DNA of 33,687 nucleotides, taken from assembly GCA_025057615.1 (NCBI GenBank), contig JANXBF010000001.1:1-33687 (forward strand). The letters run 5' to 3'. The notes below the pieces were generated by a model, which was not told the origin of the DNA, did no database searches, and worked only from the letters and a program-made list of their open reading frames with translations. The position numbers and the translations under genes are program-made. How positions within the stretch are numbered: position 1 is the first letter of the stretch; each line of letters opens with the position of its first letter. Below, piece after piece: positions 1 through 33,687 of the stretch. Source of the stretch: Candidatus Calescibacterium sp. Its GTDB lineage: Bacteria > DRYD01.

Positions 1-73
1 TAACAAAAAATCTAATATACTAAGGTATACTATAGCAAATCCCAAATGATTTCTTTAAAAATTCTTACTAAAT

Positions 74-82
74 AAGGAGGGG
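74..82 (+). promoter_or_regulatory. Strong ribosome binding site pointing to ATG 87
   Basis: The sequence AAGGAGGGG lies 4 nt before ATG 87-89 and is the best Shine-Dalgarno match near this gene. It favours ATG 87 as the original start, although that frame meets TGA at 123-125 after 12 codons. The later ATG 138 has no comparable site. Upstream, TATACT at 16-21 and 26-31 could be -10 boxes, but I see no convincing -35. Confidence 0.6.
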
Positions 83-137
83 AAAAATGGATATAAAATT
101 GGAAAAAAATTTATGTGCATGGTGATTAATTTCATCA

Positions 138-605
138 ATGGTGTTATCTTGGATACCTTGTTTAGGAGCAATATTCAGCTTAGGAGGCTTAATAGTATAT
201 GTTGTTGGAATAGTAATGCTTTCCAAAAAGCTTGACCCAGACATACTAAAAAATTTTCTTTTTTCAGTAGCAATAATTTTCATTACTATGATTATTTCTT
301 TTATAATATACTTTTTATCAATGGGTGTACTTATGAATTCACGTGATTCCAACATGTTTCAATTCTTACCAATGATAATAGGATTTTTTATATTTTATAT
401 AGGTGCAATAGCCTCAGCTTTCTTCTCAAAAAAATACTTAGAAATTATACATGAATCCACAGGACATAAAACATTTGATTATGCTGCCAAAGGGGTATTC
501 TGGGGAACCATAGCACTGATATTACCATCACTTATTGGATGGATAATAGCAATAATAGCATTCTTTACATTACCAGAATACATAGAAAAAACCAGTTCAC
601 AATAA
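138..605 (+). CDS. Small membrane protein, DUF996-like; frame interrupted by an upstream in-frame TGA
   Basis: This is a hydrophobic protein of 155 residues from ATG 138, with about four membrane segments and a C-terminal pattern (FFIFYIGAIASAFFSKKY, then a last helix ending in IAFFTLPE) that I recognise as DUF996-like. The function of that family is unknown. The same frame is open from ATG 87, which has a strong ribosome site and would add MDIKLEKNLCAW, but TGA at 123-125 interrupts it before LISS and M138. Starting at 138 removes the beginning of the first helix, so the gene may be a recent pseudogene, may use an unusual start, or may contain a sequence error. It is one of two genes on the plus strand. 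Its end overlaps the stop of the convergent acetyltransferase gene by 9 bases. Family assignment is from memory of the pattern. Confidence 0.6.
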   Translation: MVLSWIPCLGAIFSLGGLIVYVVGIVMLSKKLDPDILKNFLFSVAIIFITMIISFIIYFLSMGVLMNSRDSNMFQFLPMIIGFFIFYIGAIASAFFSKKYLEIIHESTGHKTFDYAAKGVFWGTIALILPSLIGWIIAIIAFFTLPEYIEKTSSQ

Positions 606-1064
606 TTTCTTCATAACAAAAGCATCCACGCTAGCGTAGTATTTTTTTCTTACATTTATTATCTCGTATCCTATTTTTTTATAAAGATTAATGGCATGAG
701 AATTTTCAGACGAAACTTCCAAAAAGGAAGCCTTTACACCATTGAATTTAAGAAATCCAATATGGTAAAGAATAAGAAACTTCCCAATTCCCTTACCCCT
801 GAACTGCTTATCAACAACAATTTTATAAAGTTCACTTTCATCAGCATTTATAACAGATAAACAAAAAGCAATTATTTTTTGATACCTAACAACAGTTAGA
901 ACACTATTTCTTTTAGCCAAATAAAAAAGGTAGTCTTCTACACTCCAAACAGTATAATTAATATCATATCCCATTTCAACAAAAAGTTGATCCAAAAGAA
1001 TTATATCCTGAATATCACTTTTACAAATAGAGTAGAAATTGGTGTTATAAATAAAAAATTTCAT
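597..1064 (-). CDS. GNAT-family N-acetyltransferase, RimI-like
   Basis: The 155-residue protein is one GNAT domain. The acetyl-CoA pyrophosphate loop is QFRGKGIG at residues 87-94, preceded by strand ELYKIVVD, and the C-terminal half (FLEVSSENSHAINLYKKIGY) is the RimI-type motif B region. Such enzymes move acetyl from acetyl-CoA to an amine; RimI acts on the N-terminus of ribosomal protein S18, but related proteins have other targets, so the substrate here is open. It is the last of three minus-strand genes after the NUDIX and secreted proteins, 20 bp behind the latter. No good ribosome site precedes ATG 1064. Its TGA stop overlaps the end of the convergent membrane-protein gene. Confidence 0.85.
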   Translation of the reverse strand: MKFFIYNTNFYSICKSDIQDIILLDQLFVEMGYDINYTVWSVEDYLFYLAKRNSVLTVVRYQKIIAFCLSVINADESELYKIVVDKQFRGKGIGKFLILYHIGFLKFNGVKASFLEVSSENSHAINLYKKIGYEIINVRKKYYASVDAFVMKKLL

Positions 1065-1084
1065 GATAAACTAATAATAATTTT

Positions 1085-1933
1085 TTATTTGTAAAGCAGT
1101 ACCAAACTTTTCAAAACTTTGTATTCAATATAATTTTTCTTATACTTTTCAAAATACTCAGCTCTGATTTTAGGATCAGCTATCTCAAATTTAAGTAATA
1201 ACTCCCTTTGAAGCAATAAAGGGATAAAACTGTCATATTCATAGTACTCATAGGAATTAATGATTCCGTCAATAAACGTTAAATTATTAAATATATCAGT
1301 ATTACTATCAACTTTCAGTATGTTAGCTTTAGCCCTAAAAAGGTTAGCCCTATACTTATTCTTTCCAATCGGCAAATATAACAAGGAACTACCATCATTG
1401 TAATAAACTTTGTAATCTACATAAAAATTATATTTTATCATATCTATATAACTTTTGGATTTCAACTTTCCAAACCAATCATAGAAATTATAAAAAATCG
1501 CTCTAGAAAATTCTCTAAACATAACTTCATCTATCTTAGATCTGTATTTAGTATAGAGAGGATCATTAAAATACAAATACTTAACATCAGGATGGTATAC
1601 AAAATTGAGGTTCTTATCAACAGTAAAATTAACTTTAAATCCATTGGTAAGTATCCTTATTATGTTGATCGAATCATCACTAATTTCACCACTATTATTA
1701 ACAATCCCTTTTAATTCAAAAACAAAATCATAGTAATTATCATAAAGAGACTTTTTAATTACTTCTGCTTTTAGATTATAATAGAAGGTAACGGAATTCT
1801 CAAGAACACCATTTATATAAGATTTCGACACATCTTGATAGCTCAATACCAAATTATTGTTAACATTAAGACAATGAGAAGAAAAAAAGATAGATAAAAC
1901 AATTATCAGAAACTGAATCAAGAATACTTTCAT
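1085..1933 (-). CDS. Secreted or lipid-anchored protein of unknown function
   Basis: I do not recognise this protein. It starts with a positively charged residue and a hydrophobic stretch (MKVFLIQFLIIVLSIFFSSHC), a signal peptide or possibly a weak lipobox with His before the Cys. The remaining 260 residues are rich in Tyr, Phe, Asn and Lys with alternating hydrophobic residues, suggesting a beta-rich exported domain, and no cysteines follow. ATG 1933 overlaps the TGA of the NUDIX gene (TGATG), so coupling fixes this start; a GTG one codon upstream (1936) is also possible. It could be an envelope lipoprotein or an outer-surface protein; nothing in the sequence gives an activity. Confidence 0.7.
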   Translation of the reverse strand: MKVFLIQFLIIVLSIFFSSHCLNVNNNLVLSYQDVSKSYINGVLENSVTFYYNLKAEVIKKSLYDNYYDFVFELKGIVNNSGEISDDSINIIRILTNGFKVNFTVDKNLNFVYHPDVKYLYFNDPLYTKYRSKIDEVMFREFSRAIFYNFYDWFGKLKSKSYIDMIKYNFYVDYKVYYNDGSSLLYLPIGKNKYRANLFRAKANILKVDSNTDIFNNLTFIDGIINSYEYYEYDSFIPLLLQRELLLKFEIADPKIRAEYFEKYKKNYIEYKVLKSLVLLYK

Positions 1934-2355
1934 CACGATATATATTTAACCGCTTTCAAGAGGATTTCCTTTTCCTTTTCATAGGAAAGTATTTGAAGTG
2001 CATCTTGAACAGTAACCCACTTCATATCCTGGATTTCATCATTTGGAATGAATCTCTCTTGCTTTGTTATCTTTAGTAAATAAAAATGAACCTCTTTATC
2101 ATAAAACAACCTGTCATAAGGAGAATAATAATTATATTTGATTACTCCCAATTTTCTTATGACTCTTGCCACAATTCCTGTTTCTTCCTTTACTTCCCTA
2201 ACAACAGTATCTTCCATGTTTTCGTTCATTTCCACTCTGCCCCGAGGAAGAATCCAAACATTCTTTCCCTTTCTTTTAACTATACACACAAGTATATTAC
2301 TCTCACTTTTCCAAAAAATCACTCCACCTGCAGAGATAACTCTCTTTTGCACCAT
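1933..2355 (-). CDS. NUDIX hydrolase
   Basis: The 140-residue protein has a complete NUDIX box: G, five residues, E, seven residues, then REVKEETGI, so all Mg2+-binding glutamates are present. The flanking SAGGVIF and WILPRGRVE patterns resemble bacterial Ap4A-type and nucleotide-diphosphate-cleaning NUDIX enzymes; the usual LPKG is LPRG here. The reaction is probably cleavage of a nucleoside diphosphate linked to another moiety, in the cytoplasm. It heads a three-gene minus-strand unit and is divergent from tmRNA. ATG 2355 has only a weak ribosome site (ATAAGAT), and the 96 bp between it and tmRNA must hold both promoters. Confidence 0.9.
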   Translation of the reverse strand: MVQKRVISAGGVIFWKSESNILVCIVKRKGKNVWILPRGRVEMNENMEDTVVREVKEETGIVARVIRKLGVIKYNYYSPYDRLFYDKEVHFYLLKITKQERFIPNDEIQDMKWVTVQDALQILSYEKEKEILLKAVKYIS

Positions 2356-2437
2356 ATCTTATATATTAGTTTGTTATAATATAAGAGTATACCTTTTAAT
2401 GAAATAAAGGAAGGGAAATTAAACCCAAATTAATAAT

Positions 2438-2443
2438 TATAAA
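2438..2443 (+). promoter_or_regulatory. Possible -10 box for tmRNA
   Basis: TATAAA ends 8 nt before the mature tmRNA 5' end (GGGGGTG at 2452), the right distance for a -10 box. No good -35 is visible 17 bp upstream. A perfect TATAAT at 2375-2380 is an alternative that would leave a 5' leader for RNase P to remove. Confidence 0.3.
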
Positions 2444-2451
2444 AATGAGAT

Positions 2452-2797
2452 GGGGGTGAATTAGGGTTCGACGGCAGTGATGGAGTTAAGTCCTTGCAGG
2501 CCGTTAGCTTACGTTTCGTTAAACGTAAGAGTAAAAGAAACGCCGAAGAACTCGCATTGGCTGCGTAAGAAAACGCAGGCTTGTCTATGCTGATATCCCC
2601 TAGGCATAGATGAGTTCAAATCAGGGGATGTAGGTTGGTGTCCCTCCTCAGGATAACAACCGAAAACACATGAGGATAGGTTCTCTCAAGGTTTGTCAGT
2701 TTAACCCTTAGAGAACCGAAAACAAAAACTGACTAAGCCTGTAGTAAGGCTTAAATCCAACTGCCGGACGTGGGTTCAATTCCCACCACCTCCACCA
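2452..2797 (+). ncRNA. ssrA: Transfer-messenger RNA (tmRNA)
   Basis: The RNA rescues stalled ribosomes and tags the unfinished protein for proteolysis. The tRNA-like ends are clear: GGGGGTG at 2452-2458 pairs with CACCTCC at 2787-2793 through a G3:U pair, the alanine identity element, followed by A and an encoded CCA (2795-2797). The T arm is GTGGG-TTCAATT-CCCAC at 2770-2786. CGGCAGT (2472-2478) pairs with ACTGCCG (2760-2766). PK1 includes the strong hairpin CTTACGTTT/AAACGTAAG before the tag. PK2 uses TCTATGC/GCATAGA and ATCCCCT/AGGGGAT; PK3 uses GGTTG/CAACC and TCCTCA/TGAGGA; PK4 uses GGTTCTCT/AGAGAACC and GTCAGTT/AACTGAC. It is a one-piece, non-permuted tmRNA of about 346 nt. Confidence 0.96.
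2542..2568 (+). other. tmRNA tag reading frame (AEELALAA-stop)
   Basis: The codons GCC GAA GAA CTC GCA TTG GCT GCG TAA encode AEELALAA, ending in the usual LAA degradation signal. The resume codon is placed at GCC because it follows AAAC as in some thermophile tmRNAs. A start one codon earlier (AAC) would give NAEELALAA; sequence alone does not settle this. Confidence 0.75.
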
Positions 2798-2802
2798 CAA
2801 TC

Positions 2803-4134
2803 TTGAAAAACCTTCTCCTTATTCCCCTTTTGCTAATAATAAACCTCAATATACTACAAAAAATAGAAACCAAAGACAATATAATTAATCCTAATGCAAA
2901 TAACCTAATAGTATTCTTAGGAGGAGGAAATGCAAATTTTAACCAATTTGAAATCCTATCAATACTACTAATAGACAAAACAAATGGAATACTCAAAAAA
3001 AATTTCCCCGGAGTTCTTAACGAATCACAATATATAAAAGAATTCACAGAAATAATAGACAATACACCACAAAAATATAAATTAATAATAATTGGACATT
3101 CAGCAGGTGCAAATATATCACTAATAGATTCCAAAAATACTAAAATCTTAATAGGAATGAATTTTGAGTATCTTCCAGAAAAATCAATAGTAATTAATGG
3201 AATATTTGATGAATTCCATCCTCCATGGGAAACAATAAAAATAACCAAACATAACTATTACCTCATCTTTTCTAATCACATATCAGAACTAACAAATCCC
3301 AAAACAGCAGAAATAATACTAAAACATATTAACCCAAAAGAAAAAAATAAAAACTCTAAAAACGTCATCGCAATAATCTACATAATAAACCAACTAATAA
3401 TAATATACACTATCATAAACATTGGATACAACTTCATAAAACCAAAAATCAATCCATCAAATACTGATAAACCAACTACTGCAGTTCTAACAATACTAAT
3501 CATAACACTACTGATAACAATTATACATAATAAAGAAACATTTCTCATTTTTTACTCATCCAAAATTATAATGATTTTTTCGTTAATAATATTCGGTATA
3601 CTACTAAGATTAACAAATTTTATTAACAATAATAAAATTTGGCTTTTATTATTAATTTTTTTCACAACAAGATTAATTGTAAATATTTTTTACTCAATAC
3701 CTTTTTTCATAAACATCAAACAATTCCAAAATATAAGTATAGATATCAAAGGAATATTTAATGATATATTCTCAAACATATTTGGAAACATATACTTTTT
3801 AATGTTGAACATTTTTAATGACCATATAACATTACTGTTTATAGTATTTCTCTTAGTATTGGTTAAGTACAAAAAAGAAATAATAGAATCAAGAATTAAA
3901 AAGTACCTCTTAATAATAACTGAAAACAAAAAAATACTAATAGGGTTCACATTATTTTTATTCACAATCGGTTTCACGCTAAACTTTCTCTCTTACTATT
4001 TAGAAGCCTTTGTAATAACCGATATAAGCAGAATGATACAGTTTATTGGTAAAGAACTAATGATAATCCTTCTTACAGTACACTTTTACAAAATTTCACT
4101 ACTTAAACTCAACCACAAAATCAATAATTCCTGA
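2803..4134 (+). CDS. Alpha/beta-hydrolase fused to a multi-span membrane domain
   Basis: From TTG 2803 the protein has 443 residues. It opens with MKNLLLIPLLLIINL, a signal anchor, followed by a hydrolase region with the nucleophile elbow GHSAG (Ser at about residue 100). GIFDEFHPPW and SNHISEL are candidate acid and His positions. The second half has about six hydrophobic segments separated by Lys/Asn-rich loops. The active site may face outside. I know no named family with this arrangement, and the substrate is unknown (an ester or a lipid is a guess). The frame is open back to 2770, inside tmRNA, so TTG 2803 is chosen because it gives a natural signal sequence; no ribosome site precedes it. 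Its last 36 bases overlap the convergent FHA gene. Confidence 0.7.
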   Translation: MKNLLLIPLLLIINLNILQKIETKDNIINPNANNLIVFLGGGNANFNQFEILSILLIDKTNGILKKNFPGVLNESQYIKEFTEIIDNTPQKYKLIIIGHSAGANISLIDSKNTKILIGMNFEYLPEKSIVINGIFDEFHPPWETIKITKHNYYLIFSNHISELTNPKTAEIILKHINPKEKNKNSKNVIAIIYIINQLIIIYTIINIGYNFIKPKINPSNTDKPTTAVLTILIITLLITIIHNKETFLIFYSSKIIMIFSLIIFGILLRLTNFINNNKIWLLLLIFFTTRLIVNIFYSIPFFINIKQFQNISIDIKGIFNDIFSNIFGNIYFLMLNIFNDHITLLFIVFLLVLVKYKKEIIESRIKKYLLIITENKKILIGFTLFLFTIGFTLNFLSYYLEAFVITDISRMIQFIGKELMIILLTVHFYKISLLKLNHKINNS

Positions 4135-4566
4135 TAAGCTTACAATATCTTTATTATTCAACTCATAATCCTCATTAGGAGACAATTTAACCCCATTCAA
4201 AAAAGTGTTATTAGTAGAGTTCAAATCTTTAATATACCATTTACCACCTCTATAAAAAACTTGGCAATGAATCCTCGATATTATTTTAGGGTTAGACAAA
4301 TTCAAGAATATTTCAGAACCTTTATTATACCTTCCTATTATATCAGCATTTGACAACTCAATAACTCTACCTGAAACCTTTTCTCTAAAAAATAGTTTAG
4401 CATCATCATTAGACTCAACATTACTATCAGCTTTATTATCAACATCTGAATCAATTTTAGAATTATCAATTGGTCTAACACCGCTTATATCAATCATGCA
4501 AGAAACACACAGAATTTCATTAGCTTTATTACTCTGCCCACAAGAAGGACAAATCTTTACAAACAT
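4099..4566 (-). CDS. FHA-domain protein with N-terminal zinc ribbon
   Basis: The 155-residue cytoplasmic protein has a zinc ribbon (Cys6, Cys9, Cys20, Cys23), an acidic Asp/Ser/Asn linker to about residue 56, and a complete FHA domain. The phosphothreonine-binding residues are present: GR at 78-79, SRIH at 98-101, and NSTNNTFLNG at 116-125. FHA domains bind phosphothreonine peptides, implying a Ser/Thr kinase elsewhere in the genome; none is in this window. It is the last gene of the run after rpoC, only 3 bp after the DUF4340-like gene, and its tail overlaps the convergent hydrolase gene. The partner it recognises is unknown. Confidence 0.88.
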   Translation of the reverse strand: MFVKICPSCGQSNKANEILCVSCMIDISGVRPIDNSKIDSDVDNKADSNVESNDDAKLFFREKVSGRVIELSNADIIGRYNKGSEIFLNLSNPKIISRIHCQVFYRGGKWYIKDLNSTNNTFLNGVKLSPNEDYELNNKDIVSLSGIIDFVVEFK

Positions 4567-4569
4567 AGA

Positions 4570-5868
4570 CTATTTCAAAAGATCTTTGAGGATAAAAACA
4601 AAAGGCTCTATCTTATAAATCTCTTTACCATAAGATAAATAATCAGGATTATAAAGGTAAAACCTCACCTTTTTCCCTCTTTTGGAAACAAAATCAAAAG
4701 TATATATTTCATATTTAGAGGAAATAGGATTAACTGAGAATTTTTGTTTGTACTCAATATTTTTTAAAGTATTGAATAGAAGGCTAATTTGAGAAGTTTT
4801 TTCCTCATTTTTAGGAGAATACCATTTTCCATCTTTTTTCTTAAATCCAAATTTTGCTCTGCTATCAGAAATTGATACATTTTCAAAATCATCAAAATTA
4901 TCAATATGGTAACTAAATATTTTCTTCTCTACAATATCTCTGGTTAAAAAATCATTTATCTCAATTTTTGAATAAACAAGCAAAGGTTTCCTATATGAAC
5001 ACTTAACAATGTACTCATTAGAACCATACAAAAATATGTCAACTATATACCTTCTACTTTTTGAATAAATATCAATATTAGCTACTTTTGACAAGCGATT
5101 CACAAAACCTGGCTTATAAGAATCAATAGAATACTTAAAGTCATAATTATTAAGGAAACCAAAAAGAGAATTAATATATTCCTTGGATACCAATGTTCCA
5201 TCACTCAGCTTCCATAGATATTTTTCCTCTTCCTCATGATCTTTTTTCTTTTTAGCACTTTTATCCATTACTTCCTCTTTATATATTACATTGTTATTAA
5301 TGACAATTTTATCAACATCTTTTCTATCAATATTCAAAACTTTTTTCATCCTAAACTCATTGGCTTGCTTATCAAGATAGTTTAGGTCCCAGTAATTAAC
5401 GATATATATCTTGTTTTTAAATTCTGGCAGATCTATCCATAAATAAGTCTCATTAGTAAAATCATTTTTAATACCTCTCTGTAAATGATAGATACTGTTA
5501 GAATACAGGAAATATACATTTATTGGATTACTGAAAAACTGACTATAGTAATTCTTATCAAAATCAATAACTTCACTAACAGTAGGCTGATAAATATTAG
5601 AAATGATATTATCTATCATATAATCATAAGCTATATCATAAATCGGATAAACAAACCAAAAATCACCCTGCTTCGACAATTCTATTTTATTTGGATTATA
5701 AATAATTATCTTACTTATACGATCTTTATTAATCTTTTTTTCAAATATTGTTTTCTCCTTTTCTTCTTTTTTAGATTTACTATAATCCTGATAATAATTC
5801 CAAGCCAGTATTGAAGTAAGTATAGCCAAAACAATAGCTATAAAAAAAGTGAACCTATTTTCACTCAT
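4570..5868 (-). CDS. DUF4340-like membrane-anchored protein
   Basis: This protein of 432 residues has one N-terminal membrane segment (FFIAIVLAILTSILAWNYY), a Lys/Glu-rich linker, and a long extracytoplasmic region of repeated beta-strand units, including KIIIYNPNKIELSKQGDFWF and a second copy-like unit (SRAKFGFKKKDGKWYSPKN). That pattern, an N-terminal anchor and a GldG-like gene directly upstream fit DUF4340, a family usually found beside gliding-type ABC transporter subunits. Function is unknown; it may form an extracellular part of that assembly. Its ATG overlaps the TGA of the GldG-like gene by 4 bases (ATGA). A Lys/Asp/Glu-rich loop near residues 200-218 is probably a linker. Confidence 0.7.
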   Translation of the reverse strand: MSENRFTFFIAIVLAILTSILAWNYYQDYSKSKKEEKEKTIFEKKINKDRISKIIIYNPNKIELSKQGDFWFVYPIYDIAYDYMIDNIISNIYQPTVSEVIDFDKNYYSQFFSNPINVYFLYSNSIYHLQRGIKNDFTNETYLWIDLPEFKNKIYIVNYWDLNYLDKQANEFRMKKVLNIDRKDVDKIVINNNVIYKEEVMDKSAKKKKDHEEEEKYLWKLSDGTLVSKEYINSLFGFLNNYDFKYSIDSYKPGFVNRLSKVANIDIYSKSRRYIVDIFLYGSNEYIVKCSYRKPLLVYSKIEINDFLTRDIVEKKIFSYHIDNFDDFENVSISDSRAKFGFKKKDGKWYSPKNEEKTSQISLLFNTLKNIEYKQKFSVNPISSKYEIYTFDFVSKRGKKVRFYLYNPDYLSYGKEIYKIEPFVFILKDLLK

Positions 5869-7181
5869 AGGCTACTTCTTGAAACCCTCCTCCTAACAAT
5901 AAAAAACAGTGTTAAAAATAGAAAACCAAAAGGAATAAGTAAATAAATAACATACAGTGCAAGTTGCTGTCCAGTCGGAACAACAATAGGTAGATCTGGA
6001 ATATCCTTAGGCTTAAAAACAAAACCACTCTCGTTTCCAGAGAAATAATCTATTATAGCAAGAACAAAATTTGTGTTCTCCCCAGCATTAACCAAAGCAT
6101 TCACTAACATACCATAATCTCCAATAACCAATATATTCGACTTTTTATCCTTAAATATTCTTTCAGACATCATAGCAACAGTATAATCTTTTATTAGATC
6201 TTTACTTACAACAATCTGTCTGTTTTTTTTCATATCCTGAGTGATCATTATACCTTTAGCAACCAAAACTTCAGAAAGAGAAACATCTTTAACATTATCT
6301 ATCCTGTTTATAACCAAAGGATTCAACATATAAAAATTTACATTGGCAAGTGCAGATAAATATGGCAGATTAACTACATTTGAAACAACAACGGCAAGAT
6401 TATTGGGATCCAATCCAATGATGAAATTCTCCTGAACATCTATCCCAAACTCTCTGATAAGTTTATCCAAATTTCTAAACTTTGACTTTTCATAATTTTT
6501 GAGCGCTACAACTAACTTCCCACCATCATACAAATAGTCCTTAATTTTTTTGATCTCAAATTCAGAAAGATCAACTTTGGGGCCAACCACAAATAAAACC
6601 AAAGGATTATATATATTATCAGTGGCAAGATTAATATTCTCCACTGTTAACCCCTCATCTCTAAAAGATTTAACAAGACTGCTCAAACCTTCTTGATTAT
6701 AATCGTCTATACTTGGCTCCTTGTGACCTGTAGTAAAAAGTATTTGACCTTTTTTCTGTCTCAACAAATTAGAAACTATATTAGCAAATTTTTCATTATC
6801 AATAGTATTCTCAAATTTTTTTCTGTCCTTGTAAATAATTAGTACCTGATTAGAAGAAGAAAAACCATAAAGCTGAGCAGTAACAATATCCTTACGAGGA
6901 TCTATATAACTCACCTTTATTTTATTTGAATACCTTGATAGATTTCTCAAAACCTCCGATATATTGTTATAATCGGAACTACCTTTATCATAGAAAACCT
7001 TAACATAAACATTATCCTCTAAGCTATTGAGTAACTCTATTATTTTCTTATCCACAGTATACTTTTGATTTTTAGTAAGATCAAAAACAATTGGATTCTT
7101 CTCTAACAAATATAAAGAAATAGCAGCAATAACTATTATAGAAAATATTTCAATAGTTCTCTGAAAATACTTGTTAATCAT
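5865..7181 (-). CDS. GldG-like ABC-transporter auxiliary protein
   Basis: The protein has an N-terminal membrane segment (IFSIIVIAAISLYLL), a long soluble domain and a C-terminal membrane segment followed by Arg residues (RRRVSRSSL), the layout of GldG/ABC_transp_aux proteins. The pattern TKNQKYTVDKKIIELLNSL near the start, VYVKVFYD, and GQILFTTGHKEPSIDDY (a class I amidotransferase-like fold) support this. GldG partners an ABC permease and ATPase in gliding motility or polysaccharide/protein export in other bacteria; neither is present here. I place the start at ATG 7181 because AGAGGTG lies 6 nt upstream; GTG 7190 would add three residues. It lies 11 bp after rpoC and overlaps the DUF4340-like gene. 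Confidence 0.82.
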   Translation of the reverse strand: MINKYFQRTIEIFSIIVIAAISLYLLEKNPIVFDLTKNQKYTVDKKIIELLNSLEDNVYVKVFYDKGSSDYNNISEVLRNLSRYSNKIKVSYIDPRKDIVTAQLYGFSSSNQVLIIYKDRKKFENTIDNEKFANIVSNLLRQKKGQILFTTGHKEPSIDDYNQEGLSSLVKSFRDEGLTVENINLATDNIYNPLVLFVVGPKVDLSEFEIKKIKDYLYDGGKLVVALKNYEKSKFRNLDKLIREFGIDVQENFIIGLDPNNLAVVVSNVVNLPYLSALANVNFYMLNPLVINRIDNVKDVSLSEVLVAKGIMITQDMKKNRQIVVSKDLIKDYTVAMMSERIFKDKKSNILVIGDYGMLVNALVNAGENTNFVLAIIDYFSGNESGFVFKPKDIPDLPIVVPTGQQLALYVIYLLIPFGFLFLTLFFIVRRRVSRSSL

Positions 7182-7192
7182 AGTAAACACCT

Positions 7193-10100
7193 CTACATAA
7201 CTCTTTCTTCAATTAGTTCTTCAACATTTACTTTCTTATAGTATGGATAGTTAGTTCCAACAGGAACTGGCTTACCTATAATTATGTTTTCCTTCAAACC
7301 TATGAGATAATCCCTTTTACCACTTATTGATGAATAAGATATAACCTTGGTAGTTTCTTGGAAAGAAGCAGCGGATAACCATGACTCTGATTCCAAAGCA
7401 GCCTTACTTATAGGTAAAACCTCAGGAATAGCCCTTATCAACTTACCTCCATTCTTTGCTATTATATCATTAATATAATCAACAACTTTTTTATCAACTA
7501 ACTCACCATACATTAGAGTACTATCACCAGGATCATCAACTTTGACAAATCTAAACATCTGCCTTATTATTATCTCCATATGTTTATCATGTATGAATAC
7601 ACCTTGACTGAGATACACCTTCTGCATTTCATCCAATACATAAAGTTGTGCGATTTCTATAGCCTTTACAACAGTACTATGATGTACAAGATCAACATCC
7701 TTGTTATCAAGCAAAACTTCCTCGATAACTCTATCTATAAATTCCTTAGGAGAAAGAGTACCAGCAACAACCAAACTACCGGCAGACACTCTTTGACCCT
7801 CAGAAACAACTATCCTCCTAGTGAGAGGAATTTCTAAGTTGTACTGTTTATTTGAATTTATACCCCTTAAAACAACAACTTTAGAAGAATGCTTTGTATC
7901 TATCCTTTCCACTATAGAGTCCTCTATAGCAAACAAATTACTATGTAATCTCGTTCTTTTTCTTACCTCAAGTAATTCTTGAACTCTTGGAATACCCTGG
8001 ATAATATCAGATTCCAAAGCAACACCACCAGTATGGAAAGTTCTCAAGGTCAACTGTGTTCCAGGTTCACCTATACTCTGGGCGGCAATGATACCCACTG
8101 CCTCACCCAAATCAACCAAAGTATTACCCAACCCAAGGTCTTCACCATAACATTTTCTACAAACTCCTTTGAATACTTTACATTTCAGAACACTTCTAAC
8201 AGCAGCTTCAACATAATATTTAGAAATCTCCTTTGCTTTATACCTGTCTATCAATTCACCCTTACCAACAATTAACTCATTACTCTCTGGATTTACAAAA
8301 TCTTGTGCAGCAACTCTTCCTCTAATCCTGTTAGATAAAGGTAATAACTCCTCTTCCATAAATACAGAAATTCTAGACTTAGATGATTCCCTCAGTTTTT
8401 TGTAAGCTTGCCAATCAATAATATCGTACTTATTTACTATCCCCTCAACATTTTCAGCAGAAATTCTTCCAAAAGATTTGTCCACTTCAACTTCCTCAGG
8501 CTCATATGTATAATTAACAACCTTTATCGGCTTAAGAACAATGAAATCCTCTGTGAGACAATCATCTTCCCTTACCACCACATCTTGAGCAACATCCACC
8601 AATCTCCTGGTAAGATATCCGGCATCAGCAGTTCTCAAAGCCGTATCAACCAAACCTTTTCTACCACCATGACTAGCTATAAAATAGTCAAATATTCCCA
8701 ATCCTTCTGTAAACGAATTCTTAATAGGTAAAGGTATTATCTCTCCCTCAGCATTGACCATAAGACCACGAATTGCAACCAACTGCTTAGCCTGATCAAC
8801 ATTACCTCTTGCACCAGAATTAGCCAACATCCAAATAGAATTCAATGGCTGATACTTAGACATATAGGTTTTAAATTCCTGGGTGACTTTATCAGTAGCG
8901 TCATACCATGTATCAATCACTTTTTTCTTATATTCTTCATCATTTAATAATCCCAAAGTATGCATTTCTTCCCATTTGGTTTGCTCTTTCTCTGCATTAC
9001 TTATTATCTCATACTTTTTGGGAGGTATAACCAATTCATCAATAGATATAGTAGTTCCAGATCTAGTTGCAAATAAAAATCCAATCTCCTTCAATTCATC
9101 TAAAACTGGCTGTGTCTTGTACATTCCATACTTATATATACATTCCTCAACAATCCATTTGAGTTCTTTCTTACCAACAACAAAATTTATAAATGGAAAA
9201 TCAGGTAAATGCTTTCTTATTGCATTATTGAAAATGATCCTACCAATAGTGGTCAATATTTTATTTTCTTGATAATTAATAACATTAGATACACTATTGG
9301 CAACCTTATCAAAATCAACCTTGTAATAAACCCAAGTGTGTAGTGGTAAATGTAATTCAAAATATCTTCTTTGAGCTTCTTCATAAGAAGAAATAAATAT
9401 ATTTACCCGTTTAGGATCCATATTGGGATCCTCAAAAGTTAGCCAAAAAGCACCCAAAACCATATCCTGAGAAGGAACATTTGCAGGTTCACCATTAGCA
9501 GGAATAAGCATATTATTAATGGATAATAGCAAATTCCTATACTCCAACATAGCTTCAACAGAAAGAGGAACGTGGACAGCCATTTGATCACCATCAAAAT
9601 CAGCATTATATGGAGCACAAACCAGCGGATGAATCTGTATGGCCTTCGTTTTAACAAGCTTAGGATAAAAAGCTTGAATACTCAACCTATGAAGAGTTGG
9701 AGCTCTATTAAGAATAACAGGAAAATTGTGAATAACTTTCTGAACAGTTGGCCATATTTCTGGCTTCCTTAATTCCAACATCCTCTTAGCTTTCTTTATA
9801 TTATCAGCTTTTCCATCTTCTATAAGCTTGTTTATTATAAAAGGCTTGAATAATTCCAATACCATCTCTTCTGGCAAACCACACTCATAAAACTTCAACT
9901 TTGGATTAACAACTATAACACTCCTACCAGAATAATCAACCCTCTTTCCCAAAAGGTTATACCTGAATCTACCTTGCTTACCTTGAATATTATCAGAAAG
10001 GGACTTGAGAACTCTCCTATTTGAAACAACTATAGGTCTCTTAGTTTTGGCATTATCAATTAGAGCATCAACAGCTTTCTGTAACATCCTTTTTTCATTA

Positions 10101-12172
10101 TTTATTATTATTTCAGGAGCCTGAATTTCTATCAACCTTCTTAACCTGTTATTTCTGTTAATAATCCTTCTATATAGATCATTGAGATCAGATGAAGCAA
10201 ATTTTCCACCCTCAAGTTGAACTATTGGTCTCAATTCCGGTGGTAAAACAGGTAAAACCTCCAATACCATCCACTCTGGCCTAACACCACCCTTTATAAA
10301 AGAATTTATTATACCCAGTCTTCTTAATAATTTTTTGTCTCCCTTCTTAACAGTAGTTAATAAATTTTTTATATTTGATTTTTCCTTTTCTAAGTCTATT
10401 TTAGATAGAAGTTCTCTTATAGGCTCTGAACCAGTCTCTAGCTTGAAAAATACAGTAAAATAATCTGAAAACATTCTTACAACTCTCTGAATAAACTTAG
10501 AATCAACAGAAGCAAAAATCTTATTAACAAAATGATCGTAAAGTTCTAAGATATCTGACTCAATTTCTTTCAAATTCTTAATAATCTCATTTATTCTATC
10601 TTTCGATTTATCTGAAACTTTTGATTTACTAAAAGACTCATATTCTTTCTTGTTTTCTTCATAAGCTCTCATTAATGAAAAATATTTCTCTCTGAGTTCT
10701 TTAACTTCACTCACAATTTTTTCCTTAGAATCCTTACTGACCTTCTCATCAAAATCAGAATACAGTTTCTTCAAATTCTCAATAATATCAACTATATTCC
10801 TAATATCAGATATAACAATCCTATATTCAACAAGTTCTGAAATCAAATTCTTTATCTCTCTAATAAGATGTGGATTATCCTGAACAAATTCTTGGTCTTC
10901 CTCTAATTTAGAAAGATTAACAATAATATCATTGCAATCATCACTTATCTTTTTCAAATCCTTACTTGAAAATTTATAAGAATTAATGAAAGATAAATAA
11001 TCAGAATAATTCTTAGAATTATCAATAATAGAATCAAGATACGATATAAACGGATAAACAACCATTTTCAAAACATTATCCAGATCTTTTTTAATTTTTT
11101 TATAAACGTTTTTATCCTTAAGAATAGAAAGCTTAGAACCTATATCAAGATTAATTAATCTCTCTATAAATTCAGACTTATCTTTATATTTTGTAATAAT
11201 TTGGCTTATTTTATTAACAGAAATCCTAACTATCTTCTCTATCTCCTCCTTAATATTTATTAACATGTTCAAAAACACAACTTTCTCTTTTTCATACTTC
11301 TCAGTTTCATATAGAAGCTCTTTTTCCTCATTTTTGAATATTTCCTTAAAAGCAATTTTATGTAGTAACCTTTGTATTTCAAGATATCCTTTATATCCCC
11401 TATCCGATCTGCCCTTATCTATATGCTCTATGTTTTCGAAAATTTTGATAAAATCATTGATCCTTTTATCTTTTCTGGCTTCTGAATACAATTTCTTGGT
11501 TAAGAAAGCATAATCTTCATCAAGCTTTCTTTCCAATTTCTCAATTTTTTTACTGTTCATCTGAAAAATCGGAGAGTTATCAATTAAAAAAACTCCAACT
11601 TTATTAACAAATTCAAAAGCCTTATCAACAACCTCATTTCCCTTTAGAACTTCGTATTCCTCCTCCAACCTTTTAACAAGCTCCCTTCTCTTATTTATAT
11701 ACCCAAGCTTAACTAAAAACATTAATTTACTTATATTATCCTGATCCAAATCAGTACAAACAAAAGACTCAAAATATACAACCTCCTTGATTTGTCTATC
11801 TTCAAGATCCAAAAGAGTGGATATTATACCTGGGTTACCTTGTAAAAACCAGAAATGAACAACAGGTGAGGCAAGCTCTATATGCCCCATCCTCTCTCTC
11901 CTAACATCGGACTTGGTAACCTCCACACCACATTTATCACATATGATACCCTTGGTTTTAATCCTCTTTCTCTTGTATTTTCCACAAGAACATTCGTAAT
12001 CTTTCTCAGGGCCAAATATCCTTTCACAGAACAATCCATCTCTCTCAGGCTTAAATGTCTTATAATTCTTAGTCTCAGGCTTTTTTACTTCACCATAAGA
12101 AAGCTCTCTTATCCTTTGAGGAGAAGCCAGTGATATTTTTATATATTTAATATTATTAAAAGTCAAAGTCAT
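7193..12172 (-). CDS. rpoC: RNA polymerase beta' subunit
   Basis: This is the catalytic beta' subunit. Zinc site 1 is Cys61, Cys63, Cys78, Cys81. The Mg2+ loop NADFDGDQMAVH begins at residue 856 with Asp858, Asp860 and Asp862. The switch/rudder region (GKQGRFRYNLLGKRVDYSGR) and zinc site 2 (the Cys of VREDDC plus CKVFKGVCRKC) are intact. At 1659 residues it is about 250 longer than E. coli RpoC. The extra length lies between FESFVC (about residue 139) and KKLLRRLGI (about 613), a Lys/Glu/Ile-rich, mostly helical insert at the site where Thermus and Thermotoga carry beta' inserts. A good ribosome site (AAGGTG) precedes ATG 12172, 21 bp after rpoB, and the GldG-like gene follows 11 bp later. 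Confidence 0.98.
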   Translation of the reverse strand: MTLTFNNIKYIKISLASPQRIRELSYGEVKKPETKNYKTFKPERDGLFCERIFGPEKDYECSCGKYKRKRIKTKGIICDKCGVEVTKSDVRRERMGHIELASPVVHFWFLQGNPGIISTLLDLEDRQIKEVVYFESFVCTDLDQDNISKLMFLVKLGYINKRRELVKRLEEEYEVLKGNEVVDKAFEFVNKVGVFLIDNSPIFQMNSKKIEKLERKLDEDYAFLTKKLYSEARKDKRINDFIKIFENIEHIDKGRSDRGYKGYLEIQRLLHKIAFKEIFKNEEKELLYETEKYEKEKVVFLNMLINIKEEIEKIVRISVNKISQIITKYKDKSEFIERLINLDIGSKLSILKDKNVYKKIKKDLDNVLKMVVYPFISYLDSIIDNSKNYSDYLSFINSYKFSSKDLKKISDDCNDIIVNLSKLEEDQEFVQDNPHLIREIKNLISELVEYRIVISDIRNIVDIIENLKKLYSDFDEKVSKDSKEKIVSEVKELREKYFSLMRAYEENKKEYESFSKSKVSDKSKDRINEIIKNLKEIESDILELYDHFVNKIFASVDSKFIQRVVRMFSDYFTVFFKLETGSEPIRELLSKIDLEKEKSNIKNLLTTVKKGDKKLLRRLGIINSFIKGGVRPEWMVLEVLPVLPPELRPIVQLEGGKFASSDLNDLYRRIINRNNRLRRLIEIQAPEIIINNEKRMLQKAVDALIDNAKTKRPIVVSNRRVLKSLSDNIQGKQGRFRYNLLGKRVDYSGRSVIVVNPKLKFYECGLPEEMVLELFKPFIINKLIEDGKADNIKKAKRMLELRKPEIWPTVQKVIHNFPVILNRAPTLHRLSIQAFYPKLVKTKAIQIHPLVCAPYNADFDGDQMAVHVPLSVEAMLEYRNLLLSINNMLIPANGEPANVPSQDMVLGAFWLTFEDPNMDPKRVNIFISSYEEAQRRYFELHLPLHTWVYYKVDFDKVANSVSNVINYQENKILTTIGRIIFNNAIRKHLPDFPFINFVVGKKELKWIVEECIYKYGMYKTQPVLDELKEIGFLFATRSGTTISIDELVIPPKKYEIISNAEKEQTKWEEMHTLGLLNDEEYKKKVIDTWYDATDKVTQEFKTYMSKYQPLNSIWMLANSGARGNVDQAKQLVAIRGLMVNAEGEIIPLPIKNSFTEGLGIFDYFIASHGGRKGLVDTALRTADAGYLTRRLVDVAQDVVVREDDCLTEDFIVLKPIKVVNYTYEPEEVEVDKSFGRISAENVEGIVNKYDIIDWQAYKKLRESSKSRISVFMEEELLPLSNRIRGRVAAQDFVNPESNELIVGKGELIDRYKAKEISKYYVEAAVRSVLKCKVFKGVCRKCYGEDLGLGNTLVDLGEAVGIIAAQSIGEPGTQLTLRTFHTGGVALESDIIQGIPRVQELLEVRKRTRLHSNLFAIEDSIVERIDTKHSSKVVVLRGINSNKQYNLEIPLTRRIVVSEGQRVSAGSLVVAGTLSPKEFIDRVIEEVLLDNKDVDLVHHSTVVKAIEIAQLYVLDEMQKVYLSQGVFIHDKHMEIIIRQMFRFVKVDDPGDSTLMYGELVDKKVVDYINDIIAKNGGKLIRAIPEVLPISKAALESESWLSAASFQETTKVISYSSISGKRDYLIGLKENIIIGKPVPVGTNYPYYKKVNVEELIEERVM
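10337..11755 (-). other. Large helical insert in RpoC
   Basis: This encodes about residues 140-612 of beta', between zinc site 1 and the segment that leads to PEWMVLEVLPVLPP. It is rich in Lys, Glu, Ile and Asp with heptad-like runs, so probably coiled coil. It has only one Cys and no recognised motif. Confidence 0.7.
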
Positions 12173-12193
12173 AAGCTTAACACCTTCCCTTCA

Positions 12194-15100
12194 CTATATA
12201 ACCATTGTTTCCTCTTCACCCTCAAAAATCTCAAAACTCTTCGGAACAACTGTGGTATTTTTATCAGTTATAATTTCTATATCAAGTCCCATGGCCTGTA
12301 GTTCTTTAACTAAAACCTTGAAACTCTCAGGTATACCAACAAACTTTATAGGTTTACCCTTAATAATACTTTCATAAGACCTATTTCTACCTATAACATC
12401 ATCGGACTTTATGGTAAGCATTTCATGTAGAGAATAAGAAGCACCATAAGCTTCAAGAGCCCATACCTCCATTTCACCAAACCTTTGGCCACCATTCTGA
12501 GCTCTTCCACCCAAAGGCTGCTTGGTTATCAACGAATAAGGACCTAACGACCTGGCGTGTATCTTATCCTCAACCATATGAATAAGCTTCATCATATAAA
12601 CATAACCAACTGTTACAGGTCTATCAAAAGGATCCCCCGTTTTACCATCATACAGTACAAATTTACCCCTACTCAAATCATCTATTATCATGTCATATAA
12701 CTTCTCAACTTCATCAATTGTAAGATCCCTAATGGTAAACATCTTAATCAACTTCTCATAATTATAAGAATAAAACTCTTTCTTATCCCCCATTCTCTTT
12801 ATAATTTCTTCTTTAGTCAATCCCAATTTGTCAACTAAATGTTTCATTTTATATCCACTGTGCCTCATCAGGATAATAAGCATTTCATAAGGATCATAAT
12901 TTTTAAATTTATCTCCTTTTAGTTGTAAATATTGCTCCCTCAAAGCTTGCTTAATCAATCCTCTTATAGTTTCAACATTGAGAGAAGAAAAAGAAGGAAC
13001 TTTTATCCTAATGTTCAGAATCTTACATACCAAACCAAGATGAGCTTCAAATATTTGACCAATGTTCATTCTAGATGGAACACCCAAAGGATTGAGTATG
13101 ACCTGAATGGGAGTCCCATCTGCCATAAAAGGCATATCTTCAATAGGAGCAATCAATGAAACAACACCTTTGTTACCATGCCTCAAAGCAACCTTATCAC
13201 CGACTCTTATATTCCTCCTCTGAGCAATATGAATTAAAATCCTTCTTAAGAAATTGTGATTTTCCGAATCCATATCCTCAGGCTTAAAACTTAACACTCT
13301 TATAACTTTTCCATATAGCCCAGGAGAAGCCCTTAAAGAGGTATCTTTTGCATTCCTAGCATTCTTACCAAAAATAGCCTGCAACAACTTCTCCTCGGGT
13401 GTGAGCTCGGTCTCACTCTGAGGAGTAACTTTACCAACAAGTATATCTCCCGGTTTAACCTCAGCCCCAACTCTTATAATACCCTCCTCATCCAGATCCT
13501 TAACAGCTTGTTCAGATATATTACCTATATCACGAGTTATCAACTCCGGTCCCTGTTTTGTCTGAACAGCCACAGTTTCCTTTTCCTCAACATGTATTGT
13601 GGAAAACCAGTTATTCCTTATTATTTCTTCACTAAATACTATAGAATCTTCAAAATTAAACCCTTCCCAAGGCATGTAAGCAGCCAAAACATTTCTACCC
13701 AAAGCAAGTTCATCATAGTCAATAGCAAACCCAGCAGCTAAAACACTACCTTCCTCAACATCTTGACCCAAATCAACATAAACCTTCTGATTTACAGTAG
13801 TTGCACTATTAGTAGAAACATATTTCTTCAAATTATAAGTATCAAACTCGCCCTTTGAAACCTCAACTATTATTTTTTCAGAATCCACATATACAACCTT
13901 GCCCTTTCTTTTAGCCAATATGGAATAACCACTATTCAAAGCAACAATTTTTTCCATTCCAGTGAATATAAGAGGTTTCTCAGGATTGATAAGCGGCACA
14001 GCCTGACGCTGCATATTTGCACCCATAAGTGCCCTATTTATATCATCATTCTCAATAAATGGTATTAATGAAGCAGAAACAGAAAGAATTTGTATCGGAC
14101 TTATCTCTATGAAATCGACTTCCTCTCTATCAACTACAGTAAAACTTCTCATATATCTAACATTAACTTTTTGATCTTCTATATTACCAGAATATATATC
14201 AAATTTAGTATCAGCAGGAGCTATTCTATAATTCTCCTCTTCTAAAGCATCCATATAGTAAACCTTACTAAAATCAATTACCCCATTATTTACTTTATAA
14301 TAAGGGACAACTAGAAAACCAAAAGGATAATTAATAGAAGAATAAGTAGTTAAAGATGTTATTAATCCTATATTTTGACCTTCAGGAGTTTCAACTGGGC
14401 AAACCCTGGAATAATGACTCGGATGTATATCCCTTATTTCAAAATTTGCCTGTTCCCTTTGTATACCTCCCACACCAAGAGCAGATAATCTCCTCTTATG
14501 TGTCAACTCAGAAAGAGGATTGGTTTGATCCAAAAACTGAGACAAGGAATTTTGAGCAAAAAATACTTTTATTATTCCAGCAATTGGCTTAGGATTAACA
14601 ACCTCAAAAACTCTCAATTTACTTTCATCAGAAGCAAACTGAGTTAGCTTATCTTTCACAAGCTTGGAAAACTTATATAACCCAGCCTTTATAACATTAT
14701 AAAGATGTTCCCCTATCGGCCTAACTCTCCTATTTGCTAAACTGTTGGTATCATCAGTACTCCTCCTACCTTCAAGAAATTCCAGATGCAATCTCATCAA
14801 ATTTATCCATTCCTTGTAAACAAAAGACTTTAACAACATTTTAGATCCAGTATTAGGAGAAATCAAATACTCACCATCAAAATACAACTCACTCAATTTA
14901 TGAACAGATCCACAAGTATCAAATTTAACCAAAACTTTGTCAGTTAGTTCATTATCGCAAAACTGACACTTGAAAAATATCTTACCCTTCTTTCCTTCAT
15001 ATTCTAGTAAACTGTTCATATAATTCAAATTATTACATTTGGAACATCTAACAGAGTCTAACAAGATAGTACTGTAAAACAATCTTTCACCACAATTATT

Positions 15101-16282
15101 ACAATTAACCTGTCCGTTTTTATTTAGATTACCACATCTCCAACATAGTATATCATATTCCATTCTCTGATAAATTTTATATCTACCAGCTATAGAAAGG
15201 TCATATTTTTCTCTACTAAAAAATGGGAATATCTGGTCCCTAATAACATCAAGAGGAACATTAGAGGTATTTTCTCCTGTCATTCTCCTATGGATCAATC
15301 TCATTGCTTTTTCTTCTTCATCAGACCCAAATATCTTGTTCCTCTTTATATCCCTCTCTATTGTATTTACAATCAGAGTAAATATATGCGATAAATATTT
15401 GTGTCTATTTTGAAAAGCATCTAAAAATTCATCATAAGTCATATCATATTTATCTTTAATATTATCATAAATATAAGGGACAAGAATATTATAAATGAAA
15501 TCATCAACTTTAGGATTTTCTATTATATATTCCTCAGCTTTTTTAATAAGCTTTGGATCAACATTAACCTTGTATTCTCTACAAATATATTTACATACCA
15601 ATTCCTCAAGTACATTGTCATTATTAAATCCCAAAGCTTTTAGTAAAGTGACAAATGTGAATTTTATCTTCTTGTCAAGTTTTATTCTCAAATAATTTGT
15701 GGTCTTTATTTTTTCTATCTCTCTTTCTGGATACAATCTTTCCTGTAACTCAGTTTCCAATTCTATTATACTACCCTTGGAAGGTATAACAGTAGTTTTA
15801 TATACAACAACCTTTTCTATTTCTTCTCGGAAAAAATAGATACCAGAAGACCTTATAAGCTGATTTATGAAAACCCTCTCAGTTCCATTAACAACAAAAG
15901 TGGCTCTATCTGTTATTAGTGGTAAATCAAAAAACTTGAGCTCATCCTCATCAACAACTTTCAGAGGCTTAACGATCATTCTTCCGTCTTTCTCTTCCTT
16001 CCTAATCTCCACTATCCTCAACTTAACAAACACAGGTACAGAGTAAGTTTTCAAAGTATATTTAGCGGTTTGAATATCATCTATATTAGGTGCTCCAACT
16101 CTACATTGAATATACTCAACAACATACTTATCAGTCTCTATCGGGAAAAAGTCCCTGAAAGCACTGTCAAGACCCTCTCTTATCAACCATTCAAAAGATC
16201 TACGAGGAATATCAAGTAAATCTGGTAAATCAGGTAATTTATAGTCCTTCCACCTACCTAACACAAGAACATTACTAGCCAT
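12194..16282 (-). CDS. rpoB: RNA polymerase beta subunit with a zinc-ribbon insert
   Basis: This 1362-residue protein is RpoB. Hallmarks are the rifampicin-pocket region (FLDQTNPLSELTHKRRLSALG), PVETPEGQNIGLI, the RHGNKG and PFMADGTP region, and the C-terminal clamp anchor GGRAQNGGQRFGEMEVWALE. Between SIAGRYKIYQRM (to about residue 374) and the STDDTNSLANRRVR segment it carries about 100 extra residues with eight cysteines in four CxxC pairs: 380/383 with 394/397, and 413/416 with 439/442. These look like two zinc ribbons; a lone Cys457 follows. AAGGAGG lies 8 nt before ATG 16282, downstream of its own promoter. The usual rplK-A-J-L genes do not precede it. rpoC follows after 21 bp. Confidence 0.98.
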   Translation of the reverse strand: MASNVLVLGRWKDYKLPDLPDLLDIPRRSFEWLIREGLDSAFRDFFPIETDKYVVEYIQCRVGAPNIDDIQTAKYTLKTYSVPVFVKLRIVEIRKEEKDGRMIVKPLKVVDEDELKFFDLPLITDRATFVVNGTERVFINQLIRSSGIYFFREEIEKVVVYKTTVIPSKGSIIELETELQERLYPEREIEKIKTTNYLRIKLDKKIKFTFVTLLKALGFNNDNVLEELVCKYICREYKVNVDPKLIKKAEEYIIENPKVDDFIYNILVPYIYDNIKDKYDMTYDEFLDAFQNRHKYLSHIFTLIVNTIERDIKRNKIFGSDEEEKAMRLIHRRMTGENTSNVPLDVIRDQIFPFFSREKYDLSIAGRYKIYQRMEYDILCWRCGNLNKNGQVNCNNCGERLFYSTILLDSVRCSKCNNLNYMNSLLEYEGKKGKIFFKCQFCDNELTDKVLVKFDTCGSVHKLSELYFDGEYLISPNTGSKMLLKSFVYKEWINLMRLHLEFLEGRRSTDDTNSLANRRVRPIGEHLYNVIKAGLYKFSKLVKDKLTQFASDESKLRVFEVVNPKPIAGIIKVFFAQNSLSQFLDQTNPLSELTHKRRLSALGVGGIQREQANFEIRDIHPSHYSRVCPVETPEGQNIGLITSLTTYSSINYPFGFLVVPYYKVNNGVIDFSKVYYMDALEEENYRIAPADTKFDIYSGNIEDQKVNVRYMRSFTVVDREEVDFIEISPIQILSVSASLIPFIENDDINRALMGANMQRQAVPLINPEKPLIFTGMEKIVALNSGYSILAKRKGKVVYVDSEKIIVEVSKGEFDTYNLKKYVSTNSATTVNQKVYVDLGQDVEEGSVLAAGFAIDYDELALGRNVLAAYMPWEGFNFEDSIVFSEEIIRNNWFSTIHVEEKETVAVQTKQGPELITRDIGNISEQAVKDLDEEGIIRVGAEVKPGDILVGKVTPQSETELTPEEKLLQAIFGKNARNAKDTSLRASPGLYGKVIRVLSFKPEDMDSENHNFLRRILIHIAQRRNIRVGDKVALRHGNKGVVSLIAPIEDMPFMADGTPIQVILNPLGVPSRMNIGQIFEAHLGLVCKILNIRIKVPSFSSLNVETIRGLIKQALREQYLQLKGDKFKNYDPYEMLIILMRHSGYKMKHLVDKLGLTKEEIIKRMGDKKEFYSYNYEKLIKMFTIRDLTIDEVEKLYDMIIDDLSRGKFVLYDGKTGDPFDRPVTVGYVYMMKLIHMVEDKIHARSLGPYSLITKQPLGGRAQNGGQRFGEMEVWALEAYGASYSLHEMLTIKSDDVIGRNRSYESIIKGKPIKFVGIPESFKVLVKELQAMGLDIEIITDKNTTVVPKSFEIFEGEEETMVI
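14828..15163 (-). other. Cys-rich tandem zinc-ribbon insert in RpoB
   Basis: This encodes residues 374-485 of the beta subunit. Spacings are CX2C-X10-CX2C (380-397) and CX2C-X22-CX2C (413-442). E. coli has about 40 residues between the matching flanks and no cysteine pairs there. Confidence 0.75.
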
Positions 16283-16302
16283 CTACAAACCTCCTTCCAT
16301 CA

Positions 16303-16331
16303 TTTATAAACAGAAACTAACAAATCAGCAA
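16303..16331 (-). promoter_or_regulatory. Promoter for rpoBC
   Basis: On the minus strand TTGCTG (16331-16326) is followed by a 17-base spacer and TATAAA (16308-16303), close to the sigma-70 consensus. Transcription would start about 7 bases later, leaving a leader of around 15-20 nt that carries the AAGGAGG ribosome site of rpoB. No long attenuator leader is possible from this start. Confidence 0.65.
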
Positions 16332-16411
16332 AGCAAAAAAACCAAAACATACCCATCAGAGAAAGATAGAAAACCTTTCGTAACCCACATTAATAGTACT
16401 TCCACAAACAT

Positions 16412-16433
16412 AAAAAAAACCCTTCTCAGAAAG
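16412..16433 (-). terminator. Weak Rho-independent terminator after uvrA
   Basis: Reading the minus strand, CTTTC-TGA-GAAGG can form a 5-bp stem (one G:U pair), followed by G and a run of eight T. It lies 23 bases past the uvrA stop, before the rpoB promoter. The short stem makes it leaky at best. A second small hairpin (GAAAG/CTTTC, 16361-16379) lies between it and the promoter. Confidence 0.4.
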
Positions 16434-16455
16434 AAAAAAATTCACACTTATATAT

Positions 16456-19245
16456 CTAATACATCACCAAAATACTTTTTTCCTCCTTCAAAAATTCTAA
16501 CAAATATCTCTTAGTATGAGAATTAACATCAGATTTTATAAATTCGTTTAATCTTCCACTAAAAACAATCTGGCCGCCCCTAAAAGAAGCATCCAAACCA
16601 ACATCTATTACCCAGTCAGCATTCTTTATTATATCCATGTTATGTTCTACAACTATAATAGTAGCACCTTTCTTTAGCATCTTATAAAAAACATTGAGAA
16701 GTTTTTCAATGTCTCTAAAATGTAAACCCGTAGTAGGTTCATCAAGCAAATAAATATTACTCTCAATATTTTTTTTAGCCAATTCCTGAGATAACTTTAT
16801 CCTCTGGGTCTCACCCCCAGAATAAGTGGGAGATATCTGACCCAACCTCATATACCCCAACCCTATATCAGAAATAAACTTCAACCTGTTCACAACACCG
16901 GGAAAACCCTCAAAAACAGTAATACACTCATCCACCGTCAAATCCAAAATATCAGCAATACTATAACCATTGAATTTTACACTGAGAGTGTCAAAAGAAT
17001 ATCTCTTACCATCACAAGCTTCACACTTGACGTAAATGTCAGGTAAAAAATTCATATCCACCTTTATAAATCCTTCACCTTTACACTTATCACATCTACC
17101 TTCAGACAAATTGAAACTGAATTTTGAAGGAGAATATCCTCTCCTTTTTGATTCAGGTAAATTGGCAAATATTTTCCTTATTTCATCAAACACTTTGGTA
17201 TAAGTAGCTAAACAAGATCTCGGTGTCTTACCTATTGGTTTCTGATCAACCAAATAAACATCTCCACTAAATTCACCATCAAACCTGCCATAAAAATCAT
17301 TATTCCCCTTACCAATCAAATTGTAATAAATAGCTCTTAAAAGAGAAGTTTTGCCACTACCAGAAACACCAGTTATAACAACAAACCTATTTAAAGGTAA
17401 ATCAACATCAACATTTTTTAAATTGTTCACATTTATTCCCCGAAATCTCAGAAATCTCTCTGGATAGCTTTCAATATAATCCTTATCTATCCATCTAACT
17501 TTCTTTCTATGATAAACATAATCCAAAGTTTCAGAATTATTTATATTCTCAATATAATCAGCATTTATTAGATACCCACCATTTGAACCTCCATCGTACC
17601 CAAGCTCCACTAAATAATCCGCATTTCTTATAACAGAAGAATCATGTTCAACAACGATAACAGTATTATCCATCTGTTTCAATTTTTTTATAGAATTGAT
17701 AATATTGTCAATATTATGCGGATGTAGCCCTACAGTAGGCTCATCCAATATATATACAACACCAGATACATAAGAAGAAAGAAGTGAAGCAATTTTCACC
17801 CTCTGCGCTTCTCCTGTAGATAAACTACCAACAGTTCTATATAGATCCAAATACCACAAACCAATATCAAGCAAGAATTTCAATCTGTTCTTAACTTCTT
17901 CAATCAATCCCCCTGCAATAATTAATTGCTTATCAGATAAATCAATATTACAAAACAAATGATATAATTCTTCCACACTCATAGAACACAATTGTCCAAT
18001 ATTTAACATTTTATCAACAAATTTAACCTTAACGGATAAAGCCTCCCTGTTTAATCTATAACCATTACACTCAAAACATGGCCTCTCTATAACCACATTC
18101 TCAAAATCAAAATCATAATTAAAATACAAATCAGAAAGAAAAGACTTTAACCCCTCAAAAAACTCATTACCATTGACAAACATATCAATCAAATCTCCAG
18201 AATAACACTTAAGAGGTGTATTAAAATCCATACCATAAGCTGAACAAAAATCCCTTATCTTCAACCACCACTGAGTTAATTTAGGCCAACTATAACTAAA
18301 GTTGGGCTTACCCAAAAACCTAATCGCTCCTTCATTAATACTCAATGAAAAGTCCATAACATTACCAATTTCAAAATCAACAACGGAACCTATACCTTTG
18401 CACTTATGACAAGCACCCAATGGAGTATTAAAAGAAAACAATCTCCAACTTATCTCAGGATAAGAAAACCCACACTCAACACAAGCAAAAGAACCAGAGT
18501 AATAAGACTCTACATCATCACATAGAACTTTGACAACCTTATGATTGTACCTACCCAACTTTATAGAAGTATCCAGAGCCAAAACAACAGACATATCCAA
18601 TCTACTCCTAGTCTCATTACTGACATTCAAAACATCAATAACTATATCTATATCATGCTTTTCATTTTTATTAAGAACTATTTCATCATCTATATCAACC
18701 TTTATTTTATTAATTAGTAACTTGGTAAATCCCAATTTTCTAACCTTATCAATCAGTAAACTATGATCACCTTTTTTTCTTCTCACCAAAGGACACAGTA
18801 AAGTAACTCTTTTACCATAAAAATCATTGAAAATATTATCTGATACCTGATGAGGTTCAAATTTGGATATTGGAATATCACAGTTAGGACAGAAAGGAAC
18901 GCCAACAGTAGCAAAAACCAACCTCAAATAATCATAAACCTCAGTAATAGTCCCAACCGTAGACCTTGGATTTATATTTTTTACTCTCTGATCAACACAA
19001 ATAGTAGGGCTTAATCCCTCTATTTTTTCTACTTTTGGTTTCTCTAACTTGTTTAAAAACTGTCTAGCATAATTAGAAAGAGCCTCTATATACCTTCTCT
19101 GACCCTCAGAATATATTATATCATAAGCCAAAGTACTCTTTCCACTACCAGAAACACCACAAATAACAACAATCTTGTTCTTAGGAATATTCAAACTTAT
19201 GTTCTTTAAATTGTTATGAGTTGCATTAACAATCTTAATATACAT
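16456..19245 (-). CDS. uvrA: Excinuclease ABC subunit A
   Basis: UvrA finds bulky DNA lesions with UvrB and hands them over for incision. The 929-residue protein has the full layout: Walker A GVSGSGKST at 30-38, first zinc module (CVECGFSYP ... CHKC), signature LSTGEAQRVKIAS, Walker B VVYILDEPTVGLHP, then a second ATPase half with GVSGSGKTS, the DNA-binding zinc module (CDKCKGEG ... CEAC), YSGGETQRIKLSQEL and IYLLDEPTTGLHF. Length is normal for the family (about 940). Its ATG overlaps the TGA of rdgB by one base (TGATG), so the two are translationally coupled. uvrB and uvrC are not in the window. Confidence 0.98.
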   Translation of the reverse strand: MYIKIVNATHNNLKNISLNIPKNKIVVICGVSGSGKSTLAYDIIYSEGQRRYIEALSNYARQFLNKLEKPKVEKIEGLSPTICVDQRVKNINPRSTVGTITEVYDYLRLVFATVGVPFCPNCDIPISKFEPHQVSDNIFNDFYGKRVTLLCPLVRRKKGDHSLLIDKVRKLGFTKLLINKIKVDIDDEIVLNKNEKHDIDIVIDVLNVSNETRSRLDMSVVLALDTSIKLGRYNHKVVKVLCDDVESYYSGSFACVECGFSYPEISWRLFSFNTPLGACHKCKGIGSVVDFEIGNVMDFSLSINEGAIRFLGKPNFSYSWPKLTQWWLKIRDFCSAYGMDFNTPLKCYSGDLIDMFVNGNEFFEGLKSFLSDLYFNYDFDFENVVIERPCFECNGYRLNREALSVKVKFVDKMLNIGQLCSMSVEELYHLFCNIDLSDKQLIIAGGLIEEVKNRLKFLLDIGLWYLDLYRTVGSLSTGEAQRVKIASLLSSYVSGVVYILDEPTVGLHPHNIDNIINSIKKLKQMDNTVIVVEHDSSVIRNADYLVELGYDGGSNGGYLINADYIENINNSETLDYVYHRKKVRWIDKDYIESYPERFLRFRGINVNNLKNVDVDLPLNRFVVITGVSGSGKTSLLRAIYYNLIGKGNNDFYGRFDGEFSGDVYLVDQKPIGKTPRSCLATYTKVFDEIRKIFANLPESKRRGYSPSKFSFNLSEGRCDKCKGEGFIKVDMNFLPDIYVKCEACDGKRYSFDTLSVKFNGYSIADILDLTVDECITVFEGFPGVVNRLKFISDIGLGYMRLGQISPTYSGGETQRIKLSQELAKKNIESNIYLLDEPTTGLHFRDIEKLLNVFYKMLKKGATIIVVEHNMDIIKNADWVIDVGLDASFRGGQIVFSGRLNEFIKSDVNSHTKRYLLEFLKEEKSILVMY

Positions 19246-19847
19246 CAGTATTTTCCCTGTCTTAAAAAATCAAAAAGTTTTCTGAAAGCAATATATCTAT
19301 GGCTAATAGCACATTTAACACTAATCTCCATCTGCCCAAAAGTCAAAGCCATAGAAGGATATATGAAAATAGGATCAAAACCAAAACCATTATCACCCAA
19401 AGGCTGATCAGAAATAAAACCATCAACAACCCCCTCAAAAGAATAATATCTGGAAAAATCAAAAAGAACAACAACTCTACATACATACCTGCATTTTCTG
19501 GATTCCATCGGTAAATGACTAACCATATTAGAAAAAGCCAAATTCTTTTGCTCCTGTGATAACTTAGGAAAAATTCTACTAGTCTTCACACCCGGAAAAC
19601 CCAGTAATACATCAATTTCTAAACCACTGTCTTCAGTTATAACAGGCTTAAAAACTTGATGATAAACGTATTGAGCTTTCTTAAGAGCATTTTCATAATA
19701 AGTATTGAATACCTCTATATCTTCAGGCAAATCAATCTCTAACTTTTTTAACTCTATATTAAAAGTGGGATACTCCTCCTTATAAGAATCAAGTATCTTA
19801 CTAACCTCAATAAATTTATTATCATTTTTAGTTACAAAGTAAAACAT
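19245..19847 (-). CDS. rdgB: XTP/dITP diphosphatase (RdgB/HAM1 family)
   Basis: The enzyme hydrolyses deaminated purine triphosphates (dITP, XTP) to monophosphates and keeps them out of nucleic acids. The 200-residue protein has the family motifs: VTKNDNKFIEV at the start (substrate loop), TEDSGLEID at 71-79 with catalytic Asp73, FPGVKTSRI, GDNGFGFDPIF, and ISHRYIAFRKL near the end. GGGGAGG lies 7 nt before ATG 19847, giving a firm start. It overlaps the end of the epimerase-like gene by 16 bases and the start of uvrA by one base, so nucleotide-pool cleaning and excision repair sit in one transcript. Confidence 0.95.
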   Translation of the reverse strand: MFYFVTKNDNKFIEVSKILDSYKEEYPTFNIELKKLEIDLPEDIEVFNTYYENALKKAQYVYHQVFKPVITEDSGLEIDVLLGFPGVKTSRIFPKLSQEQKNLAFSNMVSHLPMESRKCRYVCRVVVLFDFSRYYSFEGVVDGFISDQPLGDNGFGFDPIFIYPSMALTFGQMEISVKCAISHRYIAFRKLFDFLRQGKY

Positions 19848-20635
19848 TTTTCAACCTCCCCAACAACTCCATTCTCAACATCCAAAGAATCAAAAACCTT
19901 TCCATAATCACCAAGCAAATTCTTAACAATCAAACCAGTGAAAAATGGATTAACCCTAAAAAAAAATCCTCCATAACCATAAAAATTCTTTATAAAACTG
20001 TTAAAGTGATTAAAAGTTGTTATTTTAAAACAATCAATCACCCTGCTTTCATTGAAATTAACAATATTACTAACAAGAAGCTCTAAAAAATCATCTATAC
20101 AGATAAAAGGAAACAAAAATGAATTGGGAAACATCAGTTCTACTCTAAAATCCAAAAATTTTCTTATTAAACTAACCCACTGACAATCAGAACTCAAAAC
20201 TATACCCAACCTGAATATTAAATGCCTGGCATTCTTCACTGTATCCTCCCAACTCAAAAAATAATCTCTCATGAAATTTGAATATACCCAAACAGCAGAA
20301 GGAAGAACAAAAACGAAATTACTGGCCCTATCACCAAATTGCTCCATAACTCTTCTCATAAAATCTATTCTACTTGACCATATTAAAAAATTTTTTTTCT
20401 TCATTGATCTGAAAGAAAATAGAGTTCTGAATATATTAGCACCAGCAAAATTAATAACAACCCCCCCTTCTATACTACCAGCCAATTCTTTAATTCTACC
20501 ATAATCATAAATCCTTTTATCAGGATTAACAATAGAATTGTCAGTAGTAAAAATGTAAATATTAAATCTCAAATTTCTATTCCTGCAAAATCTTAGGAAA
20601 TTCTTAGTAAGAAAAGAATTAGCAGAAAGTATCAA
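19832..20635 (-). CDS. TIGR01777-type epimerase homologue lacking the NAD glycine motif
   Basis: The 267-residue protein matches the YfcH/TIGR01777 extended-SDR family along its length: INFAGANIFRTLF with downstream SSRIDFMRRVMEQF, SAVWVYS (family: SAVGYYG), FRLGIVLS, CIDDFLELLVSNI and a C-terminal GLIVKNLLGDYGKVFDSL. However, the family's GATGFIG dinucleotide motif reads SANSFLT at residues 4-10, losing all three glycines, and the glycines after the VLS motif are gone too. It therefore probably does not bind NAD(P) in the usual way and may be a pseudoenzyme or carry an altered ligand site. The start is TTG 20635, 4 bp after miaB, with no close ribosome site. Confidence 0.75.
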   Translation of the reverse strand: MILSANSFLTKNFLRFCRNRNLRFNIYIFTTDNSIVNPDKRIYDYGRIKELAGSIEGGVVINFAGANIFRTLFSFRSMKKKNFLIWSSRIDFMRRVMEQFGDRASNFVFVLPSAVWVYSNFMRDYFLSWEDTVKNARHLIFRLGIVLSSDCQWVSLIRKFLDFRVELMFPNSFLFPFICIDDFLELLVSNIVNFNESRVIDCFKITTFNHFNSFIKNFYGYGGFFFRVNPFFTGLIVKNLLGDYGKVFDSLDVENGVVGEVEKCFTL

Positions 20636-20639
20636 AAGA

Positions 20640-21971
20640 TTAATCAGTTAATAACTCTCCCTCCAATCCCCAAGTGTGAGAAGCAACTATTCTGAGCTTT
20701 ACAAAACTTCCAGAAATATCATCTTTTGGTTTTTCAAATACTACAATCTTGTTTGTTTCAGTTCTACCTTCCCATTTATTGGGATTTTTATCCGTCTGAC
20801 CCTCAACCAAAACATCGACCACCTTTCCAACATATTCCCTGTTTTTTTCTTCAGTAATCTTATTTTGTAGCTCTATCAACCTATATAACCTTTTTAATCT
20901 CTCTCTGTATGGAACACTATTTTCATATTTTGAAGCTTTGGTCCCTTCCCTTTCACTGTATGCAAACATGAAAGCCTGATCAAACCTAATTTTATCAACC
21001 ACTTCTAAAGTATCCTCAAATTGTTCTTCAGTTTCACCAGGAAAACCAACTATTATGTCAGTCGATAAACCTATATATTTATTTTTAGTCCTAAATTTGT
21101 AAACAATATCACAAAATTGCTCAACAGTATACCTTCTAGCCATTCTCTTCAAAACTTCATTATTACCACTTTGTAAAGGTAAATGTATATGCTTAGCAAC
21201 CTGAGGTAAAGAAGATATAACCTCTATCTGCTTATCATTGAAATTAGTGGGATAAGGAGAAGTAAACCTTATCCACTTGATATTCTTAATAACATTAGAA
21301 GTTTCAAGTAATAAATCAGCAAAATCATACTCAAACTTCCTATCAATACCATAAGCATTAACAGTTTGACCAATATATATTATCTCTTTATACCCCTGTC
21401 TATCTAACTCCAATACTTCCTTGATTATATCTTCTTTGTTTCTTGACTGCATCTTTCCCCTAGTAAAGGGAACAATACAAAAAGTACAATAGTAATCACA
21501 ACCAAACATTATTGGTATATAAGCAGAAAATTTGGATAATCTCCTAGGCGGAACATCAGGTTCAATCCTACCCGTGAAATCCACATCAACAACCTTTCTT
21601 CTTGAATACTTTATTTCCTGCAATATTTGAGGCAATGCAGATATCCTATGTGTTCCCAATACAATATCAACATGATCTATCGAAGAAATCTTAAGATAAT
21701 CCTTTTGAGCTAAACAACCAGCAACAATAACTATCATATCTTTTTTTTCATTCTTAATTTTTTTCAAAGCACCCAACCTACCGTAGAACTTATTCTCAGC
21801 ATTTTTTCTAACTGCACAAGTATTAAAAACAACTATATCAGCATCTTGCTCACTGCTGACAGCTTGAGCACCCATCTTTTCAAGAATAGAAGCAATAAGC
21901 TCACTGTCATATTCATTAGCCTGGCAACCATAAGTCTTTACAAAATATTTATAATCTCTCAAGTAAACCAT
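20640..21971 (-). CDS. miaB: tRNA-2-methylthio-N6-dimethylallyladenosine synthase
   Basis: MiaB is a radical-SAM methylthiotransferase that modifies A37 in tRNAs reading UNN codons. The 443-residue protein has the N-terminal domain with cluster ligands Cys16 (TYGCQANEYDSE), Cys52 (NTCAVRKNAENK) and Cys86 (AGCLAQ), the radical-SAM triad Cys158, Cys162, Cys165 (CDYYCTFC), the family GKMQSR motif after it, and a C-terminal TRAM domain (VDVLVEGQ onward). YGCQANEYDS distinguishes MiaB from RimO. ATG 21971 starts 2 bp after the AAR-like gene with no strong ribosome site. miaA is not in the window. Confidence 0.96.
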   Translation of the reverse strand: MVYLRDYKYFVKTYGCQANEYDSELIASILEKMGAQAVSSEQDADIVVFNTCAVRKNAENKFYGRLGALKKIKNEKKDMIVIVAGCLAQKDYLKISSIDHVDIVLGTHRISALPQILQEIKYSRRKVVDVDFTGRIEPDVPPRRLSKFSAYIPIMFGCDYYCTFCIVPFTRGKMQSRNKEDIIKEVLELDRQGYKEIIYIGQTVNAYGIDRKFEYDFADLLLETSNVIKNIKWIRFTSPYPTNFNDKQIEVISSLPQVAKHIHLPLQSGNNEVLKRMARRYTVEQFCDIVYKFRTKNKYIGLSTDIIVGFPGETEEQFEDTLEVVDKIRFDQAFMFAYSEREGTKASKYENSVPYRERLKRLYRLIELQNKITEEKNREYVGKVVDVLVEGQTDKNPNKWEGRTETNKIVVFEKPKDDISGSFVKLRIVASHTWGLEGELLTD

Positions 21972-21973
21972 TT

Positions 21974-23044
21974 TTATTTTAACAAAGTCCCAATATTAGG
22001 TGTTATTTCGCTCTCCTTTTTTCTAAGCCTAACTTTAAACCCATGCTTTTTAGCTAATAAACTAATCTCCATTATTTTATTCTCATCTATATTTCTACCA
22101 ATACTATAGTTTTCGTACTTCTCCTCTGCAGTTAAGATTATAGTTTCAGCCATACAAGCCAAAACATTGTTCTCAGGAAAACCAATAATATCATTCCAAG
22201 ATAGATCATTAAATAATTTCTTGAATTTTGGTTCCGAAGGCAGCTCTATAACACCACCCTCAATAACGGTAACATCTTTCCTATTTTTTATAACTTCCTC
22301 CGAAGTATTGTGAGGCATAGATATATCACATACTATAGCACCATGTCTCAAATATCTCGAAAATATTATCTCAGAAGGATTAGAAGTAGCAGTAATAACC
22401 ACATCAGAATTAAGACAAGAAGCAAGTATATCAGTAGATACGAAAATATTATCAGCTTTTATCTCATTTTTTAACACATTGAGTCTAGTCTTATTTCTTG
22501 CAACAGCAAAAACTTTTTTGTAATCTCTAACAACGAGTTTGGTTATTGCTTTACCAATTGCACCAGTTGCACCAACCACAGCAATATTCAAATCCTTTTT
22601 ATTCATTTTCCTTTTATCTAATATAATATCCAGAACTTCTAAAGAGGATGCAACCGTATAAGAAGCACCAGAAGTAAAATATAAAACATCACCAAAATTC
22701 TTAACAAGGTTCATTCCTGCTTTACCCACTATAGAAGTAAAAGCACCCAAACCAACTATCTTAGCACCAAACTTAATAGCCAACCTACTACCTTTAATCA
22801 GCTTACTCATTGCTAACTTTTCATCTTCAACAAACTGTTTGGACAACAGAGGTATAACAATAAACAACCCATAAACCCTTTCATTAGCAGAAGTTTCAAT
22901 CTCCATTTCAACTGCAACAAAAGGATCTATAAACTTAATAACACTCTCAACAAATTCAACACTTTTGTTTTGAAAACTTGGTATGGCTCTATATAAATCA
23001 ACAATACTCAAAGGATGTATAAAAAAAGCAAAAGGCCCCTTCAT
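21974..23044 (-). CDS. Acyl-ACP reductase (AAR)-like protein
   Basis: The 356-residue protein resembles the cyanobacterial long-chain acyl-ACP reductase that makes fatty aldehydes from acyl-ACP with NADPH. Matching segments in order are KIVGLGAFTSIVGKAGMNLV, FTSGASYTVASSLEVLD, the dinucleotide motif VVGATGAIGKA (GATGAIG at 158-164), VIEGGVIELP, and VLACMAETIILTAEEKYENY followed by SIGRN and AKKHGF. Cys297 aligns with the acyl-accepting Cys of the cyanobacterial enzyme. The N-terminus is divergent. ATG 23044 overlaps the stop of the SRPBCC gene (ATGA), so they are coupled. An aldehyde-deformylating oxygenase is not nearby, so the product, if an aldehyde, probably goes elsewhere. Substrate and reaction are inferred from similarity; a shikimate-dehydrogenase-like oxidoreductase is the alternative. 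Confidence 0.75.
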   Translation of the reverse strand: MKGPFAFFIHPLSIVDLYRAIPSFQNKSVEFVESVIKFIDPFVAVEMEIETSANERVYGLFIVIPLLSKQFVEDEKLAMSKLIKGSRLAIKFGAKIVGLGAFTSIVGKAGMNLVKNFGDVLYFTSGASYTVASSLEVLDIILDKRKMNKKDLNIAVVGATGAIGKAITKLVVRDYKKVFAVARNKTRLNVLKNEIKADNIFVSTDILASCLNSDVVITATSNPSEIIFSRYLRHGAIVCDISMPHNTSEEVIKNRKDVTVIEGGVIELPSEPKFKKLFNDLSWNDIIGFPENNVLACMAETIILTAEEKYENYSIGRNIDENKIMEISLLAKKHGFKVRLRKKESEITPNIGTLLK

Positions 23045-23484
23045 ACCAAGAGACTCTCAGCCCTCTCCTTTATTGCTTTCAACATTAATTGCACATTCTT
23101 CTTAACCTTAAATCTTATAGTAGGCATAATAAGGCTTGACAACATAGGAACATTAACATCAAAATCTAAATACAAAATTAACTTAGACCTATCCTGCGAA
23201 ATAGGAACAACCTGCCAATAACCTTCAAATTTATCTATATCACCTTTGATCAACCTATACTCCAGATACATTCTATCAGGGTAAAAAATTTCTTCTTCTT
23301 CCCACTTAAATATTATCCCATCAATATTTGCTTCCCAGTAAGTTTTTTGTAAATTACCTTCTTTTTCAATTATTTTTATAGATTTCACATCAGGTATAAA
23401 TTCAGGAAACTTCTCTGTTTGACAGGCAACATCGTAGACCAACTCAGAAGGAGCACCAACCTCTATTTCCTCCTTAATAACCAT
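23041..23484 (-). CDS. SRPBCC/START-fold protein (polyketide cyclase or Coq10-like)
   Basis: The 147-residue protein fits the SRPBCC superfamily: an N-terminal strand (IKEEIEVGAPSELVYDVAC) followed by the helix-turn EKFPEFIPDVKSIKIIEKEG, several beta strands around YWEANIDGIIFKWEEEEIF, and a long C-terminal helix (KNVQLMLKAIKERAESLL). This helix-grip fold binds hydrophobic ligands; Coq10 relatives bind ubiquinone. GGAGGT lies 6 nt upstream of ATG 23484. It heads a coupled pair with the AAR-like gene, so lipid or acyl-chain handling is a reasonable guess. It is not assigned to a specific subfamily. Confidence 0.85.
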   Translation of the reverse strand: MVIKEEIEVGAPSELVYDVACQTEKFPEFIPDVKSIKIIEKEGNLQKTYWEANIDGIIFKWEEEEIFYPDRMYLEYRLIKGDIDKFEGYWQVVPISQDRSKLILYLDFDVNVPMLSSLIMPTIRFKVKKNVQLMLKAIKERAESLLV

Positions 23485-23507
23485 TTTTTACCTCCGTAAT
23501 CAACATA

Positions 23508-24140
23508 TCATAAAGAATATTTTATATTTTTCCTTTTCAATTCCTTTATAAAGTTATCAAAAAATAACACCAAAAGAGAAACAACCTTTAGTTTTAAAAT
23601 AATACCTGCAGAAGATTTATCAATTTCAAACTTTTCCACTTTCATTCCCAAATTTTCAACCAATTCCCTTATAATATACAAATCATCTTCATTATCCAAA
23701 AATATTGTTATTTCAAACACCATATACTTCCCTGCTAACTTAGCCTCAAATACCCTAAACAAATTAATAATTACAAAAACAACAACTGTAGAAATTATTG
23801 CATATATCACCAAACCGGTACCTATGAGCATCCCCACAGCAGCAGCAACCCACAAAGTAGCAGCAGTAGTAAGACCTATAACCTTTAGCTCACTCCTGAG
23901 AATAACACCAGCACCAAGAAAACCAATACCGCTTACTATCTGAGCTGCAACACGAGATTCATCAGTGGTATTAAATCCCTTAATAGAAACAAAAGTGAAA
24001 ACTGCACTACCTATAACAACCAAAGTAATAGTCTTTAAACCAGCCGGCTTGTTATGTATTTCCCGCTCAAACCCCAATATAAAACCACACAAAGTTGATA
24101 TAAATATAACATATATAAAACTACCCAAATCTTGTTCCAT
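23508..24140 (-). CDS. MgtC/SapB-family membrane protein
   Basis: The 210-residue protein has the MgtC hydrophobic core: FILGFEREIHNKPAGLKT, VSGIGFLGAGVILR, GLTTAATLWVAAAVGMLIG and a further helix, about four to five membrane segments in all, then a cytoplasmic ACT-like C-terminal domain of about 75 residues. In pathogens MgtC dampens F1Fo-ATPase under Mg2+ starvation; many free-living homologues are uncharacterised. The gene lies 15 bp after tpiA and 23 bp before the SRPBCC gene and has no clear ribosome site at ATG 24140. I infer no role beyond membrane homeostasis. Confidence 0.9.
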   Translation of the reverse strand: MEQDLGSFIYVIFISTLCGFILGFEREIHNKPAGLKTITLVVIGSAVFTFVSIKGFNTTDESRVAAQIVSGIGFLGAGVILRSELKVIGLTTAATLWVAAAVGMLIGTGLVIYAIISTVVVFVIINLFRVFEAKLAGKYMVFEITIFLDNEDDLYIIRELVENLGMKVEKFEIDKSSAGIILKLKVVSLLVLFFDNFIKELKRKNIKYSL

Positions 24141-24155
24141 AAAATATTTATATCA

Positions 24156-24881
24156 CTATACAAAATTATGAATAATCTTTAGAAAATTCTGAGGATCCCA
24201 ACTTGCAGAACCAATAAGAGCACCATTCATTGTAGTCTCATTCTTTATTAGTTTTATAAACTCCTTATCAACACTTCCTCCATACAATAAAACAATATCA
24301 TCAACATTGAATTCCTGCTTAAATATTTTTCTTATAAATCTCTCAGCATCAACAAGATCTTCTATCTTTATTGGTACACCAGTTCCTATTGCCCAAACAG
24401 GCTCATAAGCAACAGTTAAAAGATTAAAATTAACAAAACCTCTCAAACAATTAACTATCTGGTTATACAATACATCCTTGGTTCTCCCCTCATTCCTTTC
24501 AATCAGAGTTTCACCAATACATAGTATTATCTCTGATGAATTATTCTCTAAAATGAGCACCTTTTTGTTAATAACATCATCAGATTCATTAAATATATGT
24601 CTTCTTTCAGAATGTCCGATAATTGAACCCTTGAATCCTACCGACTTGAGCATAGAAATTGTAACCTCTCCAGTGTAAGCGCCTCCAAGAACATGTGAAA
24701 CATTCTGAGAAAATACATCAATATTTCTATAATTCTGAGCTAAAAATTGGATATAGGGATAAGGAACTGAAGCTATTATACGTAAACCTGGATTATTAAA
24801 ATTAGATACCAATTCGAACCATTTACAGGCCTCGTCAAGAGTAAAATTGGCCTTCCAATTAGAAACTAATACGTATTTCAT
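24156..24881 (-). CDS. tpiA: Triosephosphate isomerase
   Basis: TpiA interconverts glyceraldehyde 3-phosphate and dihydroxyacetone phosphate. All catalytic residues are visible: Asn8 and Lys10 in SNWKAN, His90 in IIGHSERR, and Glu160 in VAYEPVWAIGTG. Phosphate-binding LLYGGSV and GALIGSASWDP close the barrel. At 241 residues it is slightly shorter than the usual 250. It lies 9 bp after the oxidoreductase beta-subunit gene. ATG 24881 has only a weak ribosome site. Other lower-glycolysis genes are absent from the window. Confidence 0.97.
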   Translation of the reverse strand: MKYVLVSNWKANFTLDEACKWFELVSNFNNPGLRIIASVPYPYIQFLAQNYRNIDVFSQNVSHVLGGAYTGEVTISMLKSVGFKGSIIGHSERRHIFNESDDVINKKVLILENNSSEIILCIGETLIERNEGRTKDVLYNQIVNCLRGFVNFNLLTVAYEPVWAIGTGVPIKIEDLVDAERFIRKIFKQEFNVDDIVLLYGGSVDKEFIKLIKNETTMNGALIGSASWDPQNFLKIIHNFV

Positions 24882-24890
24882 AATAAAATC

Positions 24891-25724
24891 TCAAGAATAA
24901 TTCTGCAGAAGTTTTTTTATCCTTTCTTTTTGATAAAGCTCAGTCTTGAGTGGAATGTTACCTTTCAAAACATTCTCATCAAAAGTTGGTCTATCAACTT
25001 TATAAAACACTCCTGTATAGTAATGGTAAAGAGTAGAATTGTAAATTGCTTTTGATAAATCAGTACTATACTGATCTTCTAATTCCCTAATCTTATTTTT
25101 GAAAGTTTTAACATCCTCAGCCCTATAGTAAGTTATACAGGGAGATAATATATTAACAAAAGAAAACCCTTTATGTTTAATAGCTTCCTTTATTATATTG
25201 AAAGTTTTATTGACATCAAGAGCAAAAGCCTGAGCAACAAAAGTTGCTCCCGAAACTAAAGCCAAGCTAATAGGATTTACGGGTTCATCAAAATTACCCT
25301 GTGGCGTGGTAGAAGTTACCAAATTATGAGGAGAAGTGGGAGACACCTGCCCCTTCGTTAATCCATAAACAAAATTATCAAACATCAAGACAGTTAAATC
25401 TATATTTTTTCTTGCTGTATGAATGAAATGAGTTCCACCAATAGAAAGCAAGTCTCCATCTCCACTTATAACAACAACATTAATAGAAGGATTAGACAGC
25501 TTAAAACCCAAAGCCACTGGTAAAGGCCTACCATGCAAAGTGTGTATCGTATATAAATTGATGTAACTCGTTATCCTACCGGTGCAGCCTATGCCCCCTA
25601 CGACAACAAGGCTGGTCTCATCAAATCCCATATCTACAAAAGTTTTATAAACAGCTTGCAAATCAGCAAAATAAGTACAACCTGGACACCACTGCGGTCT
25701 TATTTCAGTTTGTAACTCCTTCAC
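24891..25724 (-). CDS. 2-oxoacid:ferredoxin oxidoreductase beta subunit
   Basis: This subunit binds thiamine diphosphate and transfers electrons from a 2-oxoacid (pyruvate, 2-oxoglutarate or a branched-chain acid) to ferredoxin. The protein (277 residues) has Cys13 and Cys16 (WCPGC), Cys47 (GIGCTGR) and Cys196 (LSPC) as likely [4Fe-4S] ligands, and the diphosphate motif GDGDLLSIGGTHFIHTARKN starting at residue 88, followed by MFDNFVYGLTKGQ. It resembles KorB of two-subunit enzymes; the alpha subunit that normally lies directly upstream is missing here, with mraY in its place. The start is GTG 25724, overlapping the mraY stop (GTGA), with AGGAGG 9 nt upstream. Which 2-oxoacid is used cannot be told. 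Confidence 0.88.
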   Translation of the reverse strand: MKELQTEIRPQWCPGCTYFADLQAVYKTFVDMGFDETSLVVVGGIGCTGRITSYINLYTIHTLHGRPLPVALGFKLSNPSINVVVISGDGDLLSIGGTHFIHTARKNIDLTVLMFDNFVYGLTKGQVSPTSPHNLVTSTTPQGNFDEPVNPISLALVSGATFVAQAFALDVNKTFNIIKEAIKHKGFSFVNILSPCITYYRAEDVKTFKNKIRELEDQYSTDLSKAIYNSTLYHYYTGVFYKVDRPTFDENVLKGNIPLKTELYQKERIKKLLQNYS

Positions 25725-26722
25725 CCTAACTTACCTCCTTCTATAAATTTAAACAAAATAAATAATAATCCTACTACAACAAATATGATATTAACAAAGT
25801 TAAATCTCAACAGAATATCCTTTTCTGAGTAACCCATTAATTCAAAATGATGATGCAGTGGAGTTATGTTAAATAGCCTCCTTCCATTAGTAATCCTAAA
25901 ATAAATAACCTGTAAAATAACAGACAAAGTAACAAGGAAATATATATAACCAAGAAACAAAAGATAAGACTCTGTTTTAGAAACAACAGAAAGATAAACA
26001 AAAATAGAGCCAATAGCCATCGAACCTGAATCCCCCATAAACACAGAAGCCTTTGGAAAATTGAAAAACAAAAATACCAAAATGAAACATATAATACCCA
26101 AAACCAAATAAACCATACCAACATTAGACAACAACAAAAAAATCACCATATATCCCAACAAAGTGGTGATGGACAAACTTGCCAGTAAACCATCCAACCC
26201 ATCAGTCAAATTCGTAGCATTTGTAACACCAGCGATTAAAAAATATAGAAAAATAAAATAAAACCCTCCAAAATCAACAACTTTTTCATGAAAAACTACA
26301 GAAGAAAAATTAACACCCAAATTCTCCTGAAAGTAATCGCTGTAACCACTCATAATATAAAACACTAAAGATGTAAGAATCAATTGCAAAAACAATTTTT
26401 CTCTAGCCTTCAACCCCAAATTCCTCTTATTCAATATTTTCATAACATCATCATAAAAACCAATCAACATACAACCCAAAAATAGTAAAACGAATATACC
26501 ATAAAGAGGTATAGGATAAAAAAAATTTAGAATTAAAGAAAAAAAGAGTATAAATATGGAAAATACGATACCACCAGCAGTTGGAGTACCCTCTTTAGAC
26601 ATATGATGTTTGGGAGCATCTTCCCTCACGTACTGCCCCAATTTGACTCCAATAAACTTTATATAAAACCTATAAGCTAAAAAACAAAATATAAACAAAA
26701 TAATTAAAAAAAACCATATCAT
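25721..26722 (-). CDS. mraY: Phospho-N-acetylmuramoyl-pentapeptide-transferase
   Basis: MraY transfers phospho-MurNAc-pentapeptide to undecaprenyl phosphate, making lipid I at the inner membrane. The 333-residue protein is about ten membrane helices with the family motifs: KHHMSKEGTPTAGG (residues 38-51), Asp91-Asp92, NLTDGLDGL with Asp174 and Asp177, MGDSGS with Asp231, and the His triplet at 290-292 (PLHHHFELMG). It starts inside the end of the GAF/GGDEF-like gene (ATGA overlap), with GAGGT 9 nt upstream. Finding it outside the usual mur/fts cluster and between a signalling gene and a metabolic gene is unusual. Confidence 0.97.
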   Translation of the reverse strand: MIWFFLIILFIFCFLAYRFYIKFIGVKLGQYVREDAPKHHMSKEGTPTAGGIVFSIFILFFSLILNFFYPIPLYGIFVLLFLGCMLIGFYDDVMKILNKRNLGLKAREKLFLQLILTSLVFYIMSGYSDYFQENLGVNFSSVVFHEKVVDFGGFYFIFLYFLIAGVTNATNLTDGLDGLLASLSITTLLGYMVIFLLLSNVGMVYLVLGIICFILVFLFFNFPKASVFMGDSGSMAIGSIFVYLSVVSKTESYLLFLGYIYFLVTLSVILQVIYFRITNGRRLFNITPLHHHFELMGYSEKDILLRFNFVNIIFVVVGLLFILFKFIEGGKLG

Positions 26723-28494
26723 ACCTTAACTACCTCTATTATTACCTTCTTATACTGCATATTTTTTGATAATCTTTCAATAGATAACTCCACCAATTGA
26801 GAAATTTCGATATCTTTATAAGGATAGACCGAACATATCATATAACTCTCACCTGAATAACCCAATAAATTCAATTTACTATCAACCATGTTTTTTATTC
26901 TTTTACAAACAGAATCAACTTTGTCCTTATCAACCTTGGATAGAACTATAATTATAATCCCATTTCCTATAAAAGATATCATATCGGTTTCCCGAATAAC
27001 AGACCTTATGGTTAAGTTTACCTCCCTTATAAACTTCATCTGCTCATCATTCAAATCTTGAAGATCCTTCCCAAATATATTATGGAAAGATATAAAAACT
27101 AGGGCAAAATTTTCATTATACCTCTTAGCTGAAAAACTCAAATTATTAATAAATTCCCATATAAAGTCAGGACTATAACAAAACAACCTATCATCCCAAA
27201 TAACCCTATTTATAGATTTACTATATAAAATAGCAGTGTATAACATTATACCTATAAGATTCGCTAAATCTATTAAGAAATCTTCTTTCAAGTTTTTATA
27301 TTTATCCTTATCAAGATAAGATATGTAAAGCATTCCCATTCTACTATTAGCAACATCTATAGGCACTGATATCGCCAACTGTTCTTTAGGATAAAATGGT
27401 TGTATTGGAACATCATTATCCTTATAAGCAAAGCCAATCTTACCTTCAACATAAGTATATCTATACAACTCCTCCATTTCTATCTTCTTATAATTGTAAT
27501 AAAATTCAGCATTTTCACCAGAAACAAGAAAGGTATCCAAACTACCCTCAATCTCATTCTTTATAAAAATAACCATTGTATCGTAATCAACAAATCTTGT
27601 AACAATCTCTATTATATCCTCAGATACCTTATACAAACTTTGAAAATCATCAATATTTTCAACTATAAAAAACAAGATGTTTCTCAAACGTTGCAAGTCA
27701 CTCTTAACTTCTTCAATATCCAAACTCATATCATTGAGACTTTTAGTCAATTCCTGTATAGCTTTGTCCTTTAGAATTAATTCGTTATTTAGAGCTTTTA
27801 ACTGAGTATATGTCTCATCCTTTCTATTTTGAAAATCTCTTACAACCTTCTCTATTTCAACATTAAATGCAATCCTCTCTTGCTCAATTTCATTTTTCAA
27901 AGCCTCCATTTGTTTTTCATATTGAAAAATCCTATTCTCAAGCTCAGCTATATTTGAAACCAAAAGCTCATTCTGTTCTCTGTAATTTTCAAACTGAGCC
28001 AAAAAATTCAATATTATTTTATTAATCATAAAAAAAACAAATATAACCAACATAGAAATCATAAAGTTAGCCAACAAAAAAGAAAAAAGATTCGGAAATA
28101 TTGGATCAGAAAACAAAGAAATAATCCCTGACAACCCTAAAAAAGAAAAAATTAAACTAATAGCAATCAAAATATATCTGAAGTAACTCTGTAAAAATTG
28201 AATAGAAGTAACAACAGGTACCATAAAAGATAATAATATACCAAAAGGATTCTTAGAAATAAACAGATAAGAAGCAGATAGAATACAATTTATAAACTCA
28301 AACGCCAAAATAACATTACCATTTTTCCTCATCAAAATAAATAAAAAATTCCAAACAAATAAAAACGAAATAATTATCCAACTGTAAAAACTGGATTCAG
28401 AAGATATACTACCAAAAATCAAAAATTGCGAAAACAATACAATAATAAGTGAAAATATCCTAACTAAATAATTAATATTATTATAACTATTCAT
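26719..28494 (-). CDS. Membrane GAF protein with degenerate GGDEF-like domain
   Basis: The protein has 591 residues. About five or six membrane helices occupy the first 155, followed by a coiled coil (residues 160-260, rich in Glu, Lys, Gln), a GAF-like domain (about 290-435, SEDIIEIVTRFVDYDTMVIF), and a C-terminal domain with the layout of a GGDEF domain. The cyclase motif is replaced by GNG and four Ile at 510-515, so it should not make cyclic di-GMP. It may sense a small molecule or membrane state. ATG 28494 overlaps the PNP gene by 8 bp, and its own stop overlaps mraY, so mraY translation is coupled to it. No ribosome site is obvious. Confidence 0.7.
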   Translation of the reverse strand: MNSYNNINYLVRIFSLIIVLFSQFLIFGSISSESSFYSWIIISFLFVWNFLFILMRKNGNVILAFEFINCILSASYLFISKNPFGILLSFMVPVVTSIQFLQSYFRYILIAISLIFSFLGLSGIISLFSDPIFPNLFSFLLANFMISMLVIFVFFMINKIILNFLAQFENYREQNELLVSNIAELENRIFQYEKQMEALKNEIEQERIAFNVEIEKVVRDFQNRKDETYTQLKALNNELILKDKAIQELTKSLNDMSLDIEEVKSDLQRLRNILFFIVENIDDFQSLYKVSEDIIEIVTRFVDYDTMVIFIKNEIEGSLDTFLVSGENAEFYYNYKKIEMEELYRYTYVEGKIGFAYKDNDVPIQPFYPKEQLAISVPIDVANSRMGMLYISYLDKDKYKNLKEDFLIDLANLIGIMLYTAILYSKSINRVIWDDRLFCYSPDFIWEFINNLSFSAKRYNENFALVFISFHNIFGKDLQDLNDEQMKFIREVNLTIRSVIRETDMISFIGNGIIIIVLSKVDKDKVDSVCKRIKNMVDSKLNLLGYSGESYMICSVYPYKDIEISQLVELSIERLSKNMQYKKVIIEVVKV

Positions 28495-29323
28495 CTATAG
28501 TATCAATAGCAATCTTGATTAACTCTTTCAAAATGTTTACGGCTTTCTTAGTATTTTCCAGAACTTCATCATGAGTAACACCGAACTTCACAACGTCCTC
28601 AGCTATATCAGTTATGACAGAGAATCCAACAACCTTAATACCGCAGTGCTTTGCCACTATAACTTCAGGAACAGTTGACATTCCAACTGCATCAACACCC
28701 AAAATTTTTAACATTCTTAACTCTGCGGGTGTCTCATAATTAGGACCCGTAACCATACAATAAACTCCCTCTCTTATACCATCAAAATTACGAATCTTTC
28801 CCTTTATCTTTTCTATCCATTCTTTATCGTAGGCATTTTGCATACTTGGAAATCTCGGACCAAACTGCTCCAAATTTGGCCCCCTCAAAGGATTATCCAC
28901 AACAAAAAAAGCAATATGATCATTTATTATCATGATATCACCAACTCTAAAATCAGGATTTATACCCCCAGAAGCATTAGTAACTACCAAATTTTTAACC
29001 CCCATAAGAGATAAAACCCTCAAAGGAAAAACAACCCTATACATAGGATAACCCTCATAATAATGAAATCTGCCCTGCATGAATAAAATATTACTCCCTT
29101 TGTATCTAGAAAAAACCAATCTTCCTTTGTGACCTTCAACAGTTGTTCTCAAAAAATTGGGAATATCAGAATAGTTTATGGTTTTTATTTTTTCAAAACT
29201 CTCTGCTATTTCATTCAAACCAGAACCCAAAATTATAGCAACTTTTATATCAGTCAATCCCTGCTTCAATAAGTATTCCGAAGCTTCACTCAATTCAATT
29301 AAATACTTATCCTTATCAAACAT
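28487..29323 (-). CDS. Purine nucleoside phosphorylase
   Basis: The enzyme splits purine nucleosides with phosphate into base and ribose 1-phosphate. Motifs of trimeric family II enzymes are clear: ILGSGLNEIAESFE, VEGHKGRLVF, GRFHYYEGYP, VTNASGGINPDF, GPNYETPAELRMLKILGVDA and VGMSTVPEVIVAKHCG. The segment SVITDIAED carries Asp where human PNP has Asn243; related bacterial enzymes also have this. ATG 29323 is chosen because a run of six G (TAGGGGGGATACT) precedes it at the right distance; an upstream ATG 29362 would overlap the ROK gene and lacks such a site. The product has 278 residues. The gene is 10 bp after the ROK kinase. Substrate preference (6-oxo or 6-amino purines) is uncertain. Confidence 0.93.
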   Translation of the reverse strand: MFDKDKYLIELSEASEYLLKQGLTDIKVAIILGSGLNEIAESFEKIKTINYSDIPNFLRTTVEGHKGRLVFSRYKGSNILFMQGRFHYYEGYPMYRVVFPLRVLSLMGVKNLVVTNASGGINPDFRVGDIMIINDHIAFFVVDNPLRGPNLEQFGPRFPSMQNAYDKEWIEKIKGKIRNFDGIREGVYCMVTGPNYETPAELRMLKILGVDAVGMSTVPEVIVAKHCGIKVVGFSVITDIAEDVVKFGVTHDEVLENTKKAVNILKELIKIAIDTIDE

Positions 29324-29333
29324 AGTATCCCCC

Positions 29334-30242
29334 CTAGATGAATTCATCAGCCCAAACTGCACCTATTAAATTATAAGTATTATAATTCTTAACTTCTTTC
29401 AAGAAAACTATTCTTGATAAATCATAACCCTCAATCATTGTAACCTTAGAAATTACATCATTAAACAAAAAACTCTCAAAAATTTCAGAAGAGAGAACTA
29501 TCTTACCAGATAAAAATATAAAGTCCGGATCTATAAAATATATCACATTGCTAATGAGGGTAGAAAAATACTTGGAAAACCTCTTGAACAATCTTTTAAC
29601 CCTAAAAACATTCTCCTTTTCTATTACGGAAAGCAAATTTTTATGAGTGGTTTTGTAAAACTGATTATAATAATTTGTCAAAGCTTTGGCAGAAGCAAAA
29701 GTTTCAATACAAGAAAATGCCCCACAACCACATTTGTAAGACTTCCTATCTATTTTGGTATGTCCAACTTCCATAGCAGAGAAGTTAGAACCAATAAGAA
29801 GCCTACCATTTATTATAGCACCAGCACCTATACCAGTACCAACAGCTATATAGACTATATTCTTTTCCTTCAATCTCAAAACTTTATAAGCCCCAACAGC
29901 ACCAGCATTACAATCATTAGATACAACTATCCTTTTTATATAGATACCTTTATCTCTAAACTTCTGATAAAAATAGTTAAAATCCAAGCTCTTCCAATAC
30001 TTTAAATTGGGACAATTTATACAGTAATTACGATAAGGGTCCACAGTGCCAGGTAATGCAAAACCCAACTTATCAATCACAAACAATCCCCTTTTTCCAA
30101 AAATATCAAACAAAATATAAATAAAATCGTCAAACCTAAAATTAGAATCTATATCAATCGAATAAATCAAATTTATTTTAAAATCTTCATTTACTGTTGC
30201 TATGTCTATATGACTACCACCAACATCTACTGAAATATTCAC
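29334..30242 (-). CDS. ROK-family sugar kinase
   Basis: ROK kinases phosphorylate hexoses such as glucose or N-acetylglucosamine, or serve as repressors when fused to a DNA-binding domain; there is none here, so a kinase is likely. The 302 residues include the phosphate loop DVGG at 6-9, catalytic Asp110 in NDCNAGAVGA, GTGIGAGAIING at 135-146, and the ROK zinc site His161, Cys171, Cys173, Cys178 (GH then CGCGAFSC). The start is GTG 30242, overlapping the response-regulator stop (GTGA); the DxGG motif so near the N-terminus agrees. It is directly after the two-component genes. Substrate is not determined. Confidence 0.9.
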   Translation of the reverse strand: MNISVDVGGSHIDIATVNEDFKINLIYSIDIDSNFRFDDFIYILFDIFGKRGLFVIDKLGFALPGTVDPYRNYCINCPNLKYWKSLDFNYFYQKFRDKGIYIKRIVVSNDCNAGAVGAYKVLRLKEKNIVYIAVGTGIGAGAIINGRLLIGSNFSAMEVGHTKIDRKSYKCGCGAFSCIETFASAKALTNYYNQFYKTTHKNLLSVIEKENVFRVKRLFKRFSKYFSTLISNVIYFIDPDFIFLSGKIVLSSEIFESFLFNDVISKVTMIEGYDLSRIVFLKEVKNYNTYNLIGAVWADEFI

Positions 30243-30919
30243 TCTATTACTAATTTCAATTTTCCCCCTTTTATTGTTATTATTCTAACATTATTTAACT
30301 TGGCCAATTTCTTTCGGAGATAATATATAACAGTAGGAATGGCATTCATTTGAATATCCAATTGATCTTGTATAATTTCAGTATCAACAACTCTATTAAC
30401 ATTCTTAAGTAATATTTCAAAAATTTTAGATTCATTATAATTCAGAGTCTCAACCTGATGAAAAAAACCGTTCCTATACAACAAAACATAACCTGTGAGA
30501 GCATCAAAATAGTAATCAGAAACTATATGAATGTATTCTTTGGCAAGTTTGGATAATCTCTTAACCCAATTATTAATTTTGGCTATCAATTCATTTAAAT
30601 TAAAAGGTTTCGTAATGTAATCTTCAGCCCCAAGCTCCAAAGCCACAAGCTTTTCTATATCACTGTCAATAGCAGTCAAAAATATAACCACACCCTCTGG
30701 ATAAAATTCCTTGTACTCCTTATAAACATCGGTACCCCTACCATCAGGAAGATTAATGTCAAGTATAATCAAAGAAGGCTTATGCTTATATATAATGTTT
30801 CTCGCTTCTTTTACTGTATTACTAAGATAAACATCTATATTTTTTATCCTGCTTTTTATTATCTCACATATATTTTTTGCTAACTCGACTTCATCTTCAA
30901 CCACCAATAGTTTTATCAT
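30239..30919 (-). CDS. OmpR-type response regulator
   Basis: The 226-residue protein has a receiver domain with the acidic pocket Glu9-Asp10, phospho-acceptor Asp54 (IILDINLPDG), Thr82 and Lys104 (ITKPF), followed from about residue 130 by a winged-helix DNA-binding domain ending in TVIYYLRKKLAKL and ITIKGGKLKLV. That is the OmpR/PhoB layout. Its partner is probably the histidine kinase two genes upstream. It overlaps the 194-residue unknown protein by 23 bases and the ROK kinase by 4. Targets may include its own operon, but I see no repeat near the start to support this. Confidence 0.93.
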   Translation of the reverse strand: MIKLLVVEDEVELAKNICEIIKSRIKNIDVYLSNTVKEARNIIYKHKPSLIILDINLPDGRGTDVYKEYKEFYPEGVVIFLTAIDSDIEKLVALELGAEDYITKPFNLNELIAKINNWVKRLSKLAKEYIHIVSDYYFDALTGYVLLYRNGFFHQVETLNYNESKIFEILLKNVNRVVDTEIIQDQLDIQMNAIPTVIYYLRKKLAKLNNVRIITIKGGKLKLVIE

Positions 30920-31481
30920 AAATCTTTTTCTCTTTCATTTTGGATATTACATAGTCTTGAAACTCATAAACACTCGAAAAATACTGTATCTTACCTAAAG
31001 AATTAGTTGTCAGAAAATTGAAAACTATATCATCTATTTTTTCTTGCTCAAATTTTGAAACAATACCAAAAATAAATTTTCTCATATTAATAAAAGAAGA
31101 AAAAGTTGATTCAGATTTTAGAAAGTCCTTGTAATTAAAAGTTGTCAAATCCAATCTGAAAAACAACAAATTATCTTTAAATACAACAAAATCCATCAAA
31201 ATCTCTTCCCTCAAATTGAAATTCTTTTCTTTTTTTTCATCGCTCAAACCAAAAGATACAATTTTCTTAAACATTTTTGAAATTTTCATGGTTTCTTCTG
31301 AAACCTGCTCAACATTTTTTATGTATCCCAAAGAAACATAAATAATCTCATTTAAGTTAAAAACATACTCCTTAGGTATAAACTCGTTTATATCATCCTT
31401 AGTTTCAAAAAATGAGACAGTAAACACTACTTTATCATCCCCAATTACTATATTCTTAACCCTAAGAGGAATATAATTCAT
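30897..31481 (-). CDS. Unknown protein between kinase and response regulator
   Basis: I do not recognise this 194-residue protein. It has no signal peptide, membrane segment, cysteines or known motif. It is rich in Phe, Lys, Glu and Asp. The first 55 residues look like beta strands (NYIPLRVKNIVIGDDKVVFT), the middle has helices and the C-terminus (EFQDYVISKMKEKK) is helical. Its ATG overlaps the kinase stop (ATGA) and its end overlaps the response-regulator gene by 23 bases, so the three are made together. A regulator or scaffold for the pair is possible from position alone; nothing else supports it. Confidence 0.8.
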   Translation of the reverse strand: MNYIPLRVKNIVIGDDKVVFTVSFFETKDDINEFIPKEYVFNLNEIIYVSLGYIKNVEQVSEETMKISKMFKKIVSFGLSDEKKEKNFNLREEILMDFVVFKDNLLFFRLDLTTFNYKDFLKSESTFSSFINMRKFIFGIVSKFEQEKIDDIVFNFLTTNSLGKIQYFSSVYEFQDYVISKMKEKKIYDKTIGG

Positions 31482-33687
31482 AGTGGCAATGAGAAATAGA
31501 ATGTCGTTCCTTTATTTAATTCACTTTTAACCCAAACTTTCCCTTTATGAAGCTCCACAATTCTTTTAGTTATATACAATCCCAATCCTTTACCAACTAT
31601 TTTCTTCTTCTGAGTATCATGTGTTCTATAATATTTCTCAAATACTTTATCAATTTCCTCAACTGGTATTCCTATACCCTGATCAGAAACACTGATAACA
31701 ACCTCTTTACTCTTAATCTCAAGGTTAATAGTGATCTTTCCACCAGTGGGAGAGTACTTAACTGCATTGGATAAAAGATTATGTAAAACCTGTTCAATTT
31801 TATCCTTATCAGCGTAGATAACTACGCTATTGACACTAGAAGAAACAAAAAAATCAAAATTTACATAACTGATTTTAAAAATATCAACAACTTTATTGAT
31901 AACTTTAATAATATCAAACTTAACAGGATTTATTTTTAGGATATTTCCTTCCAATTTTCTCAGATCCATCAAATTATTAAGCATTCTATTTATCCTATCT
32001 ATTTCAGAATTTATAACTCTTAAATAGGAATCTCTCTGATCAGGAGTTATTTTATCAGGATACCTCAGAAGAGCTGAAAGATATCCCTTCATAGTAGTCA
32101 AAGGAGTCTTTATATCGTGAGATATGGTGGCAACAAAATCATCCTTCTCCTTCTCAAGATTCTTTTGCTCAGTAACATCTTTAAGCACAATAAGATAGTT
32201 ATAGATATCACTTTCTTCCAACATAATATCTTCAGAATCAATAGGAAAATGCAACAACGAAAAATTATATTTTATTATTTTCACTTTGTCATCATATTCA
32301 AAAACAGCTTCACCGTTTATAGTATCCGTTCCCTCTTCAACATATCTCTTAACTAAATCTTCACAACTGAGTATTTTTTGAATAATATCACCAGATTTAT
32401 CAATAAGAAGATCATTGATGAAAAATCTTCTTTCAATAATATCAGTAGGTTTATGAGCTATCTCCAATATATCAACAGCACTCTTATTAATTAGTAAAAC
32501 CCTCTTCTCCAAATCTATAACAATAATACCGTCATTCATAACCTCAAAAACTTCAAAAAGTATTCTCTTGTCCTTAACATTCAAATAGTAAAGAAACATA
32601 TTGTTATAAATCATAGAAAGCATTTTTTGCATAAGATTGAAAACCTGAATCTCAAACTGAGAATAACTCAAATTATCAGAAACAGCAATAGCAAAAGAGT
32701 TATAGTACTCATAAAACTGAGAATACCTCGCATCATAAAAAGGAATAATAAAAATCAAATGATTAGTGTCTGAAAAAAAAGTGTTAATAAACTGATATTT
32801 ACTTTCATAATTTTTATCCTTTTCAAATATCATCACCTTATCAAGAGAGTAAACAAATTCCCGAGGAACACTTAAAGAATAAGGATAATTACAGTCTTCA
32901 TTATCAAAAACTTTAATATACTCCAAACTGAATTCCATAATGTTGCTCAAAGAATACTCCTTTTTCTCTTTGAAAATAAACAAGTTTTTGAACCCCAACT
33001 TAGAAATAATAATATACAAATATTCAAACACTCTATTTAGATTACTCTGTCCATCTTGGAAATACAGAACTTTCAAGAACTCCTGAACAAGATTATATAT
33101 ATACCTTATTTTTTCGAGTGTTTCTTGATTCTTTATGACTAACAATCTTCTTGACAGTTCTTTAGAAACAGAAGCTAAAAATGCTCTTTCATCTTTACTT
33201 AACTCAACATTACTTCCAAAAAATATTAAAATGCTACCAACCTTCTCATCACCCAAATTTAAAGGTATATTAACAATTGACCTTATATTACTATAATAAA
33301 ATTTCATAATTAACTTAAAATCCTCATCACCTTTATACACAACCCTAAAATCAGATAGAAAGTTAATTATATTATAACTATCCATAGATTTTTCTATTTC
33401 TCTTAAATTATATCTTATATTCTCTTGCAAGTACTCAGGAATATTCCAAAAAATTACCTTATCGAATCTCTTAATTATCTTATGAAAAAAGAGCACAACA
33501 ATAGAATTAATCCTATAACCAATAAAAGAATCAAGAATATTGACAAAATTAGATATCCTTTTCTCAAAATCCTCAACGCTTGAAATGGAATTAATATATT
33601 TATTCATATCCTCTTTCAAATTGGAATACTTTATTCTATTTTCAAGACCAATCATCTTCTCATGATAACCAAATATTTCTTGTTCCA
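31478..33687 (-). CDS. Soluble sensor histidine kinase, open at the window edge
   Basis: The protein has at least 725 residues from ATG 33655. From the N-terminus it shows two GAF-like regions (about 20-180 and 200-360), a PAS-like domain (about 365-495, VMNDGIIVIDLEKRVLLIN), a HisKA dimerisation domain with His513 in SHDIKTPLTTMKGY, and an ATPase domain with N box HNLLSNAVKYSP, G1 SDQGIGIP and G2 GKGLGLYITKRIVE. No membrane segments are seen, so it is cytoplasmic. The frame continues upstream of ATG 33655 (EQEIFGYHEK) to the window edge and no ribosome site precedes that ATG, so the real start may lie outside. It pairs with the OmpR-type regulator downstream. Confidence 0.93.
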   Translation of the reverse strand, partial: EQEIFGYHEKMIGLENRIKYSNLKEDMNKYINSISSVEDFEKRISNFVNILDSFIGYRINSIVVLFFHKIIKRFDKVIFWNIPEYLQENIRYNLREIEKSMDSYNIINFLSDFRVVYKGDEDFKLIMKFYYSNIRSIVNIPLNLGDEKVGSILIFFGSNVELSKDERAFLASVSKELSRRLLVIKNQETLEKIRYIYNLVQEFLKVLYFQDGQSNLNRVFEYLYIIISKLGFKNLFIFKEKKEYSLSNIMEFSLEYIKVFDNEDCNYPYSLSVPREFVYSLDKVMIFEKDKNYESKYQFINTFFSDTNHLIFIIPFYDARYSQFYEYYNSFAIAVSDNLSYSQFEIQVFNLMQKMLSMIYNNMFLYYLNVKDKRILFEVFEVMNDGIIVIDLEKRVLLINKSAVDILEIAHKPTDIIERRFFINDLLIDKSGDIIQKILSCEDLVKRYVEEGTDTINGEAVFEYDDKVKIIKYNFSLLHFPIDSEDIMLEESDIYNYLIVLKDVTEQKNLEKEKDDFVATISHDIKTPLTTMKGYLSALLRYPDKITPDQRDSYLRVINSEIDRINRMLNNLMDLRKLEGNILKINPVKFDIIKVINKVVDIFKISYVNFDFFVSSSVNSVVIYADKDKIEQVLHNLLSNAVKYSPTGGKITINLEIKSKEVVISVSDQGIGIPVEEIDKVFEKYYRTHDTQKKKIVGKGLGLYITKRIVELHKGKVWVKSELNKGTTFYFSLPL

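Follow-up and report, generated by a model that had tools for sequence, protein, structure and literature searches.

Gene context and extent of the lobe insert

The window, by which we mean the whole analysed stretch of 33,687 nucleotides, carries rpoB for an RNA polymerase beta subunit whose full-length product exceeded the cut-offs of both family models (1265.9 bits against 896 for PRK00405, 1213 bits against 801 for TIGR02013). The gene for RpoC follows (7193-12172, minus strand, 1659 aa); its Pfam domain 1 is split, and a long, charged, coiled-coil-like segment occupies approximately residues 150-560. Directly upstream of rpoB, where rplJ-rplL are usual, lies uvrA (16456-19245, minus strand).

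Within RpoB, the stretch from GRYK to LxNRR measures approximately 162 aa, where bacterial RpoBs without an insert have 60 aa. The excess is an insert in the lobe (Table 1), which falls exactly where the preliminary description of this DNA had put it. That description had the insert replacing about 40 residues of the E. coli protein; in the alignment, instead, some 100 residues are added and about 10 replaced. Alignment with insert-free and Firmicutes RpoBs placed the insertion point between the lobe motif GRYKxNxKL and the helix preceding DDIDHLGNRR (DDxxxLxNRR).

Eight of the 14 cysteines of the whole protein belong to four CxxC pairs of the insert (residues 380-442), spaced as CxxC-x10-CxxC and CxxC-x22-CxxC, with a ninth at residue 457. 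Four CxxC pairs within 80 residues arose in none of 20,000 shuffles of RpoB. Chance or an assembly artefact is excluded as the source of the ribbons by the concordance of seven genomes.

Table 1. Locations of rpoB, of the segments of its lobe insert and of the Gre-like protein. Unprefixed positions are those of the window; residues are those of RpoB.
Feature	Location	Strand	Basis
rpoB (RNA polymerase beta subunit, 1362 aa)	12194..16282	-	NCBIfam PRK00405, TIGR02013; Pfam Rpb2 domains
Lobe insert, residues 374-485	14828..15163	-	missing from insert-free RpoBs
Likely zinc ribbon 1 (R1), residues 380-397: C380 C383 C394 C397	15092..15145	-	Pfam Zn_ribbon_3, DZR
Residues 403-408 (YSTILL), between R1 and R2/R3	15059..15076	-	alignment of G006 single ribbon with R1
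Likely zinc ribbon 2 (R2), residues 413-442: C413 C416 C439 C442	14957..15046	-	Cys conservation
Degenerate third ribbon (R3), residues 454-478	14849..14923	-	alignment with L005, L006
Gre-like protein	L170:967-1698 (-); L171; L208:234-977 (-); L209:745-1293 (+); L210:584-1135 (+)		

The ribbons and their conservation

We compared the window genome with six relatives reaching down to order level; the next relatives listed share only the domain. The four cysteines of R1 were invariant in all seven genomes of the order, and those of R2 throughout the family (six sequences), R2 being missing from the order-level relative, G006. Between genera, the rest of the insert is approximately 45% identical among the six family sequences, in which the eight cysteines are unchanged. 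The invariant CxxC knuckle pairs bear out the two likely zinc ribbons that had been proposed for the beta lobe. We infer that the insert consists of tandem Cys4 zinc ribbons, which by their motif would bind zinc.

Profile matches to the insert were to zinc-ribbon families only. The Pfam double zinc ribbon (DZR, PF12773) matched each of the six family sequences (lowest E 4.5e-7), but its match spans R1 to the first cysteine pair of R2, straddling one ribbon and half of the next. At 27.9 bits, the L005 sequence passed the curated DZR cut-off of 27.3 by 0.6 bit, whereas the window insert alone fell below the Pfam cut-offs (DZR, 23.5 v 27.3 bits; Zn_ribbon_3, 23.4 v 27 bits).

Beyond the two ribbons already proposed, we identified a degenerate third (R3), as well as relatives with one ribbon or three. 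The ligand positions of R3 in the window are F454, C457, S475 and T478 instead of CxxC...CxxC (for example, CPHC has become SPNT). Intact versions, CISC...CPHC and CILC...CPYC, are present in L005 and L006, which belong to another genus of the same family.

Distribution within the order and probable history

R1 and R2 were found together in all four genomes of the window's genus, and R1, R2 and an intact R3 in both genomes of the sister genus (L005, L006). G006 has a single ribbon, R1, leading straight into the fork helix. Orthology of this ribbon with R1 had moderate support from sequence (P = 0.01-0.02) and better support from position: residues 403-408 of the window protein, YSTILL, align with the core 'xxVLT' strand and with 'FDTVLT' in G006. 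The derivation of R3 as a tandem duplicate of R2 was unsupported when the cysteines were held fixed (P = 0.28-0.91).

In the simplest history drawn from the seven genomes, an ancestor of the order would have gained R1 first. The ancestor of the family would later have acquired R2 and R3, placed between R1 and the fork helix, and the window's genus would then have lost the zinc ligands of R3. With its one, two or three ribbons and a subsequent loss of one ligand set, this single order offers a small natural series in which to study the function of lobe inserts and the ways in which RNA polymerase acquires new surfaces.

A further insert of approximately 120 residues, charged and helix-like, follows RVVRERF in the RpoB of G006 (L206 / L007) and is unique to it in the alignment.

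Search outside the order

The lobe segment of G006 served as the first query against 386 genomes, and a seven-row profile of the lobe motif plus R1 as the second. Neither search gave a full-length lobe-plus-ribbon match beyond the seven genomes of the order (approximately 380 other bacterial genomes). The matches listed for the G006 segment reach E of approximately 3e-12, a level that a very divergent ribbon could escape, and in the profile search the next matches scored at most 30.9 bits and were mostly other proteins. The lobe segment itself was read in 148 loci, a further 12 being unreadable by motif; CxxC pairs were confined to the order, and 137 loci had none. Thus, the zinc-ribbon lobe insert is restricted to one small, uncultured lineage in this sample; at that site, other bacteria have unrelated inserts or none. 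The preliminary description had known of no standard bacterial beta subunit with two ribbons at this place, and the alignments and the 386-genome search likewise found them missing there from other bacterial RpoBs; the insert is lineage-restricted.

A few other lineages did have zinc-finger-like modules embedded in RpoB, as in the window's lobe, but in β1, with the LxNRR motif following approximately 390-430 residues downstream. Three genomes have single CxC...CxxC modules near the same β1 place (G037, L025/L132; G016, L028; G220, L126), and a fourth, G230 (L203), has a double zinc finger there, found through a weak match. Unlike the lobe ribbons, these are mostly of a CxC...CxxC type like that of the beta' zinc-binding domain. 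Zinc inserts in RpoB have therefore arisen repeatedly, though not in the lobe in this sample. The β1 module of L028, CKCGKFQGLGGKGVVCPKCGMEV, resembles the beta' zinc-binding domain.

In the N-terminal part of its RpoB, the sister genus carries an additional β1 module of the form CxxC...CxxC (VCTKC...ECPEC in one genome, ICSKC...ECIDC in the other), which the window's genus does not have. L005 and L006 thus have four likely zinc ribbons in one protein, three in the lobe and one in β1.

Relation to known lobe inserts

The β2 lobe is a hotspot of lineage-specific inserts (PMC7749167, PMC11515920), and the survey in PMC11515920 classes most bacterial β inserts as BEAN domains; the words 'zinc' and 'ribbon' are both missing from it. 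Alignment with the Firmicutes-type sequence L129 put the insertion point at the site of the beta-i5/beta-ln5 insert, also called SI1 or the 'type 3' BEAN insertion (PMC7749167, PMC11515920, PMC8318588). However, beta-i5 belongs to the BEAN type and binds PcrA through a TGE hairpin, whereas the window insert is made of putative Cys4 zinc ribbons and has no TGE motif. The hairpin pattern [VIL]DxxTGE[VIL] was found neither in the RpoB of six genomes nor in the 1067-aa RpoB fragment of G006. The E. coli insert beta-Si1 (beta-i4) differs in its position in the lobe and in its fold, and has no zinc. The open-licence papers that we found contain no description of a zinc-ribbon β-lobe insert. Inserts in the β lobe are known; what would be new is the zinc-ribbon make-up at this hotspot.

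Selection and predicted structure

Pairwise comparisons within genera gave ω of 0.06-0.4 for the insert and 0.02-0.05 for the neighbouring fork region. The insert is under purifying selection (ω < 1), and it evolves faster than the polymerase core. These values bear on whether the insert is a tolerated passenger in a permissive hotspot, its self-folding ribbons kept without a dedicated function. The lobe's readiness to take up lineage-specific inserts (PMC7749167) would suit such a passenger, as would the variation from one to three ribbons and the loss of R3 ligands in one genus. Against it stand the eight invariant cysteines, the ω values well below 1 within genera and the retention of two ribbons in all six family members, and we consider it improbable.

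An AlphaFold model of RpoB residues 1-660, with 52 sequences as input, had a mean pLDDT of 78.4. By block, the averages were approximately 56-67 around R1, which is low confidence, 79-91 for R2 and 86-94 for R3, so that even the degenerate R3 is still predicted to fold. The insert of L005 modelled alone was poor (mean pLDDT 60.7), and a fold search with this model gave no significant match (none at E ≤ 0.001).

Possible roles of the insert

Zinc ribbons commonly bind nucleic acids. The ribbons might accordingly touch RNA or the downstream DNA duplex, making the open or elongation complex more stable; the preliminary description had in part suggested this. The lobe adjoins the downstream DNA channel (PMC6970531), and the one ribbon of G006 has an excess of basic residues (10 K/R v 4 D/E). 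However, G006 is the only basic case. The window insert has 13 K/R and 13 D/E, a net charge of about zero, the five other family members are similarly neutral, and the addition of R2 and R3 brought no extra positive charge. Net neutrality argues against general DNA binding, leaving the nucleic-acid idea unsupported for the window insert, and we regard such contact as unlikely.

A second possibility is that the insert works as a covalently attached counterpart of the N-terminal zinc ribbon of Rpb9/A12.2/C11, forming a bridge from lobe to jaw that would stiffen the downstream side and affect pausing, fidelity or termination. The likeness lies in place, as Rpb9/A12.2/C11 also sets a zinc ribbon beside the lobe of the second-largest subunit (PMC8501072). 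However, it is a separate subunit, and in our tests it had no significant sequence or fold kinship to the insert: profiles, the PDB profile search and the fold search all gave non-significant matches, with Zn_ribbon_RPB9 at E = 0.067 and Pol I A12-type chains at E > 1, which is chance level for membership of this family. We think the bridge doubtful, slightly more so than nucleic-acid contact. The fuller proposal, in which a lobe-bound ribbon module inside beta has convergently taken on the task that the Rpb9/A12/C11 N-ribbon has in archaeal and eukaryotic polymerases, covalently and with ribbons added stepwise, is a long shot, and we place it below even the passenger.

We favour, at about an even chance, a lineage-specific, zinc-stabilised extension of the lobe that serves mainly as a protein-docking surface. 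The insert would bind two zinc ions that hold small modules together on the surface of the lobe, where homology of the site would probably place it. What docks there may be an accessory factor of transcription or repair, or else an adjacent region of the polymerase; the contact might in turn adjust how the lobe moves, in the manner of beta-Si1 in E. coli and of beta-i5 in Bacillus. Docking is favoured because lobe inserts of known function dock proteins: beta-Si1 docks TraR (PMC6970531) and beta-i5/SI1 the PcrA Tudor domain (PMC8318588). The neutral charge in the family members is also easier to reconcile with contacts to protein than with contacts to DNA. Our ranking thus runs from docking through nucleic-acid contact and the Rpb9-like bridge to the passenger.

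The preliminary description had alternatively raised binding of a transcription factor, which is plausible. We found no docking partner of the insert. PcrA/UvrD, whose Tudor domain is the sole known partner of a beta-i5 insert, was rejected as a candidate, there being no Tudor domain in the seven genomes and no TGE motif in RpoB. RID domains of the CarD/Mfd type are present in six of the seven genomes; Mfd binds β1 (PMC8318588).

A divergent Gre-like protein in the order

Because profiles for PF01272 and DksA/TraR matched nothing in the seven genomes, the ribbons at first seemed to stand in for an absent cleavage factor. This explanation was dropped, as a very divergent Gre-like protein is present in five of the seven (Table 1). 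The protein escapes PF01272 and is matched weakly by PF03449 (E = 0.008-0.27). We aligned it with E. coli GreA. It has a coiled coil with an acidic tip of the GGDSPDNQDY type and a C-terminal part resembling GreA_C, and its motifs, besides the tip, include TESPLAKAI and YKIL.

Follow-up and report, generated by a model that had tools for sequence, protein, structure and literature searches.

The window analyzed here is a stretch of 33,687 nucleotides from Candidatus Calescibacterium sp. It carries two overlapping genes on the reverse strand, one for an oxidoreductase and one for a small SRPBCC protein. A first-pass annotation, made from the letters alone, had described this overlap, the GATGAIG and GLGAFTSI motifs and a cysteine (Cys297) in VLACMAET. 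All of these were found again at the positions listed below, which give the evidence for each feature in brackets.

21974 to 23044, reverse strand: predicted AAR/PigE-type acyl-thioester reductase, 356 aa (NCBIfam, PDB and structure-model matches)
23041 to 23484, reverse strand: predicted SRPBCC (Polyketide_cyc, COQ10/RatA-like) lipid-binding protein, 147 aa (Pfam PF03364, PDB TTHA0849, gene order in 11 loci)
23041 to 23044, reverse strand: ATGA overlap of 4 nt, formed by the SRPBCC stop and the reductase start (sequence)
22154 to 22156, reverse strand: codon of Cys297, the putative acyl-accepting cysteine (alignment)
22553 to 22573, reverse strand: GATGAIG nucleotide-binding motif, residues 158-164 (alignment)
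22730 to 22753, reverse strand: GLGAFTSI motif, residues 98-105 (alignment)

Elsewhere, the window encodes a 2-oxoacid:ferredoxin oxidoreductase subunit, the one feature considered in relation to the anaerobic life that the first-pass annotation had called probable. The RNA polymerase beta-prime subunit (1659 aa, window 7193-12172) matches its Pfam domain 1 in two pieces, a split suggesting that several hundred residues are inserted close to the N terminus. Proteins encoded at window 26719-28494 (591 aa) and 4570-5868 (432 aa) have no Pfam match. Two genes downstream of the reductase, at window 19832-20635, lies a gene whose product is weakly related to the TIGR01777 (YfcH) oxidoreductases and scores far below the cut-off.

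Families of the reductase and its partner

The window reductase scores 154 bits with the NCBIfam PigE model (NF053554), a match to the reductase half only and far below the cut-off of 850, and 105.4 bits with the model of acyl-ACP reductase, AAR (TIGR04058), far below the curated cut-off of 449.7. Among PDB sequences PigE is the first match (1e-22) and cyanobacterial AAR the next (1e-14). A structure model of the reductase (pLDDT 88.9) matches the solved AAR structures 6JZQ, 6JZU, 6JZY and 6JZZ with TM 0.77-0.84 and a best E of 8e-26, and it also superposes at TM about 0.8 on stearyl-bound AAR. Cys297 aligns with the cysteine of a cyanobacterial AAR homologue, and 31 of 32 diverse relatives retain it, with serine in the remaining one. 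In GATGAIG the invariant positions of the alignment are Gly158, Ala159, Gly161 and Gly164. This structural match and the cysteine alignment bear out the AAR-like fold and cysteine of the first-pass annotation. One reductase, L114:7992-9077, has serine in place of the catalytic cysteine (ASMAET).

The sole Pfam family above its cut-off is Shikimate_DH (E 1e-9), which would be expected of a shikimate/quinate or amino-acid dehydrogenase-like enzyme lacking acyl-thioester activity. However, this match is confined to the nucleotide-binding part, the full-length matches and the fold are those of AAR and PigE (TM about 0.8, as opposed to about 0.35 with glutamyl-tRNA reductase), and the acyl-accepting cysteine is retained. 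We consider a dehydrogenase of this kind very improbable, and shikimate dehydrogenase identity was rejected since PDB matches and structure comparison give AAR/PigE.

Fold, catalytic cysteine and nucleotide motif are common to the window reductase and cyanobacterial AAR (TIGR04058; PDB 6JZQ, 6JZY), but identity is about 25% and far below the family cut-off, the two fall on separate branches, and the window enzyme lacks an ADO partner. Our tree was computed with long branches removed, as an earlier tree that included them had joined long branches. In it, five cyanobacterial AARs form a separate group (100/100, branch 3.87), while the window clade falls into one group (100/97) with 11 loci in which an SRPBCC gene is linked to the reductase and one more row. 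An AU test that joined the window clade with cyanobacterial AAR gave p 0.34, and the placement relative to AAR is therefore supported, short of proof. The affinity to cyanobacterial AAR proposed initially does not hold up against the higher score of the PigE model (154 versus 105 bits) and the separate branches, yet this AU value still tolerates a joint clade. The reductase is predicted to work like AAR and PigE, but we do not assign it to either equivalog.

No alkane-forming oxygenase (ADO, PF11266) was detected in the genome that contains the window or in 19 relatives, whereas the search did detect it in the positive control, Synechococcus elongatus; absence from the window's own genome is not absolute, because this genome is 84% complete. 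This agrees with the earlier observation that no such oxygenase lies near the pair, and the cyanobacterial alkane route was rejected on the absence of ADO.

The SRPBCC protein matches PF03364 with 57 bits (E 3e-15), above the Pfam gathering cut-off of 23.4. Its closest solved relative in the PDB is TTHA0849 (E 1e-16), which we take from the TTHA locus prefix to be a Thermus protein. With the RatA model NF007999 it scores 32.8 bits, below the cut-off of 258. It shares family and length with the TTHA0849/RatA/COQ10 type, but differs from it in being of a type linked by gene order to a reductase and an aminotransferase.

Conservation of the pair and its gene partners

An alignment-based scan of GTDB genomes gave 411 relatives of the reductase, of which 80 were kept. 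They come chiefly from Clostridia and Negativicutes, and also from Eremiobacterota, Armatimonadota and others. Within the genus the pair is retained (G001-G003), and in a sister genus both genes are present and unlinked. In other lineages, 11 loci (L042, L048, L049, L053, L063, L078, L086, L097, L099, L118 and L121) have an SRPBCC orthologue immediately upstream of the reductase gene and in the same orientation, and the pair is therefore conserved, a check that the first-pass annotation had proposed. Since all 11 loci belong to the single tree group described above, the adjacency may have arisen once and then been inherited.

In loci with SRPBCC, the usual gene order is class-III aminotransferase, SRPBCC, reductase and a fourth gene that we call qn, which encodes a protein of about 300 aa that matches no Pfam or NCBIfam family. 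Most Clostridia have qn, reductase, greA and lysS in this order, greA and lysS being identified by eye. The reductase also occurs in natural fusions, with an aminotransferase in L029 and L031, with qn in L027 and with a PlsY-like domain in the Thermus-like genome G025. All four genes of this module are present in the window's own genome (G000), and in the window clade both the aminotransferase and qn are unlinked to the reductase. A serine-hydrolase-like gene, recognized by eye, adjoins the aminotransferase in G000 and G002 and qn in G004; this shared neighbor is a trace of former linkage. The genes concerned are as follows.

G000:C4:15582-16814: aminotransferase of the window's own genome, a separate gene that matches the PigE aminotransferase half
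G000:C66:38813-39634: qn of the window's own genome
L053:9086-9994 and relatives: qn of another lineage
L142:10814-11659, L145:8692-9507 and L148:3174-4043: serine-hydrolase-like genes

A search of PDB sequences with the qn profile gave no match. The structure model of qn (pLDDT 93.7) matches general two-domain alpha/beta folds only, with TM up to about 0.43, and for these two reasons qn was given no function.

Among 59 genomes qn was found in 11, all of them with the reductase, and in none of the 44 genomes that lack it. A close aminotransferase orthologue shows the same distribution (11 of 59, all with reductase; 0 of 44 without), where close means about 340 bits or more, a cut set after the scores had been seen, the next best score being 282 in reductase-less genomes. 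Fisher tests of qn and aminotransferase against reductase gave 5e-9, or 2e-7 and 4e-6 when the window clade is treated as a single case; for SRPBCC against reductase the values were 5e-7 and, counted in the same way, 2e-4. A search of the control genomes with the PigE family was uninformative on the reductase, as the aminotransferase half matches widely.

Thirty further genomes were chosen through named loci, and all have the reductase. The aminotransferase was detected in 28 of the 30 and SRPBCC in 15, and in 13 of these 15 the aminotransferase immediately precedes SRPBCC, the matched segments lying 20-120 bases from each other. SRPBCC is thus tied to both enzymes and not to the reductase alone. 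As half of the surveyed reductase genomes have no SRPBCC, this protein is not essential to the chemistry. We also observed that, among reductase-containing genomes (G167-G196 and others), SRPBCC presence tracks that of an Omp85 outer-membrane protein (17 genomes with both, 14 with neither, 6 mixed; p 5e-5), an association that may reflect shared ancestry, and that the aminotransferase is about 40-60 residues longer in genomes without SRPBCC.

Proposed chemistry of the module

PigE and TamH, from the prodigiosin and tambjamine pathways, offer a precedent. The reductase domain of PigE turns a thioester into an aldehyde, which is then aminated by its aminotransferase domain (PMC8341465). TamH makes fatty amines likewise, on substrate supplied by the acyl-ACP enzyme TamA; its reductase domain has been assigned to the AAR family with a matching cysteine, and acyl-CoA gave no product (PMC9594044). 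In profile comparisons, the reductase and aminotransferase of the module each find their closest match in the corresponding half of PigE, with the same cysteine and the same proposed order of reactions, but they are separate genes and are accompanied by SRPBCC and qn. Given that the module contains the PigE/TamH enzyme pair as separate genes, a fatty amine is the simplest product.

In the scheme that we propose by homology, the AAR-like enzyme would transfer an acyl group from its thioester to Cys297 and, using NAD(P)H, reduce it to a fatty aldehyde, which the class-III PLP aminotransferase (G000:C4) would convert to an alkylamine, as in PigE and TamH. Fold and gene order suggest that the most likely role of SRPBCC is to bind the hydrophobic, reactive intermediate, aldehyde or amine, or to hand it on from one enzyme to the other. 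A later step, such as the joining of the amine to a glycerate head group, may be carried out by qn, and the end product would likely belong to the N-glyceroyl-alkylamine phosphoglycolipids. The probable role of the reductase is to form the aldehyde in alkylamine synthesis. We consider it reasonably likely that four proteins, two of them encoded by the window pair, form a module for the synthesis of long-chain alkylamines, whose probable destination is membrane lipids.

Another possibility is that the aldehyde is reduced to an alcohol or oxidized and serves wax esters, ether lipids or chain recycling, the link to the aminotransferase being incidental. AAR itself releases free aldehyde, and in G004 and G005 the reductase gene adjoins an aldehyde dehydrogenase gene, with lpxA- and fabZ-like genes on the opposite side. 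However, alcohol dehydrogenase or wax synthase was not found as a conserved neighbor in the 80 loci, and the association with the aminotransferase is genome-wide and includes fusions, so we regard this fate of the aldehyde as unlikely. The first-pass annotation had suggested an aldehyde or wax/alcohol pathway, or else a different acyl-reduction system that has its own carrier protein. The second suggestion fits; a wax or alcohol product finds no support, as the conserved partner is an aminotransferase and points to an amine.

Possible relation to N-glyceroyl-alkylamine lipids

Since 1985, alkylamine phosphoglycolipids have been a marker of Deinococcus and Thermus. We detected the reductase in all 81 sampled Deinococcota genomes, which cover 26 genera; the label Deinococcota is based on the PlsY fusion in G025, the Thermus-like protein set of that genome and the literature. 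The fusion of a PlsY-like domain to the reductase was found in 8 of 9 further Deinococcota representatives; the ninth was read in a wrong frame.

L028:8365-10026; L189, L191-L197: PlsY-like-reductase fusions of Deinococcota, with the PlsY-like part N-terminal

In the fused domain, GSGNxGATN and KGGKGVAT are changed to a conserved (Y/H)(N/A)(L/I)GxEN and an RGRG-like form; the reference for this comparison was a sequence taken as that of E. coli PlsY. From these motif changes, the fused domain may use another acceptor.

These fusions bear on a further alternative, in which the amine is not destined for membrane lipids but is small or medium-chain, or else a secondary metabolite of the type represented by prodigiosin and tambjamine. 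PigE and TamH, the most distant relatives, operate in such pathways. Module genes adjoin housekeeping genes such as greA and lysS and not biosynthetic clusters, the presence of the reductase in every sampled Deinococcota genome suggests a core function, and the fusion to a PlsY-like domain points to long acyl chains at the membrane. A secondary-metabolite amine appears slightly less likely still than an alcohol or oxidized product. In contrast to PigE and TamH, the module is very widely distributed, and its probable substrates are long acyl chains destined for membrane lipids.

In Thermus and Meiothermus, an N-glyceroyl alkylamine phosphoglycolipid is the major phospholipid; it is related to the Deinococcus lipid and has been described as a marker of the lineage (PMC3035268; PMC3398001). 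N-glyceroyl alkylamines are also listed for Moorella thermoacetica, and a 2025 study cited in the same source reports, according to its title, that such lipids dominate several Bacillota (PMC13274423). For Thermoanaerobacter wiegelii, which carries module genes (L095), only iso-diabolic acid is listed, in a table not meant for amines (PMC13274423). Synthesis of these phosphoglycolipids in Thermus, Deinococcus and Bacillota requires a fatty amine. The groups known for alkylamine lipids, Thermus/Deinococcus and Bacillota, are rich in the module, a match by taxon and not strain by strain, and this match between genes and lipids is the weakest link of our reading. Among open-licence papers we found none that names the genes of alkylamine-lipid synthesis, and the lipid link is a hypothesis for that reason.

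The module, which occurs in many bacteria, is a good candidate for the alkylamine-lipid route in Thermus, Deinococcus and some Clostridia. A broader reading, to which we would give somewhat less than an even chance, is that Deinococcota, Bacillota, Eremiobacterota, Armatimonadota and the little-known lineage of the window all use these four genes as an unrecognized core pathway to N-glyceroyl-alkylamine membrane lipids. The module supplies concrete candidate genes for amine formation, and Thermus thermophilus, whose lipid is already characterized, is a tractable organism. If the broader reading is true, amine-based phosphoglycolipids would be far more common across bacteria than is known. The genes would also serve as a genomic marker for alkylamine lipids in uncultured bacteria. 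Misleading dehydrogenase names would be corrected, and a lipid-carrier protein would be added to the PigE/TamH reaction pair.
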